Assembly: GCA_004796425.1 (NCBI GenBank)
Contig: QZLB01000092.1
Coordinates: 1 to 61,229, forward strand
Direction: 5' to 3'
From: Desulfobulbaceae bacterium
GTDB lineage: Bacteria > Desulfobacterota > Desulfobulbia > Desulfobulbales > Desulfocapsaceae
DNA length: 61,229 nucleotides
The notes under the pieces are model-generated. The model was not told where the DNA came from. It searched no databases and saw nothing but the letters and a program-made list of their open reading frames with translations. Both the position numbers and the translations under genes were made by a program. Below, one piece after another: positions 1 to 61,229 of this stretch. Position 1 is the stretch's first letter. Each line of letters begins with the position of its first letter.

Positions 1-531
1 TATACTGACACCGACAATGAGATCAAGGCCGTTCGAAACCTCTGTGAAGCTGCCGGAGCACGTGTTGCCCTGTCTCGCCACTGGGAGCATGGCGGTGATG
101 GTGCTGTGGAGTTTGCCGATGCGGTAATCGATGCATGCGAAGAACCAAATGATTTCAGGTTCCTCTACGAGCTTGATACACCGCTGGAGAAACGCATTGA
201 ACTCATCGCCAAAGAAGTTTATGGCGCAGATGGTATCTCTTTTACACCAGAAGCGACTGCCAAACTGAAACGTCTGGCAGACGATCCTGAGATGGCGACC
301 ATGGGCACCTGTATGGTTAAAACACATCTGTCGTTGTCACATGATCCCAAACTGAAGGGCGTTCCGAAAGGATGGACATTGCCGATCAGTGATATCCTCA
401 CCTATAAAGGAGCTGGGTTTGTGGTACCGGTCGCCGGCGCTATCAGCTTGATGCCAGGTACCGGTTCAGACCCCGCCTATCGACGTGTGGATGTCGACCT
501 CGAAACGGGCAGAGTGACAGGAGTATTCTAA
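1..531 (+). CDS. fhs: formate--tetrahydrofolate ligase, C-terminal part (5' end outside window)
   Basis: The reading frame is open from the first base and encodes the last 176 residues of an enzyme normally about 550-590 residues long, so only the C-terminal third is present. It makes 10-formyl-tetrahydrofolate from formate, ATP and tetrahydrofolate in the cytoplasm, feeding one-carbon metabolism or the methyl branch of the Wood-Ljungdahl pathway. The C-terminal stretch with [15 protein letters not shown] and the earlier MATMGTC and [10 protein letters not shown] segments are characteristic of the family. A GTG at 106 is internal and not the start. The gene is followed by a long inverted repeat at 566-608. 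Confidence 0.95.
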
Positions 532-565
532 CGAACGCGACTGTCGCTGGTATTTTATGAGAGAA

Positions 566-608
566 GGGTGTAATATTAACAGTGAGATTCACTATTCCTA
601 TTACACCC
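566..608 (+). terminator. nested inverted repeat, probable terminator or mRNA-end structure after fhs
   Basis: A 10-bp outer stem, GGGTGTAATA (566-575) with TATTACACCC (599-608), encloses an inner 5-bp stem AGTGA/TCACT with a 3-base loop (581-593). The downstream bases are only weakly T-rich (TTTAGTTT). This could be a factor-independent terminator of fhs, or an operator or processing structure, because it ends just 19 bases before the pilB start codon. Confidence 0.5.
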
Positions 609-627
609 TTTAGTTTGGAACACATAT

Positions 628-2883
628 ATGGCTGCACCATCTGCATCAACCGCACGGAAATCTTCCATAAAAAAGACGGTCAAAGATCAGTCTGGCGCTG
701 GAAGAATTAAGCTTGGCGAACTGCTGAGTAAAGCCGGTTACATCACCACTACCCAGTTTGAGACGGCAAAAAAAGAAGTCCAGAAAAACGGACTTCGAAT
801 GAGTGCCGTTCTGCGGCAGCTTGAGTACATTGATGACAACACGGTTTTCAATTTTCTCAGTCGTCAGCACAACTACCCTCCGGCGGTTATTAAAGATGAA
901 CCACCATCACCAGAAGCAATCAAGCTTGTATCCTATGAGTTAGCGAAAAAATATCTCGCATTTCCACTTCGGCTGGCCGGCAATACACTCCAGGTCACCA
1001 TGGCAGAACCATCTGATGCGACAGCCGTCGAAGAGCTTCAGGATGAGCTGAAAAAGGAGCTATCGGTATGCGTATCAACAGAAAAAGACATCGTTGAGGC
1101 GTATCAGAAGTATTACAAAATTGATGAGGAAGAGGCCAAGTCGTATTTCTCAACCGGTGATGAAGCTGAAGAAGAGATGGCAATCACAGAGGTAGATGAC
1201 TTTGGTGCAATTGTTGCTGAAGCTGCCGATGATTTTACCATTGAGAGTACTGATGAAGACGAAGGACTCGATCAATTTAATGCCTCTGACGCTCCAATTA
1301 TTAAGTTGGTAAATGGTATCCTGGTAAAAGCAGTGCAGGATTCTGTGTCTGATATTCACGTCGAACCGTACGAGAAAAGCATGCAGGTTCGGTATCGCAA
1401 GGACGGTTCACTCTTCAAGTCAATGAACCTCCCCCTGACGATCAAAAACGCCATGATTGCCCGCCTGAAGATCTTATCAGGTCTTGATATTACCGAGCGA
1501 CGCGTACCTCAGGATGGTCGAATCAAGATGCGAATGGGCAAGAATCGCTCAGTTGATTTTCGAGTTTCCTCCCTGCCAACTCTGTTTGGCGAGTCAGTCG
1601 TTCTTCGAATCCTGGATAAAAGTTCACTTAATGTCGATTTGACCAAGCTTGGGTTTGAACAGCAAACATTCGAAATGTTGAAGCGCTGTCTTTCCAGGCC
1701 CCAGGGTTTGTTGCTGGTTACCGGACCGACCGGTTCGGGGAAGACGGTTACCCTCTATTCTGCGCTGAACTCGCTTAACAGCGAGGACATAAAAATCCTG
1801 ACAGCGGAAGATCCGGTGGAGTTTAACTTCAAAGGAATCAATCAGGTCAATGTCAATCAAGAGGTTGGCATGACGTTTGCTGCCGCGCTGAAAGCATTTT
1901 TGCGACAGGATCCTGACATTATAATGGTTGGTGAGATTCGTGATTACGAGACCGCAGAAATTGCGATCAAAGCAGCGATGACCGGCCATCTCGTTTTTTC
2001 AACGCTGCATACTAATGATACTGCTGCAACAATCGGTCGTATGGTAGACATCGGGGTTCCACCCTACATGATTGCATCCTCGGTCACCATGGTTCTGGCC
2101 CAGCGGTTGGGTCGCCGTTTATGTCAGGCCTGTCGGAAGAAAGTTGATTATGATGAAAATACACTTCTCTCTGCTGGCTTCAAAGAAGATGAAGTGAAAG
2201 GGGGAGCCGCGTTCTATGGTCCAAACGGATGCCCCGAGTGTAATGGGCTTGGTTATAAAGGACGGGTTGGTTTTTTTGAGCTTATGGAGGTAACTGAAGA
2301 AGTTGCCAAAGCAATCTCGTCCGAGGTACCTGAGGACCAACTTCGCAAGATTTCTATCAATGAAGGAATGACGCCGCTGAGAGACGCTGCTCTTGAAAAG
2401 GTCAGACAGGGAATTACCAGTATTGATGAAGCTATTCGAAGAACCGTTGCGCACAAAGAAAGTCTGCCAGCCTATCTTGTCAATCCCGATGTCGAAGAAT
2501 ATGAGGATGGCGACACCATCATCAGAGAAGGAAACACCGATATTGATTTTTTCAAATTGATACGCGGTGCGTTAACCGTCGTAAAAGGTGGCAAGAAAAT
2601 AGCTGAACTCACCGAACCGGGAGAATATTTTGGTGAGATGGCCGCAATTTCGGGGGAACAGCGAACGGCCTCCATTATCTCTCAGGGCAGATGCACGATT
2701 AAACGTTTTCCTGGAGATAAAATTGATGAGATAATTGCGAAATATCCAGATGTATCCAATCATCTATTCTCGACCATGACTTCCAGGCTCCTCAAATCCA
2801 ACCAGATCATTGTTAAACTGGCAGGTGGCGGCGCAAGACGACCACCCGGACCGCCTTCCGGAGCTAAAAAATCTGGTCGGTAA
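628..2883 (+). CDS. pilB: PilB/GspE-type pilus assembly ATPase with C-terminal cyclic-nucleotide-binding-like domain
   Basis: This cytoplasmic hexameric ATPase powers type IV pilus extension or a related secretion system. An N-terminal MshEN/GspE-N-like domain lies at about residues 25-165. The ATPase core has Walker A GPTGSGKT at 366-373, an Asp/Walker B region around DPDIIMVGEIRD (428-439), a His box HLVFSTLHTND (454-464), and a zinc-type tetracysteine set at C499, C502, C535 and C538. Unlike ordinary PilB (about 560-580 residues) it continues to 751 with a cNMP-binding-like fold at about 620-735, carrying FGEMAAISGEQRTAS at 668-682. The extreme C-terminus is Pro/Gly/Arg rich. No other pilus gene is in the window, so PilB versus GspE or MshE is not settled by context. 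Confidence 0.9.
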   Translation: MAAPSASTARKSSIKKTVKDQSGAGRIKLGELLSKAGYITTTQFETAKKEVQKNGLRMSAVLRQLEYIDDNTVFNFLSRQHNYPPAVIKDEPPSPEAIKLVSYELAKKYLAFPLRLAGNTLQVTMAEPSDATAVEELQDELKKELSVCVSTEKDIVEAYQKYYKIDEEEAKSYFSTGDEAEEEMAITEVDDFGAIVAEAADDFTIESTDEDEGLDQFNASDAPIIKLVNGILVKAVQDSVSDIHVEPYEKSMQVRYRKDGSLFKSMNLPLTIKNAMIARLKILSGLDITERRVPQDGRIKMRMGKNRSVDFRVSSLPTLFGESVVLRILDKSSLNVDLTKLGFEQQTFEMLKRCLSRPQGLLLVTGPTGSGKTVTLYSALNSLNSEDIKILTAEDPVEFNFKGINQVNVNQEVGMTFAAALKAFLRQDPDIIMVGEIRDYETAEIAIKAAMTGHLVFSTLHTNDTAATIGRMVDIGVPPYMIASSVTMVLAQRLGRRLCQACRKKVDYDENTLLSAGFKEDEVKGGAAFYGPNGCPECNGLGYKGRVGFFELMEVTEEVAKAISSEVPEDQLRKISINEGMTPLRDAALEKVRQGITSIDEAIRRTVAHKESLPAYLVNPDVEEYEDGDTIIREGNTDIDFFKLIRGALTVVKGGKKIAELTEPGEYFGEMAAISGEQRTASIISQGRCTIKRFPGDKIDEIIAKYPDVSNHLFSTMTSRLLKSNQIIVKLAGGGARRPPGPPSGAKKSGR

Positions 2884-2933
2884 TTTCAGGTTAATGGCTA
2901 TCGGCCGATCCTTCTACCTGATCCTAATCTACA

Positions 2934-3893
2934 ATGATCGAGAGAACCCGAAAGATAAAGGTAACGGTTTATTCAGACGGCAGGCCCGGACATGAGAAAC
3001 AGTCACGTGCTCTGGTTACTGCGCTATCTCGCTATTTTACAGTCGAAACTAACTGGGTTATGGTCACGAAGCCATCGGTTTCTTTCCACATCGTTAAACT
3101 AATCTGCTACTTTTTAGGGTGGGGTAGCCGACAGAAACAGACCAATCCCGGTGGACTTATCATTGGGACCGGGTCAGCAACCCATTTACCCATTCTACAC
3201 CAAAAAAAGAGTTCTGGTGCCAGAGCAGTCATCTGTATGTCACCACCTTCGTATCTACTGAGCCGCTTTGATCTCTGTTGTATACCCTCACATGACAACG
3301 TTACAGAGAAAGAAAATGTTTTCCTCACGACAGGACCACCGAGTCTTTGCGTTGATCAAGGAGTGCATAGCCTTTTCAAGGGACTGATTCTGGTTGGCGG
3401 ACCTAATGCTGAAACTGACGGTTGGTATGAGAATAGTATTGCAGAGGCTATCAAACAGATTTTGGAAGTGCATAAATCGATAGAATGGAAAATTTCATCA
3501 TCACCTCGTACACCAACAAAAACTGAAAAAATGCTGAATCAGTTTTGTGACCAACATGAACATGCGACCTTTTATACTTATCAGGAAACAATGCAAGGTT
3601 GGGTTGAAGCCGAATATGCCGCATGTAAAACTGTGTGGGTCACTGCTGATTCTGTTTCGATGGTTTTTGAGGCGCTTTCTGCAGGTTGCCGGGTTGGTAT
3701 AATTCCAGTACAATGGAAGCGCAATACGAATAAGTTTGTTAAAAGTATTCAAATACTTGAAGAACAGGGGAGAGTTTTTTCCCTGACCAAGGGACTGGAT
3801 CAAAAAGTGAATGACACTCCTGAACCAGAACTATTGAACGAGGCCGATCGATGTGCCCGGGAGATAATAAGACGATGGTGGAGCAAAACCTAA
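2934..3893 (+). CDS. ELM1-family (GT-B-like) protein in LPS locus
   Basis: This 319-residue protein resembles the mitochondrial-fission ELM1 family, known in plants and many proteobacteria, where it usually sits among LPS genes. Visible family features are the N-terminal SDGRPGHEKQS (14-24), the GTGSATH segment in the first Rossmann-like half, and VTADSVSMVFEALSAG in the second half, which looks like the nucleotide-sugar site of GT-B glycosyltransferases. Its 3' end overlaps the next glycosyltransferase gene, so the two are probably co-translated. A role in LPS core assembly is inference from context. No strong ribosome binding site is seen at the chosen ATG, so the start is uncertain by a few codons. 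Confidence 0.8.
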   Translation: MIERTRKIKVTVYSDGRPGHEKQSRALVTALSRYFTVETNWVMVTKPSVSFHIVKLICYFLGWGSRQKQTNPGGLIIGTGSATHLPILHQKKSSGARAVICMSPPSYLLSRFDLCCIPSHDNVTEKENVFLTTGPPSLCVDQGVHSLFKGLILVGGPNAETDGWYENSIAEAIKQILEVHKSIEWKISSSPRTPTKTEKMLNQFCDQHEHATFYTYQETMQGWVEAEYAACKTVWVTADSVSMVFEALSAGCRVGIIPVQWKRNTNKFVKSIQILEEQGRVFSLTKGLDQKVNDTPEPELLNEADRCAREIIRRWWSKT

Positions 3894-6157
3894 CGGTCGT
3901 ACAGGTTGTACCCGTAATGGACGAGGGTGGAGTCGAGGGGGAAACCCTTGATTTTGCAAGCTATCTTGCACAATGCGGGCATCGATCGATTGTCATCTCC
4001 GGAGGAGGGCGGCTGGTAAAACAACTGACTGAAAATGGCGTTGAGCACGTAAACTGGGAACATATTGGAGCTAAAAGTTATCGATGTTTGAAATATTTGA
4101 AAAAACTTGCACGATTTCTCGTTGATGAACAGGTCGATATTCTTCATCTGCGGTCCCGCTTACCGGCTTGGATCGGTTATCTCGCCTGGAAAAGTCTCCC
4201 ACCGGATAAACGTCCTCGACTGGTTACAAGTTTTCACGGTTTTTATTCGATTAACTCATATTCTACCATTATGACCAGAGGTGAGAAGGTCATTGCGGTT
4301 TCTAATATGATCAAGGATCATATCCTTGAGCATTACAAAATACACCCTCAGAAAATAGAATTGATCCATGGTGGTTATGATGAGATAGCCTTTAACCCGG
4401 ACTCGGTTGAAAGCCAGCGTCTTCAAGAACTGAGAGACAGGTGGCAAATACCGGACGATCAGGTCGTCTTAATGCTGCCGGGAAGACTCACATCATGGAA
4501 GGGGCAGGATGTTTTTATCGATGCACTTGGGTTGATTAAGGATCTCGACTTTTGTGCGCTGCTGGTTGGTGATACAGAGGATAATAATTCTTTTACAAAA
4601 AGGCTGAAAGACCGGATTTCAGCTCTCGAATTATCAGAAAAGGTTCACCTTGTCGGTCATTGTGCGGATATGCCAGCAGGCCTGATGCTGGCCGATATTG
4701 TAGTATCTGCCTCTTCAAGCCAGCCGGAGGCTTTTGGTAAAGTTGCCATTGAGGCAATGGCCATGGCCAAGCCGGTTGTAGCGACCAAACACGGGGGAAG
4801 CCTGGAGACGGTCAAGGATGGTGAGACAGGGTGGCTTGTGAGACCATCTGATCCACACGCACTTTCAACGGTCTTACGCAATGCTATTTTGAACAAAGAG
4901 CAGTTACCTGAGATTGGCAGAAGGGGAAGAGTCTGGGTTCAGCAAAATTTTACCGCCCGGATCATGGCAGAAAAAACGCTTGGGCTTTATAGGAAACTCA
5001 TTGAGGAAAAAGAACAAAGGAACAAAGGAGAAATCCTATCAGTTGTTCAATTGCTTCCTCGTCTTGAGGTCGGGGGTGTCGAACGAGGGACACTTGAAAT
5101 TGGCAAATATCTTGCCGAAAATAACCACCGATCCTTTGTGATTTCTGCTGGAGGTCGACTAGTCGAACAACTGAACAGCGAGGGAAGTTGGCATATTCCC
5201 TGGAATATTGGCCAAAAAGGTCCGGGGGTTTTGAAATATCTACTGCCACTCAGACGTTTTCTTAAGAACGAAGAGATCGATATTCTACACTTACGATCAC
5301 GTATGCCTGCCTGGGTTGGGTATCTGGTCTGGAAAACCATGCCGAAAAAAAATAGACCCATTCTCATTACGACGTTTCACGGGTATTACTCGGTAAATCG
5401 GTACAGCGCGATCATGACTAAGGGAATGGGGAAGATCGCGGTTTCCAAGGGGATAAGAGAGCATATTAGAGAGAAATACGGTGTCTCAGATAAGGTAACT
5501 CTTATTTATCGTGGAGTTGACAAGGACACCTTTGATCCACGCCAGGTATCAAAGGACCGAATCGATTCCTTGAGAAAGAAATGGCAAATCAGAAATGACC
5601 TTCCCGTGGTAATGCTACCCGGTAGACTCTCAAAGATTAAAGGGCAGGATGTCTTCATTCAGGCAGTCTCATACATGTCACTGCCGTTTCAGGCCATAAT
5701 CGTTGGTGATACTGATGCAAACAGGAATTTTGCCGATGAACTAGAAAAATTAATTCAGACATTACAGGTACAGGAGAAGGTAAAAATGGTTGGTCATTGT
5801 AATGACATGCCTGCGGCACTGCTGCTGGCCGATCTTGTAGTGTCAGCCTCTTCCAATGAGCCGGAAGCCTTTGGCAGAACAACCGTAGAAGCCATGGCTA
5901 TGGGAAAACCAGTTGTTGCTACCGCCCATGGAGGATCCCTTGAGACCGTCAAACCTGACGAAACAGGCTGGTTTGTCGAACCTGGTAATCCGCAGGATCT
6001 TGCCAGAGGAATTGGTGCCGCGTTGGGTTCTCCGACTCAATTGGTGAATTTCGGCAAGGCCGGCAAAAGGACGGTGGATGAAAAGTTCACGACTATTTCG
6101 ATGTGCAGGCAAACAATTGCCCTTTATCAGAAACTGTTCAGACAGTATCGCGCATAA
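3875..6157 (+). CDS. double-length glycosyltransferase: two tandem GT4 (GT-B) copies in one protein
   Basis: This protein of 760 residues is made of two full-length homologous GT4 units, copy 1 from 3875 to about 5020 and copy 2 from about 5030 to 6157. Each has an N-terminal VVQ.(V/L)P....GGVE motif, an ISxGGRLV segment, HLRSR(L/M)PAW, an MLPGRL phosphate-binding loop, and the C-terminal donor motif around S(Q/N)EPEAFG...EAMAM(A/G)KPVVAT.HGG. Both copies keep the EX7E-type glutamates, so both may be active. Single GT4 enzymes are usually 350-400 residues. An ATG at 3851 is also in frame, but 3875 has GGGAG upstream and a shorter overlap with the ELM1-like gene. Probable role: adding two sugars of the LPS core or O-chain. 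Confidence 0.85.
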   Translation: MVEQNLTVVQVVPVMDEGGVEGETLDFASYLAQCGHRSIVISGGGRLVKQLTENGVEHVNWEHIGAKSYRCLKYLKKLARFLVDEQVDILHLRSRLPAWIGYLAWKSLPPDKRPRLVTSFHGFYSINSYSTIMTRGEKVIAVSNMIKDHILEHYKIHPQKIELIHGGYDEIAFNPDSVESQRLQELRDRWQIPDDQVVLMLPGRLTSWKGQDVFIDALGLIKDLDFCALLVGDTEDNNSFTKRLKDRISALELSEKVHLVGHCADMPAGLMLADIVVSASSSQPEAFGKVAIEAMAMAKPVVATKHGGSLETVKDGETGWLVRPSDPHALSTVLRNAILNKEQLPEIGRRGRVWVQQNFTARIMAEKTLGLYRKLIEEKEQRNKGEILSVVQLLPRLEVGGVERGTLEIGKYLAENNHRSFVISAGGRLVEQLNSEGSWHIPWNIGQKGPGVLKYLLPLRRFLKNEEIDILHLRSRMPAWVGYLVWKTMPKKNRPILITTFHGYYSVNRYSAIMTKGMGKIAVSKGIREHIREKYGVSDKVTLIYRGVDKDTFDPRQVSKDRIDSLRKKWQIRNDLPVVMLPGRLSKIKGQDVFIQAVSYMSLPFQAIIVGDTDANRNFADELEKLIQTLQVQEKVKMVGHCNDMPAALLLADLVVSASSNEPEAFGRTTVEAMAMGKPVVATAHGGSLETVKPDETGWFVEPGNPQDLARGIGAALGSPTQLVNFGKAGKRTVDEKFTTISMCRQTIALYQKLFRQYRA

Positions 6158-6161
6158 CAAA

Positions 6162-7391
6162 TTAACGGTGCTTCAAGCTCAACCGGGTGGGCAAACTATG
6201 GTGCGCTGATGCCAGAAGTGCCCCAGACATGAACATGAAGAAGTGACCCGGTTGTGAATCAAGCAGAAAAGAATTCATCAAACAGCCTGACATCATTGCA
6301 ACAATCACGCCTTGCAATATATGTCTTTCTGAATCCTCCAGGGTCATAGACCGGAAGAATTGGCAGGCAAAAAGTCCGAGAAGCAAGGTGATCCCGACGA
6401 GTCCGGTCTGAACCGTTATGAAAAGATACTCATTATGAGGGTTGTTGGTCTGCTTTATCCTGGTTGATTTCGTCTGCTCTTTATGGACCATTTCATACGA
6501 TCCGGTTCCGTGGCCAGTCAAAGGTTTCTTTTTGATCAGCTCAATGGAAGTGAGCCACCAGTCAAACCGCATGCCAATAGAGGTAATGGAAGATCCCCGC
6601 TGGTAATTCTTGATTTCTGAAAGTGCGGCCTCTGTTCTTCTCGAGAAGTTGTCAGAAGACTGGTAGATCGCAGTGAATAATCCAATCACTATAATTGCGG
6701 CGACGATGCAATTTCTGAGTTTGAATTTTTGTAGAATGAAGAGGGCCATCAAAACAGAAAAGACAAACATCCCCGTTCTTCCCGGTGCGATATAAAACAT
6801 GTTTATAACCGCAGCAAGAAAAAGCACAATCCAGAGCAACCGGTATTGCTTCGAGGCGAACGATTTATGGAGCATCCAGAAACTGAGGATCGCCATGAAC
6901 AAACTATGGGTAATATGATAGACGACGGAATAACCAAATTTTCCTGCAGATGGAATGATTCCGGCCTTCATTCCATATGATATACACATCAAAACGACAC
7001 AACCTAATATAAATGCCTGCTCTGCATACTTACTGTATTTCTTAGACGATGAGAGAAGCGCTACAACTATAGGGAGCAGAATGAGCTCCCGGTATTTCTT
7101 TAATACATACAAACCCTTTTCAAGATTGTCTGGAGAATATGAGATTGCGACTGCCAGCAGGATAAACAGTAAAAGGGAAATGCCGGTAGCGGGGACAGAC
7201 CGGATGGTTCTGGCAAGAGAGAGAAAAGTGCCTGAGAAAAACCATGATAGGACAAAAAGTGCGGTAAACAAGCCCATTAATGAGGTAGAAAGCGGTGTCG
7301 AGAAAGCTGCAAGGCAGACAAAAATACACCCGGCCCGGGTTATTTTTCCAGGTAACCGACTATCCAGCGATGTTTTGAGTGATGTAGTCAT
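6162..7391 (-). CDS. waaL: O-antigen ligase (WaaL family) membrane protein
   Basis: This polytopic inner-membrane protein of about 409 residues has some ten to twelve hydrophobic segments. A large periplasmic loop near the middle to C-terminal third carries R.DWW..S..L...P..GHG.GSY, followed by NNPHNEYL, the conserved Wzy_C/O-antigen-ligase signature with its catalytic-type His. It would join undecaprenyl-linked O-antigen to lipid A-core on the periplasmic face. O-antigen polymerase (Wzy) shares the fold and cannot be excluded. It is convergent with the tandem glycosyltransferase (4-base gap) and lies downstream of msbA on the same strand. I use the ATG at 7391; a TTG at 7403 is also in frame. 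Confidence 0.85.
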   Translation of the reverse strand: MTTSLKTSLDSRLPGKITRAGCIFVCLAAFSTPLSTSLMGLFTALFVLSWFFSGTFLSLARTIRSVPATGISLLLFILLAVAISYSPDNLEKGLYVLKKYRELILLPIVVALLSSSKKYSKYAEQAFILGCVVLMCISYGMKAGIIPSAGKFGYSVVYHITHSLFMAILSFWMLHKSFASKQYRLLWIVLFLAAVINMFYIAPGRTGMFVFSVLMALFILQKFKLRNCIVAAIIVIGLFTAIYQSSDNFSRRTEAALSEIKNYQRGSSITSIGMRFDWWLTSIELIKKKPLTGHGTGSYEMVHKEQTKSTRIKQTNNPHNEYLFITVQTGLVGITLLLGLFACQFFRSMTLEDSERHILQGVIVAMMSGCLMNSFLLDSQPGHFFMFMSGALLASAHHSLPTRLSLKHR

Positions 7392-7444
7392 AAAGAATTG
7401 CAATCATGCAAAATCACAGAACCAGCTGATTCACGATTGTACCA

Positions 7445-9172
7445 TTAATTGTGTTGCATGTTATACAAAAGTTCATATTCACCATGCAGAGCAAGAAGCT
7501 CATCATGGGTGCCATCTTCAACAATCTGTCCCTGTTTAATGACAATGATCCGGTCCGCGTTTTTGATTGTGGAGAGACGGTGTGCGATCACAAATGTAGT
7601 TCTGTTTTTCATGAGGGTTTCAAGCGCATCCTGAACCTCTCTCTCTGATTCAGTATCCAAGGCAGATGTGGCTTCATCCAATATCAGGATTGGGGCATTC
7701 TTCAGAAGCGCTCGGGCAATCGAAATTCTTTGTCTCTCTCCACCTGAAAGGCGGGCACCACCTTCCCCGATAATCGTATCAAAGCCGTCTGGCAGTGACA
7801 TGATAAAGCCATAGGCGTTTGCCGCACGTGCTGCCTGTTTAATCTGTTCATCACTGCTTTCAAGACTGCCGTAACTAATGTTATTCCGCACACTGTCATT
7901 GAACAGGATTGTTTGTTGGGTGACCATGGCAATCTGGTCTCTGAGAGATCTCATGGTGATATCGCGTATATCATTTGAATCAATCAGAATGTGACCCTCT
8001 GTTACTTCAAGAAATCGAGGAATGAGGTTGGTAAATGTGGTCTTGCCTCCACCACTGTGGCCAACAATCGCAAGGTTTTGCCCTCTTGGTACCGTGAGTG
8101 ATATATCTTTGAGGGCGACATTTTCATCGTCGTAGCTGAAATAGACATTTTTAAACTCAATTTTTTGGGAAAAAGGTGTCAACTCGGTGGCACCTACCCG
8201 GTCAGAGATTGCCGGTTCGATATCCATTACCGCATAAACCCTGGTAGCCGCAGCAAAGCCCTGTTGAATGGTGGAATTGACCCTGCTGATCTTTTTAATT
8301 GGTTCATACGCTACGAAAAGTGCGGTCATTAGCGTAAAAAAAGTACCCGGTGAGGTGGTTTGATTAATGACCTCTCTCCCGCCAAACCAGATAAATAGAG
8401 CCAAGGCGATCCCACCAATAAATTCCATGATCGGATGTTGCAGGCAGCGATACCGTGCATCCCGGGTGGTAACGTTGAAGAGGGTGTTGAGTTGATTTAC
8501 GTATCGTTTGTTCTCATATGCTTCCATATTAAATGCTTTCACGATCCGGTTTCCGGTAATGGTTTCATGCAGGATATTGGAAACATGAGCGGTTTCCTCC
8601 TGTGCTTTGGTTGAGAGCTTACGAAATATTTTACCAAACCGAACAATCGGGTAGGCGGCAATCGGCAGGACAATGAAACAGAAAAGAGCGATACGCCAGT
8701 TCAGGTAGAAAACCATCGCTAACAGAGCAACAACCGTACATAAATCTTTAAGGATAGCAATGAGGGCACTCGAAACTGCATGTTGTATCAGGTTGATATC
8801 TGATAAAATTCTGGAAATAAGAGTACCAGTTGGGAAGGTATTGAAAAATGAAAGCGGTTGAATATGCAGATGCCTGAAAATCTCAGTTCGAAAATCTTTT
8901 ATAATTGATAACCCAACCTTTTCAAGAATGTAGGTATAGCTGTAATAAAAAATCCCTTTTACACCAAAAATGGTGATGATGACGAAGACGAGGATCATCA
9001 GCCATGATTCGTTCTTGGCGATAAATATTTTGTCAATCAGATCCTTGACCAGATAGGTCTGCCCAGCGGTAAGAAGCGCCACCATAACCATCGCAAACAT
9101 TGAGAATATCATTTGCGTTCGGTATGGTTTAATAGCGTTATAAAGTCTTGATAATATTTCTTTATTACTCAT
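7445..9172 (-). CDS. msbA: MsbA-type lipid A/core export ABC transporter (fused permease-ATPase)
   Basis: A half-transporter of about 575 residues that dimerises to flip lipid A-core across the inner membrane. Six transmembrane segments lie in the first 300 residues. The ATPase domain follows, with Walker A GHSGGGKTT, a Q-loop, the ABC signature LSGGERQRISIARALL, Walker B ILILDEATSALD and the H-loop IAHRLST. The length matches MsbA (about 580). I take ATG 9172, which has AGG about 11 bases upstream, over an in-frame GTG at 9196. O-antigen ligase follows 53 bases downstream, consistent with one LPS-export transcript. Confidence 0.92.
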   Translation of the reverse strand: MSNKEILSRLYNAIKPYRTQMIFSMFAMVMVALLTAGQTYLVKDLIDKIFIAKNESWLMILVFVIITIFGVKGIFYYSYTYILEKVGLSIIKDFRTEIFRHLHIQPLSFFNTFPTGTLISRILSDINLIQHAVSSALIAILKDLCTVVALLAMVFYLNWRIALFCFIVLPIAAYPIVRFGKIFRKLSTKAQEETAHVSNILHETITGNRIVKAFNMEAYENKRYVNQLNTLFNVTTRDARYRCLQHPIMEFIGGIALALFIWFGGREVINQTTSPGTFFTLMTALFVAYEPIKKISRVNSTIQQGFAAATRVYAVMDIEPAISDRVGATELTPFSQKIEFKNVYFSYDDENVALKDISLTVPRGQNLAIVGHSGGGKTTFTNLIPRFLEVTEGHILIDSNDIRDITMRSLRDQIAMVTQQTILFNDSVRNNISYGSLESSDEQIKQAARAANAYGFIMSLPDGFDTIIGEGGARLSGGERQRISIARALLKNAPILILDEATSALDTESEREVQDALETLMKNRTTFVIAHRLSTIKNADRIIVIKQGQIVEDGTHDELLALHGEYELLYNMQHN

Positions 9173-9542
9173 CGATGTTGGCCTATGAGAACTCACGGTA
9201 AAGGCGAGTATAATTGATTATTTGCATGATTACGTAAAAGTTCTGTAAGATAGCAGACTCATCATCTTTTGTACACAATAGCTCGCTTTTCAATTGGTAT
9301 TTATTACAGAATCGAACGATTTGAGGGGGGGAGGGAACCTGCGGACAGGATTGAGGTACATCTTGCATAATCGTTGGGACGTAATTTTGCGTAAAGGTTC
9401 AGTTGAAAAATGATGATGCAGTGAGTATTGTGCCACCTCGAATATGACAGAAATATTAATCTGCTGACTACTGCGATGTTCTGGCAATGAGGTGGCTATT
9501 GCACATTGGTGAGCCAGCAAATACTTTTTTTCAGGTGATTGA
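9173..9542. other. intergenic region between divergent msbA and GT2 operon
   Basis: About 370 bases without a convincing gene. It should hold the divergent promoters of the msbA-waaL and glycosyltransferase transcripts, but I see no clear -35/-10 pair. An 8-bp inverted repeat, GCCACCTC (9432-9439) and GAGGTGGC (9489-9496), lies about 50 bases before the GT2 start and could be an operator or weak hairpin. A G7 run lies near 9326. Confidence 0.5.
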
Positions 9543-10511
9543 GTGAAACTATCTATCGTAATTCCTGCCTATAACGAAGAAGATAATATCCAGTTACTGT
9601 ACGATGAGCTTACCGCTGTTTTGTCTACAAACGGTTTTGATTATGAAATACTTTTCATTGATGACGGCTCTTCAGATTCTACGCTACAGATACTAAAAGG
9701 GCTTCAGGAAAACGACCCGAGTCTCGTCGTTATCAGTTTTCGCCGAAACTTTGGTCAGACTGCGGCAATGTCAGCGGGTTTTGATTATGCCACTGGAGAT
9801 GTCATTATCACAATGGATGCGGATTTACAAAATGATCCGCATGACATCCCACGACTGCTCGACAAGATAGCGGAAGGGTTTGATGTGGTGACCGGTTGGA
9901 GACATGATCGAAAGGACGCTTTCATCAATCGAAAACTGCCCTCAATTATTGCCAATAAAATCATTTCCTGGACCACCAAAGTATCACTTCATGATTATGG
10001 CTGCACCCTCAAGGCGTTCCGGAGTGAGGTAATCAAGAACATCAAATTGTATGGTGAGATGCATCGTTTTATTCCTGCTATTGCCAGTGGTATGGGGATT
10101 TCCTTTACAGAAATAAAGGTGAACCATCGACCACGTAGGTTTGGCACGTCAAAATATGGCATCTCACGAACAATTCGAGTAATTCTGGACCTGATGACCG
10201 TGAAGTTCCTGCTCTCTTATGCAACCCGACCAATCCAGGTCTTTGGACTCTTTGGCTTTATTTCAGGTTCTCTCGGCTTTATCATTGCCCTCGTAATGAC
10301 CATTCAGCGACAATTTTTTCGCATCCCATTATCAGATCGACCGCTACTTTTTCTTGCCATATTATTGATTTTTATCGGTATTCAATTTATCTCCATTGGC
10401 CTTATTGCTGAATTGCAGGCACGGACCTATCACGAATCCCAGAGTAAACCGGTCTACTTTGTCCGTGATGTTTATCGAGATACCAGGGAGAGCATGGATA
10501 GAAGTACATGA
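9543..10511 (+). CDS. GT2 glycosyltransferase, polyprenyl-phosphate sugar synthase type (DPM1/ArnC/GtrB-like)
   Basis: This 322-residue protein has an N-terminal GT-A domain with IVIPAYNEEDNI (5-16), FIDDGSSD (38-45) and the metal-binding DADLQND (92-98). Two C-terminal transmembrane helices follow at about 232-254 and 267-290. That layout is typical of enzymes moving a sugar from a nucleotide donor to undecaprenyl- or dolichyl-phosphate at the inner membrane. The start is a GTG with AGGTGA just upstream. Its stop overlaps the next start (ATGA), so translation is coupled. The likely role is a lipid-linked sugar donor for O-antigen or lipid A modification; the sugar cannot be read from the sequence. 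Confidence 0.88.
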   Translation: MKLSIVIPAYNEEDNIQLLYDELTAVLSTNGFDYEILFIDDGSSDSTLQILKGLQENDPSLVVISFRRNFGQTAAMSAGFDYATGDVIITMDADLQNDPHDIPRLLDKIAEGFDVVTGWRHDRKDAFINRKLPSIIANKIISWTTKVSLHDYGCTLKAFRSEVIKNIKLYGEMHRFIPAIASGMGISFTEIKVNHRPRRFGTSKYGISRTIRVILDLMTVKFLLSYATRPIQVFGLFGFISGSLGFIIALVMTIQRQFFRIPLSDRPLLFLAILLIFIGIQFISIGLIAELQARTYHESQSKPVYFVRDVYRDTRESMDRST

Positions 10512-11575
10512 TGATTGCTCCAGACGCATCAGTAATGATCGATATCATCATTCCCAACTGGAACGGGGAGAAATATCTACCGACCTGTCTTGAATCTTTG
10601 AGGGCACAAACCACAACAAACTTTACGATTTATGTTGTTGATAATGGCTCCGAAGATGGATCCGTTCAGTTACTTAAGAGCGATTATCCTGAAGTCGTTC
10701 TTATTGAACATCCTCATAATACTGGGTTCAGTCGAGCCGTAAATAGCGGTATTCACGCATCATCCAATCCCTGGATTTTTCTTCTGAACAACGATGTTGA
10801 AGTTGCGCCAGACTGTATTGAGCATTTATCTTCTTTTATCTCCAGCGAGCTAAATTACCAGATCGTGGCCTTGAAGATGATGGATTTTAACAAACGGGAA
10901 TTCATTGACGGGGCGGGTGATGCGGTATTACGAGGTGGGGTCGGTTATCGAATTGGTACCATGGAAAAAGATAAAAATGAGTATGCAGTAAAGAAACAGG
11001 TTTTTGGGGCCTGTGCTGGAGCGGCACTTTATAAACGTGAAGTCTTTCAGAGGATTGGATTCTTCGATGATGACTTTTTCGCATATCTCGAAGATGTAGA
11101 TTTGAACTTCAGAGCAGTTCGGGCAGGTTTTAAAGCGTGTTTTCTACCCGATGCCGTCATTTATCATATCGGTAGTGCCTCAACCGGGTCCAAGTTTAAT
11201 GCCACCACGATCAGACTTTCAACCCGGAATAATCTACTGGTGATGATCAAGAATTATGACCCGATTCTATTCATTCAGCTGTTGTTACCAATCCTTGTTT
11301 ACCAGTTTTTCTGGTTGATTTTTATCGCCAAACATCAATTATATGGAGCGTATATCAAAGGTATTTTCGAAGCCCTTAAGATGTATCCGCTCATGAGAAT
11401 AAAAAAGTCATATCGCCATCCATCTGTCCGTCTGTCGAGGGCGGAATTCCGTCAGAAAATTACCAATGCCGAATACGAGGCGATCAACTCGGTTATGCGT
11501 CGACGAAAGGAAAATGGTAAGAACAATCTATTGTTGAAAGTCTACCGCCGTCTGTTTTTCATGGGAGCACAATGA
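10508..11575 (+). CDS. GT2 glycosyltransferase, rhamnosyltransferase (WbbL-like) type
   Basis: This 355-residue enzyme has a GT-A fold with IIIPNWNGEKYL, VVDNGSEDGS, the HNTGFSRAVN motif common in rhamnosyltransferase-like GT2s, and the DXD-type NNDVEV. A later FAYLEDVDLNFRA is the ED-containing acceptor/base motif. A hydrophobic segment near residues 255-277 suggests membrane association. It overlaps the previous gene by 4 bp and the next by 4 bp, so it is the middle of a coupled glycosyltransferase operon. Two adjacent ATG codons (10508 and 10511, separate frames positions of the same frame) are possible starts. The sugar specificity is not determined. Confidence 0.87.
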   Translation: MMIAPDASVMIDIIIPNWNGEKYLPTCLESLRAQTTTNFTIYVVDNGSEDGSVQLLKSDYPEVVLIEHPHNTGFSRAVNSGIHASSNPWIFLLNNDVEVAPDCIEHLSSFISSELNYQIVALKMMDFNKREFIDGAGDAVLRGGVGYRIGTMEKDKNEYAVKKQVFGACAGAALYKREVFQRIGFFDDDFFAYLEDVDLNFRAVRAGFKACFLPDAVIYHIGSASTGSKFNATTIRLSTRNNLLVMIKNYDPILFIQLLLPILVYQFFWLIFIAKHQLYGAYIKGIFEALKMYPLMRIKKSYRHPSVRLSRAEFRQKITNAEYEAINSVMRRRKENGKNNLLLKVYRRLFFMGAQ

Positions 11576-12399
11576 TCGAGAAGCAAAAAAACATCAGTGC
11601 GATTATTGTGACTCATAATTCAGAGGGTTTGATAGATAAGTGTGTTGATGCCCTTCAGAAACAGAGTTATCCACTTGATCGAATTATCATTATAGACAGC
11701 GGTTCAACGAACAGTGAATACCTGGACGATTATGAGAGCAAACCCGGTATCATCATCAAAAGATGTGAAAATATCGGTTACAGCAGGGCGAACAACGAGG
11801 GTTATCAACTTATCCCGGATGAAACAGAGTTTATACTGTTCCTCAACCCAGACACATTCCTTGGTGGAGACAATGTTGCAACAGCACTTCGAAAGTTTGC
11901 TGAATCTAAGCAAACCGGGGTGATAACAGGTACTCTTTTGGCTTATGAAATTGCAACAGATAGTCCCGGAGACACGTACGACTCTACTGGAATTTTTCGC
12001 GCATGGTATGGCAGATGGTACGATAGGGATCAGGGAAAATCACAAACGGAGGTTCAATACTATAGAGATGAGAGGATTCACGCAGCTTGTGGTGCAATGA
12101 TGTTTATCCGCTGTGCGGCTGTTGAGCAATACCGGCCTGAAATCTTCCACGCTGATTTTTTCCTCTATAAAGAGGATATTGAACTATCTCTACGATTATC
12201 AAAAACGGGGTGGAACATCATCTTCTCACCTGAGATTTCCGCATACCATTGCAGGGGCTGGGATGGCAGGAAAAAGATGTCTCGATACTTAAAACTTCAG
12301 GCAGCTAGGAATGAAGTGCTGCTCTACCAGATTCATCCCTCGCCCTATATCATTTGGGCGCTGTTAAAATATCTACTGGTCAGATACCTTCGGGTATAA
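11572..12399 (+). CDS. GT2 glycosyltransferase
   Basis: This 275-residue GT-A glycosyltransferase has AIIVTHNSEGLI at the N-terminus, IDSGSTN, NIGYSRANNEGY, the metal-site motif LNPDTF and a later FLYKEDIELSLR that corresponds to the ED motif of rhamnosyltransferase-like GT2s. It overlaps the preceding gene by 4 bp (ATGA), so it belongs to the same transcript. Expected to work on the cytoplasmic face, adding one residue of an O-antigen or core oligosaccharide. Confidence 0.86.
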   Translation: MIEKQKNISAIIVTHNSEGLIDKCVDALQKQSYPLDRIIIIDSGSTNSEYLDDYESKPGIIIKRCENIGYSRANNEGYQLIPDETEFILFLNPDTFLGGDNVATALRKFAESKQTGVITGTLLAYEIATDSPGDTYDSTGIFRAWYGRWYDRDQGKSQTEVQYYRDERIHAACGAMMFIRCAAVEQYRPEIFHADFFLYKEDIELSLRLSKTGWNIIFSPEISAYHCRGWDGRKKMSRYLKLQAARNEVLLYQIHPSPYIIWALLKYLLVRYLRV

Positions 12400-12425
12400 A
12401 GGCATACGGCAGGCAAGAGCTAAGC

Positions 12426-13376
12426 ATGCACAAAGCACTAGACTCACAAATCAGCTTTTCTGTGATAATCCCGACACTCAATGGGGCGCACCAATTACGG
12501 GAACTTCTTGCCGCACTTACTATCCAGACGATTCAACCTCGGGAAATTCTTATTTTGGATTCGGAATCCGATGATAAAACCAGGGAGGTAGCCAGCGAAT
12601 ATGAAACCAAGATCATAACGATCAAAAGGGAAACCTTTGATCATGGCTCGACTCGATCATTCGGAGCTGGGATTGCCGAAACAGATATCCTTGTCTATTT
12701 TACTCAAGACGCCCTTCCAGCAAATCGCATGGTGTTGGAAAACCTTGTCGATCCCCTTGTAGAGGATCAGGAAATTGCAATGTCATATGGGAGACAACTG
12801 CCCGCATTTGATGCCGATGAAATTTCTCGTCACCTGAGATTATTTAACTATGGCTCCTTATCCTATACTCGAAGCTACGAGGACAGAATTCATTATGGTT
12901 TTTCAACGATCTTTGTCTCTAACTCCTGTGCAGCCTATCGTAAAAGTACATTATTGGAGATCGGCTCGTTTCAGGAAAATCTCATATTTGGTGAGGATTC
13001 TTCAGCTGCAGCCGCATTCTTGAAAAAAGGGTATAAGGTCGCATACCGAGCAGAGTCCGAAGTATATCACTCACATAACTATACAATTTCAGAAGAGTTC
13101 ACGAGATATTTCGATATTGGTGTTTTTCATGCTTCCCAAAAGAAATTACTTGAAGATTTTGGAAGCTCTGAAAAGCGTGGTATGCAATATCTGAAATCTG
13201 GTCTTTCATACCTTAGAAAACGCGGAAGATATGGTCTGATGGCTGAATTTGTGGTAAGAATTGCGTGTAAACTGACAGGCTACAGACTCGGAAAACAATA
13301 CCAACAGCTTCCTCGAAGTGTCGCATCCCGCTGCAGTATGAACCGGAAGTGGTGGATGAAGCCTGCGAATAACTAA
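12426..13376 (+). CDS. GT2 glycosyltransferase, rhamnosyltransferase-like
   Basis: This 316-residue GT-A enzyme has SVIIPTLNGAHQL, ILDSESDD, FDHGSTRSFG and TQDALP as donor and metal-site motifs, and FGEDSSAAAAFLKKG as the acceptor-side motif. The FxHGxTR signature is common in the RfbF/rhamnosyltransferase branch. I chose ATG 12426, 26 bases after the previous gene and preceded by AGAG, over an upstream in-frame TTG at 12354 that would overlap its neighbour by 46 bases. It is the fourth GT2 gene in a row. Confidence 0.85.
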   Translation: MHKALDSQISFSVIIPTLNGAHQLRELLAALTIQTIQPREILILDSESDDKTREVASEYETKIITIKRETFDHGSTRSFGAGIAETDILVYFTQDALPANRMVLENLVDPLVEDQEIAMSYGRQLPAFDADEISRHLRLFNYGSLSYTRSYEDRIHYGFSTIFVSNSCAAYRKSTLLEIGSFQENLIFGEDSSAAAAFLKKGYKVAYRAESEVYHSHNYTISEEFTRYFDIGVFHASQKKLLEDFGSSEKRGMQYLKSGLSYLRKRGRYGLMAEFVVRIACKLTGYRLGKQYQQLPRSVASRCSMNRKWWMKPANN

Positions 13377-13407
13377 TTTAACAATACATTTTCTCACATA
13401 ATGCATC

Positions 13408-14817
13408 ATGCTTTCAACTAATTTAAGAGAGCAAAGTTCGCTGATGGCAAGATTACTCCACCTGCTGGATTGTCTGCTGGTGGTTGGCTATCTATCGATA
13501 CTTGTTTACTGGTACCGGGTTCCCTGGAGTCAATATTACACCCGCCTGGTTATCATTACTTTTATTCTGACCCTCATCAGCTTTCAGTCATTTCAGCTCT
13601 ATCGGTCATGGAGAGGTTGGAAATTCTATACTGAATTTCTCATTATCCTTAAAGCCTGGGTCATGGTAATCGGTATTCTCCTTTTCTATTTTTTCATCTT
13701 TAAGATCTCGATTGCTTATTCCCGTGCGGTGTTCATGATCTGGTCAACAACGACCCCGATCCTGCTTTTTATCATACATCTTTCTGCGCGGAAGATATTA
13801 AGGTACTTCAGGAGACGAGGGAAGAATGTCAGACGTGCAGTCATTGTAGGAGCCGGGGATTTAGGGATCAACCTGGCTCGGGAGCTAGAAACGATACCGT
13901 GGGCCGGTATCGAAATAATGGGTTTTTTTGACGATAAGGTTGCCGAAGAACCGGAGCTGACGGCAATGGGTAAACCGGTTATCGGTACAATTTCTGAGCT
14001 TCCCGAATACCTCAGCGTCAATGATATTGATTACGTCTATATTGCGCTTCCGATGCGGGCAGAACGCAAGATCTTTTCGATCCTGCGTGAATGTCGCTCA
14101 TTGGGGGCCCGGATTTACCTTGTCCCGGATCTCTATGTATTCGGATTACATCACGCAGAAATACAATCGCTGGGTAAAATGTTGATTCTTAATTTTAACC
14201 CTCACACTGAGTGGAAGCGCGGCTTCGATGTGGTGTTTTCCTCGCTTGTTTTGCTCTTTACGCTACCGCTTACAACTGTCATCAGTCTTTTGATTAAACT
14301 TGAGGACGGAGGGCCGGTTATTTATCGGCACAAGCGGATAACAGCGACGGGCAAAGAATTCGAGTGTCTCAAATTTCGAACGATGCAGGTTGATGCGGAT
14401 AGAAAGCTGGATGAGCTTTTCGCAAAAAATCCAGCCATGAAGGAGGAGTGGTCAAATACTCGCAAGTTGAAAAAGGATCCGCGAATTACCCGAATTGGTG
14501 GTTTCTTGAGAAAAACAAGTCTTGATGAGTTTCCTCAATTTATCAATGTTTTACGGGGTGATATGAGTGTTGTCGGCGCACGACCAATTGTCGTTGACGA
14601 ACTTCAATCCTTTTATCAGGAAAGTGCGGGCAGGTATTGCTCCATGAAACCGGGAATTACCGGTCCATGGCAGGTTGGAAAGCGTTCCAATATTGATAAT
14701 TACCAGGAACGAATTGATCTTGATGACTGGTATATACTCAATTATTCATTGTGGACGGATATAAAAATTATCGCCCGCACAGTCGTTATCATGTTCAAAA
14801 ACAACGGCGCTTATTAA
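13408..14817 (+). CDS. wbaP: undecaprenyl-phosphate hexose-1-phosphate transferase (WbaP family)
   Basis: This 469-residue integral membrane phosphoglycosyltransferase starts O-antigen or exopolysaccharide repeat synthesis by moving hexose-1-phosphate (galactose or glucose type) to undecaprenyl phosphate. About four N-terminal transmembrane helices are followed by a Rossmann-like middle domain with AVIVGAGDLG. The C-terminal catalytic domain starts near KRGFDVVFSS and carries KFRTM, the catalytic SLDEFPQ dyad, GDMSVVGARP and KPGITGPWQVG. Length and layout match full-length WbaP rather than the short catalytic-only forms. It ends the glycosyltransferase run. Confidence 0.9.
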   Translation: MLSTNLREQSSLMARLLHLLDCLLVVGYLSILVYWYRVPWSQYYTRLVIITFILTLISFQSFQLYRSWRGWKFYTEFLIILKAWVMVIGILLFYFFIFKISIAYSRAVFMIWSTTTPILLFIIHLSARKILRYFRRRGKNVRRAVIVGAGDLGINLARELETIPWAGIEIMGFFDDKVAEEPELTAMGKPVIGTISELPEYLSVNDIDYVYIALPMRAERKIFSILRECRSLGARIYLVPDLYVFGLHHAEIQSLGKMLILNFNPHTEWKRGFDVVFSSLVLLFTLPLTTVISLLIKLEDGGPVIYRHKRITATGKEFECLKFRTMQVDADRKLDELFAKNPAMKEEWSNTRKLKKDPRITRIGGFLRKTSLDEFPQFINVLRGDMSVVGARPIVVDELQSFYQESAGRYCSMKPGITGPWQVGKRSNIDNYQERIDLDDWYILNYSLWTDIKIIARTVVIMFKNNGAY

Positions 14818-14867
14818 TGTTTATGCTCATTTACTTTCAAACCCGCTCAAACATTTCGTGAGAGATC

Positions 14868-16079
14868 ATGGCCACATCATTAGCCGGCAAATCAATCGTT
14901 TTTGGAATAACCGGAAGCATTGCAGCGTTTAAGGTTGCAGGTTGGGTCTCTTCACTTGCCCAGGATGAAGCGCTCGTTGATGTTATCATGTCAGATGCTG
15001 CGCAAAGGTTTATTACACCACTGACTTTTTCTTCGCTAACCGGCAGAAAGATTTATACCCGAATGTTTCCGGCAGATGGTGAACCGGAAATGTCCCATAT
15101 TTCACTGGGGAGGGAAGCGGAATGTATCATCATTGCTCCCGCAACGGCCAACACCATTGCCAAGTTGGCGTATGGTTTGGCCGATGAATTGATTTCTACG
15201 ACCGTTCTTGCTTCGCGTTGTCCTATTATCGTTTGCCCGGCAATGAACGTGCAGATGTTTGAAAATCCAGTGACTCAGCAAAACATCCGTAGGTTACGGG
15301 AGCATGGGTACCTGGTAATCGAACCGGATGATGGTATGATGGCATGCGGTGATTATGGTAAGGGCAGGTTGCCTGAATGGGAAGTTGTCAGGGAATATCT
15401 GCTTCGCTCAGTGAGTGAACCCGATCTGACAGGCCAGAAGGTTCTGGTAACCGCCGGACCAACACAGGAACCCTATGACCCTGCCCGTTTCATATCCAAC
15501 CGTTCATCAGGCAAAATGGGCTATGCAATAGCTCAGGAAGCCTTTCACAGAGGAGCTGACGTCCTGTTGATCAGCGGTCCCTCTTCGCTGAGCCCGCCAC
15601 CAGGTATTCGACTGATTAAAGTTAAAACCGCAGCCCAGATGTACGATGCGGTATTTGCTGAGTATCAAGATAAAAGTGTGATTATCAAAGCAGCAGCTGT
15701 CAGCGATTTCAGATGTGAGGAGATTCATCAGGAGAAAGTAAAAAAAGATGGTTTAAAACCGGTTATAAATTTAGTTAAGAACAAAGATATTTTGCTTGAA
15801 ATCGGCTCTGTTCGCGATCGTCAAAAGCAACTACTCATCGGTTTTGCGGCAGAGAGTTCGAATATCGAAAAAGAAGGACTCCGAAAACTGAAGAAAAAGC
15901 AGCTCGATCTCATTGCCATCAACGATATTGTAGGAGAAAACAGAGGGTTCGAAGCCGACAGCAACCAGCTCTTGCTGATCGATACAGAGGGGAGGAAGAA
16001 ACTGCTTCCCCACGAATCAAAAGTGAGAACTGCCGAAATCCTGTGGGACTATATCGTTGAAAACGGTTATCTCAAATAA
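14868..16079 (+). CDS. coaBC: bifunctional phosphopantothenoylcysteine decarboxylase / phosphopantothenate--cysteine ligase
   Basis: This 403-residue coenzyme A biosynthesis enzyme carries both activities. The CoaC flavoprotein half has GITGSIAAFK (13-22), an active-site His at 77 in MSHISLG, PAMNVQMF and the GMMACGDYGKGRLPEW substrate-clamp segment with its active Cys. The CoaB ligase half, from about residue 190, has VLVTAGPTQEPYDP, RFISNRSSGKMG and KAAAVSDFR. The length is normal for the fused form. It follows the LPS genes on the same strand and is convergent with ychJ. Confidence 0.96.
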   Translation: MATSLAGKSIVFGITGSIAAFKVAGWVSSLAQDEALVDVIMSDAAQRFITPLTFSSLTGRKIYTRMFPADGEPEMSHISLGREAECIIIAPATANTIAKLAYGLADELISTTVLASRCPIIVCPAMNVQMFENPVTQQNIRRLREHGYLVIEPDDGMMACGDYGKGRLPEWEVVREYLLRSVSEPDLTGQKVLVTAGPTQEPYDPARFISNRSSGKMGYAIAQEAFHRGADVLLISGPSSLSPPPGIRLIKVKTAAQMYDAVFAEYQDKSVIIKAAAVSDFRCEEIHQEKVKKDGLKPVINLVKNKDILLEIGSVRDRQKQLLIGFAAESSNIEKEGLRKLKKKQLDLIAINDIVGENRGFEADSNQLLLIDTEGRKKLLPHESKVRTAEILWDYIVENGYLK

Positions 16080-16081
16080 GT

Positions 16082-16552
16082 TCATCTTGTTGCACAGCAC
16101 CGCTTGAATTTTTTTCCACTACCACATGGACATTTGGTTTTTCCTGAAATTGGTATCCGGGAATGGTGCACTTCGCCACTAAGATAATACCATAATCCCT
16201 GTTTGAGGATGAAATGTGCCATTTCAGTAAGGGCACAAAGCTGGTTGTTTTCCACATAATGCGCCCTGTAGTGCACGAAACCAGAGGGATCGACTGTATT
16301 TACAGCGGTCCCTGCGTTCAATACTTCCAGAAAAAGCCAACGAGGTTTATGATCTGACTCTATGGCAAGGGGCAGGGTAGAACTATCCCAACTTGCCCGG
16401 ATAAATTGAAGATGGTTAAATACATATGCTGAATAACGTGCGCGCATTAACTGCTCGGGTGTTCGTGCCACCGAGTGATCCACGTGGATCAGATGACAAC
16501 ACTGTTTGTATGCGTTATCAGAACCACAAGGGCAGGACTTATCATTTGCCAC
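16082..16552 (-). CDS. ychJ: YchJ family protein with two SEC-C zinc-binding motifs
   Basis: This 156-residue protein has a Cys-rich SEC-C motif at both ends, SCPCGSDNAYKQCC at the N-terminus and KCPCGSGKKFKRCC at the C-terminus. They flank an NTF2-like YchJ middle domain (RTPEQLMRARYSAYV, WLFLEV, VHYRAHY). That is the UPF0225/YchJ architecture. The cellular role of the family is not well defined. It is convergent with coaBC (2-base gap) and divergent from the YkgJ-type gene, with about 33 bases between starts. Confidence 0.9.
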   Translation of the reverse strand: MANDKSCPCGSDNAYKQCCHLIHVDHSVARTPEQLMRARYSAYVFNHLQFIRASWDSSTLPLAIESDHKPRWLFLEVLNAGTAVNTVDPSGFVHYRAHYVENNQLCALTEMAHFILKQGLWYYLSGEVHHSRIPISGKTKCPCGSGKKFKRCCATR

Positions 16553-16585
16553 AATACGTTTCCTCTAGATGTTTGACTGCAGGAT

Positions 16586-17044
16586 ATGGATATGAACCTG
16601 AATCTTACCATACAAAAATTCCTGAAAAAATGGCCTGATTGGTTCAGAAGTTTGCTTCCTGATCGTTATAAAAGGGAATTGGTACGTACCGGATCCTGCG
16701 TAAGATGCGGCAGTTGCTGCAGGGATATTAATCTTCGATACCAGAGTCGATGGATCAAAGATGAGGTTGAGTTCATTGACATGAAAGGTGATGATCAAGA
16801 GTATCTGCGGTTTCAGTCCTCTGGTAAAGATCATTACGGGCACCTTATTTTCCAATGTCGATATCTGCTAGAAAACGGAAGTTGTGGTGATTATCAAAAT
16901 AGACCAGACATCTGTAGATCCTACCCAACGAAATCACTGATGCTTTCTGGCGGAACCCTGCCGCCTTCATGCGGCTACCAGATCTCTCTGACCATTCCCT
17001 TTGATAAGCGTCTTGAGCATGCCATCGAAAAGCAGGATAAATAA
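16586..17044 (+). CDS. YkgJ family cysteine-cluster protein
   Basis: This 152-residue cytoplasmic protein contains the putative zinc- or iron-chelating cysteine cluster of the YkgJ/CxxCxxCC family: CVRCGSCCRDI near residue 38, then FQCRYLLENGSCGDYQNRPDICRSYP and a last Cys in PPSCGY. The biochemical role of the family is not established. Two in-frame ATG codons six bases apart (16586 and 16592) are possible starts, and the AGG at 16581 is better placed for the second. Its 3' end overlaps the next gene by 26 bases, so the two are probably co-translated. Confidence 0.85.
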   Translation: MDMNLNLTIQKFLKKWPDWFRSLLPDRYKRELVRTGSCVRCGSCCRDINLRYQSRWIKDEVEFIDMKGDDQEYLRFQSSGKDHYGHLIFQCRYLLENGSCGDYQNRPDICRSYPTKSLMLSGGTLPPSCGYQISLTIPFDKRLEHAIEKQDK

Positions 17045-18137
17045 TCTACGGGTATTGATTCTCGAGCCGTACTACGGAGGATCACACCGACAGTTTATCG
17101 AAGGGCTGGTGGCTGCGATACCGGCAGAATTTACCCTTTTTCAACTTCCAGCCAGAAAATGGAAGATGAGGATGCAGCTTTCTGCCTTATGGTTCATTGA
17201 GAAAATCAAAGCGTTACCCGTTGCTGAACGCAGATTTGATGCACTGCTCTGTTCCACCTTTATGGATCTGGGGGTTTTCAAATCGCTGGCTCATGATATA
17301 GCCGGTTGGAATACCGAGATACGATACCTTACCTATTACCACGAAAACCAATTTCAGTATCCCGGGTACCTTGAAAAATCCTCAAATCATCAATTTACGG
17401 CGATTAATTTCAATAATGCAATGATAAGTAAAGGGATAGCTTTCAATTCAGAATTCAACCGCACCGGCTTTCTTGATCATGTGGAGAAGTATCTGCGCAA
17501 AGCGACCGATATGAAATTTTCAGATATCAGGGCCACCTTGTATGAGAAATCGGTGGTACTATATCCTGGGTTAGATTTCAGTCTCCCGGATAGTACGAAA
17601 ACAGAAGTTAATATACCGGAGGGACGACCACCACTCATCATATGGAACCATCGATGGGAACATGACAAAGATCCTGAAAGTTTTTTCAATGGTTTGGAGA
17701 AACTAAAAAAGCGAAAAATCAGTTTTCAATTAGCTGTTTTGGGGCAACAGTTCAGTCAGGTTCCTGATTGTTTTGCCAATGCAGCAAGACGACTGAACGA
17801 TGAACTTGTCCATATTGGGTATGTAGCTGATAAAAAGGAATATTTCGTTTGGCTTAATAAAGGTGATTTCATCGTCTCAACAGCACTCCATGAATTTTTC
17901 GGGATTGCGGTAATTGAAGCAGTGCGGGTGGGGTGCTATCCTCTTCTTCCAGCTCGTTTATCATACCCAGAACTGTTTCCAGAGAAATTTTTGTATAAGA
18001 AGGGAGATTTTTCCAAGAAGTTGGCAGAAGTGATTATCAATAAAGAAACCCTTGAACAGGATGAAGCAATGAATTTGACGGAACGATTTTCCTGGAATTC
18101 TTTAAAAAAACAGTACATAACGTGGCTTACTGGGTGA
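17019..18137 (+). CDS. homologue of tRNA-queuosine alpha-mannosyltransferase (DUF3524/GTDC1-like GT-B)
   Basis: This 372-residue GT4-like protein starts with LILEPYYGGSHRQFIEGL and has CSTFMDLG, YYHENQFQYP, FNSEFNR and WNHRWEHDKDPESFF, all hallmarks of the DUF3524/GTDC1 family. In vertebrates the family member adds mannose to queuosine in tRNA-Asp. The C-terminal donor site STALHEFFGIAVIEAV contains the EX7E-type pair. I chose ATG 17019 over an in-frame TTG at 17001. It overlaps the YkgJ-type gene and is followed 7 bases later by the shikimate-kinase-like gene. That a bacterial member modifies tRNA is inference; no queuosine gene other than this is seen here. Confidence 0.85.
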   Translation: MPSKSRINNLRVLILEPYYGGSHRQFIEGLVAAIPAEFTLFQLPARKWKMRMQLSALWFIEKIKALPVAERRFDALLCSTFMDLGVFKSLAHDIAGWNTEIRYLTYYHENQFQYPGYLEKSSNHQFTAINFNNAMISKGIAFNSEFNRTGFLDHVEKYLRKATDMKFSDIRATLYEKSVVLYPGLDFSLPDSTKTEVNIPEGRPPLIIWNHRWEHDKDPESFFNGLEKLKKRKISFQLAVLGQQFSQVPDCFANAARRLNDELVHIGYVADKKEYFVWLNKGDFIVSTALHEFFGIAVIEAVRVGCYPLLPARLSYPELFPEKFLYKKGDFSKKLAEVIINKETLEQDEAMNLTERFSWNSLKKQYITWLTG

Positions 18138-18144
18138 AGATATA

Positions 18145-18666
18145 ATGCAGACAGATAACATCATTTTGATTGGCTTTATGGCCTCGGGTAAAGGTAGGAC
18201 AGCCCGGGGGCTTTTTCGGATGACCGGCAAATATGCAGTAGATTGCGATGACCTCATCGAGTCTTTATGCAATATGAAAGTGAAACAGATCTTTGAGGAG
18301 CACGGTGAGGCTCATTTCCGCCAGCTGGAACAGTTGACTGCCGATTGGATCAGGCTACATCTCAGAAATAGCGTGATTTCCACTGGCGGCGGTTTTTTAA
18401 ATGTAAATGGCTTCAAACAATTGGGAACCATTGTCTATCTCCATGGCGATTTTCAATACATCATCGATACCCTCTATGCACATCCGAATGCCAAGAAAAA
18501 GATCAAGAAACGGCCATTGTTGCAAAATATGAACAAAGCTGAGGAATTATACCAGAAACGCGTACCGCTTTATCGGCAGGTTGCAGATCTTGAGGTTTCG
18601 ATTGAAGGAAAAACGACCGATACCATCTGTCGTGAAATTGTCTGTGGACTGAAATTATGTGTATAG
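18145..18666 (+). CDS. shikimate kinase-like protein with altered P-loop
   Basis: This 173-residue P-loop kinase has the shikimate kinase layout: DCDDLIE (33-39), GEAHFRQLE with the substrate Arg at 59, STGGGF with GGG at 81-83, the lid KKRPLL, and RVPLYRQVADLEV. The Walker A is GFMASGKGRTA (10-20), so the usual Ser/Thr right after the Lys is Gly, with Arg then Thr following. It may still bind ATP, or phosphorylate another substrate. The gene follows the queuosine-mannosyltransferase homologue by 7 bases with GTGAAG before its ATG, and no other aromatic-pathway gene is nearby. Confidence 0.8.
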   Translation: MQTDNIILIGFMASGKGRTARGLFRMTGKYAVDCDDLIESLCNMKVKQIFEEHGEAHFRQLEQLTADWIRLHLRNSVISTGGGFLNVNGFKQLGTIVYLHGDFQYIIDTLYAHPNAKKKIKKRPLLQNMNKAEELYQKRVPLYRQVADLEVSIEGKTTDTICREIVCGLKLCV

Positions 18667-18684
18667 CGTTTAACCGGTGGTTCG

Positions 18685-19734
18685 TTATTTTTTAAGCGAT
18701 TCAGCAAAATCGATCATTCGTTTGATAGGTACCCGCGCTTTTTCAGCCAGACTGGCAGAGACAACGATCTCGTTCAAACCATGCGCAAGTGTGTCCCGCA
18801 GCTTCGTGAGTGTATTCATACCCATCCAGGGGCAACTCGCACAACTTTGGCAGGTGGCTCCTTCACCAATGGTCGGCGCTTCAAGAAGTGTTTTGTCTGG
18901 CGCGACCTGCTGCATTTTATTGAAAATACCCTTGTCTGTGGCAATAATAAATTCCTGATTGTCGAGTTCTGCTACCGCTTTTATCAATGCGGTCGTAGAG
19001 CCAATCACGTCTGCCTGCGCTATCACTGATTCAGGTGATTCCGGATGTACGAGAACTGCTGCTCCAGGATGTAGTTTTCGATACCGTTCAAGGGCAACAG
19101 AACGAAATTCTTCGTGAACAACGCAGGAACCTGGCCAAAGAATCATTTGGGCACCTGTTTCTCTTTGCACGTAACTACCAAGGTGTTTATCAGGGCCCCA
19201 GATAATCTTTTTACCTGAAGCAGCCAGGTGCTTTACGATATCCAAGGCGATTCCAGAAGTTACGACCCAGTCAGAGCGTGCTTTGACTTCGGCACTGGTA
19301 TTTGCATATACTACAACCTCGTGATCGGGATATTGATCACAGAATGCTGAAAACTGATCCACGGGGCACCCTTCATCAAGTGAACAGGTCGCATTCAGAT
19401 CAGGCATTAACACACGTTTTTCGTTGTTGAGAATTTTTGAGGTTTCACCCATGAACTTCACCCCGGCAACGATCAATGTATCAGCCGGATGATTCATGCC
19501 AAAACGAGCCATTTCAAGTGAATCAGCAACGCACCCACCTGTTTCATCTGCCAGATCCTGGAGCTCCTTGTCGGTATAATAGTGCGCTACTAAAACACCA
19601 TTGTTTCTTTGTAAGAGTGATTTGATCTCGCGTTTCAACGTTGCAGTTTCCGCTGGACTCATTTGGTTGTGCGTTTGGTGATCCGGGATGGCAAATTGAG
19701 GAAGCGTAATGGGGGCGAGATTATCTTTTTCCAT
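18685..19734 (-). CDS. nadA: quinolinate synthase A
   Basis: This 349-residue [4Fe-4S] enzyme condenses iminoaspartate with dihydroxyacetone phosphate to quinolinate in de novo NAD synthesis. The N-terminal [17 protein letters not shown], the [12 protein letters not shown] segment, and Cys residues in [24 protein letters not shown] and the late [13 protein letters not shown] all match NadA. The length is normal for the long proteobacterial form. It is convergent with the shikimate-kinase-like gene. The nadB and nadC partners are not in the window. Confidence 0.96.
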
Positions 19735-19895
19735 GGTATTTGTATGGTGGTTTTTAGGTCGAGTCTTTTAGGTTTCAGCAAAGGTGTATGATGACCCCTG
19801 ATTTTTGAACAGGACTTTTAATAGATTTCTGGTTCAAATTCAATGGTGTATGCATACAAAATAAAATTGACTTCGTATGGTCATTTTAAGCGCAG

Positions 19896-19980
19896 GATAA
19901 CAAACACTTCTATTGCTATCATCTTCAATTGGCAGTGGCAGCCATTTAATTCTCTCTCATGTATAGAGATGTTTGTTATC
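19896..19980. repeat. 11-bp inverted repeat with 63-base spacer
   Basis: GATAACAAACA at 19896-19906 is matched exactly by TGTTTGTTATC at 19970-19980. No transposase is between them. It could be a paired operator, a miniature-element remnant or chance; the spacer is AT-rich with no reading frame of note. Confidence 0.5.
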
Positions 19981-20293
19981 TACTCAAATTATAGACATTT
20001 GTCGCTGATTTTCCACTTATAAATAAAGTACATCTATAACTGTAATTTATAACTATTTCAGAAGTGAAATGAGACTCATTCGTTCCGAAAACAAAATTTT
20101 GGTACCGCAGAACCCATTTATCTGTTGAGTTCTCAGAATAGTTCTTGTGTGGCGTGGACTTGTTGCATGGCAAAAACACATAGCTTTGTGGTAAACAGAC
20201 GATGCATCATCACCACCAATCACTTTTAGAATATCACAAAAAGAGATCGTCATGGTTGATGAGGGAGGCTTTCAGGAGGACTTTATTTGATCA

Positions 20294-20313
20294 ATCGAGT
20301 TGATACACTCGAT
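20294..20313. promoter_or_regulatory. short palindrome upstream of EamA genes
   Basis: ATCGAGT (20294-20300) and ACTCGAT (20307-20313) form a 7-bp stem with a 6-base loop, 30 bases before the first EamA start codon. The position suits an operator or a leader hairpin. No T-run follows, so it is not a standard terminator. Confidence 0.35.
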
Positions 20314-20343
20314 CTCCACATCCGGAATGAGAAGGGATAAGTA

Positions 20344-21207
20344 ATGAACAAAGGTACCTTGCTGGTCATTATGGCAGCTGTGCTCTGGGGAACGACCGGT
20401 ACTGCACAATTTTTTGCTCCGGAAGGGAGTTCTCCTCAGAGCGTTGGAGCCATGCGTTTAGTAATCGGTTCATTCGCACTGGCGATTTTGAGTGTGATCG
20501 GGAATAAGAAGCTGTTCGCTGAAATGCCGCTGTCTGCAGTCCTGCTTGCAGGATTTTTTGTTGCGCTTTACCAGATTACTTTTTTCCATGGGGTATCGCG
20601 AACTGGAGTCACCGTTGGTACACTTGTCGGAATCGGTTCTGCACCCGTCTTTTCTGGGATTATTAACCTGTTCGCTTATAAGTCGGTGCCATCAAATCGT
20701 TGGCTTCTCGCAACGATGCTGGCAATAGCCGGAAGTACTGTTTTATTGTGGGGTGATGATTCAGCCAGAATCGATTCGCTGGGAATATTTCTAGCGATGA
20801 TGGCTGGTTGCTCCTATGCACTTTACACATCCATTATTAAGGGTATTTTACCGGGTAGAAATGCCCTGGCTGTTACCTCTTCGGTCTTTCTGGTTGGTGC
20901 TCTTTTTCTTTTTCCGGTGATTATCACCAGTGATATCAAATGGTTCATGACATCTCGAGGATTTGTTGTTGCACTACACCTCGGGGTGATCGCGACTGCA
21001 CTTTCCTACTATCTGTTCAGCAGGGGATTGCAGACGGTACAACCGCCAACGGCGGTAACGCTCTCTCTTGCTGAACCTATGACCGCATCGTTACTGGGGA
21101 TTTTTTTGATAGGTGAACTGTTGACCCAGAAAATTATGATAGGTATTTTCATGATTTTCGCAGCACTTCTACTTTTGTCGCTTCCCTCCAAGACCAAAGC
21201 GACCTAA
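20344..21207 (+). CDS. EamA family (DMT superfamily) transporter
   Basis: This 287-residue inner-membrane protein has about ten hydrophobic helices arranged as two EamA repeats. The first begins with LLVIMAAVLWGTTGTAQFF and includes the FFHGVSRTGVTVGTLVGIGSAPVF region; the second includes the AEPMTASLLGIFLIGE helix end. This DMT type exports or imports small metabolites such as amino acids, but the substrate cannot be read from sequence. It is followed 13 bases later by a second EamA gene, probably co-transcribed. Confidence 0.88.
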   Translation: MNKGTLLVIMAAVLWGTTGTAQFFAPEGSSPQSVGAMRLVIGSFALAILSVIGNKKLFAEMPLSAVLLAGFFVALYQITFFHGVSRTGVTVGTLVGIGSAPVFSGIINLFAYKSVPSNRWLLATMLAIAGSTVLLWGDDSARIDSLGIFLAMMAGCSYALYTSIIKGILPGRNALAVTSSVFLVGALFLFPVIITSDIKWFMTSRGFVVALHLGVIATALSYYLFSRGLQTVQPPTAVTLSLAEPMTASLLGIFLIGELLTQKIMIGIFMIFAALLLLSLPSKTKAT

Positions 21208-21220
21208 AAGAGTACTGAAC

Positions 21221-22102
21221 ATGAACAACCAATTGAAAGCATATGGATTTGGCCTTGGTGCGGTCTTGATCTGGTCGACGGTTGCGAGTGCTTTTAAACT
21301 AAGCCTGAGATATCTTTCTCCCACCGAACTATTGTTCTATTCCGTGCTTTGTTCCACTTGTCTCCTGATGGTCATCGTTCTCCTGCAAGGCAAACTCCGT
21401 TTGTTGATGAGGGCAGGAGGGAATCAATGGCGTGTTTCTTTTTTGTTCGGCCTTCTCAATCCATTCCTCTATTATACGGTTCTATTTCGAGCCTACGATC
21501 TGCTGCCCGCCCAACAGGCTCAACCGATTAATTTCACCTGGGCGATCACCCTGTCTCTCTTAGCAGTTCCACTACTTGGTCAAAAGCTCAATAGATATGA
21601 TTTGATTGCTATCTTCACCTCTTACTTCGGAGTGTATATCATTTCCACCAACGGTGAACTTTTTTCATTCAGATTTGAAAACATGAGCGGAGTAATCCTT
21701 GCTCTTAGCTCCACGGTAATTTGGGCGCTTTATTGGATTTTCAATACGAAGGATGGGAGAGATCCGGTGGTTGGGCTCTGCATGAATTTCGTGATTTCCC
21801 TCGGTTTTGTATCACTGCTGCTCTGGTTTGATGGGGGTTTTCGTTTGATCCCACTCAAAGGGTTTGCAGGGGCTCTGTATGTTGGCTGTTTCGAGATGGG
21901 AATTTCTTTCGTTCTCTGGTTACAGGCACTTAAATATACCAACTCCACGGCCAAAATTGCCAATCTTATCTTTCTCTCTCCCTTTATATCTCTGATCCTG
22001 ATTCATCTGCTGGTGGGTGAAGAGATTATGCCATCCTCCCTGATCGGTCTGATTTTTATCATTGGCGGAATCAGCGTGCAGTCTTTTGGAAAAAAGACAT
22101 AA
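21221..22102 (+). CDS. EamA family (DMT superfamily) transporter
   Basis: A 293-residue transporter with about ten predicted helices and two EamA repeats: AYGFGLGAVLIWSTVASAFK at the N-terminus, LFRAYDLLPAQQAQPINFTWAI, and in the second half SSTVIWALYWIFN and FLSPFISLILIHLLVGEEI. It differs clearly in sequence from the neighbour upstream, so the pair is not a recent duplication. The substrate is unknown. The converging region downstream contains an RND pseudogene on the other strand. Confidence 0.87.
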   Translation: MNNQLKAYGFGLGAVLIWSTVASAFKLSLRYLSPTELLFYSVLCSTCLLMVIVLLQGKLRLLMRAGGNQWRVSFLFGLLNPFLYYTVLFRAYDLLPAQQAQPINFTWAITLSLLAVPLLGQKLNRYDLIAIFTSYFGVYIISTNGELFSFRFENMSGVILALSSTVIWALYWIFNTKDGRDPVVGLCMNFVISLGFVSLLLWFDGGFRLIPLKGFAGALYVGCFEMGISFVLWLQALKYTNSTAKIANLIFLSPFISLILIHLLVGEEIMPSSLIGLIFIIGGISVQSFGKKT

Positions 22103-22184
22103 TCATATCAAATAGAGCAGGTGGGTAAGAGGATTAATCTACATTGTCAGCGTTGTTGCTATTCCTGCGTCTAAGCATTACTGA

Positions 22185-24060
22185 TTAAATATCATGGGCA
22201 ATCACATAAAGGCACGGGCTGAAAACAAGGACAATGAGGGTTGAAAAAAGCACTCCGTAACATAAGCGATATAGCCATTGGTACCAGAAAACGTGCCTGA
22301 ATTGATTGCTCAAAATCATTGGTGCCAACCCGAAAAATGTGGTCAAGGCGGTGAGAATGATTGGCCTGAATTTTCTTGTGGCAGACTGAAATGAGGCACC
22401 AACCGGACTGTTATTCTGGGTGAGCAATTTGTTTGCAGTAAAGGTAAAAACAATACCACCATTAATGACCAGGCCACAGAGCGCAATCATTCCAGATAAA
22501 CTGATAATACTCAGGCTGAAACCCATGACGATATAACCGATCAGCGCACCGATAATACCAAAGGGAACTATGAGCAACAGAAGCAGGGCCTGGATGTAGT
22601 TTCGAAAAAGGTTTGATAAGATTGCAAATATTAACGGGAATAGGTGAAGTAATCCTTTGGTGAGTTCTTTTAACGCTTGAAGTCGCTCGCGTTCTCACCC
22701 TTGGAGCCCGTATTGCAATCCTGTGTAATTGATTGCTAGATACGGCAGAAACTCACTTTTTAAATCAATGGGAATTTGATTTTCATTGGCTTGCCCTGGT
22801 ACCACATTGGCGGTAACCGCAATTATGCGTCTCCCGTCAACTCTTTGTATTGAGGTGTAGGATCTGGACTGCGTTACCGTTGCTGCGTTCTTTAATGCGA
22901 TTTGTGATTTACCAGATGCACGAATCATCATTCTCTCAAGTGTTTGGATTTGCGCCCGTTCATGCTGTGGGAGTCTGACCATAACCGTGAGCTTATCCGT
23001 TTCGTTTTGCTGTCGGACTGATTCAACTCCATAAAACGCATGTCTGATCTGCTGGCCCAGTGCAACGATGGATAGTCCTGCTGCCTTCCCCTCAGCAGAA
23101 AGTTTAAAGTTAAGTTGTGGTGTTCCAACGATAAACCCGTCATTGATTTCCGTAACACCAGCATATTGGTTGAACTGTAAGGCAAAGGGATGATGCGGCT
23201 GCCTCCAGGATTTCAGAATTCTGGGGGAAAGCTCTATATTAAATCGCAGCAGAACTGCCAGGCCCTGCCAGAAAATGAAAAAACAAACTTTCTAGGCCAG
23301 GAATTATACCGACAGCCTTTCGCCATTCTTTGCTGAACTTCCGGGTCGTAAGGTCTCGCTGATTCTTACCGACCAGAGTAAAGGTTACTTCTGCACGATT
23401 TTCCGCTCGCAATCCGATTTCTTTTCTCACTCCGACAAGAATTGATTTTCCCCGTGTTTTTCTAAAACTTCCAAACCTCTTCTTTCAATCAGATCTGCGA
23501 CGTTCTTAATTTCATTATTGAAGAACCAAAAGGGAGTTCGATTTCTGCATCGATACTGTCGGTTACAATTTGTGGTCGATAGGAGAAGTTGATTCAGCCA
23601 AAATTCCAATACGCAAAGAATACGAAGAGCACCAAAATAGCACCACAAATTGTGAGATAGCGGTGAGTAATAAAAGTTCTCAAAATCGGTTCAATGAAGG
23701 TGGTGATGAATGTACGAAGTTCAGAATCAAAATAGTCAGGAATACTTGTGAAAAGGTTTTGCCGGTTTGTTGATTTGTAAGAAAGAAGAGCAGGGAGAGT
23801 GAACAGACACTCAAGGTATGAAATAATAAACACCGAAATATCCACGGCCGGAAGGATTGTGAAAAACTTGCAGTGCTCCCTGGTACAAAAAGTAGCGGTA
23901 CGAAAGCCAAAATATTGGTCAAGACATCAATGGTGACCGGTATGAACTTCTCACAGGAACCCGCGATTGAAGCTAACGACATATCGGTGAAGCGTGCTGA
24001 AGTTCTCTGGTGATGGATGTTCTCGCCAACGATCACCGAATGTCCGGTATTGGATCGCAT
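22185..24060 (-). pseudogene. decayed RND (AcrB/HAE1-type) efflux permease, multiple frameshifts, 5' third missing
   Basis: Successive short frames on the minus strand line up in order with the second part of an RND permease. They are: VGENIHHQR..PVTIDVLTN..AFVPLLFVPG (around 24030-23870); a YLECLFTLPALLS helix and THRYLTICGAILV (23845-23594); NVADLIERRGLEVLE (about 23470-23520); ENRAEVTFTLVGKNQ..FLAGPGSSAAI (23430-23239); GLSIVALGQQIRHAFYGVESVRQQ then MVRLPQHERAQIQTLERMMIRA (about 23060-22900); and finally LIVPFGIIGALIGYIVMG to the C-terminus at 22185. Frames change several times and the first roughly 390 residues of the family are absent, so it cannot make a working pump. It appears fused to an adaptor remnant at its 5' end. 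Confidence 0.85.
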
Positions 24061-24207
24061 GATCTTGTGATGACATCTTCACGGTTTCAACTATCGGTAC
24101 TGACGGGGTTATCTTTTTACGACTGGCTTGTGCGGTCTCTGGCTATAGAGAACACTCATCGTAATGTTTGCTGCGAGTATCATTGAAGGTAAAATTATCC
24201 GTTTCAT
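24057..24207 (-). pseudogene. N-terminal remnant of an RND periplasmic adaptor (membrane-fusion) protein
   Basis: An ATG at 24207 opens MKRIILPSMILAANITMSVL, a signal-anchor-like N-terminus. After a one-base shift in an A-rich run the frame continues as KKITPSVPIVETVKMSS, which resembles the start of the mature part of RND adaptor proteins. It stops and passes straight into the RND permease remnant near 24060. This implies one large deletion that removed most of the adaptor and the 5' part of the permease gene. Confidence 0.55.
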
Positions 24208-24328
24208 CTGGACCTGGTTTACTCCTACGACTGGTTGCTGATGATATCAGAGGACCTGCAAGGGCTATTATATACCGGTTAATAAAAAGATATCTATAGA
24301 TTAATACTTATGAAAACATAATTAGTAC

Positions 24329-24337
24329 TGGTATAAT
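24329..24337 (+). promoter_or_regulatory. extended -10 promoter candidate (TGGTATAAT)
   Basis: A perfect TATAAT (24332-24337) is preceded by TGn, the extended -10 element, and no good -35 is seen at the right distance. It lies about 150 bases before the start of the 560-residue protein gene at 24486 and is the best promoter candidate for it. Confidence 0.45.
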
Positions 24338-24485
24338 TGCTAGCAAAGAACAGTATGATGAATCAATTGCTCAACATACGGACCGTACCATGCGGTGTTG
24401 ACGGGCAATGTTGAGTTACACTGAAGATAGCTTTGTTTTTCGTCACTTTTTGGTTTCATCAATAAACAAGTGTGAGGTGGTTGTC

Positions 24486-26168
24486 ATGAAAGAATTATCA
24501 AAGTCTCAACGAGCCAGAACTGCTATCGCCACCTATAAAACGCTTTCCGACGCCTTAATTCTTCGGGGTTCCTATAAACCATCCGGTCAGACCGGCCGGA
24601 AACTTGAGGAGGCATTGAGACAATTCAGTCCTGAGATTTACGGTTCCATGAAGGACCCCAGAATGGTGGAGTTAAAGGGTTTGAAATATGTGATTGAACG
24701 GCTTCCACGCGGTATCGAAGGATGCAATAAGATCGTTCTCACCGCCCAGGAAGAGCTCGAAAACACCTCCTTTGAGGAAGTTCGTCCGCTTCGGAGACGA
24801 CGGGTAACTTACATCGTCTCAGAAAAAGAGATCTGTTTTGTCGTCACCCGAGGGACTACAGAGATTTATGATATCCTGACCCACCTGACTTTTCTTAATA
24901 TTGAAGCACAGAAAATTTACAATCAGGCATGTAACGAAAATAAGGAAAAAACCAGAGAATGGCTGGAGCTTGAATCAATTATTGAGCAAGGTAAGGGGTT
25001 TTCTGACGCAGAGTTGGACAAGGCTATATGGAACGTGTCCATTATTCTTGGCAGAACTTACAAAGAAACCAGAGAAACCTACGAGGATTTAGAGAAAAGC
25101 CGTACAGATGGTTATAACAACGGTCTTTTTCATATCGTGTATGCCCTGGGGAATAGAATTTATCAGGAACGGTATGATGTGGATGAATTACTGACAATCA
25201 ACTTTACCCCTTCTTTGCAGGAAATCCTTGGCCATCACAAATATTCCTCGCTTTGGGCGCTTTCAATTAAAGAAAAACTCATTTCCCTTAACCTTCATCA
25301 GAGACCTATTCATCTGGTGAGTGCCAATATGCATTCATTTCGCAATCTTCTCTACGGCAGGGGGGCACTCAAAAATTCCGGGGTAAGTGCTGCGCAATCA
25401 AGTTATGAAATGGTTGAACAATTGGTTAGTCTGGAGACTGACGTGGATGGGTTTGCTTCGCGATATGGTTTCACTTTTCATAAAGACGAGTCTGGCTCTA
25501 ACATCGATGTTCAGATCATCGACACCTCAAAGCTGGATCCAGAATCGGTTCATCCTGATGTCACGATAGACTTTGAGTCAATCGCCGAACAGAAACCGGT
25601 GATCGTCATTATTGACTATGCCTTTGGTGCTCAGGCCTATGAAATAATGGATGAAATGCTATCGCCAAGTATCATTAACGATTCGTCAATTATCCTGAAT
25701 TTCTCTTCTCTGTCAATTATGGGGAAAGCGGGGATTCTGCCTGGGAAAAAAGGTGATATAATGTTGGCCACAGCCCATGTGATGGAGGGCACTCCTCATA
25801 ATTATATCTTTGAAAATGATCTTTCAGCCGAAGATTTTCAAGAAGAAGTTCAGATATTTTCAGGTCCAATGCTCACCGTATTGGGTACCTCGCTTCAGAA
25901 TAGAGACGTCCTTGAAAGGTTCCACTCTTCTTCCTGGAGCGCAATTGGTCTTGAGATGGAGGGGGGACACTACCAGCGTGCCATTAGTGCTGCCATCATC
26001 CAGGGAAATCTGAGCAGCGACATCAGGCTTCGATATGCGTATTATGCTTCAGATAATCCTTTAGTCAGTGGTGAAACACTTGCTTCTGGACCCATGGGTA
26101 GTGAAGGGATCTTCCCTACCTACCTGATTTCAAAAGTAATTCTCGAGAAGATATCAACCCAGGTTTAA
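24486..26168 (+). CDS. uncharacterised 560-residue protein, C-terminal half nucleoside-phosphorylase-like (possibly DUF6909)
   Basis: I recognise this as a conserved uncharacterised protein, possibly the DUF6909 family, but cannot name a function. The N-terminal half (about 1-300) is helical and charged. The C-terminal half has features reminiscent of purine nucleoside phosphorylase/AMP nucleosidase folds: PVIVIIDYAFGAQAYE, MGKAGILPGKKGDIMLATAHVMEG, and GLEMEGGHYQRAI with the EMEG signature that in those enzymes contacts the ribose. ATG 24486 is chosen because GTGAGGTGG lies 6-14 bases upstream; an in-frame start at 24408 lacks one. It is followed 18 bases later by a histidine kinase, probably in one transcript. 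Confidence 0.75.
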   Translation: MKELSKSQRARTAIATYKTLSDALILRGSYKPSGQTGRKLEEALRQFSPEIYGSMKDPRMVELKGLKYVIERLPRGIEGCNKIVLTAQEELENTSFEEVRPLRRRRVTYIVSEKEICFVVTRGTTEIYDILTHLTFLNIEAQKIYNQACNENKEKTREWLELESIIEQGKGFSDAELDKAIWNVSIILGRTYKETRETYEDLEKSRTDGYNNGLFHIVYALGNRIYQERYDVDELLTINFTPSLQEILGHHKYSSLWALSIKEKLISLNLHQRPIHLVSANMHSFRNLLYGRGALKNSGVSAAQSSYEMVEQLVSLETDVDGFASRYGFTFHKDESGSNIDVQIIDTSKLDPESVHPDVTIDFESIAEQKPVIVIIDYAFGAQAYEIMDEMLSPSIINDSSIILNFSSLSIMGKAGILPGKKGDIMLATAHVMEGTPHNYIFENDLSAEDFQEEVQIFSGPMLTVLGTSLQNRDVLERFHSSSWSAIGLEMEGGHYQRAISAAIIQGNLSSDIRLRYAYYASDNPLVSGETLASGPMGSEGIFPTYLISKVILEKISTQV

Positions 26169-26186
26169 ACAAAAAGCGCCATAGAA

Positions 26187-27974
26187 ATGCAAAACAAACG
26201 ACTGTTATCGATATCTCCCTGGATTTTTGCAGCCGCCAGTTTCTTACTGCTGGTAATCATCAGTGTTTTCGCTCTGAACAATTATAAACGGGAAAAAGTA
26301 TTCAGGGATATGGTGTTGATAAGGACGGGAAAAGCAGTCCTGAATACCGTATCGTCAAATACCAGAATTGCAATGAGAAGTGGTATGCTCAGAGCTCGTT
26401 TTGGTACTGAGGAGTGGTTGGAAGATGTACAGCAGATAATTGAAAATAGTAAGGTAAATGATGATATAGCAAGTATATATATAATCGATTTCGATGGGAA
26501 TATTGTTGCTTCAACCGGTAAAAGAGCCACTCTTGATCAAATAGATACGAATACCCTTGAGTGGCTGAAAAGTGATAGCTTCAGCCAGAAGGATAACCAC
26601 CGGATACCTCAAATCACAATCGCGTCTGAAGAAATATTTCAAATTGCCCAACGCTACAATCTTGTAAGACGTGGTCGAGATGGACCCGCTGGAGAAATGG
26701 GCCGCCCTCATCGTATGGGGCCGATGAATAATGTACATCGAATGTCTGATCCCCAGAACAGTACTGACCGTGGTACTGCGCAAGACAAGTCGTTCTATCT
26801 GGTTGCCGAACTATTGACCGAAGAGTTGAATAAAGCGGTTCAAAAACAGTTTGTGCAAATTGTGATCTTATCATTCGTTCTGCTGCTGGTTGGCGCTGGC
26901 GGATTACTATCAATCTTGACTCTGCAGGGACTGAAAGGAACCCAGTCAGATTTGCAGAAAATGAGTGAATTCAATGAAGTTTTGATCTCTTCAATGCCAC
27001 TGGGTATTATTGCCTTCGATAAGGATGGAATCGTTCAATCGTGCAATAGCTGCGCTCTCAAGATACTTGAACTGACATCATTTGAAACTGGTCCTCATAG
27101 GGCGGCGAACATTCCCTCAGAAGTACTATCTGTTGTTGAAAATTCCTACCAAGGGGCTGATTATGATGAAATCAGTGTACCGTTTAAAACGGGGATTAAA
27201 ACGATCTCCGTTCGGTGTGTCCCAATAATGGGGCCCGAAGCGCTTGTACAAGGACGCATGCTTATCCTTCAAGATCTATCAACACAGAAAAACCTGGAAG
27301 ATCAATTACAAAGAAGTAAACGGTATGCAGCACTTGGCAAGATGGCCGCAGGGGTTGCCCATGAGTTGAGGAATCCTTTAAGTTCTATAAAAGGTCTGGC
27401 TTTAATCTTGAGATCTCGTCTTTCTGAAGACACTCAGGCGACTGACTCGGCCAATCTGTTGATATCTGAAGTAGAGCGACTTGACCGGGGAATTGGAGAA
27501 CTGCTTGAATATGCAAGACCAGAACAACTGAGACGTGAAGTCGTAGATCTGGAAAAAATTATCAGAAACTCAATTATGCTTGTTGAAGGAGACGCTGTTT
27601 CAGCAGGTACCAAGATCATTGCAGATATTGAAAAGCCGTTACGAGCTATAAATGGTGATCAAGACAAATTGACGCAGGTATTGCTCAACGTCATCTTGAA
27701 CGGACTGCAGGAGATGAGCTCTGGTGGAACGTTATCAATCAGTGCGACCCAACAGGATAATGATAGTGTGACGATTCGCCTATCTGATACGGGTAGCGGC
27801 ATCGATCCGCAAAACCTTGAGAAGGTGTTCGATCCATATTTTACAACGAAAAACGAAGGTACCGGACTCGGATTGGCGCTCACCAGAAAAATCATTGAAG
27901 AACATGGCGGATCAATTGAAATCGAAGATTCAAGTACATACGGTACAACCGTGAAAATTGACTTGCCCGGGTGA
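26187..27974 (+). CDS. membrane sensor histidine kinase (NtrB/ZraS-like) with Met/His-rich periplasmic insert
   Basis: A 595-residue kinase. A transmembrane helix at about 11-30 and another at about 222-247 bracket a periplasmic sensor domain. A PAS-like domain follows at about 260-365, then HisKA with phospho-acceptor H392 in GVAHELRNPLSS. The HATPase has N-box LLNVILNGLQEM, G1 DTGSGIDP and G2 GTGLGLALT. Before the second helix, residues 161-190 form a Gly/Pro-rich stretch with several Met and His residues (M171, H175, M177, M180, H184, M186). No response regulator is adjacent, so its partner is elsewhere. Its stop is one base from that of the convergent DUF4126 gene. Confidence 0.9.
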   Translation: MQNKRLLSISPWIFAAASFLLLVIISVFALNNYKREKVFRDMVLIRTGKAVLNTVSSNTRIAMRSGMLRARFGTEEWLEDVQQIIENSKVNDDIASIYIIDFDGNIVASTGKRATLDQIDTNTLEWLKSDSFSQKDNHRIPQITIASEEIFQIAQRYNLVRRGRDGPAGEMGRPHRMGPMNNVHRMSDPQNSTDRGTAQDKSFYLVAELLTEELNKAVQKQFVQIVILSFVLLLVGAGGLLSILTLQGLKGTQSDLQKMSEFNEVLISSMPLGIIAFDKDGIVQSCNSCALKILELTSFETGPHRAANIPSEVLSVVENSYQGADYDEISVPFKTGIKTISVRCVPIMGPEALVQGRMLILQDLSTQKNLEDQLQRSKRYAALGKMAAGVAHELRNPLSSIKGLALILRSRLSEDTQATDSANLLISEVERLDRGIGELLEYARPEQLRREVVDLEKIIRNSIMLVEGDAVSAGTKIIADIEKPLRAINGDQDKLTQVLLNVILNGLQEMSSGGTLSISATQQDNDSVTIRLSDTGSGIDPQNLEKVFDPYFTTKNEGTGLGLALTRKIIEEHGGSIEIEDSSTYGTTVKIDLPG

Positions 27975-27975
27975 G

Positions 27976-28653
27976 TTATCCTCCACTATCTTTCGGAGGT
28001 CCCTGCAATTGGGGAGCAACCTTTTCATTTGCCATTGGTTGGGGATCTGATTTTTTAAAAAATGAAGCGATTTTGCGAAAAAGTGTTACCAGAGCCCGCC
28101 AGATCTTCGGTAGCAACCAGATTGTGAGTACGAGGAAAAAAATAAAAAGGACAATAAATGCGGCCGGGTGGAACAGTGCAGTATAGAGGCCGCCGATCAC
28201 TGCAATATCCTCAAAAACTGAAGCGGTCCAATTTGAAAAGGGTTCTGGGCTGGTGTTTATAAGCACCCGTGACCCGGCCTTTACCGCGTGTGAAGTGGCA
28301 GAAACGGTTCCACCAAGTAAACCGGCCGCAACAACTACCGCAGGTGAAACTTCCCCGACTGCACCCGCAGCAAGCATTACACCTGCAGGGATACGGATAA
28401 AAGTATGAATGGTATCCCAACCAGTATCAACACCAGGGGTTTTGTCGGCAAAAAACTCAACACAATACATGAAGAGCGCCGCCCAGATTACCAGAGGATC
28501 CTGAAGAACTAAAAGTGGTTCGGGTAAAACGATATTTCCCGTTATGCCCATGATGCCCAATACCGCAATAGTGGCATAGAGATTTATACCGCAGGCCCAC
28601 GCACTTCCCATGGTCAAGGCTATGGTTGTGATAACTTGTTGGTATGCATCCAC
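27976..28653 (-). CDS. DUF4126 family membrane protein
   Basis: About 225 residues with several hydrophobic helices, matching the DUF4126 family: ACGINLYATIAVLGI near the start, EFFADKTPGVDTGWDTIHTFIRIPAG, and GGTVSATSHAVKAGSR in the middle. The tail is charged and Pro/Gln rich. The function of the family is unknown. I chose GTG 28653 because AAGAAGGG lies about 10 bases upstream; a TTG at 28689 is in frame but has no ribosome binding site. It lies downstream of glgB and the 65-residue gene on the same strand. Confidence 0.82.
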   Translation of the reverse strand: MDAYQQVITTIALTMGSAWACGINLYATIAVLGIMGITGNIVLPEPLLVLQDPLVIWAALFMYCVEFFADKTPGVDTGWDTIHTFIRIPAGVMLAAGAVGEVSPAVVVAAGLLGGTVSATSHAVKAGSRVLINTSPEPFSNWTASVFEDIAVIGGLYTALFHPAAFIVLFIFFLVLTIWLLPKIWRALVTLFRKIASFFKKSDPQPMANEKVAPQLQGPPKDSGG

Positions 28654-28704
28654 TTGTCGATTACCCTTCTTTACTGCGAGGTTGTCCAAAGGTGTAATAA
28701 ACCA

Positions 28705-28902
28705 CTAATCATCTATTAATTCTTTAGAAAAATTCTTTGATAGAAATTCGCATTCAGCAGGATTCAGATCAAACTTTAGTTCGACCATCTGTATAATTTC
28801 CTGACGTTTTTTTTCAGGATGTTGAATCACCAGTTCTGAAAGTTCTTGGATCGCACGTTTCAATTTATCACCCCCTAAGGGGGTGTGGTCATCAGTTGTC
28901 AT
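28705..28902 (-). CDS. conserved-looking small hypothetical protein (65 aa) coupled to glgB
   Basis: The ATG overlaps the glgB stop by 4 bp, typical of translational coupling, which argues that this small frame is real. The product is charged, mostly helical and soluble, with no signal peptide, Cys cluster or recognised domain. A strong hairpin, CACCCCC-TTA-GGGGGTG on the coding strand (28869-28885), begins about 17 bases after the start codon inside the coding sequence. The function is unknown; position suggests a link to glycogen metabolism or to the DUF4126 gene downstream. Confidence 0.65.
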   Translation of the reverse strand: MTTDDHTPLGGDKLKRAIQELSELVIQHPEKKRQEIIQMVELKFDLNPAECEFLSKNFSKELIDD

Positions 28903-31127
28903 ATTGCTTCCTTAGCATTAATTGATTGAAGGATTATGCCACCAAGAGGGGGCAAGTTCAAGCGTGCACTATACGGAGCTCTGGCATGATGCTGTAAATC
29001 TGCTACTATTTCGTATAAATCTGATGTGGGTGAACTACCTCCATAGCGATCGAGATCTGAGTTAAAAATGATCTGGTAATGACCTGGCGCGGGAAGGCCA
29101 ACTCGGTAATTTTCTATCGTCTGGGGGGTGAAGTTGAGCACACAAACCAGATCACCACTCTGATCACCTGCAGATCGTATGAACGAAATAACTGAATTGT
29201 CAGCATCATCGGTATCAATCCAGGTGAATCCATCCGGCGAATAATCATTTTGATAAAGTGGAGGAAATTGGACATAGAAATGGTTAAGTTCCCTGACGAA
29301 TAGGGAAATCCCCTGATGCAGTGAATCGTTCTCGAGCAAATGCCAGTCCAGACTCTGTTTACAGTTCCATTCCACGTATTGGCCAAACTCACAGCCCATG
29401 AACAAAAGCTTTTTTCCTGGATGTACATACATATAGAAGATCAGCAGGCGAAGGTTTGCGAACTGCTGCCATTTATCACCTGGCATTTTGGAGAGTAATG
29501 ATTTCTTTCCATGGACCACCTCATCATGGGATATTGGCAGAATAAAATTCTCTGAATGGGCATACATCATCGAGAAAGTCAGGGCATTATGGTGAAATTT
29601 CCGGTAAATGGGGTCTTTCTCGAAGTAGCCCAGGATATCATTCATCCAACCCATGTTCCATTTAAAGCCAAAGCCAAGTCCGCCACTATCAGCAGGCCTT
29701 GACACACCATAAAAACTTGTTGACTCTTCGGCGATCATTAAACTATTTGGGAAACGATCAAAAACGATAGAATTCATGTGCTTGATGAATTCTATCGCTT
29801 CAAGGTTTTCTCTGCCGCCCTGGGCATTGGGAACCCACTCTCCGTCATTTTTTGAGTAGTCGAGATAGAGCATCGACGCTACGGCATCTACACGTAATCC
29901 GTCAATATGATATTTATCCAGCCAAAATAGTGCACTGGCAATCAGAAAATTGCTCACCTCATTTCTACCATAGTTATAGATGAGTGTCCCCCAGTCAGGA
30001 TGTTCTCCTTTTCTCGGGTCTTCATGCTCATAGAGTGCGGTGCCATCGAATCGGGCGAGTCCATGGCTGTCTTTTGGGAAATGAGCAGGTACCCAGTCAA
30101 GGATGATTCCAATTCCCTGACGATGAGCATTATCGACAAAGTACATGAAATCATCAGGGACCCCGTATCTGCTCGACATGCTGAAGGGGCCTGTAACCTG
30201 ATATCCCCATGATTCGTCAAGGGGGTGTTCCATGACCGGCATCAGCTCAATATGGGTGAACCCTTGCTCTTTTACATAGGGTATAAGTTGGTCGGCAAGT
30301 TCCCTGAATGTGAGAAATCGATCGGTATTCCCTGGATCGCGCTTCCATGATCCGGGATGTACCTCGTAAATGGCAAGCGGCTTTTGGTACGGTGATTCTT
30401 TTATTTTGGTCGTTTGCCATTCATGATCTTGCCATTGAAAACGATCGATATTGCGGACAATTGATGCGGTTTGTGGTCGATTTTCTCCAAAAAACTGAAA
30501 TGGGTCGGATTTCTCAACCACTACTCCGTCATCGTTGACAATAGAGAATCGGTAGAGTTCGTTTTCTTCTATGTGAGGAATGAAAAGTTCCCATATACCT
30601 GAACTCCCGAGAACTCTCATCGGGTGGACTCTTCGGTCCCAGCCATTAAAATGACCGATTACGGAGACAGCAACCGCTGATGGAGCCCATACCCGGAAGA
30701 CGGTTCCCGCTATTTGCTCGTGAGTTTCAAGTTGTGCACCGAGGTGATTGTAGATCGAATAGTTGGTGCCGGTGTTGAAGAGATAGAGATCATCTTCTGT
30801 CATTAGAGGCTGGAATCTATAAGGATCATTTGTCCGTAAACGGTTCCCAACTTTATAGAGGATTTCGTACTGGTAATCAAAAGGGTTAAGTTCAGGAAAC
30901 TCCAACAAACCTTTGTCGATCTGTCCTTCCCATAAAATACCGCTCTCATCACAAGAGAGATCGATTTTCATCTGTCCGGTTAAAACTGAAACATGCTGAG
31001 CCTGGGGTTGAATGGTACGAAATGTCAGTCTGTCCGGTTCCGGTTGGTCTTGATGTACACCAAGTACCTGAAATGGATCGTGATACCCTTTGGTATGAAT
31101 TTTTGACAAGATCTCTGATTTATGCAT
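28899..31127 (-). CDS. glgB: 1,4-alpha-glucan branching enzyme
   Basis: A 742-residue GH13 enzyme that makes alpha-1,6 branches in glycogen. N-terminal glgB-type modules occupy about residues 1-220 (DPFQVLGVH, FRVWAPSAVAVSVIGHFNGWD). The catalytic barrel has the four GH13 regions: DWVPAHFPKD, GLRVDAVASMLYLDYS with the nucleophile Asp, MIAEEST with the acid Glu, and LPISHDEVVHGK. A C-terminal beta domain follows. Length is normal for the long bacterial form. No glgA, glgC or glgP is in the window. Its stop overlaps the 65-residue gene. Confidence 0.96.
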   Translation of the reverse strand: MHKSEILSKIHTKGYHDPFQVLGVHQDQPEPDRLTFRTIQPQAQHVSVLTGQMKIDLSCDESGILWEGQIDKGLLEFPELNPFDYQYEILYKVGNRLRTNDPYRFQPLMTEDDLYLFNTGTNYSIYNHLGAQLETHEQIAGTVFRVWAPSAVAVSVIGHFNGWDRRVHPMRVLGSSGIWELFIPHIEENELYRFSIVNDDGVVVEKSDPFQFFGENRPQTASIVRNIDRFQWQDHEWQTTKIKESPYQKPLAIYEVHPGSWKRDPGNTDRFLTFRELADQLIPYVKEQGFTHIELMPVMEHPLDESWGYQVTGPFSMSSRYGVPDDFMYFVDNAHRQGIGIILDWVPAHFPKDSHGLARFDGTALYEHEDPRKGEHPDWGTLIYNYGRNEVSNFLIASALFWLDKYHIDGLRVDAVASMLYLDYSKNDGEWVPNAQGGRENLEAIEFIKHMNSIVFDRFPNSLMIAEESTSFYGVSRPADSGGLGFGFKWNMGWMNDILGYFEKDPIYRKFHHNALTFSMMYAHSENFILPISHDEVVHGKKSLLSKMPGDKWQQFANLRLLIFYMYVHPGKKLLFMGCEFGQYVEWNCKQSLDWHLLENDSLHQGISLFVRELNHFYVQFPPLYQNDYSPDGFTWIDTDDADNSVISFIRSAGDQSGDLVCVLNFTPQTIENYRVGLPAPGHYQIIFNSDLDRYGGSSPTSDLYEIVADLQHHARAPYSARLNLPPLGGIILQSINAKEAI

Positions 31128-31362
31128 AGGCGAATTACTAATCGTGGTAGAGGAAATGTGATGGTTAAATATTATGAAAAAAGATCAAAAATGTCATCGG
31201 CAAAAAAAAGCCAGCAATAATAACTTGATATTTCCACCTTAACAAGCTGACATGTTCATTGTTGGTTCAAAGGTTGTTACACCGGCTTGACGAGCGACTT
31301 CCTCCTTTGATAGGCTTCAGATAGAAATAACATTCATTCCTCCACTTCAAGAGACGATAACT

Positions 31363-31938
31363 ATGTCTGGACCAAAAGCTCCCGTTATTGACACACTCAC
31401 CGGTTCTTTTTTAATTTCCACGCCACACATGCCGGATCCTCGTTTCGAGGAGCGTGTAATTTATATCTGTGCTCATAGCCATGAAGGAGCGATGGGTGTT
31501 GCGGTAAATAAACCAAATGAGTTTTTCACTTTGCCGGAAATTCTCAAGAGTGCTGCTCTACCCGTGCCGGAAATTGACCTTCCGCCGGTATATATTGGCG
31601 GACCGGTAGAATTGGAATCAGCCTTTATTCTTTATCACTCAAATTATCGGACGGAATATCAACTCGAAGTCAGTCCGACAGTATCACTCTCCCGGGAGAC
31701 CAAAATTCTAGAAGATATCGCCTTTAATCGGGGACCGGAAAAGTATCTTTTTATACTTGGTTATGCAGGATGGGGGCCCGGACAGTTGGAGAGTGAGTTG
31801 CTGGACGAAGGGTGGCTCACTGTTCCGGCTGATGACAATGTCATCTTTGATACGCCTAATGATGAAAAATGGCGTACCGCTGCCATGCATTATGGAATCG
31901 ATATTTCTACGTTCGGCGATGTAACCGGCTATGCTTAG
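31363..31938 (+). CDS. YqgE/AlgH family protein
   Basis: This 191-residue cytoplasmic protein belongs to the YqgE/AlgH (UPF0301) family. Visible family segments are TGSFLISTPHMPDPRFEERVIYIC, GAMGVAVNKP, YIGGPVE and the C-terminal-half FILGYAGWGPGQLESEL. AlgH was named for an effect on alginate production in Pseudomonas, but its biochemical role is not clear. It is divergent from glgB across a 235-base gap that should hold both promoters. The downstream YkgJ-type gene starts 142 bases later. Confidence 0.92.
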   Translation: MSGPKAPVIDTLTGSFLISTPHMPDPRFEERVIYICAHSHEGAMGVAVNKPNEFFTLPEILKSAALPVPEIDLPPVYIGGPVELESAFILYHSNYRTEYQLEVSPTVSLSRETKILEDIAFNRGPEKYLFILGYAGWGPGQLESELLDEGWLTVPADDNVIFDTPNDEKWRTAAMHYGIDISTFGDVTGYA

Positions 31939-32080
31939 CGTTGCACGTTCTCTTTACCTGGAGTTATTGGTGTTCTAACTCTTTATCAATCTTGTCCTGA
32001 GATTGATCTCCGTTTATATTCCTTTATACGAAGGAAGCCTGATGTTTATAACCGTGACTGATATTTAAAAGAATGAATCA

Positions 32081-32491
32081 ATGAAGCGATATTTTAGTTG
32101 TACCCAATGCGGTTTCTGCTGCCAAGGTGAAACAACGGTTTCTCTGAGTAGCAAGGATCAGAAAAGAATGCAGGAACATCTCGGTCTTAATCGTGACGAA
32201 ATGGTGGCGAGGTATTGGAGAATTTCGGGCCAGATCGTCCAGATGAAAACTGTTGACGGACATTGCACTTTCTTTCGAAATGGTTGTTCTGTTCATCCTG
32301 GCAGGCCATGGCGGTGTGCTCAATGGCCATTAGTACCGGCAATCCTGGAATCTAAAGAGAATTTTGAGATCATAAAAGATTCCTGTCCAGGCATTCCTAC
32401 CGATGTAACATATGCAGAATTTGTTGAAGCTCTGAAAAACTATCTCGCCGAAAAATTCGATGAAGAAGACTTCTTAAGGAGTCTTGAGTAG
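32081..32491 (+). CDS. YkgJ family cysteine-cluster protein
   Basis: This 136-residue protein has the YkgJ cysteine cluster at the very N-terminus, CTQCGFCCQGE (7-17), then HCTFFRNGCSVHPGRPWRCAQWP and a late Cys in DSCPG. It is a second, distantly similar copy of the family member at 16.6 kb. The metal is presumed Zn or Fe and the role is unknown. rlmH begins directly after its stop codon and its 3' end carries the AAGGAG that serves rlmH, so the two are co-translated. Confidence 0.85.
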   Translation: MKRYFSCTQCGFCCQGETTVSLSSKDQKRMQEHLGLNRDEMVARYWRISGQIVQMKTVDGHCTFFRNGCSVHPGRPWRCAQWPLVPAILESKENFEIIKDSCPGIPTDVTYAEFVEALKNYLAEKFDEEDFLRSLE

Positions 32492-32959
32492 ATGAAACTG
32501 ACAATATTGCTCCTTGGGCAAACAAAGGATCAATTCATCGCTGAGGGGATTGAGCGTTATCAAAAAAGAATCCGCAATTATCTACCCCTTGAGCTAGTAG
32601 AAATCAATACGAGAAAAATCAAATCGAAGGATGAGCGAACGGTGATAGCCGCCGAGCACCAATTACTCGAGCAGTCAATTAACCAGAAAAGTTATCGTAT
32701 TGCACTTGACCAGACGGGAGTTATGTTGGACTCGGTGATGTTTTCCCAGCGTCTTCAGAAACTTGAGATGAATGGTGTTAAAGTTGCAAGTTTCATTATT
32801 GGTGGTGCGTTTGGTTTGGCTGAAGAGCAGAAGGAAAAGGCTGATCTATTACTCTCTTTATCAAAAATGACTTTCACGCATGACCTTGCCAGGCTTTTGT
32901 TACTTGAGCAAATTTATCGCTCTTGCACAATAGTATCTGGTGAAAAATATCACAAATAA
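32492..32959 (+). CDS. rlmH: 23S rRNA (pseudouridine1915-N3)-methyltransferase
   Basis: This 155-residue SPOUT-fold methyltransferase modifies pseudouridine 1915 in helix 69 of 23S rRNA. Family features are the N-terminal LLGQTKDQFIAEGIERYQKRI, YRIALDQTGVMLDS, the knot region FIIGGAFGLAEEQKEKADLLLSLSKMTFTHDLARLLLLEQIYR, and the terminal EKYHK. The length is exact for the family. The ATG directly follows the preceding TAG. Its 3' end overlaps the convergent rsmJ by 10 bases. Confidence 0.95.
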   Translation: MKLTILLLGQTKDQFIAEGIERYQKRIRNYLPLELVEINTRKIKSKDERTVIAAEHQLLEQSINQKSYRIALDQTGVMLDSVMFSQRLQKLEMNGVKVASFIIGGAFGLAEEQKEKADLLLSLSKMTFTHDLARLLLLEQIYRSCTIVSGEKYHK

Positions 32960-33744
32960 GGAGGGAGATACACGTCATACCTGATGTGCTTTCCAGCAAC
33001 TTCAAATGATGGAGGAACAGAACCAATCCCAGCAATTTTCCCAGGTCGTTTCACGACAATTCTTGCAGGGTCAACACGCTGGGCAACATGGAACAGCTGG
33101 GTTGAATCAAGATCATTTCCAACGATGTGTCTGAGCAGGTAAAGGTTCTTTTTACTCAAAGCCGAGCCCTTTCTTGGTGGATACATCGGATCAAGATACA
33201 AGGTTTGAAATTTGCTTAATTTGGGAATCAATTCTATAGCATCACCGTGTTTAAGTGTTATGCGCTGTTTGAATATCTTACCAAACTTGGGATTGCGGGA
33301 GCCTCGACGGATTCCATCTTCAAGTAACAGGTGAATGACATGGGAGCGCTCAATCATTGTTACCTGGCAACCAAGAGCGGCGAGATGAAATCCATCCTGC
33401 CCAAAACCAGCGGTCGTATCACAAACAGTAGGGCGCACCCCTTTTTTTATGCCGATTGCTTTGGCAAAAGGAGTACCGATGCGCAAATCATTTTGCAACC
33501 GATAACCTGAGTGGCCAGACAAAAAATCAATCGATATTTTTGTCGCCACCTTGTCTTGCAAGCCTTGAACAACCAGGGTGAGAACATCGTTTATAAACCG
33601 TAAAAAGATATCAGATTTTCGTGGGAAGCTTGTTGAAATAGATAATCTATACTGCTGTGCCAGTCGCTCAGTCTCAAATCGTTCTGTGGGCTCAGAAGAG
33701 AGAAGCTTTAGAGGAATTTCTCCGGGGAGGTTCATTGTTTGCAC
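32950..33744 (-). CDS. rsmJ: 16S rRNA (guanine1516-N2)-methyltransferase RsmJ-like
   Basis: A 264-residue Rossmann-fold methyltransferase of the RsmJ/YhiQ family. It shows IDFLSGHSGYR, GTPFAKAIGIKKG, the SAM-binding CDTTAGFGQDGFHLAALG, and the catalytic-loop motif LDPMYPPRKGSALSKK. It is expected to methylate G1516 in 16S rRNA. It is convergent with rlmH, placing two rRNA methyltransferases tail to tail. The N-terminal 60 residues are less conserved and the start could lie a little downstream. Confidence 0.9.
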   Translation of the reverse strand: MQTMNLPGEIPLKLLSSEPTERFETERLAQQYRLSISTSFPRKSDIFLRFINDVLTLVVQGLQDKVATKISIDFLSGHSGYRLQNDLRIGTPFAKAIGIKKGVRPTVCDTTAGFGQDGFHLAALGCQVTMIERSHVIHLLLEDGIRRGSRNPKFGKIFKQRITLKHGDAIELIPKLSKFQTLYLDPMYPPRKGSALSKKNLYLLRHIVGNDLDSTQLFHVAQRVDPARIVVKRPGKIAGIGSVPPSFEVAGKHIRYDVYLPPYL

Positions 33745-33902
33745 GGTTAAAATATTGTGAATGTTCCTTTCATATTATGTTAAAAAGGAGATTGATGAAA
33801 ATGAGTTATGATAATTCGATCGACACCGTTTGAAATCAAGCGGGGTTCACATTTATCTCAACGACCATGAACTGATAACTCGCACTGCACTGTCAAGCCT
33901 TT

Positions 33903-36218
33903 ATGATAACTCCACCACTTGAAAATATGGATAATCGAGAACTTATTGATCATCTCAGCAGTCCACGATTATCATCTTTTGACCTGATCGCGCAAGCTGG
34001 AATTTTGGAACAGCTGGTGGAACTCGTGCTCAATGAAATACCACCTCACCTGGACCAGAAGTCTTCGGCTTATTTTCGTGAGTTGAAAAAAAGAATCGAG
34101 AAGACAGACACTGAGGAGATTAATGTGGTTGTCTTTGGCGGGGGGACGGGGTTGTCCAACATCATCGGTGGCGATTGTCGTTTGGACAGTTGGCTGAAAA
34201 ATCCTTTTAATGGTCTTAAGCATGTGTTTCCCCGGACTAAAGCGATTGTTTGTATCACTGATGATGGTGGTTCTACAGGGGAGATCATAAAGGATTTTCC
34301 CTTTATTGCTCTTGGAGATATTCGTCATGTGCTGCTGTCGGCGGTGCAGGAGCGTTTATTGATTGAGAAATATAATATTTCAAACTTTCAGGCCCTTGAA
34401 GTCGTAAAAAGTCTTTCGGATTTATTTAATCACCGGTTTGCCACGCCACCTGATTCTGCAGAAACCTTAGTTCTGCAATCAGGCGCACAACTCCAGATAT
34501 TACCTCATGAGATGGAGGGAAAACTCTGGGAAATCCTGCGATATTGTTTTGTCGATAAGAAGATTTTGCGTACCATGCAAAGGCCGCAGTGTTTGGGAAA
34601 TCTTATTATTATGGCGGAAATCGTCAAGAATATATCTGCAACCCGGCCAATTCAAGAAATAGTTCATTTTTCTGATGATCTGGTAGAACCGATATATCAG
34701 ACGATCTCCGATCTTGGAAAATTATTTGGGGCTGGTGAAAACGCTGTTCTTCCTTGTACGGTTACCCCTGCACAACTGAGATTCTTATATACCAACGGTG
34801 TAGAAGTCTCAGGAGAGCATAAATCGAGTACCGCAGAACGTGGCTACCCAGTGGAAAGAGTAACCGTTGATTTTAGTGGTTCACCTCTCGTTTCGAAGGA
34901 GGTCGTTAATGAAATTGCCAAAGCCGATCTTCTGATTATGGCACCAGGAAGCTTATACAGTTCCATCATTCCAGTCCTGCAGGTTCCCGGGCTTATTGAT
35001 GCAGTAAGAAACAACACCCGGGCGGTAAAACTGCTGATTGCGAATTTGTGGGTACAAGCTGGTGAAACAGACAAGAGTATCAGCGATCCGGAACGTAAGT
35101 TTCATATTTCAGATATGATTAGAGCCTATCAGAGAAATTTACCTGGAGGGATTGATGGGCTTTTTGACAAAATACTCTGTATGTCACTGAAGGATGTTCC
35201 TGCCTCGGTTATTCAAAATTATGCGATCGAGGGTAAAATTCCAATCTACTTGGACAAGGACAATCTCGAACAGCAAGGTTTCGAGACCATTGAGTGCAGC
35301 TTTTATTCAAAATCCGCCTTGCTGGAGCGCCAGGTAATACACCATGACCCTGAAATTGTAGCAAAAACAGTGAAGACACTCTTTGCTGCGCGTGATATTA
35401 TATCCCCCCCTCTACACAATCGAACTGATTCAGAAAGTCAATCTGATCCCTCAGAATCGCGGATCGTCAGTATTCCATCGGTACTCCATAGAAAAATTAC
35501 CAAAATGATCAGGAAGATACCGATAGAATTTGCAGGGAAAACCCATTCTTTAAAAGCGATTGAGGGGCTTCGTGACGACTTTATAGATATTATCTGGTCG
35601 CATAAAGACATTCCTGTTTCCCATCTGCAATCCATTTCCGCCATAACTTGTGTCGGAACCGAACGATGGAGTAGAGACCAGCGATACGATAATGTGTTTT
35701 CCTTTTATGACCCAGAGAACCAGCATATTGTGATTCGGAATGATCGATTCGAAAATCGAAAAAAACTTGAAGTCGCCTTATTGATTGCTATCGGTCAGTC
35801 GCTGCTTGGGAACTATGCGGCTGATAAAACAATGATAAAGATTCAGCATGAGGATCTGGTACCAGGTTCCGTGTATAAACTGGTGGTACGTGATCAAGCA
35901 GAACGACACTGCTATTTTACTGATGAGGAGTTGAGTAACTATCTACAGTTGGCTCGTATGAAGCAGCAGAGCCCGACAGTCTATACCCGATTGGTCAATG
36001 GAAACGAGGGGTTTACTCCGCCAGGGGTGTTGTTTGGTGTCATGTACGCCTGGTACCTTGATAACCGGCTGGCAAGTCACATCGAATATAAAATGTCTGT
36101 TTTAAAGGTACAGGAGTCTGGTTTGATCCCCGAGCAGTCTCGAGTGAAGAAACGAAGAGAGCGATTAATTGCGTTTTTTCGTAATTCAGTTTTTGGAAAA
36201 GTGGACAAATTGGTATAA
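33903..36218 (+). CDS. oversized YvcK/CofD-like protein with N- and C-terminal extensions
   Basis: A 771-residue protein whose middle part (about residues 75-500) is a YvcK/CofD-type nucleotide-binding domain, with VVFGGGTGLSNI, ITDDGGSTGEI, GDIRHVL, and the later LIMAPGSLYSSIIPVL. YvcK/CofD proteins are normally 310-450 residues. Here about 75 residues precede and about 270 follow (35400-36218), and I recognise no domain in the C-terminal extension. YvcK binds UDP-sugars and affects cell-wall and carbon balance in other bacteria, while CofD is a transferase; neither role is proven here. A single-domain receiver and a hybrid kinase follow within 40 bases each. Confidence 0.8.
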   Translation: MITPPLENMDNRELIDHLSSPRLSSFDLIAQAGILEQLVELVLNEIPPHLDQKSSAYFRELKKRIEKTDTEEINVVVFGGGTGLSNIIGGDCRLDSWLKNPFNGLKHVFPRTKAIVCITDDGGSTGEIIKDFPFIALGDIRHVLLSAVQERLLIEKYNISNFQALEVVKSLSDLFNHRFATPPDSAETLVLQSGAQLQILPHEMEGKLWEILRYCFVDKKILRTMQRPQCLGNLIIMAEIVKNISATRPIQEIVHFSDDLVEPIYQTISDLGKLFGAGENAVLPCTVTPAQLRFLYTNGVEVSGEHKSSTAERGYPVERVTVDFSGSPLVSKEVVNEIAKADLLIMAPGSLYSSIIPVLQVPGLIDAVRNNTRAVKLLIANLWVQAGETDKSISDPERKFHISDMIRAYQRNLPGGIDGLFDKILCMSLKDVPASVIQNYAIEGKIPIYLDKDNLEQQGFETIECSFYSKSALLERQVIHHDPEIVAKTVKTLFAARDIISPPLHNRTDSESQSDPSESRIVSIPSVLHRKITKMIRKIPIEFAGKTHSLKAIEGLRDDFIDIIWSHKDIPVSHLQSISAITCVGTERWSRDQRYDNVFSFYDPENQHIVIRNDRFENRKKLEVALLIAIGQSLLGNYAADKTMIKIQHEDLVPGSVYKLVVRDQAERHCYFTDEELSNYLQLARMKQQSPTVYTRLVNGNEGFTPPGVLFGVMYAWYLDNRLASHIEYKMSVLKVQESGLIPEQSRVKKRRERLIAFFRNSVFGKVDKLV

Positions 36219-36251
36219 TGAAATACAAACTCCGCATAAAGAAGAACGTTT

Positions 36252-36620
36252 ATGAAAATATTAATTGTAGATGATGAAATAGAGATTCGTGAAATCCTCA
36301 GACTTTGGTGTGAGGAAGAGGGTTTTACCGTATACGATGCAGAAAACGGTCGAGAGGCGGTAGTAATTCAACGCCAAACTCCTGTTGATTTTATGATTTG
36401 CGATCTCATTATGCCTGTTCAGGAAGGTATAGAGACCATAACTTATTTTAACCAGGAATTTCCCAATGTGACGATTATTGCGATCTCCGGTGGTGGTAAG
36501 ATTGGTCCGGATTCTTATCTTGAAGTTGCCAGTCAGCTTGGTGCCTGGAAGACGTTTCGCAAACCACTTAATCGTCAAGAACTGATTGATACCATTATAG
36601 CAAAGAAACAACACACATAA
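36252..36620 (+). CDS. single-domain response regulator receiver protein
   Basis: A 122-residue CheY-like receiver with no output domain. The acidic pair is in LIVDDEIEIRE, the phospho-acceptor Asp lies in FMICDLIMPV, the switch Ser in AISGGGK, and the conserved Lys in TFRKPL. It lies between the CofD-like gene (33 bases upstream) and the hybrid kinase (18 bases downstream), and is probably the phospho-partner of that kinase. Confidence 0.9.
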   Translation: MKILIVDDEIEIREILRLWCEEEGFTVYDAENGREAVVIQRQTPVDFMICDLIMPVQEGIETITYFNQEFPNVTIIAISGGGKIGPDSYLEVASQLGAWKTFRKPLNRQELIDTIIAKKQHT

Positions 36621-36638
36621 CGGTAAGTTTTTCGTCTT

Positions 36639-38603
36639 ATGTCGCTTAACGTACTGGTTGTTGATAATAATCCCGTACTTCAGAAAGCCCTGAGTGGGCT
36701 GCTGGAAAAAGAGGGGTGCCGGGTCGCTACGGCAGATGATGGATTGCAGGCTTTGGAGGCAATGAAAATCGTTGTTCCTGACCTGCTTTTTACAGATCTC
36801 GTTATGCCTCTGGTAGATGGGGAACAGCTCTGCAATATCGTCAAAAATACTCCGGCTTATCAATCAATCTTTGTCGTAGTAGTCTCAGCAATTTTATTTG
36901 AAGAAAATCAAACACATTTAGACCGAATACCTTCTGATATTTTTATCTCCAAAGGCAACCTTGCAGAGATGAAAAGCCATATAAAAAAGGCGCTGGAGCT
37001 CTATCACCATAAGGGACGAAAGAGAAGTGAAATTCTGGGAGGGCCATCATCAGGCGGGTTGGAGCAAACGATAACCACCGAAATATTGCAGGAAAAGACC
37101 CATCGAGAGGAAATCGTTGCCTGTCTGTCGGAAGGAGTCATTGAGCTAAACGAACATGGCAAAATTGTTGAAATTAACCGTGCAGCACTTTCCATCCTGG
37201 AATTGTCTGAAGCAGAGGTGATTGGTTCTACTATCGACTCCCTGGGGTGGGGCAAAAAGAAAAACCAGATAGCCCAGTGGCTCAAGAGTAATCTTCTCGC
37301 CAAACAAATGCATCCTCTAGAGTTCGCAGAGAATAACCCTATAGTTCGTGGTGGGAAAGTGCTTACTGCATCATTTAATGCGGTGTCTGAAACGACCTTT
37401 TTTGGTTTGGTGATACTCAGTGATATTACCCGGCAACATCGGGCTGAAAAGTATAACAGAGAGTTGGAACACTCGTTGCGGCTCCTGAAGAAAATGGAAG
37501 CGATGAGTTCAATGGCTGGCGGTATGGCTCATGATTTTAATAATTTATTGAGCGTTATATGCGGCAATTTGGACATGCTTGCGATGTCTGGTCGATCAAT
37601 CAATACGGAGCGGTATGAGCTTCTTCTCAACCAGGCCAGAAATTCAGCGGCCAGTGCTGTTGACCTGGTACGGAAAATTTCCCATTTTTCGCCTTACGGT
37701 ATAATCAGTAGGGGTGATAGGTACCTGAAAGAGTTGGTTAAATCAGCCATCGAAACGTTTTATTTTACGCGGCCAGTTTCGATCGAGCAGATTGGAAATG
37801 GTATGGTTAGTTCAGTAAGTGTTGATTATGAGCAGATTATTGTGGTTCTTCACAACATTATGTCCAATGCATTGGAGGCGGGATGTTCAAAAATTTCTAT
37901 CGCTATCAGTGAGGATGAAGTTGAAGAATCGATCGTCGAAGCTGGACAGTATGTTCCTGCCGGTAATTATGCGAAAATTTGTCTTAAGGACGATGGGAAA
38001 GGAATTGACCCTCGGAACATAACGAAAATTTTTGATCCCTATTATTCAACGAAAGCCCGGAGTAATATGAAAGGGATGGGATTTGGCTTGACCGTTTCCT
38101 ATGCAACCATAAGAAACCATGGCGGATATTTTCTCGTTAATTCCAAGCTGGGTGCCTTTACCGAGGTTTCCATATACTTACCACTCAATTCTCGTACCTT
38201 CACGAAAAACGCTGCAAAATGGGTCAGTGATGATGTGGGGGGGGAACATGTGCTCATTATGGAAGAAGATGAGCAGAGCAGAAATGTTGCCACCTTGATG
38301 CTTGAATTCTTGGGGTTCGAGGTCCTCGCACTCGCCGAGAAAAAGAATGTATTGTCACTCTTGCAGCAGCATATTAATGCCGGTCATACATTTGCCTGTG
38401 CCATCATTGGCGTGAATCCACGAAAATCCCATCAAGCGATTAAACTGTGTCGCCAGATACACGAGTTGGTCGGAGATTTGGATATTATTGCACTCTGCAG
38501 TTCAGTAAATGAGGAAATTGCTAACGATTATCAGTCATTTGGTTTTGGTGCAATCATGTCCAAACCTTTCACCATCGACGACTTGCGAGCAGCCGTTGGG
38601 TGA
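36639..38603 (+). CDS. hybrid sensor kinase: receiver-PAS-HisKA-HATPase-degenerate receiver
   Basis: This 654-residue soluble kinase begins with an intact receiver (1-125; VVDNNP, FTDLVMPL, FISKG). A PAS domain follows at about 155-270, then HisKA with GGMAHDFNNLLS and a HATPase with N-box HNIMSNALEAG, G1 DDGKGIDP and G2 GMGFGLTVS. The last domain (from about 38243) is a receiver fold with EEDEQ, SS and the SKPF lysine, but the phospho-acceptor Asp position reads IIGVNP, with Gly in its place. No transmembrane segment is present, so it senses a cytoplasmic signal. It is probably co-transcribed with the receiver and CofD-like genes. Confidence 0.9.
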   Translation: MSLNVLVVDNNPVLQKALSGLLEKEGCRVATADDGLQALEAMKIVVPDLLFTDLVMPLVDGEQLCNIVKNTPAYQSIFVVVVSAILFEENQTHLDRIPSDIFISKGNLAEMKSHIKKALELYHHKGRKRSEILGGPSSGGLEQTITTEILQEKTHREEIVACLSEGVIELNEHGKIVEINRAALSILELSEAEVIGSTIDSLGWGKKKNQIAQWLKSNLLAKQMHPLEFAENNPIVRGGKVLTASFNAVSETTFFGLVILSDITRQHRAEKYNRELEHSLRLLKKMEAMSSMAGGMAHDFNNLLSVICGNLDMLAMSGRSINTERYELLLNQARNSAASAVDLVRKISHFSPYGIISRGDRYLKELVKSAIETFYFTRPVSIEQIGNGMVSSVSVDYEQIIVVLHNIMSNALEAGCSKISIAISEDEVEESIVEAGQYVPAGNYAKICLKDDGKGIDPRNITKIFDPYYSTKARSNMKGMGFGLTVSYATIRNHGGYFLVNSKLGAFTEVSIYLPLNSRTFTKNAAKWVSDDVGGEHVLIMEEDEQSRNVATLMLEFLGFEVLALAEKKNVLSLLQQHINAGHTFACAIIGVNPRKSHQAIKLCRQIHELVGDLDIIALCSSVNEEIANDYQSFGFGAIMSKPFTIDDLRAAVG

Positions 38604-38621
38604 GTCCAGTATCCGCACTTC

Positions 38622-38756
38622 CTATTTTTTCTTATTCATCACATAAATGCCCAGCACAAAGCAGAGCAGGCCAAAGGGCCATCTGTTCTGGTAGAGAAGA
38701 ATCAGTGACGACAAGCAAAGCAGTACACCAAGAGTTACGTAGTTGGTTCTTTTCAT
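38622..38756 (-). CDS. 44-residue small membrane protein
   Basis: A short frame on the minus strand encodes 44 residues: a basic start (MKRTN), a hydrophobic helix of about 16 residues (YVTLGVLLCLSSLILL), a turn YQNRWPFG, a second helix (LLCFVLGIYVM) and a basic end (NKKK). This two-helix hairpin with positive ends is a typical small inner-membrane protein. The frame fills the gap between the hybrid kinase and hrpA. The ribosome binding site is weak. It resembles nothing I can name. Confidence 0.5.
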   Translation of the reverse strand: MKRTNYVTLGVLLCLSSLILLYQNRWPFGLLCFVLGIYVMNKKK

Positions 38757-38784
38757 AGTGATCGTATCTGTGATCCTGGACTCA

Positions 38785-41700
38785 TCAATAACAGTTGGCT
38801 TTTATTTCAAGCCAATACTGTGCCAGCTTTTTTTCTGACACCGGAATGCGGGTTTTTATTTCCGGGGAAAAAAGTGAGATTTTCATCTCTTGAATCATTT
38901 GTTGGTAGTTTTGTGCGTACTGTGCGCACTCGGCAGATAAATGATTCATTTTCACCAGTGAATCCAATTGTTGGAGATGATGGTCAATTGAGTCATGTTT
39001 TTTCTGGTCTTTGAGCGGGTTTGCATGAGCTCTGTTGAGGCGAATTACTAGACTTTTAAGGTAGCGTAATAAATCATTTAAGTAATCTTTGCTTAAAGAT
39101 ATCGGAAACGATTCCGGGAAAATCAAGGTGAGCTCTTGATCCATTCTTGTGTATATGTCTGAATTTTTCTGTCCTTTTGTAGGAGATTGGGCCGATAATT
39201 TAATAATACTCTGCTCAACTTCTGTTCTTTTGATCAATACACTGCAGAGCAGTTCAATAGTGTGCTGTGCTGTCTTATAGAATCCCCTCTCTTTGATATC
39301 TTTCAGTGTCGCTGAAAACTGCTCCTGGCTGGTTATGTTTCGGAGCTCTTGGACTGTCATTTCTTTGACCAACAGATAAAACAGGGTATCGGTCAGTTGA
39401 GCGTGGGGTCCGAAACGGTCCAGGAGCCATTGCCCTGATGGACCACTGAGTGCAAGTTTGGTTTCTTTTTTAAATTGCTTATAAACACCGAGGTTGTGCA
39501 ATTTGGTAAGGTAAAGTATTCCTTTCTCATTGTTGTGTGATGCGGCTTCAAGGGATTTACAATAATGTACTGAAACGCCTTGTTTATTACTTTGCGGTAC
39601 AATGGAGAAAAACAGTTTTCCACCAACCTGATTTGCTGCCGAGTAGAGGGGTATTACCTGAGGCAGGTGATCGAACTCCCAGCGATTGAATATCGCATCT
39701 TTCAATGAGTCAAGTAATTGCTGATCAGCAGTCGACGGTTTCAGATGATCTGTCGAGACACGCTCTTGTGGTGCACGCCTTAAATCTGAAAACGTCCGGG
39801 TACACATAATGATTTCAGAGGAGTGGTCTGTCAGACAATATCTCATTTTAAGATGAGTGGGAAGATCTCTAATTGACCATTGACTTCTATTGATTGAGAC
39901 ATTGAACAAGAGGGCAACTGCTGAAGATAGTTTCTGGTAATAATTGCCCTGGTAGTTTACAAGCTGATCAAGTACTCGTGCAACCGTATTGCTTATTGGG
40001 ATGAGCTTTTTCCTTTGTGTTTTGGGAAGAGATTTCAACAGAAATGTCGTTTTCTCCTCAAGTAACCCTGGTACCAGCCAATCAAAAATCTCTCCACTGA
40101 GATGTTGGATAATATGTACGGGTATGAAGGCGGTAACACCGTCCCTGTCAGATCCAGGCTCAAAGTGATACTCAAGCCGGATCGGAGCGGTCGGGGTATC
40201 AAGCGTCGATGGGAAATCGATAAGTTCATGGTCATCAGGAGTTCGGAGCAGTACGTCTTCTTCGGTTAAAAAAAGATCATTATCACTGTGTTTTTTCAGG
40301 TATCTGTTCAAGGATTTGATATCACATACCTGATCAGGCAAGCGTTGATCGTAAAAGGAATAAATTGTCTCTTCATCGACGACAATATTTCTTTTACGAA
40401 GTTTTTCTTCGGCCCCTCTCCACTGCTCAATTAATGAAAGGTTATGGGTGAGAAAGTTATATTGCTTTTTGGTTTGGGCTTCTACCAATCCACTGCGAAT
40501 AAAGATTGGCCGTGCTTTGGTTATATTTTTCTTTGCTGCTCTTGGATAATTAACGACTCTTTTGGCAATGATCTGCAGTCCATATAGATGCACAGATTCA
40601 TCTGCCATCACGCAGCCATTCTTCTTATGCCACCGGGGATTTTGCCAGGAATAGGTGCAGTAGTCCTTGGCCACTGTTTCGATCCAAGATGGCTCAATGG
40701 ATGCGACACTAAGGGCAAACAATCGACTTGTTTCAAGAAACGAGCCTGATAAAATCCAATCTCCGGCTCGATTATACTGTGAACTGCCAGGAAATATCAT
40801 TATTTCCCGGTTACCACTACCCTGGTAAAGATTTTTTTTAATCCGTTTGGCGCATTGACTGAACATCCCCGTTAGGATTGTTTTGTGGATAGTATCATAG
40901 TCAGCTGATTGACTATTCAGATTGATCTCAATCTTTCGTTTAAGTATCGATTTCAACTGATCATGAAGATCAAGCCATTCACGCATCCTTTGAAAGGAGA
41001 GAAAATGACTTTTGCAAAACTTTCTCAACCGAGATATTGACAACCGCTTCTGGTCGGGATGCACGGCCTGCCAAATGTTTAGAAGAACAAGGAACTCGGA
41101 TTGGGGGTGAAAAAATGCCTGATGCGCTTGAATATAGTGCTCCTTTTTGTCGGCCGGTGTGATTCTTGGATCCTGTATGGCAAGCCCGCTGGAGATAATG
41201 AGAATTTCTCGTAAGCAGTTGTTATTATTAGCCTCAATAACGATCCTGGCAATCACTGGATCGATGGGTAAGGTTGCCATTAACTGGCCCGTGGAGGTAA
41301 GCTGGTTTGCACCGGTGATACCACCAAGCTCACGCAAGGTACGGTAGCCCTCTTTAATGGTTCCATGAGCTGGTGGTTCGAGAAATGGAAACTGGTAAGG
41401 GTCACCAAGTTTCAGGTAGATCATCTGTAAGATGACCGACGCCAAATTGGATCGCTTAATTTCAGGCGTGGAAAACTCTTCACGTTTGTTAAAATCCTGT
41501 TCCGAATATAATCGAAAACAGATTCCTGGTGCTACTCTGCCGCATCGGCCGGCTCGCTGGTTGCTGCTTGCCTTAGATATGAAGTCAATGGGCAGTTTGT
41601 AAATTCTAGATTTCGGATGATACTTTGAAATTCTTGCCCGTCCAGAATCAATCACATATTTAATGCCAGGGACTGTTATCGAGGTCTCAGCCACATTGGT

Positions 41701-42522
41701 TGCGACCACGATTTTTGTTCGGTGATGTGATTTGAAGATTGCCTGCTGTTCCGTATGTTGAAGCCTGCCATACAAAGGAATCGTCAGACAGTGATTGATC
41801 CTCCCTTCGAGAACTTTGCAACAGCTCAGTATATCTCGTTCTGTGGGGAGAAAAATGAGAATATCGCCTGGTGGATAATGATGCACAATATAATCGGCGA
41901 CTTCTATACACTGATCAACAAAGGAACTCTCCTCGTCAGAAGGTGGAGTGTACTTGATCTCAACCGGGTAGGTTTTGCCTTCAATGTGTATTACCGGTGC
42001 CTTGTCAAAATGGTCAGAAAAAAGAGCAGTATCAATAGTTGCCGAAGTGAGTACTACTCGAAGATCTTTCCTTATCGTTAACAACTGCTTGATATAACCT
42101 ATTAAAAAATCAATATTCAAGCTTCTTTCATGGGCTTCATCGATGATTATTATCGAGTATTTTTTTAGTTGAGGGTCATTCCTGCTTTCAGCGAGAAGAA
42201 TCCCGTCTGTCATGAACTTTATTTTTGTTTGCTCATCAGTTCGATCAAAAAATCGTATCTTACAACCAACAATTGATCCTTGATCTCCAAGTTCTTCCTG
42301 CAGACGATTAGACAGAGAAAGCGCCGCAACACGGCGGGGTTGAGTACAGCCAATCATTCCCTTGAGTTCGGGGAATGCTTCGAGACAGATCTTTGGCAAC
42401 TGGGTAGTTTTGCCCGATCCTGTTTCACCTGCAACGATCGTAACCCGGTTATTTTTCAGTGTTTCTATGAGTGCTGCCCGGTGGCTGGTAATAGGCAGTT
42501 CCGGTGGGTAAAAAAAATCCAT
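38785..42522 (-). CDS. hrpA: ATP-dependent RNA helicase HrpA
   Basis: A 1245-residue DEAH-box helicase. Motif I GETGSGKT is at 32-39 and motif II DEAH at 128-131, with SAT at motif III and QRAGRCGR at motif VI. Helicase-associated and OB-fold regions follow, then the long C-terminal DUF3418 region typical of HrpA (about 1300 residues in enterobacteria). It acts on RNA and in some bacteria processes mRNA or rescues stalled ribosomes. It is divergent from galU with about 105 bases between the start codons. Confidence 0.95.
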   Translation of the reverse strand: MDFFYPPELPITSHRAALIETLKNNRVTIVAGETGSGKTTQLPKICLEAFPELKGMIGCTQPRRVAALSLSNRLQEELGDQGSIVGCKIRFFDRTDEQTKIKFMTDGILLAESRNDPQLKKYSIIIIDEAHERSLNIDFLIGYIKQLLTIRKDLRVVLTSATIDTALFSDHFDKAPVIHIEGKTYPVEIKYTPPSDEESSFVDQCIEVADYIVHHYPPGDILIFLPTERDILSCCKVLEGRINHCLTIPLYGRLQHTEQQAIFKSHHRTKIVVATNVAETSITVPGIKYVIDSGRARISKYHPKSRIYKLPIDFISKASSNQRAGRCGRVAPGICFRLYSEQDFNKREEFSTPEIKRSNLASVILQMIYLKLGDPYQFPFLEPPAHGTIKEGYRTLRELGGITGANQLTSTGQLMATLPIDPVIARIVIEANNNNCLREILIISSGLAIQDPRITPADKKEHYIQAHQAFFHPQSEFLVLLNIWQAVHPDQKRLSISRLRKFCKSHFLSFQRMREWLDLHDQLKSILKRKIEINLNSQSADYDTIHKTILTGMFSQCAKRIKKNLYQGSGNREIMIFPGSSQYNRAGDWILSGSFLETSRLFALSVASIEPSWIETVAKDYCTYSWQNPRWHKKNGCVMADESVHLYGLQIIAKRVVNYPRAAKKNITKARPIFIRSGLVEAQTKKQYNFLTHNLSLIEQWRGAEEKLRKRNIVVDEETIYSFYDQRLPDQVCDIKSLNRYLKKHSDNDLFLTEEDVLLRTPDDHELIDFPSTLDTPTAPIRLEYHFEPGSDRDGVTAFIPVHIIQHLSGEIFDWLVPGLLEEKTTFLLKSLPKTQRKKLIPISNTVARVLDQLVNYQGNYYQKLSSAVALLFNVSINRSQWSIRDLPTHLKMRYCLTDHSSEIIMCTRTFSDLRRAPQERVSTDHLKPSTADQQLLDSLKDAIFNRWEFDHLPQVIPLYSAANQVGGKLFFSIVPQSNKQGVSVHYCKSLEAASHNNEKGILYLTKLHNLGVYKQFKKETKLALSGPSGQWLLDRFGPHAQLTDTLFYLLVKEMTVQELRNITSQEQFSATLKDIKERGFYKTAQHTIELLCSVLIKRTEVEQSIIKLSAQSPTKGQKNSDIYTRMDQELTLIFPESFPISLSKDYLNDLLRYLKSLVIRLNRAHANPLKDQKKHDSIDHHLQQLDSLVKMNHLSAECAQYAQNYQQMIQEMKISLFSPEIKTRIPVSEKKLAQYWLEIKANCY

Positions 42523-42627
42523 CTATCCGTTGGCTGATAGCAGGTTTTATGGTAACAATTCTTTATCTGAGAAGTGGTTCTATACCACATTACTCCCAGT
42601 AATGTCATTGAAAATAGAGGGGAAGGC

Positions 42628-43500
42628 ATGAAAGTAAGAAAGGCTGTTATTCCGGTTGCAGGGCTCGGCACCCGATTCCTACCGGCAACGAAAGCGATAC
42701 CAAAAGAGATGCTCACCATTGTTGATAGACCGACGATTCAATACATCGTCGAAGAAGTCGTCAGCTCTGGTGTTGAGCAGATAATTTTCATCACGTCAGA
42801 AGGTAAATCAGCGATCGAAAATCATTTTGATTACAATTTTCATCTTGACAGTGTCTTAAAAGAAAAAAACAAAACAGCGCTTGGCAAGGAACTTGATGAA
42901 ATATCCAACCTGATTGATATTGTCTCAGTACGGCAAAAAAAACCACTAGGTCTTGGCCATGCCATTTGGACCGCTCGACATGTGATTGGTAATGAACCGT
43001 TCATGGTCTGCCTTGGTGACGACTTAGTGCTCAGTGATATTCCCTGCGCCAAGCAGATGCTTGATCTTTTTCATGATGTCGGAGAGTCTATTGTGGCGGT
43101 CAAGCGAGTTCCACAGGACCAGACCTATCAGTATGGAATTGTTGAAGGCGAGGCCAATGGCCGTGAACGAACCTTTAAAGTATCACGAATGGTAGAAAAA
43201 CCGGCGCCTGGTACGACAGATTCTGATCTGGCAATTATCGGCAGATACATCCTTATGCCAGAAATTTTCGATATACTGAGCACGACCACCCCCGGTCATG
43301 GCGGAGAGATCCAACTAACCGATGCACTGCTCGCATTATCCAAAGCACGTGAAATGTATGCTTATGAATTCAGAGGGATACGATACGATGCAGGAGATAA
43401 ATTCGGTTATCTTCAGGCTATTCTCGCTTATGGCATCAGGCACCCTGAACTCGGTGAAGATCTTATCGCCCATATCCAGGAGATAGCCGAAACCCTATGA
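42628..43500 (+). CDS. galU: UTP--glucose-1-phosphate uridylyltransferase
   Basis: This 290-residue nucleotidyltransferase makes UDP-glucose for LPS and other glycans. The N-terminal AVIPVAGLGTRFLPATKAIPKEML, VCLGDDLVL and EIQLTDALL segments are the family signature. ATG 42628 is preceded by AGAGGGGAAGG and fits the family start; an in-frame ATG at 42574 would add 18 residues with no ribosome binding site. The stop overlaps the priA start by 4 bp, so the two are coupled. It supplies substrate to the LPS genes at 3-15 kb. Confidence 0.95.
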   Translation: MKVRKAVIPVAGLGTRFLPATKAIPKEMLTIVDRPTIQYIVEEVVSSGVEQIIFITSEGKSAIENHFDYNFHLDSVLKEKNKTALGKELDEISNLIDIVSVRQKKPLGLGHAIWTARHVIGNEPFMVCLGDDLVLSDIPCAKQMLDLFHDVGESIVAVKRVPQDQTYQYGIVEGEANGRERTFKVSRMVEKPAPGTTDSDLAIIGRYILMPEIFDILSTTTPGHGGEIQLTDALLALSKAREMYAYEFRGIRYDAGDKFGYLQAILAYGIRHPELGEDLIAHIQEIAETL

Positions 43501-46007
43501 TATTGCTGGAAGTAGCAGTTGCAGCTCCTGTAACTGGTACCTACACGTATCGACTTCCCGAATCAGCCGGTATCACGTTCAGCAGCAGTCCCTACGAGTT
43601 GATTGGGCACCGGGTAATTGTTCCGTTTGGGAGGCGAAAGATTACCGGGTATGTCCTACGGGTAAACCAGGCGGAGACCCACGAACGGGAGTTGAAGGAT
43701 ATTAGTAGAATCCCGGACACGACACCTCTGTTCGGAAGTCAATTGATTCCCCTATTTGAGTGGATCTCCCAGTATTATCATTATCCACTTGGTGAGGTTA
43801 TCAAGACAGCCTTACCCGGTGGATTGACAACTCGTTTTCAAAAGAAACTATTTCTGAAAAGTAAATCGGCATTGTCTGGCTACCTAGACCAGTCGGATAG
43901 GTTTGGTTGGCTTAAAGTACTATCTGAAAAAGGTGAGATTGGCCCAGAGCATACCCGTTCGATTCTCACGGTTGGTTCCCATAAGCGATTTGCTGAAAAT
44001 CTGGCAAAAGAAAAGATTATCGAGATTAAAAGCAGCCAGGTTGGCAGAGAGGTGAAGAAAAGAGTAGAGCAGTGTTATCACCTGAAACCAGACTTATTTG
44101 AAGGTGACCCAGTCCACTCGAGTGAAGATAAATCGTTGGTTATCAATCAACATACTGCCAACCTCAGTAAGGCAGAGATAAAACTTGTCACACTTCTTAA
44201 TAACTACCAGCATGGTGGCATTAATGGAACCCCCATGCCTCGTAAAGAATTGATTGAGCAGTATCCTTATGGAGGAAAAATCGTCCAAAAGCTTTTGAAT
44301 AAAGGGCTGGTAACGGCTGAAGAGCGAAGGGTGTATCGATCACCCCTAGGACACCCGATTAATCACACGCAGCAAAATTTTGAATGTAACGATGAGCAGA
44401 AAGAGGCGATTAATACCATCAACTCCAAGCTAAAAAAGGCGGTATTTCACACCTTCCTACTACATGGAGTAACTGGCAGTGGCAAGACGGAAGTGTATCT
44501 GCAATGTACCGAGCTGGCAGTTGCCCAGAATAAATCAGTTATCATTCTCGTTCCAGAAATCGCTCTGGCTACCCAGGTAGAGGAAAGCTTTGTCAGTCGT
44601 TTTGGTGATGCGATCGCTTTGCTTCATTCTGGGTTGAGTGTTGGTGAGAAGTATGATGAGTGGTGCAGGATTGCAGAAGGTAAAGCAAAAATCATAATAG
44701 GTGCACGATCTGCCGTATTTGCGCCGGCCCAAAAACTGGGCTTAATAATCGTTGATGAAGAGCACGATTCAAGTTTTAAACAGGAAGAAGGACTCAGGTA
44801 TCAGGGAAGAGATGTTGCCATTATGCGAGCCAAGCAGTTTGGTGCCACAGTTGTCTTAGGCTCTGCGACTCCAGCTATTTCAAGCTATTTTAACAGTAAA
44901 AATGGGAAGTATGAACTGCTTGAACTTCCACATCGGGTTGGGCAGAGGCGTCTCCCCGATGTAAAGATTCTCGATTTGAAAAACAAAGATAGAAAATCAA
45001 CAGATAAGTTGTTTCATCAAGAGTTTACCAATCGGTTGAAAAACACGCTTGAACAGGGGAATCAATCAATTGTACTGCTCAATAAACGTGGTTTTTCAGC
45101 CTCTGTTGTCTGCCGTGATTGTGGTGCAATGGTCGAATGTAAACATTGCAAGGTAACATTGACCTATCATAAATCTCGGAAACAGCTGGTTTGTCACTAC
45201 TGTTCATTTACCCAACCAGACATGATCGTCTGCAGCGTATGTGCTTCTAATCACCTGGTTCCCGTCGGCTTTGGTACTGAGAGGGTAGAAGAAGAGCTTA
45301 GGCTACTCTTTCCAGATGCCGCTATTGCCCGCATTGATTCTGATACCGCCCATCATCGACCGAAATTTCTGACAATTCTTCAAAAAATCAAACAAGGAGA
45401 TATAGATATTGTAGTTGGCACCCAAATGATTTCAAAAGGTCTTCATTTTCCTGGAGTTACCTTTGTCGGAGTTGTTTCGGCAGATAGCGGTTTGTCCATT
45501 CCAGATTACAAGGCTGCAGAGAGAACGTATCAGCTGATTTCACAAGTTACCGGTCGGGCTGGTAGAGGAGAAGTTCCGGGAGAGGTTATGATTCAAACCT
45601 TACAACCAGATCACTATGCGATCAAGATGGCTGCCGAACACGATTACCATGCCTTGGCCGAGCAGGAAATAACGATCAGGCAGGCAACCGGTTTTCCGCC
45701 ATTTTCAAGGCTCGTTTCTATCAAAATAGAGGGGGATTCCGAAAGTGGAGTCAGTAATAAAAGTACAGAAATTGCTCAATTGGCTCGGAGGTGGTGCTCA
45801 GAAAATCAAGGAGGAGAAAGAATTGCAGTCTTGGGACCAGCCCCGTGTCCCATTGAGCGCCTGCGTAATAAATTCAGGTGGCAACTCTTGCTAAAAAGCC
45901 GTTCGTTAAAGCATACGGAATTGTTATTGAGTCATCTAAAAGCAAATTATTTTCCCAGTCAAGGCTATCGGGTAATTTATGATATTGATCCAGAATCAAT
46001 GATGTAA
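43497..46007 (+). CDS. priA: primosomal replication protein N' (PriA helicase)
   Basis: An 836-residue superfamily 2 DNA helicase that restarts stalled replication forks. It shows the N-terminal 3'-DNA-binding region (GHRVIVPFGRRKITGYV), Walker A GVTGSGKTE, the DEEH box, SATPA, and the zinc-binding cysteines CRDCGAMVECKHC, CHYC and CSVC. It ends with VVGTQMISKGLHFPGVTFVG and QVTGRAGRG. PriA is usually about 730 residues; the extra length lies between the N-terminal domain and the helicase core. It overlaps galU by 4 bp and is convergent with the Cys-rich hypothetical gene. Confidence 0.95.
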   Translation: MILLEVAVAAPVTGTYTYRLPESAGITFSSSPYELIGHRVIVPFGRRKITGYVLRVNQAETHERELKDISRIPDTTPLFGSQLIPLFEWISQYYHYPLGEVIKTALPGGLTTRFQKKLFLKSKSALSGYLDQSDRFGWLKVLSEKGEIGPEHTRSILTVGSHKRFAENLAKEKIIEIKSSQVGREVKKRVEQCYHLKPDLFEGDPVHSSEDKSLVINQHTANLSKAEIKLVTLLNNYQHGGINGTPMPRKELIEQYPYGGKIVQKLLNKGLVTAEERRVYRSPLGHPINHTQQNFECNDEQKEAINTINSKLKKAVFHTFLLHGVTGSGKTEVYLQCTELAVAQNKSVIILVPEIALATQVEESFVSRFGDAIALLHSGLSVGEKYDEWCRIAEGKAKIIIGARSAVFAPAQKLGLIIVDEEHDSSFKQEEGLRYQGRDVAIMRAKQFGATVVLGSATPAISSYFNSKNGKYELLELPHRVGQRRLPDVKILDLKNKDRKSTDKLFHQEFTNRLKNTLEQGNQSIVLLNKRGFSASVVCRDCGAMVECKHCKVTLTYHKSRKQLVCHYCSFTQPDMIVCSVCASNHLVPVGFGTERVEEELRLLFPDAAIARIDSDTAHHRPKFLTILQKIKQGDIDIVVGTQMISKGLHFPGVTFVGVVSADSGLSIPDYKAAERTYQLISQVTGRAGRGEVPGEVMIQTLQPDHYAIKMAAEHDYHALAEQEITIRQATGFPPFSRLVSIKIEGDSESGVSNKSTEIAQLARRWCSENQGGERIAVLGPAPCPIERLRNKFRWQLLLKSRSLKHTELLLSHLKANYFPSQGYRVIYDIDPESMM

Positions 46008-46014
46008 GTTGAGA

Positions 46015-46710
46015 CTAATTGATAAAAAATATCGGTTTCAAGGAGCTTAGATCTTCATCAAGTTCCATGGTTAGAATTTGTGCTAGACAGTTCAAAACTA
46101 CGATAGCATTGCGATCAGCGTCCAATTTGTTGGCCGCCTTAATCCGCCTCAATATTCCTTCATTCACCTGTTCTATCTGAGACCACTGCTGCTTGAGATA
46201 TTTCAGTTGAAAATCACCCGAACCGGTTTCGCGATCAATAAAAAACTGGCGTAACAGATAGATCGATGCAGTCCTGAAAACAGACTCGTCTACCGTGGCA
46301 AAGGGTAAATGAAACCGGGCCATGGGTTTGAGCACATTCATAGTTTCACAACCGCTGGTGGCCATGATAATGCCCATTATTGAACTGAGACCATCCTGGA
46401 CTATAGTTTTTTTAGAGACAGTCCGTTCTAAGGTTTTGCATGAAACCGTGCATGATTCATACGATGCGATACTGATAAAGGAAGACACTAAGTGCGATAT
46501 ATTCAAGGCTACCGGACAGAATGTTGTTGTCTCTGGATCGCGTGCACAGCATTGACACTGGTGGGTGGTGAGTCTTGCCCAATCTGGTTCTTGAACCGTT
46601 TTGTTTTTGAGCAACAGGGTTTGTGGATCAAGTGCTAAAATAAAATGTTTTGAGGTCCCATCAGGAAAGGTGAAGAGATATTCAAAAGTAATGTCTGAAG
46701 TATCCATCAT
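46015..46710 (-). CDS. conserved hypothetical protein with N-terminal cysteine motif
   Basis: A 231-residue soluble protein with no function I can assign. It has a Cys cluster at C52, C54, C55 and C65 (HQCQCCARD..FCPVALN), a following Cys pair in SCTVSCKTLER, and the conserved-looking SIMGIIMATSGCETMNVLKPMARFHLPF. The Cys spacing suggests metal binding. It resembles a family of unknown function in Desulfobacterota (possibly DUF6901). It lies 24 bases downstream of the HDOD-GGDEF gene on the same strand, so co-transcription is likely. No clear ribosome binding site is seen at the ATG. Confidence 0.75.
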   Translation of the reverse strand: MMDTSDITFEYLFTFPDGTSKHFILALDPQTLLLKNKTVQEPDWARLTTHQCQCCARDPETTTFCPVALNISHLVSSFISIASYESCTVSCKTLERTVSKKTIVQDGLSSIMGIIMATSGCETMNVLKPMARFHLPFATVDESVFRTASIYLLRQFFIDRETGSGDFQLKYLKQQWSQIEQVNEGILRRIKAANKLDADRNAIVVLNCLAQILTMELDEDLSSLKPIFFIN

Positions 46711-46734
46711 GTTACGGAGGTGAAAATAAACGTC

Positions 46735-48285
46735 CTAAAATTTATACCATTTCTTTTTGTGCTGCCAGACAACACTCTTATTTCTTCCTTGTTTTTTTGC
46801 CTCATACAATGCTTCATCAGCTCGGTTGACGAACACAGAATTTGAAAAACTGTCCTCGACAGTGGGGCGGGTTACGGCAATACCAAAACTTGAGGTCAGG
46901 CGATAGCTCTCACTGCCATCATTAAAGACCGACTCCTCAATCTTTTTTCTCAACTTTTCTGATACACTCATGGCCTCCTCTTCATTAGTAGAGGGGAGGA
47001 TGATAGCAAATTCCTCACCACCATAACGGGCAAGCGTATCATATTTCCGTAACTCAGATTGTAATGCCTTGCAGAATTCCTTGAGAATGAAATCTCCTGT
47101 TTGATGGCCAAAATTGTCATTAAAACTTTTGAAATGATCAATATCAGTGATGATCAAAGCAATCGTGGAATCCTGTCTGATTGACCGATCGATCTCATTT
47201 TCCAACGCACTTTGAAAATAGCGATGGTTATATACCTCCGTCAGCCCGTCAACGTTTGCAAGATTATCGAGAAATTTATTCTTCTCTTCAAGTTCACGGG
47301 TAAGGTTTTCAAGCTCAATTTTTGCCTGAACGAGTTGCTTGTTCATCTGGTCATAATCCAGATTAAGAAGACTCAGTTTGATATTTGCTTCTTGAAGAAT
47401 TTCCTGGATAGATTTGGTGTCTTTGATTTTCAATCCAAAATATTCACCTGCCTGAACAACTTTAAAGTGGACTTCCTCAAGAATGTTCTCAATATGTTGA
47501 TTCGATAGTCCGAGGAGTTTTTTCGCCTCTTTACGAAATTGCTTGTGATAGTCTTCAGGTTTGTTGGAAAAAAGGATATTGATCAACAGATCTGAGAGGT
47601 AGACTGCTTTTATGGTTGCCAGTATCGTTTTATCACCTTCGCGGTATTGAGAAGGATCATGGTGATAAATAATCGGTTGCAGCAGCACGTTGGGAAAGCC
47701 CCAACTTCGTGCGACCTCAAAACCGATATAGCAATGGTCGGTACCGATAATTGATTCTTCAGTACCAAGAGGGTCGTGCTGATCATCAGTGATGGCCTCA
47801 AGCACACGTTCATATTCATCAGGGAAGGTACGGGCAAAGATCAGCTCTCCCAGGTTTTGAAGTAAACCGGAAATAAAGACCTCTTCGGTGTCTGCACCTT
47901 TCACTTTCTCAAGGATGATTTTAGAAGCAACCGCCGAGGCCAATGACCGTTCCCAGAATTTTTCAAAATTAAATTTAGAAGGTTTTCTCCCCCCCTTCAT
48001 GCTCAGAAAGGAAAATGACAGTACAAGACTTCGGACTGCATTTGTACCGAGTACTGAGACTGCCTGTTTGATTGAGCCAATTTGTTGAGGAAAGCTGTAA
48101 AAAGCTGAATTTGATACTTTGAGAATTTTTGAAGAAAGAGACATATCTTGAGACACCAGTTCTGCGATATCAGTCAGGGTTGTCTCTTCTTTTGAAGTCA
48201 GGGAAATAAGTTTTGAGGCAACAGTGGGGAGTGTCGGGAGTTCGTCTGATTCCAGCACCGCTTGAAGGATTTCCTGTTTGTTCAT
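46735..48285 (-). CDS. HDOD-domain diguanylate cyclase (HDOD-GGDEF)
   Basis: A 516-residue signalling protein with no transmembrane helix. An N-terminal HDOD domain spans about residues 15-210 (LPTLPTVASKLISL, VSQDMSLSSKILKVSNSAFYSF, IKQAVSVLG). A coiled-coil linker follows at about 295-345. The C-terminal GGDEF domain begins near DGLTEVYNHRYF, with the metal-site DIDHFKSFND and the catalytic YGGEEFA. A downstream product of the same strand is the Cys-rich hypothetical. It should synthesise c-di-GMP, which could in turn act on the MshEN-like domain of the pilus ATPase (inference). Confidence 0.92.
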   Translation of the reverse strand: MNKQEILQAVLESDELPTLPTVASKLISLTSKEETTLTDIAELVSQDMSLSSKILKVSNSAFYSFPQQIGSIKQAVSVLGTNAVRSLVLSFSFLSMKGGRKPSKFNFEKFWERSLASAVASKIILEKVKGADTEEVFISGLLQNLGELIFARTFPDEYERVLEAITDDQHDPLGTEESIIGTDHCYIGFEVARSWGFPNVLLQPIIYHHDPSQYREGDKTILATIKAVYLSDLLINILFSNKPEDYHKQFRKEAKKLLGLSNQHIENILEEVHFKVVQAGEYFGLKIKDTKSIQEILQEANIKLSLLNLDYDQMNKQLVQAKIELENLTRELEEKNKFLDNLANVDGLTEVYNHRYFQSALENEIDRSIRQDSTIALIITDIDHFKSFNDNFGHQTGDFILKEFCKALQSELRKYDTLARYGGEEFAIILPSTNEEEAMSVSEKLRKKIEESVFNDGSESYRLTSSFGIAVTRPTVEDSFSNSVFVNRADEALYEAKKQGRNKSVVWQHKKKWYKF

Positions 48286-48331
48286 AACATTCTTTTGGGG
48301 TTAAAGTTGGTTATTGCTCACCTGTCCTAAA

Positions 48332-48361
48332 ACTATATCGTTTAACGGATAGTAGATGCAA
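48332..48361 (-). promoter_or_regulatory. weak promoter candidate for HDOD-GGDEF gene
   Basis: On the minus strand TTGCAT (48361-48356) and TATAGT (48337-48332) are separated by 18 bases. The -10 is good and the -35 poor. It lies about 47 bases before the start codon at 48285. Confidence 0.3.
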
Positions 48362-48390
48362 GAAACCGCCTAAAAAAAGCGTATAGATAA

Positions 48391-49431
48391 TCAGTTGTCA
48401 GGGTACCGGCATACCTCTCCACAGAAATTCTTGAACTCTAAATAACCACCCTGAAGCGTCGAGTTATCAGGGAAAAGGGGGATCTTACCTTTCCCACCCG
48501 GTGAGTCGACTGCAAACGTTGGTACTGCCAAGCCGGATACCGAGCCGCTCATAGTTTTGATGATTTCGAAACCTGTCCTCAGTGGTGTTTTGAAATGTCT
48601 GGTTCCCCTGGTGATATCAATCTGAAAAAGGTAATAGGGTTTTACCCGTGCCTTTACCAGTGCTCTCATAAGCGTGGTGATCGTTTTTGCGTCATCATTT
48701 ATTCCCTTGAGTAAGACCGTTTGATTACCCAGCACAATTCCATAATCTACAAGTTTTGCACACGCATTAATAGCGGCCTTTGTGAGCTCAGTAGGATGGT
48801 TGAAATGAGTATTGACATAAAGTGGCCGAAATCGTTGAAGTATTTTGCAGAGTTCGGAAGTTACCCGCATGGGAAGTGTACAGGGAGTTCGAGTACCGAT
48901 TCTGATAACATCAATTGATGGCACAGCGTATATGGCGGAAAGGATTGCTTCCAGGGTGTGATCTTCAAGTAAGAGCGGATCCCCTCCGGAGAGGATCAAT
49001 TCATTAATCTGCGGTTCGTTTCTCAGATAATGGACGACCTCATCAAGGTGTCTTTGGGAGAATACATCATGTTTTTTTCCGACAAGTCTTTTCCTTGTGC
49101 AGAATCTGCAATACATTGCACATTGATTAGAAACTAGTAACAGGGCTCGGTCAGGGTATCTATGAACCAGGTTGGAGACTGGACTGAGGTTGGCTTCGTT
49201 CAGCGGGTCATTGGGAAAGGAGCACGGGGCAATTTCTTCTAAATGAGGTACTGCCTGAAGATAGAGAGGGTCTCCTATCTGCTGAATTAGAGATAAATAG
49301 TATGGGTTTATTCGCAGCGGATATCGCTTCAGAACCAATTCCATGTCATCAGGAAACCGCATTTTAAAATGAGTTTCAAGCTCGCCGATGGTTGTAATGC
49401 TGTCGGCTATAAGTCTTTTCCAGTGGGTCAT
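48391..49431 (-). CDS. KamA-family radical SAM protein (lysine 2,3-aminomutase type)
   Basis: A 346-residue radical SAM enzyme with the cluster motif CAMYCRFCTRKR and the GGDPLLL SAM site. The NTHFNHPTE segment, the FQIDITRG Asp and the FAVDSPGGKGKIP region supply an Asp and the PLP-binding Lys. Those Asp residues are the ones that bind the substrate amino and carboxylate groups in true lysine 2,3-aminomutase. The Clostridium enzyme is about 416 residues, and EpmB, which acts on EF-P lysine, is about 340. It overlaps the Dus gene by 4 bp, so a tRNA or translation-factor link (EpmB-like) is plausible. No epmA or beta-lysine acetyltransferase is nearby. Confidence 0.85.
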   Translation of the reverse strand: MTHWKRLIADSITTIGELETHFKMRFPDDMELVLKRYPLRINPYYLSLIQQIGDPLYLQAVPHLEEIAPCSFPNDPLNEANLSPVSNLVHRYPDRALLLVSNQCAMYCRFCTRKRLVGKKHDVFSQRHLDEVVHYLRNEPQINELILSGGDPLLLEDHTLEAILSAIYAVPSIDVIRIGTRTPCTLPMRVTSELCKILQRFRPLYVNTHFNHPTELTKAAINACAKLVDYGIVLGNQTVLLKGINDDAKTITTLMRALVKARVKPYYLFQIDITRGTRHFKTPLRTGFEIIKTMSGSVSGLAVPTFAVDSPGGKGKIPLFPDNSTLQGGYLEFKNFCGEVCRYPDN

Positions 49432-50399
49432 GACCGGTTGGGACTGATGGGGGGATTGAGCTCATCAATTGGCTCTGGGAAGATTTCAAAAAGCTCATCA
49501 AAACTTTTCGCGTCGTAAATTGATTTTCGCAAACTTGAACTCCCTGCAAAGCCCTTAAAGTATCGTCCAAGATGGTTTTTCATCGTTGAGATCCTTCGAT
49601 GAGGCTCGGTAATGTGGGTAATAAATAATCCGATATGAGCGCGAGCAATTTTATTGATCGCTGATAAGTCATCTGGTTTACCTTGAGGATCAAAAACCCA
49701 TGGGTTACCAAGTGCTCCTCTGCCTATCATGATACCATCACAAAAATCCTGAGAGAGTCTGGTCTTACCCTCTGTATAGGATGTAATATCGCCATTACCA
49801 ATCACCGGTATTTGGACTGACTCTTTGACCGATTTTATAATCTCCCAGTCGGCACGACCGGTAAAAGCCTGTTTCCAGGTTCTGCCGTGGACGGTAATTG
49901 CTGCAACCCCCTGGTCTTGTGCCATTTTTGCAAAATTGCATGCGTTTAAGTTTGAACTATCCGTACCAGCCCTGATTTTTAAGGTAACCGGGAATTTAGC
50001 ATTCTTGATCACCTGCCTGATGATTTCCCGGGCCTTTGTAGGATTGCTCATCAGAGCAGCTCCTGCACCTCTCCTGGTGACTTTTTTGACAGGGCAGCCC
50101 ATATTGATGTCGAGTAAATCCATATCCCAATCTGAGAGAATGGCAGCGGCCTCACCCATGATATTTGGGTCGGCACCAAACAGTTGGAATGAGACCGGAC
50201 GTTCTTCTGCACAGGATTTTAATAAAGAAAGTGTTTTTTGTTGCTGATAGACAACACCATGGCAGGAGATCATTTCTGAGACGCACAGCCCGGCACCCAG
50301 AGATTTACAAAGAAGACGAAAGGGGAGGTCACTATAGCCGGCTAAAGGGGCAAGTACAAATGGGTTATCAAGTGATAATCCAGCTATTGTCAAACTCAT
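49428..50399 (-). CDS. tRNA-dihydrouridine synthase (Dus family)
   Basis: A 323-residue flavoenzyme that reduces uridine to dihydrouridine in tRNA. Family motifs are NPFVLAPLAGYSDLPFR at the start, the active-site Cys in NMGCPVKKVTRRGAGAALM, VTLKIRAG, ITVHGRTWKQAFTG and GNGDI. The end is RAHIGLFI...MKNHLGRYFKG. It most resembles the DusB branch. It overlaps the KamA-type gene by 4 bp and is preceded by a terminator-like hairpin that separates it from lptE. Confidence 0.92.
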   Translation of the reverse strand: MSLTIAGLSLDNPFVLAPLAGYSDLPFRLLCKSLGAGLCVSEMISCHGVVYQQQKTLSLLKSCAEERPVSFQLFGADPNIMGEAAAILSDWDMDLLDINMGCPVKKVTRRGAGAALMSNPTKAREIIRQVIKNAKFPVTLKIRAGTDSSNLNACNFAKMAQDQGVAAITVHGRTWKQAFTGRADWEIIKSVKESVQIPVIGNGDITSYTEGKTRLSQDFCDGIMIGRGALGNPWVFDPQGKPDDLSAINKIARAHIGLFITHITEPHRRISTMKNHLGRYFKGFAGSSSLRKSIYDAKSFDELFEIFPEPIDELNPPISPNRS

Positions 50400-50426
50400 G
50401 GTGAAAGCATGCTACAAGTAAAATAA

Positions 50427-50461
50427 CAGGCCGACCCTATACAATAGAGCGGATCGGCCTG
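50427..50461 (-). terminator. hairpin terminator downstream of lptE
   Basis: On the minus strand CAGGCCGA (50461-50454) pairs with TCGGCCTG (50434-50427) across a 19-base loop, followed by TTATTTTAC. It starts 20 bases after the lptE stop. The T-run is interrupted, so termination may be partial and allow read-through into the Dus gene. Confidence 0.5.
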
Positions 50462-50480
50462 GAAAAGCGAAAAAAAGGTT

Positions 50481-51005
50481 TTACTGTGCGGAAAATTTCG
50501 TAAGTGCGTCCTGATAAATCTTCTGGGCAAGTTCGTCAATGATGGTGTCAAGCGCTTCATTCTCATTGTCTTTGCTGGCGCTGGCATCACTTTCAACAGT
50601 GTATTCTTCGGTCCACACCTCTGAGGGTTGTTCAATCAGGATTTTGCCACTCTTAAGATCCTTCATGATATATCGAACCTTCAGCTTGATTTTTACCTCA
50701 GAGGTGCTGTTCGAAGAACCAAAGGTGAGACTGGGCAAGTCTATGGAAATAATTTCACCCGCCAGGATGTAGTCAGCCGCTTCCTTTTCTTTGGATATTT
50801 TTAAGGATCCTGATTTCTGGAACCATTTAATGAGGGATTGATAGATTTTGGAATCAAGGGTGAGTTCATTGGTCCGATTGTTCCAACTGGTAGCATATAT
50901 GGTTTTATCAGGCCCGGAATAGACGTAGGGGTTTCTATATCCGCAGGAGACAATCAGCATAACGGTGACAATGATTACAGCGAATGTTTGTATCGTGGTC
51001 TTCAA
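50481..51005 (-). CDS. lptE: LPS-assembly lipoprotein LptE
   Basis: A lipoprotein of 174 residues that plugs the LptD barrel to insert LPS in the outer membrane. From the TTG at 51005 the N-terminus is MKTTIQTFAVIIVTVMLIVSC, a lipoprotein signal peptide ending at the acylated Cys of SCGYRNPY. AAAAGGGTG lies about 5-7 bases upstream of this TTG; an earlier in-frame start at 51101 would put 32 unrelated residues before the signal. The mature part shows the LptE pattern of NRTNELTLDSKIYQSL and DYILAGEIISIDL. The leuS-lptE order matches other Gram-negatives. Confidence 0.85.
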   Translation of the reverse strand: MKTTIQTFAVIIVTVMLIVSCGYRNPYVYSGPDKTIYATSWNNRTNELTLDSKIYQSLIKWFQKSGSLKISKEKEAADYILAGEIISIDLPSLTFGSSNSTSEVKIKLKVRYIMKDLKSGKILIEQPSEVWTEEYTVESDASASKDNENEALDTIIDELAQKIYQDALTKFSAQ

Positions 51006-51081
51006 AGCAGCACCCTTTTGAAAGTAATCAATTTGATATATCGATGGCTTATTACATAACTTGTGCAGAAAAATTCTAGTA

Positions 51082-53574
51082 TCAAACAACAATATTAACA
51101 AGCTTCTTCTTCACGACGATTATCTTTTTGATCGTTTTATCGCCTACAAACTTGAGTACTTGAGCATCTTTGATGGCCAGCGCTTCAAGCTCAGAGTCTT
51201 CGGTGTTCGCAGGTACATCTAATCTGGAGCGAACCTTCCCATTCACTTGAACCACAATGGTCAGTAATTCTTCCTCGGCCGCTTTTTCGTCAAAAGAAGG
51301 CCAATTTGTTTGCTGGGGGGTGCCAGCAAGCCCCATAATCTCCCACATCTCAGAGACGAAATGGGGAATCATCGGGAAAAGCAGAATGAGAATCGTGCGA
51401 ATAGCTTCTTCAATTGTCTGGGCCGATGGACGATCCCGGCGACTTTCCTCGGTCAACGAGGTGAGTGTGTTAAAAAGTTCCATAACTGCGCTGATTGCAG
51501 TGTTAAAGTGGAAATTAGTTTCAATATCATAACTGACCTTTTTTATGGTCTGATGGATCTTTCTGTGCAACGCCCGATCTTGAGATTCGTCATAGGTACT
51601 CTCGGAGGCACCTGTAAGGTTCTCGAGATGATTGTTTATGTATCGATATAATCTATTAATAAAACGACTTGAGCCTTCAACACCTTGTGCGTTCCACTCA
51701 AGATCTCGTTCAGGTGGAGCGGCAAAAAGAGAAAAAAGGCGAACGGTATCGGCACCGTATTTCTGTATCAGCTCATCAGGATCAACCACATTACCCTTGG
51801 ATTTTGACATCTTTGCACCGTCTTTAATTACCATTCCCTGGGTAAGCAGATTTTCAAAAGGTTCATCGATAGTGAGGTAGCCAAGATCCCTGAGCGCTTT
51901 GGTGAAGAATCTCGAATAGAGCAGGTGAAGAATGGCATGTTCGACACCGCCAATGTATTGATCTACTGACAGCCAGTAACCGGTCTCGCTCTTGTCAAGC
52001 GGGCTGTTGAGTTCCTGAGGAGAAGCAAACCGGGCGAAGTACCAGGAGGATTCAACAAAGGTATCCATCGTGTCGGTTTCTCTTCTTGCTGGTTCGTTAC
52101 ACTGTGGACAGGTGGTTTCGTAAAAGTCAGGCCGTTTGCTCAAAGGTAAACATTCATTGTCCAGCTCTGTATTGCCATCGGGCAGGGTTACCGGTAATTG
52201 ATCAAGTGGTACCGGGACCGCACCGCATTTGTCACAGTGGATCATTGGGATCGGTGCACCCCAGTATCGTTGCCTGGAGATACCCCAGTCTCTGAGTCGA
52301 AAGGTTGTTTTCGCGTTGCCAAATCCTTTTTCAGTCGCATGGTCTATGATTGCCTGTTGGGCGTCGATTGAATAGAGTGAGGTGAATTGGCCAGAATCAG
52401 TAAGTTCACCAGGGGCGATGGAAGCTTCTTCCATGGTTGCAGGGTCAAGCTCGGTATCAGGAGGAATAACCACCGGCTTAATCGGTAGATCGTAAGTACG
52501 GGCAAATTCGAAATCTCTCTGATCATGGGCAGGTACTGCCATTACTGCACCGGTGCCATATTCTGCCAAGACGAAATTGGCGATATAGATTGGTACCTGG
52601 GTACCATTAAATGGATTCACGCAATAACGCCCGGTAAAAATACCTTTTTTCTCAGTTTCCTCTTCAGGGCCCAATTTTTTGTTTTCAGCGATAATTTCTG
52701 AGATGAAGGTGCGGATAGTGGCCTCGTCATCGACTCCGGATATTAGCTCGTCTATAAGCGGATGCTCAGCGGCAACTGACATGAATGTCACACCAAATAT
52801 GGTATCGGGACGAGTCGTGAATATTGAGAGGGATTCCGTACTGTCTTTAATTGCAAATTTGCACTCGAGCCCGGTCGATTTACCAATCCAATTTTTTTGC
52901 ATGGTTACGACTTTTTCTGGCCATCCCTTCAACGTATCAAGGTCGCTGAGTAACTCCTCGGCATAGTCGGTAATCTTGAAAAACCAGCCGTTCATATTAC
53001 GAGGCTCAACCGGTTGATCGCATCGCCAACATTCTCCATCAATCACCTGTTCGTTAGCCAGAACAGTTTGGCAGGTTTCGCACCAGTTAACTGTAGTAAC
53101 TTTCTGGTAAACGAGATCATTTTGCAACATCTCGACAAAAATTCTTTGTTCCCACCGGTAATAATCAGGATCGCAGGTGGCAAGTTCACGCTGCCAGTCG
53201 TAAGAAAGACCTAGCTGCCTGAGTTGAGATTTCATGTAATCGATATTTTCATAGGTCCATTTAGCCGGGTGAGTATTATTCTTCTGAGCTGCATTTTCTG
53301 CGGGAAGGCCAAAGGCATCCCAGCCCATGGGATGAAGAACATTGTATCCCTTCAATCGTTTGTATCGGGCGACAACATCACCAATGGAATAATTCCTGAC
53401 ATGACCCATATGGATTCTGCCAGACGGATAGGGGAACATTTCAAGGACATAATATTTCTCTTTCTTATCATCCTGTACTACGCGATCAATGGATGAAACC
53501 AACCAGGTTTTTTGCCATTTTTCTTCGATGGTTTTGAAATCATACCGGTCGGAATTATTCGTGCGTTCTGTCAT
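51082..53574 (-). CDS. leuS: leucyl-tRNA synthetase
   Basis: An 830-residue class I synthetase charging tRNA-Leu. It has the HIGH-type motif FPYPSGRIHMGHVRNY (47-62 region), the CP1 editing domain with TFPDT-like STFTTRPDTIFGVT, MAVPAHDQRDFEFA, and the KMSKSKGN signature. The C-terminal anticodon and tail domain ends in DKTIKKIIVVKKKLVNIVV. Length is normal. GAGGATC precedes the ATG. It lies between dnaB and lptE on the same strand. Confidence 0.96.
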   Translation of the reverse strand: MTERTNNSDRYDFKTIEEKWQKTWLVSSIDRVVQDDKKEKYYVLEMFPYPSGRIHMGHVRNYSIGDVVARYKRLKGYNVLHPMGWDAFGLPAENAAQKNNTHPAKWTYENIDYMKSQLRQLGLSYDWQRELATCDPDYYRWEQRIFVEMLQNDLVYQKVTTVNWCETCQTVLANEQVIDGECWRCDQPVEPRNMNGWFFKITDYAEELLSDLDTLKGWPEKVVTMQKNWIGKSTGLECKFAIKDSTESLSIFTTRPDTIFGVTFMSVAAEHPLIDELISGVDDEATIRTFISEIIAENKKLGPEEETEKKGIFTGRYCVNPFNGTQVPIYIANFVLAEYGTGAVMAVPAHDQRDFEFARTYDLPIKPVVIPPDTELDPATMEEASIAPGELTDSGQFTSLYSIDAQQAIIDHATEKGFGNAKTTFRLRDWGISRQRYWGAPIPMIHCDKCGAVPVPLDQLPVTLPDGNTELDNECLPLSKRPDFYETTCPQCNEPARRETDTMDTFVESSWYFARFASPQELNSPLDKSETGYWLSVDQYIGGVEHAILHLLYSRFFTKALRDLGYLTIDEPFENLLTQGMVIKDGAKMSKSKGNVVDPDELIQKYGADTVRLFSLFAAPPERDLEWNAQGVEGSSRFINRLYRYINNHLENLTGASESTYDESQDRALHRKIHQTIKKVSYDIETNFHFNTAISAVMELFNTLTSLTEESRRDRPSAQTIEEAIRTILILLFPMIPHFVSEMWEIMGLAGTPQQTNWPSFDEKAAEEELLTIVVQVNGKVRSRLDVPANTEDSELEALAIKDAQVLKFVGDKTIKKIIVVKKKLVNIVV

Positions 53575-53621
53575 GAGATCCTCAGTGTATCACGTAAAAG
53601 ATTTAAATGTGAAGCGTGGTT

Positions 53622-55019
53622 TTAAGATGAGCCTTGGAACGATTCCGGTTCTTCGTAATTACTCATATTCTCGAACATCGTATATTCTTTTTTAAAGTAG
53701 AGCGGCACCGTTCCGGTCGGGCCGTTTCTCTGTTTGCCGATGATGATTTCTGCAATACCCTTCTGTGGATTATCTTCCGATTTATTGTAAACCTCATCGC
53801 GGTAAATAAAGCAGATCACATCGGCATCCTGTTCGATCGCTCCGGATTCACGTAAATCTGACATCATGGGACGTTTATCGGTTCTGCTTTCAAGTCCTCG
53901 GTTAAGCTGCGAGAGTGCTAGGACCGGTACCTGGTATTCCTTGGCTACGGCTTTTAAAGAACGAGAGATTTCAGAGATTTCCTGCGTTCGATTCTCACTT
54001 GATCTGCCCTGCATCAGCTGCAGGTAATCAACCAGAATTAGCCCAATATCATGTTGAGCCGCCAGTCTTCTTATTTTCGAGCGCATCTCTAGAACTGAAA
54101 TTGCAGGAGTATCATCAATGTAAATTGGTGCATCGGCCAACATTCCAACAGCCCTGGTCAATCGGGGCCAGTCTTCGTTCTGCAGTTTTCCAGTCCTGAT
54201 TCTCTGCGAGTCTATATGACCTACTGAGCTAAGCAGACGCAAGGTTAATTGCTCTTTTGACATCTCCAGACTGAAGATAGCAACGCCGGTTTTCTCCATC
54301 AGTGCAGCGTGCTGAGCAATGTTCATGGAAAACGCGGTTTTCCCCATTGAAGGCCGACCTGCAAGGATGATTAAGTCAGAAGATTGCAGACCCGCTGTCA
54401 TTCGGTCGATTCCATTGTAACCGGTGGGGACACCAGTAATCATTTCCTTACGCTTATAGAGTTGCTCTACCTTTTCAAAGCAACCTGGAATAATCTCTTT
54501 TAAAGGGGTGAATTTGGTGCTGCTTTTTTTCCCTGCAATATCGAAAATCGCCTGTTCAGCCTCATCCACCAATTGATCGATATCACTTTGATCTTCAAAA
54601 CATCGAGTCGCGATGTCAGAGTTGACCCTGATCAGATTTCTCAAAATGGATTTTTCTCGAACGATTTTCGCATAAGAAGCGATGTTCGCTGTAACAGGTA
54701 CGATTGAGGTGAGGGTCGCAAGATATGCAGCTCCACCAACCGTTTCAAGCGTTTGATTGCTATGTAGATGATTTGTCAGGGTGACAAGATCGTGAGGTTC
54801 ATTTTTCTGAAAAAGGTCTATCAGACCCTGGAAAATGACTTTATGGGGATCACGATAGAAATCTTCAGGTGTTAAGAGATCGACCACCGATATAAATGCT
54901 TTCTCTTTTAGAAGGATTGAACCCAGTACGGATTGCTCAGCCTCCAGGTTGTGCGGTGGAAGTCTGCCGCCCTCAGGGACGCGTGACGTATCTTCTTGAT
55001 TAAATAGACTATTGTTCAT
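53622..55019 (-). CDS. dnaB: replicative DNA helicase DnaB
   Basis: A 465-residue hexameric replicative helicase. The N-terminal domain begins PPHNLEAEQSVLGSILL. The RecA-type ATPase domain has Walker A GRPSMGKTAFSMNIA, Walker B IGLILVDYLQLM and the R-finger region GAIEQDADVICFIYRDE. The rpsF-rpsR-rplI-dnaB order is common in Bacteria. A strong hairpin terminator separates it from rplI, so it may start its own transcript with leuS and lptE downstream. Confidence 0.96.
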   Translation of the reverse strand: MNNSLFNQEDTSRVPEGGRLPPHNLEAEQSVLGSILLKEKAFISVVDLLTPEDFYRDPHKVIFQGLIDLFQKNEPHDLVTLTNHLHSNQTLETVGGAAYLATLTSIVPVTANIASYAKIVREKSILRNLIRVNSDIATRCFEDQSDIDQLVDEAEQAIFDIAGKKSSTKFTPLKEIIPGCFEKVEQLYKRKEMITGVPTGYNGIDRMTAGLQSSDLIILAGRPSMGKTAFSMNIAQHAALMEKTGVAIFSLEMSKEQLTLRLLSSVGHIDSQRIRTGKLQNEDWPRLTRAVGMLADAPIYIDDTPAISVLEMRSKIRRLAAQHDIGLILVDYLQLMQGRSSENRTQEISEISRSLKAVAKEYQVPVLALSQLNRGLESRTDKRPMMSDLRESGAIEQDADVICFIYRDEVYNKSEDNPQKGIAEIIIGKQRNGPTGTVPLYFKKEYTMFENMSNYEEPESFQGSS

Positions 55020-55085
55020 ATAAATGTATCCGTGATAACAAAGGCTATCTTCCTCTGTAATATAATGATATCAGCGTGTCAAAAA

Positions 55086-55124
55086 AAAACACACATGCAG
55101 GAAAGACTCCTAGATGTGTGTTTT
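55086..55124 (-). terminator. rho-independent terminator after rplI
   Basis: On the minus strand AAAACACACAT (55124-55114) pairs with ATGTGTGTTTT (55096-55086) over a 17-base loop, followed by a run of T. The stem is followed by T on both strands, so it could act in either direction. It lies 75 bases after the rplI stop and ends the rpsF-rpsR-DUF2232-rplI transcript. Confidence 0.8.
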
Positions 55125-55198
55125 ATTTCGACGCCCCATGTACATTACAGGTTGCGGATAAACCGATCTGTAACAGACACTAGATAAGCAATCGGTTA

Positions 55199-55651
55199 TT
55201 ACTCACTTTCTTGCGGAACGACCGTCACCTTGATCTCGGTGTTCATTTCGAAACCAACCTTAATGACCACCGAGGTTTCACCCAATGTCTTGATGGGCTC
55301 GCTCAGCAAGATACTACGTTTTTCGACTTCTATTTTATTCTCAGCAAGCTTCTCAGCGATATCACTGACCGTAACCGAGCCGAAAAGTTTGTCATCTTCA
55401 CCAACCAACTGAGCAAATTCGAGATTAATACCGGTCAGTTTTTTGGAAAGTTGTTCTGCCTGCTTTCGTTCTTCATCAAGACGAGCTTGAATCGCGGCTC
55501 TATTTTCTTCTAGTGCCTGAAGATTATCTTGGCTGGCAACCACCGCTTTGCCCTGGGGGAGCAGGTAGTTCCTACCGTAACCAGGTTTGACTTTTACAAC
55601 ATCACCTTCTCTGCCAAGAGAGTCGATCGTTTCTTTTAAGATGAGTTCCAT
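55199..55651 (-). CDS. rplI: 50S ribosomal protein L9
   Basis: A 150-residue two-domain ribosomal protein with the N-terminal MELILKETIDSLGREGDVVKVKPGYGRNYLLP signature. A long helical linker (about 45-75) leads into the C-terminal 23S rRNA-binding domain with EDDKLFGSVTVSDIA. It is last in the rpsF-rpsR-DUF2232-rplI run and is followed by a strong terminator. Confidence 0.97.
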   Translation of the reverse strand: MELILKETIDSLGREGDVVKVKPGYGRNYLLPQGKAVVASQDNLQALEENRAAIQARLDEERKQAEQLSKKLTGINLEFAQLVGEDDKLFGSVTVSDIAEKLAENKIEVEKRSILLSEPIKTLGETSVVIKVGFEMNTEIKVTVVPQESE

Positions 55652-55721
55652 ATTTTACTCCTCTGAAATATATGCTTTTATGACTTTTCAGTTCCCTCAT
55701 CAAACGACTGATCACCGGTTC

Positions 55722-56687
55722 CTAGGTGGAACTGGCGGTACCTGTCTTCAACCTTCGCAAGTCAAACCAGATATCTGCGACACCAATGATCAGAAGAAGC
55801 AAGGTTCCAAAAGATTGGAAAAGCATCATAGCATAAAAAATTGTTCTTAAGAAAATGGGGAAATTCCATTTGTGCAAAAAAAAAGACAAGATGGAGAAAC
55901 CCTGAAATATATAAATAAAACTTACAATGACAATAATGTTTATCCCAACAATTCTTGGTATGTCTGCCGGGAGAAATGCTAAAAGTACCGAGATAATGAA
56001 TACCCAGATAAGTTTTGACGGTAGTTGCCAGATTTTGTAATCGACCCATGGATGGTAGCCGGTAAATCTGGTGACTGCTTTATTACCGACAATCATGGAA
56101 ACCCATACGGTAAAGAGTGCAAAGACGCCTAATAATGCAGGAAAGATCTTCGGCACAATTAATTTCATCTGGGTGACAGATTCTTCAAGTATCTGCAGGG
56201 TTTCGGGTTCAATGGTTCCGCTGGACTGATGGTATTGCAGTTCCTGGCCGATCAGGCTGTCCATCGCTTCGATATAACCAGCGACCGGACTGCTGCCACT
56301 TATCAGGGAATAACAGATGAGTAGCGCAATCCAACAAAGGCAGAGCGAACTGGCACCTTTTAACCCAGAGATGGAGGGAGCATCACCTCTAAAGGCTGAG
56401 AGCGCCAGAGAGTATCCCGGTGCGATGAAGGATGCGGTAAAAAGAATTGAGCCTATCGATCCGTTAAATAGACTGAGCGCACTTCCAATAACCAAGCCAG
56501 CCAGAACGTAACGAAAGCCATGTTCCCATTTGTAAAGATATACCAGGACAAAAATGGGAATAATCAAATAGATTAGCCCAAACAGGGCGCCAAGAAACCC
56601 CGGCAAGGCAATCAGAAGACCGAAAAGCAGGATCTGCTGCAAAGGGAGTTTGGGGGAGCTGTTTTGGCCTGATTGGTTGTTCACCAT
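55722..56687 (-). CDS. DUF2232 family membrane protein
   Basis: A 321-residue protein with about eight hydrophobic helices, in the position between rpsR and rplI where DUF2232 (YybS-like) proteins are found in related bacteria. The first helices read LLQQILLFGLLIALPGFLGAL-like and AGLVIGSALSLFNGS, and the C-terminal part ends near YAMMLFQSFGTLLLLIIGVADIWFDLR. The molecular role is unknown. The gene lies inside the ribosomal protein operon, with 27 bases to rpsR and 70 to rplI. Confidence 0.85.
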   Translation of the reverse strand: MVNNQSGQNSSPKLPLQQILLFGLLIALPGFLGALFGLIYLIIPIFVLVYLYKWEHGFRYVLAGLVIGSALSLFNGSIGSILFTASFIAPGYSLALSAFRGDAPSISGLKGASSLCLCWIALLICYSLISGSSPVAGYIEAMDSLIGQELQYHQSSGTIEPETLQILEESVTQMKLIVPKIFPALLGVFALFTVWVSMIVGNKAVTRFTGYHPWVDYKIWQLPSKLIWVFIISVLLAFLPADIPRIVGINIIVIVSFIYIFQGFSILSFFLHKWNFPIFLRTIFYAMMLFQSFGTLLLLIIGVADIWFDLRRLKTGTASST

Positions 56688-56714
56688 ATCCTCATCAAAG
56701 TGCGTAATGCTGGT

Positions 56715-56960
56715 TTACCCTTGGGTTGATCCAGAGTAGGGCAACAGAGCAACCTGGCGAGCCTTTTTAATGGCAGAGCATAATTGTCGCTGATGTGTTG
56801 CACAGGTACCGATTATTCGTCGTGGAATGATCTTGCCTCGTTCAGAAACGAAATTCCTGAGTGTTTTGGGGTCTTTATAATCAATGATCATGTCTTTATC
56901 AGCACAGAAACGGCATACTTTTTTTCGAGAAAACAATTTTCTTTGGGGTCTGGGGGCCAT
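56715..56960 (-). CDS. rpsR: 30S ribosomal protein S18
   Basis: An 81-residue ribosomal protein. [10 protein letters not shown] at about residues 14-23 is a zinc-type Cys pair with further Cys at [11 protein letters not shown]. The core [29 protein letters not shown] is the conserved S18 region. It binds S6 in the platform of the 30S subunit and follows rpsF by 11 bases. A zinc-type C+ S18 form is indicated by the cysteines. Confidence 0.97.
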
Positions 56961-56971
56961 GCTATACTCCT

Positions 56972-57406
56972 TTATTCAGTTTCGGTCGCTTGTTCAGATT
57001 CTTCATCACCTTGCTGCTTTTCACCTTCAGCTTCAGTCTGCTCATCATCTGCAGCAGCAATTCTGCTGAATTTCTCAGCCGCGGTTGCTTTGGCTTCTTC
57101 AATCTCATCTGCAGAGATCGCATCGGCGATCTTCACGGTTAGATATTTTAGGACTGTATCATCAATGCGAAATTTTCGTTCAGTTTCAGAAATCGCAGCA
57201 GGTGTGGTGGCATAGTCACAGAAAACGTAATACCCTTGTGCTTCTTTTTTAATCGGGTAGGCAAGCTTTCTCATGCCCCATTTGTCGAGGTAGATTATGG
57301 TTCCACCTTCTTCGGTGATAATACTTGTTGTGTTTTCAATAAGTTGATTGATCTCATCTTCGGTCGTATTTGGACGAAGAATGAAGATCTGTTCGTACCT
57401 TCTCAT
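56972..57406 (-). CDS. rpsF: 30S ribosomal protein S6
   Basis: A 144-residue protein whose first 95 residues are the ferredoxin-like S6 fold ([50 protein letters not shown]). It ends in a long acidic Glu/Asp/Gln-rich tail (from about residue 105) that is longer than usual. GAGGAGGA precedes the ATG. It is first in the rpsF-rpsR-DUF2232-rplI operon, driven by the promoter at 57535-57563 and with a probable S6:S18 leader at 57438-57496. Confidence 0.97.
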
Positions 57407-57437
57407 GGGTTCCTCCTCATGGACTTAAGGTTTCGCG

Positions 57438-57496
57438 CTTGATACGCTTTCGGCCCTCACTATTAATGAATGAGCAGAGAGCGAAGAGGGATCGAG
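57438..57496 (-). promoter_or_regulatory. probable S6:S18-binding mRNA leader of the rpsF operon
   Basis: In the rpsF leader (minus strand) CCCUC pairs with GAGGG to cap a hairpin. The 3' arm is followed directly by CCG and AAAGCGU, and an outer stem CUCGAU/AUCAAG (one C-A mismatch) closes below it. A stem with a bulge holding CCG next to a hairpin is the described S6:S18 autoregulatory motif, which mimics the 16S rRNA site. It lies about 30-90 bases before the rpsF start, downstream of the -10 at 57535. Confidence 0.55.
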
Positions 57497-57534
57497 TGTG
57501 TCGACCAGATAATATATTTAATTGTAACCGCACA

Positions 57535-57563
57535 TCTATAATTGATTTGTCATTTTCAGTCAA
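57535..57563 (-). promoter_or_regulatory. sigma70-type promoter for the rpsF operon
   Basis: TTGACT (57563-57558) and TATAGA (57540-57535) on the minus strand are exactly 17 bases apart. The -35 box overlaps the mazG stop codon. Transcription would start near 57528, giving a leader of about 120 bases that contains the S6:S18-type structure. Confidence 0.65.
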
Positions 57564-57943
57564 TTTTTTTCTGACTTTTTTATCTCCTCCCACTGAATTC
57601 GCAGTTCATCCTCATTTTTGACACTTTTTCCTTCGAACACATGGGGGTGTCTTCTGATTAATTTCCGGTTGACAATCTGAATAACGTCATTGAAAGAAAA
57701 ATGGTGCTGCTCACGGTTTATTTCTGAGACCATGATAATGAGATAGAGAAAATCACCCAGTTCCTCACAGAGATTATCCGGATCTTGTTTTTCGATTGCT
57801 TCGATGATCTCGGAGAACTCTTCATGAAGGTACTTTTTTAAGGACTCCGTGGTCTGTTTTTTGTCCCACGGACAGCCCTGCGGGCCGCGTAGTTTCTGAA
57901 TTGTAGCAATCAGAGTTTCGATTTCTGATATTTTTTTTTTCAT
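57560..57943 (-). CDS. mazG: MazG-type nucleotide pyrophosphohydrolase, single-domain form
   Basis: A 127-residue all-alpha NTP pyrophosphohydrolase. LRGPQGCPWDKKQTTESLKKYL is followed by the metal-binding EEFSEIIEAIE and CEELGDFLYLIIM (EExxE and ExxD pattern) and RRHPHVFEG. This is the N-terminal MazG half only; the two-domain E. coli MazG is about 263 residues. It may degrade non-canonical or surplus nucleoside triphosphates. The second to fifth codons are a run of ten A residues. It sits upstream of the rpsF operon on the same strand, and the operon promoter overlaps its stop. Confidence 0.88.
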   Translation of the reverse strand: MKKKISEIETLIATIQKLRGPQGCPWDKKQTTESLKKYLHEEFSEIIEAIEKQDPDNLCEELGDFLYLIIMVSEINREQHHFSFNDVIQIVNRKLIRRHPHVFEGKSVKNEDELRIQWEEIKKSEKN

Positions 57944-58048
57944 ATGAAATCACCTAAGCACTTCTGTAAATGCCTGACAAATTGTAACAATTCCTGATAA
58001 CCCATGTTTTATAAAGGTTTCCAGAAAAAAATGTGGTTGAAAAAGCAG

Positions 58049-58077
58049 TTGACTTTGCTCACCTGACCAACTATGTA
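58049..58077 (+). promoter_or_regulatory. promoter candidate for AP2-like gene
   Basis: TTGACT (58049-58054) and TATGTA (58072-58077) are separated by 17 bases on the plus strand, about 147 bases before the start of the AP2-like gene. The -35 is good and the -10 weak. Confidence 0.3.
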
Positions 58078-58223
58078 GTCTATGGTCTTGGTAGTGATTT
58101 ACCATTCCATAACACGCAACATGGTGATAGTGTAACGTAAATTTTAGTTATGAAATTAATAAGCGATAATGATCGAGAGATCGTTGTCAAAATTATCAAC
58201 GGTATCAGGTGAGGTTTCAGGAC

Positions 58224-58664
58224 GTGAACGAGAACGATAAGAAACAGAAAATTCTACTAGAAAAACACAAGGACATCGCACGAATTGATCAGGATTCAAA
58301 AAGGACTCATGGATGGTATGTTCGGGTGCGCTTTCTTGGCAAAACCCATTCAAAGTTTTTTTCAGACAGAAAGTGCGGGGGAAGATATTCAAGTTTGCTT
58401 TCTGCAATCTCCTGGCGGGATAAAACTGAAAAGAAACTTGGTAAAGTACGTACGAATAAACATATGGTAACCGTTAGCAACTCAGGTACCGGTGTCGTCG
58501 GAGTCAGGCATAACGAGAAATTGAATCGATATGAAGTCAGCTGGGTGACTGCTCAGGGCAAACAGGGAAAAACTTCTGTTTCGATTCGCAAACACGGAAA
58601 GAAAGCTGCCTTTGAGCGAGCATGTGAAATCAGACGGCAGCGCGAGCACGATCGACTTGCTTAA
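58224..58664 (+). CDS. AP2-like DNA-binding domain protein, two tandem repeats
   Basis: A 146-residue basic protein with two similar segments. The first is GWYVRVRFLGKTHSKFFSD..GG with SLLSAISWRDK (about residues 31-70). The second, GVVGVRHNEKLNRYEVSWV then SVSIRKHGKKAAFERACEIRRQRE (about 93-144), has the three-strand-plus-helix pattern of AP2/integrase-type DNA-binding domains. Bacterial AP2 proteins are often from homing endonucleases, but no nuclease motif is seen here. GTG 58224 has GAGG about 9 bases upstream; another GTG at 58209 is in frame. A strong terminator follows directly. It may be a nucleoid or regulatory protein. Confidence 0.7.
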   Translation: MNENDKKQKILLEKHKDIARIDQDSKRTHGWYVRVRFLGKTHSKFFSDRKCGGRYSSLLSAISWRDKTEKKLGKVRTNKHMVTVSNSGTGVVGVRHNEKLNRYEVSWVTAQGKQGKTSVSIRKHGKKAAFERACEIRRQREHDRLA

Positions 58665-58670
58665 AAAAAA

Positions 58671-58709
58671 CCACCCTGTCTCGTCTCGAAATTGCAGGAG
58701 ACAGGGTGG
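58671..58709 (+). terminator. hairpin terminator after AP2-like gene
   Basis: A 12-bp perfect stem, CCACCCTGTCTC (58671-58682) with GAGACAGGGTGG (58698-58709), is preceded by A8 and followed by GTTTGTTC. The T-run is better on the minus strand, so it may work in both directions. Confidence 0.75.
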
Positions 58710-58767
58710 GTTTGTTCTAAGAACAAGTTGTCAATCTCATCCTTTTTCAACTCCATTCTTTAAAATA

Positions 58768-58796
58768 TTGACATTCCCTTCACTATAGTGTTAACT
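58768..58796 (+). promoter_or_regulatory. promoter candidate for rplU-rpmA
   Basis: A perfect -35 TTGACA (58768-58773) is followed after 17 bases by a poor -10, TTAACT (58791-58796). A 10-bp palindrome CACTATAGTG lies in the spacer (58781-58790) and could be an operator. The rplU start is 60 bases further. Confidence 0.4.
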
Positions 58797-58856
58797 GAGT
58801 CGTTTTCTTAAGTAATATTATTCATACTGAAATAGAAATGTAAGAGGTTAGTTATA

Positions 58857-59168
58857 ATGTACGCTATTGTAAGAACTGGTGGTAAACAATACCAAGTTGC
58901 TGCAGGAGACCAGTTACGAGTAGAAAAGATAGAGGGAACCGTCGGTGATACCATCGAACTTTCAGAGGTGTTACTGGTTGCAGATGGTGATGACATTGCC
59001 ATTGGCAAGCCAACGGTAGAGAATGCAAAAGTAATAGCCACCATTGCTGAGCAGGGGAAAGGTAAGAAAATTAAGGTGTTCAAGAAGAAGCGTAGAAAAG
59101 GGTACCAGTTAATGCAGGGACACCGCCAGGCATATACCGCCCTTAAGATCTCTGAGATCAATAAATAG
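58857..59168 (+). CDS. rplU: 50S ribosomal protein L21
   Basis: A 103-residue ribosomal protein with MYAIVRTGGKQYQVAAGDQLRVEKI at the N-terminus, GKGKKIKVFKKKRRKGYQ near residue 75, and the typical HRQ.YT end. AAGAGG lies about 10 bases before the ATG. It is followed 51 bases later by rpmA, the usual rplU-rpmA-obg order. Confidence 0.97.
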   Translation: MYAIVRTGGKQYQVAAGDQLRVEKIEGTVGDTIELSEVLLVADGDDIAIGKPTVENAKVIATIAEQGKGKKIKVFKKKRRKGYQLMQGHRQAYTALKISEINK

Positions 59169-59219
59169 TCAATTACGACGATAATCGATAATCCGGGGCA
59201 GTTTTAGGGAGATATAATA

Positions 59220-59477
59220 ATGGCACATAAGAAAGCAGGCGGAAGTTCGAGGAACGGACGCGACAGCATTGGTCAGAGGCGTGGCGTAAAGAAATTTGGT
59301 GGTCAAACAGTACGTGCTGGAAATATTATCGTCAGGCAACTTGGCACCAAAATTCATCCAGGTATGAACGTTGGGTGTGGAAGGGATTATACCCTGTTTG
59401 CCAAAATAGACGGTGTGGTAAAATTTGAGGAATTCGGCAAAAATAGAAAACGAGTTTCGGTATACCCAGCTAGCTAA
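59220..59477 (+). CDS. rpmA: 50S ribosomal protein L27
   Basis: An 85-residue ribosomal protein with [15 protein letters not shown] at the N-terminus, [19 protein letters not shown], and [17 protein letters not shown]. The N-terminal tail begins directly with the MAHKK form, without the cleavable extension seen in Firmicutes. AGGGAG lies before the ATG. A strong terminator follows, before obg. Confidence 0.97.
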
Positions 59478-59524
59478 ATAGGTTTGGTAAATTGCTGCGC
59501 TTTGGGTGCAGGATTTACAAGAGT

Positions 59525-59567
59525 AGCTCGATCACTGCATAGCAGACAGTGATCGAGCTTTTTTTTT
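59525..59567 (+). terminator. rho-independent terminator between rpmA and obg
   Basis: A 13-bp perfect stem, AGCTCGATCACTG (59525-59537) with CAGTGATCGAGCT (59547-59559), is followed by a T-run to 59567. It lies 48 bases after rpmA and 27 bases before the obg ATG, so obg expression needs read-through or its own promoter inside this short gap. Confidence 0.9.
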
Positions 59568-59593
59568 CATTTATTATTGGTGACTCCACGCTC

Positions 59594-60598
59594 ATGTCAT
59601 TTATCGATGAGGTAAAATTCTATATAAAAGCCGGTGACGGGGGCAATGGCTGTGTCAGCTTCAGAAGAGAGAAGTATGTACCCAAGGGTGGTCCGAATGG
59701 AGGTGATGGTGGCAAGGGTGGTAACGTGATCATTACCGCCACCAATGCAAAGCAATCATTACTTGATTTTAAATATCGCTCTCATTTCAAGGCAGAACGT
59801 GGCATGCATGGCAAAGGTAAAGACATGCATGGAAGAAAAGGTAATGATTGCATTGTTGAGGTGCCGGTTGGCTCGGTTATTAAAGATGCTGAGACTAATG
59901 AAGAAATCATCGATCTTACGGTTGATGGTCAGCAATACCTGGCAGCCAAAGGTGGTCAGGGTGGTCTCGGTAATGCACATTTCGCTACCGGAGCAAACCG
60001 GACGCCACGTTATGCCACCGATGGTAAGCCAGGAGATGAAAAGTGGCTCCGTATAGAATTAAAGCTTATCGCTGATATCGGGCTGGTAGGTCTTCCAAAT
60101 GCTGGAAAATCAAGCCTGTTGTCACAGCTTTCATCAGCCAATCCTAAGATAGCTCCTTATCCATTTACAACGCTGGAGCCACAACTTGGTGTGTTACAAC
60201 TCAAGCATCAGCGCCCGTACATTATTGCAGATATTCCCGGATTAATAGAAGGGGCGCATGATGGGGTCGGGCTTGGCCATTCCTTTTTGAAGCATATTGA
60301 GAGAACCTCTATAATACTTCATGTTATTGACGTATCTGATGACAACTACGAAAGTAATTTTTCAATAATTGAGGATGAACTCAGAAAATACAAAGCAGAA
60401 TTATCCGATCGAATCAAATTGGTTGTATTTAATAAAATAGATATGGTCGACTCGGATATGGTGGCTGAGTTCGCCAGTGATTTCCAGCAAAAGGCAATAC
60501 AGACTGTGCCGGTTTCCGCCCTGACTGGAGAGGGTATCGATCAGTTGAAGGATATAGTTGCTCGCACAATGGACGATTTATCGGATTCGATACTATAG
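59594..60598 (+). CDS. obg: GTPase Obg/CgtA
   Basis: A 334-residue GTPase for 50S ribosome assembly and stress response. The Gly-rich N-terminal Obg fold runs to about residue 158 (GDGGNGCVSFRREKYVPKGGPNGGDGG). The G domain has G1 GLPNAGKSS, the switch region with PFTTLEP, G3 DIPGLIEGA, G4 NKID and G5 SALTG. It lacks the extra C-terminal OCT domain of some Gram-positive forms. ATG 59594 matches the family N-terminus MSFIDEVKFYIKAGDGG; an in-frame GTG at 59549 lies in the terminator and is not credible. Confidence 0.96.
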   Translation: MSFIDEVKFYIKAGDGGNGCVSFRREKYVPKGGPNGGDGGKGGNVIITATNAKQSLLDFKYRSHFKAERGMHGKGKDMHGRKGNDCIVEVPVGSVIKDAETNEEIIDLTVDGQQYLAAKGGQGGLGNAHFATGANRTPRYATDGKPGDEKWLRIELKLIADIGLVGLPNAGKSSLLSQLSSANPKIAPYPFTTLEPQLGVLQLKHQRPYIIADIPGLIEGAHDGVGLGHSFLKHIERTSIILHVIDVSDDNYESNFSIIEDELRKYKAELSDRIKLVVFNKIDMVDSDMVAEFASDFQQKAIQTVPVSALTGEGIDQLKDIVARTMDDLSDSIL

Positions 60599-60617
60599 AG
60601 CGCAGGTAAATAAAACA

Positions 60618-61229
60618 ATGATATCATCAGTTACCAAAGAGGAAGGTTTGTACCTTCGTCAAACTTTGTTTGATCAGGCCCGAAGAATCGTAGTTAAAGT
60701 CGGTTCAGCGGTGCTTACGGATGATGATGGTATCGATTTGAGCGTTATAGCCAACATCGCAGAGGAAATTTCTTTTCTTCGTTCAACTGGCCGGGAGGTT
60801 ATCCTTGTCAGTTCCGGTGCCGTTGCGGCCGGAAAGAAGAAAATAGGCTATCATAAAATTAGCAGCGGTAACGGGATTAAGGAAAAACAAGCACTGGCAG
60901 CTATTGGGCAGTCATCATTGATGCAGAGTTATGAAGGAGCATTTTCTTCGCTAGGCTACAAAATTGCCCAGGTACTGCTCACTCATGCTGATCTTGCGAT
61001 CCGCGAACGTTATCTAAATGTTAGAAACACACTGTTCACTCTGTTTAAATTTGGTGTCATTCCAATTATTAATGAGAACGATACAGTATCGGTAGAGGAA
61101 CTGCGCTTTGGTGATAATGACAGACTTGGAGCTCATATCTGTAATTTGATAGAAGCTGACATGTTTATCTGTTTGACCGATGTCAATGGACTGTATACGG
61201 GTAATCCCAACACAAATCCCACCGCAGAA
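60618..61229 (+). CDS. proB: glutamate 5-kinase, N-terminal part (3' end outside window)
   Basis: The ATG at 60618 opens a frame that runs to the window edge (204 residues). Motifs are the N-terminal RRIVVKVGSAVLT, the ATP- and glutamate-site LVSSGAVAAGKKKIG and AAIGQSSLMQSYE. NENDTVSVEELRFGDNDRL and the LTDVNGLYTGNP nucleotide-site loop follow. It catalyses the first step of proline synthesis. The order rplU-rpmA-obg-proB is common. About 165 residues or more, including any PUA domain, lie beyond the window. Confidence 0.95.
   Translation, partial: MISSVTKEEGLYLRQTLFDQARRIVVKVGSAVLTDDDGIDLSVIANIAEEISFLRSTGREVILVSSGAVAAGKKKIGYHKISSGNGIKEKQALAAIGQSSLMQSYEGAFSSLGYKIAQVLLTHADLAIRERYLNVRNTLFTLFKFGVIPIINENDTVSVEELRFGDNDRLGAHICNLIEADMFICLTDVNGLYTGNPNTNPTAE

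Follow-up and report, generated by a model that had tools for sequence, protein, structure and literature searches.

A long-form YvcK/GlmR protein with a predicted zincin-like domain, conserved across the Desulfobulbales and followed in some lineages by a receiver and a hybrid kinase

The window analysed here, a stretch of 61,229 nucleotides from a Desulfobulbaceae bacterium, carries a cluster of three genes on one strand, which lie where the initial annotation had placed them. The genes, and the parts into which the first gene product divides, are as follows.

33903..36218, + strand: long-form YvcK/GlmR, 771 aa (ORF, Pfam, full-length recovery in relatives, AlphaFold2 model)
33903..34112, + strand: N-terminal helical extension, residues 1-70 (model; moderately conserved)
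34113..35402, + strand: YvcK core, residues 71-500 (Pfam CofD and structural overlay on 2o2z)
34371..34688, + strand: helical insertion in the core, about residues 157-262 (phmmer gap and model helices)
35403..35477, + strand: variable linker, residues 501-525 (mean conservation 0.17, pLDDT 57-65)
35478..36212, + strand: probable zincin-like pseudo-peptidase domain at the C-terminus, residues 526-770 (predicted structure; no HExxH)
35757..35801, + strand: helix 619-633, positional counterpart of the zincin active-site helix (model; exact register inferred)
36006..36065, + strand: the most conserved motif of the C-terminal domain, EGFTPPGVLFGVMYAWYLDN, residues 702-721 (conservation among relatives)
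36252..36620, + strand: stand-alone receiver, 122 aa, phosphoacceptor residues intact (Pfam Response_reg, E 1.5e-21)
36639..38603, + strand: cytoplasmic hybrid histidine kinase REC-PAS-HisKA-HATPase-REC, 654 aa (Pfam)

Gaps of only 33 bases between yvcK and the receiver gene and 18 bases between the receiver and the hybrid kinase gene, together with the Pfam domains, bear out the earlier description of a lone receiver and a cytoplasmic hybrid kinase close to yvcK. Promoters and terminators within the three-gene cluster appeared at chance level only, and a search of Rfam gave no match anywhere in the window.

Work on YvcK/GlmR has been almost confined to Gram-positives, and there is dispute there about its partners and even about what it mainly does. 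The protein of 771 residues belongs to this family as a long form, and the YvcK/CofD core that had been claimed for it is secure: residues 75-465 give a Pfam CofD hit at E 8.7e-46, and in the AlphaFold2 model of the full protein (pLDDT 88.5, pTM 0.89) residues 72-492 overlay the Bacillus halodurans YvcK structure 2o2z_C with Z 37.6 and an rmsd of 1.8 Å over 309/309 aligned positions. The entire canonical fold known from the proteins of B. subtilis, L. monocytogenes and S. aureus (2o2z, 2hzb, 2ppv) is thus present, as are the motifs GGGTGLS, DDGGS(T/S)G, APGSLY/S and HDP and the residues N381 and Y440. Unlike these proteins, the long form has double the length, owing to N-terminal helices (11-19, 25-28, 34-43 and 52-66 in the model), an insertion in the core and a zincin-like C-terminal domain. 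The alignment to 2o2z begins at residue 72, leaving the N-terminal extension without a counterpart in canonical YvcK, and the insertion adds about 70 residues relative to the B. halodurans protein at the same place, as is also apparent from the two phmmer stretches against 2hzb (73-156 on 4-73 and 267-482 on 108-302). The NCBIfam model TIGR01826 is split into two stretches by the same insertion and reaches 131.1 bits, under its curated cut-off of 196. This shortfall, the Pfam CofD match and the shared superfamily fold of the CofD and FbiA structures (3c3d, 6uw1), which overlay the modelled core with Z about 21, might suggest a CofD-type transferase (2-phospho-L-lactate or related) instead of a YvcK. 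We consider this most improbable, given that the YvcK structures overlay far better, the model for CofD proper (TIGR01819) reaches 16 bits against a cut-off of 257.45, and the gene neighbours are amino-sugar genes and not F420 genes. The CofD-like protein of the GAK system (TIGR04357) belongs to the same superfamily, but is about 400 aa long without a zincin-like domain, and its model scores 34 bits where the cut-off is 340.

The full-length protein is found in 48/48 good-quality Desulfobulbales genomes, mostly at 41-55% identity, and is also carried by some other families of the phylum. This recovery shows that the 771-aa protein is not an ORF artefact, and such conservation makes the long YvcK an order-wide core gene.

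The C-terminal part had been described as matching no family, and this holds at the level of sequence: residues 501-771 have no match in Pfam, NCBIfam or PDB sequences, and 31 homologous C-terminal domains scanned with Pfam at E<=10 matched nothing. By structure, however, the predicted fold resembles a known one. Modelled alone, the domain (pLDDT 88.8, pTM 0.87) is predicted to adopt a zincin, metallopeptidase-like fold over residues 526-770, and its first 37 structural matches are nearly all zincins from several unrelated families. The best zincin Z scores, about 7.5-7.8, are within the background range of the tool and below a level that would prove homology, so that the assignment rests on the agreement among families, among them selecase/abylysin, TTHA0227, PPEP-1, MtfA, ArdC and the peptidase domain of anthrax lethal factor. 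Foldseek with the full-length model retrieved PPEP-1 (probability up to 0.93), and the model also matches the MtfA structures 3khi/3dl1; sequence homology to MtfA (Peptidase_M90), which the structures had suggested, was rejected after hhalign gave nothing. Unlike these zincins, with which it shares no detectable sequence similarity, the domain is fused to a YvcK core in every case and has lost the catalytic motif. HExxH is absent in 139/139 relatives, and none of them has a His at 622-636, in the helix placed like the active-site helix. It is for the loss of HExxH that we regard the domain as probably a pseudo-peptidase. An active peptidase that uses an unusual metal site would share the predicted fold and might account for several strictly conserved polar residues, e.g. 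H574 and E702, but appears very unlikely when neither the motif nor a histidine in the helix has survived in any relative. A literature search found no report of YvcK in Desulfobulbales, nor of a peptidase-like domain attached to a YvcK.

Canonical YvcK binds UDP-GlcNAc, for which R301 is strongly required in B. subtilis (PMC5482804). The counterparts of the B. subtilis UDP-GlcNAc residues T14, N218 and Y265 are kept in the long form (T82 in 128/136, N381 in 137/138 and Y440 in 138/138 sequences), making UDP-sugar binding plausible on these residues; but R301, one of the two key B. subtilis residues, is mostly replaced, being H480 in the window, and Q in 108/138 and R in 18/138 relatives. A uridyltransferase activity has also been described for canonical YvcK, with D40, D41 and N198 as the residues concerned in L. 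monocytogenes (PMC10128056). Here D120 and D121 are kept, and the position of N198 is I/V in 137/137 sequences. With the equivalent of R301 mostly and that of N198 wholly replaced, the ligand or the activity of the long YvcK may differ from those of the canonical protein.

Canonical YvcK acts together with GlmS and YvcJ (PMC7525490), and gene context, in other families of the phylum, points to a link of the long form with the amino-sugar pathway as well. In carriers outside the order, GlmM (TIGR01455, 575 bits) adjoins yvcK, with a gap of 10-28 bp in L097. In L092 and L093 the neighbours of yvcK are a GlmU-like acetyltransferase and after it GlmM; NagB-like genes lie beside yvcK in L096, L097 and L099, and RapZ, the classical YvcJ partner, in L096 and L099 with a gap of about 51 bp. 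Such neighbours point to control of amino sugars or UDP-GlcNAc, and are shared with YvcK/GlmR of the canonical kind. The Desulfobulbales operon differs: mdh (58) or kdsB (43) stands directly upstream of yvcK on the same strand in 101/101 loci of the order with upstream sequence, and the window, in which yvcK has lost its kdsB/mdh neighbours, is the exception. As a general partner of the long YvcK, RapZ was considered and rejected, as none of the 36 genomes sampled from the window's family has it.

The two signalling genes are genuine neighbours of yvcK but not obligatory ones, and only a minority of relatives have them there. Among 107 tree rows with enough downstream sequence, receiver and kinase are both present in 20, the kinase only in 7, the receiver only in 2 and neither in 78. 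Within the window's family, 9 genomes, that of the window among them, carry the receiver ortholog, in each case beside yvcK, and no ortholog was found elsewhere in family members lacking it there (E<1e-30). The arrangement reappears in Desulfobulbaceae (f12), where the outer flanks differ, giving two clades of the order; a cultured relative that has the cluster is Desulfofustis glycolicus. The clustering that had been proposed is therefore found in part, recurring in two clades and absent from 78/107 relatives. The idea of the three genes as one regulatory unit is not supported by these counts, given that the relatives lacking both genes keep the C-terminal domain, which the two-component genes hence do not explain, and that the order-wide neighbours are kdsB/mdh.

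How the pair relates to yvcK can be read in two ways. There is about an even chance that the genes are mere operon neighbours, the receiver shuttling phosphate in a phosphorelay to distant outputs and yvcK being just co-transcribed. In domain layout and motifs, they resemble a CckA/VirA-type multi-REC hybrid kinase with a single-domain receiver, the usual phosphorelay arrangement, but differ in lying beside yvcK and in the last REC of the window's kinase, which has lost its phosphoacceptor Asp. The patchy presence of the pair and the close receiver homologs in other genomic settings in other families (G043, G049, G055) fit such a relay, while the retention of the pair over two clades with different flanks, and of the receiver never away from yvcK in the window's family, speak against it. 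Alternatively, the phosphorylated receiver could dock on the C-terminal domain and switch the YvcK core, as a two-component metabolic checkpoint. The small gaps, the constant and recurrent adjacency, a receiver without an output domain whose phosphorylation site is intact (the acidic pair, Asp51 and Lys are kept in 19 orthologs) and a different receiver-like gene after yvcK-rapZ in two f47 genomes are in line with this possibility, as is the fact that in Firmicutes a Ser/Thr kinase controls YvcK by phosphorylating it (PMC5091766, PMC13046274). Direct action nevertheless seems unlikely to us, since most relatives keep the domain without either gene, some loci have the kinase or the receiver alone, and the adjacency may come down with general synteny.

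Overall, we lean towards an explanation in which the long YvcK/GlmR would control flux into UDP-GlcNAc, and hence peptidoglycan and LPS precursors, in a host that would have to obtain its sugars through gluconeogenesis. The nucleotide or UDP-sugar site would be located in the YvcK core, the catalytically dead zincin-fold domain would most likely be a protein-docking or regulatory module, and the N-terminal helices and core insertion may offer an additional interaction surface. In the minority of lineages, including that of the window, in which receiver and hybrid kinase would be co-transcribed downstream, they would most likely bring a stress or metabolic signal to the same process, either because the phosphorylated receiver binds the long YvcK or by way of the shared operon. 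The most specific version, in which the hybrid kinase and lone receiver exert post-translational control over a UDP-GlcNAc checkpoint protein via phospho-dependent docking on its fused dead peptidase domain, is more doubtful still; it would be a two-component equivalent of the way in which a Ser/Thr kinase controls GlmR in Firmicutes. An expanded YvcK that has become fixed throughout a Gram-negative order of sulfur bacteria lends independent support to an amino-sugar role, drawing on the glmM, GlmU-like, nagB-like and rapZ neighbours in other families, and its probable pseudo-peptidase domain, with a receiver in some lineages, offers a built-in clue to the regulation of YvcK. Should the receiver bind the long YvcK, two-component signalling would be directly connected to the supply of cell-wall precursors.

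A further observation concerns GlmU. It was not found in f16 at E 1e-60, and the genome that contains the window has, like other Desulfobulbales, a truncated form that covers positions 2-331 of the 452 in the profile. The long YvcK as a GlmU substitute was rejected, because families that lack the long YvcK frequently have a truncated GlmU too, and the carriers G090, G126, G239 and G262 possess a full GlmU, so the co-occurrence is not specific.

All three genes that the initial annotation had proposed as a new regulatory unit are present on the forward strand, and gaps of 33 bases (yvcK to receiver) and 18 bases (receiver to kinase) separate them:

33903-36218, +, long YvcK of 771 residues; Pfam CofD covers residues 75-465
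36252-36620, +, lone receiver (Pfam) of 122 residues
36639-38603, +, hybrid kinase of 654 residues; Pfam REC-PAS-HisKA-HATPase-REC

The predicted fold places the long protein firmly among the YvcK proteins. In an AlphaFold2 model of the whole chain built from 48 sequences (pLDDT 88.5, pTM 0.89), residues 72-492 superpose on B. halodurans YvcK over its full 309 residues with an rmsd of 1.8 Å (Z 37.6, 33% identity), whereas CofD and FbiA reach a Z of only about 21. The TIGR01826 score of 131 bits stays below the cut-off of 196, probably because of an insertion in the core, and the scores against the NCBIfam CofD and GAK models lie far under both cut-offs. Residues linked to the ligand in canonical YvcK (PMC5482804, PMC10128056) were mapped onto the protein through alignments. 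T82, D120, N381 and Y440 are invariant or nearly so, and D121 is retained in 127 of 136 and replaced by N in the other 9. Of 138 relatives, 108 have Q at the equivalent of R301, 18 have R, 10 H and 2 K (H480 in the window); at the equivalent of N198, I or V occurs in 137/137. The general outline of the nucleotide site is thus retained, but two positions of known function are altered.

The C-terminal part was the best point of the initial annotation, which had found no known family for it, and this was borne out: residues 501-771 matched no Pfam or NCBIfam model, and a scan of 30 homologous C-terminal domains at E<=10 gave no family match beyond three stray single hits. A separate model of the domain from 69 sequences (pLDDT 88.8, pTM 0.87) gave no significant match in plain Foldseek. 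The top VIA-align ranks are filled by zincins from many unrelated families, namely the anthrax lethal factor peptidase domain (Z 7.5, 4.4 Å, 150 residues), TTHA0227, selecase, PPEP-1, neprilysin/PepO, a Grifola zinc peptidase, ArdC, abylysin, jannalysin, collagenase H and PprI. The independent full-length model matched PPEP-1 in Foldseek (probability up to 0.93), MtfA (3khi/3dl1) and lethal factor (Z 7.8); all zincin Z values fall below 8, the background range of the structure-comparison tool. A zincin-like fold is nevertheless likely, and persuasive because one fold class, represented by several families, fills the match lists of two separate models. HExxH occurs in 0 of 139 relatives, none of which has a histidine at residues 622-636, in the long helix after the strands. 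The simplest reading is a zincin-like domain that has lost catalysis and serves in binding. Conservation in the domain is highest in EGFTPPGxLxGxxYAWYLDN (residues 702-721).

Judged by its named relatives, the window belongs to Desulfobulbales, close to Desulfofustis and other Desulfocapsaceae. Of 58 related genomes, 55 encode full-length long YvcK, including 48/48 of good completeness and low contamination, and the protein spans the window's family and 14 further families of the order. A search with the C-terminal part matched 24 genomes among 297 from the phylum, comprising every sampled Desulfobulbales member and some genomes of five other families, in all cases in reading frames long enough for the YvcK core. 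The CofD family overall, including canonical (~345 aa) and ~400-aa forms, occurs in 48 of 198 phylum genomes. Long YvcK therefore belongs to the inherited core genes of a whole order and is not strain-specific.

The downstream pair is more variable. In a YvcK protein tree with 118 rows, both genes follow yvcK in 20 rows, the kinase only in 7, the receiver only in 2 and neither in 78, with 11 undeterminable. Carriers fall chiefly into two clades, one being Desulfobulbaceae and the other half of the window's family, and absences are scattered among them, a pattern expected of an old association with repeated loss, the alternative being gain. Within the window's family the receiver ortholog was found in 9 genomes, the window's included, and lies next to yvcK in all of them. 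The linkage thus exceeds chance, yet is optional, and the proposed three-gene unit is only partly supported. Receiver phosphorylation residues are intact in 19/19 orthologs. In the kinase, the first REC and the H-box are intact. Its last REC has lost the phosphoacceptor Asp in the window (IIGVNP) and several orthologs; most Desulfobulbaceae orthologs retain LLDL. A 167-aa receiver-like protein after yvcK-rapZ outside the order (L096:9975-10475; L099) marks a second lineage in which long YvcK has a receiver nearby. That the pair controls long YvcK directly would fit this recurrence and sits poorly with the many rows lacking both genes; we consider it rather unlikely.

Among 101 Desulfobulbales loci with upstream sequence, the same-strand gene directly before yvcK encodes malate dehydrogenase in 58 and KdsB in 43. 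Only in the window's lineage was neither seen there (window 33745-33902); in its genome a divergent KdsB (47%) is encoded on another contig, and the only malate dehydrogenase is of another type (contigs C29, C173; loci L219, L220). RapZ is the protein also called YvcJ, which classically shares an operon with YvcK. Outside the order, long yvcK adjoins a GlmU-like acetyltransferase domain protein and GlmM (loci L092, L093), GlmM and a NagB-like protein (L097), or RapZ and the receiver-like protein, with divergent GlmU-like, GlmM and NagB-like genes (L096/L099). These neighbours lend independent support to a role in UDP-GlcNAc supply. In carriers of family f16, genes for thiolase and PcnB/poly(A)-polymerase-like proteins take this place, so the amino-sugar context is not universal.

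Beyond the observed architecture, conservation and gene context, we infer ligand, target and docking as follows. Most likely, long YvcK/GlmR would sense a nucleotide-sugar and tune amino-sugar flux accordingly, the C-terminal pseudo-peptidase acting as its docking module, and in some lineages the receiver/kinase pair would feed the same operon.

In three families, the gene for a 415-aa protein with an N-terminal GlmU-like left-handed helix domain and a C-terminal half of no assigned family adjoins long yvcK and glmM (L092:738-1982, L093:9691-10938, L096/L099). A truncated GlmU of ~340-380 aa (profile 2-331 of 452), missing part of the acetyltransferase helix, occurs in Desulfobulbales and several other phylum families, and in the window's genome at L235 (G000:C147:4443-5438). 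Elsewhere in the window lie:

628-2880, type II/IV secretion ATPase (MshEN and T2SSE) with a C-terminal cyclic-nucleotide-binding domain
22188-24060, -, run of short reading frames, one of which (22698-22982) matches the middle of AcrB/ACR_tran; apparently the remnant of an RND transporter gene
24408-26165, DUF6909 protein, directly followed by a histidine kinase (26187-27971)
58209-58661, small stand-alone AP2-domain protein
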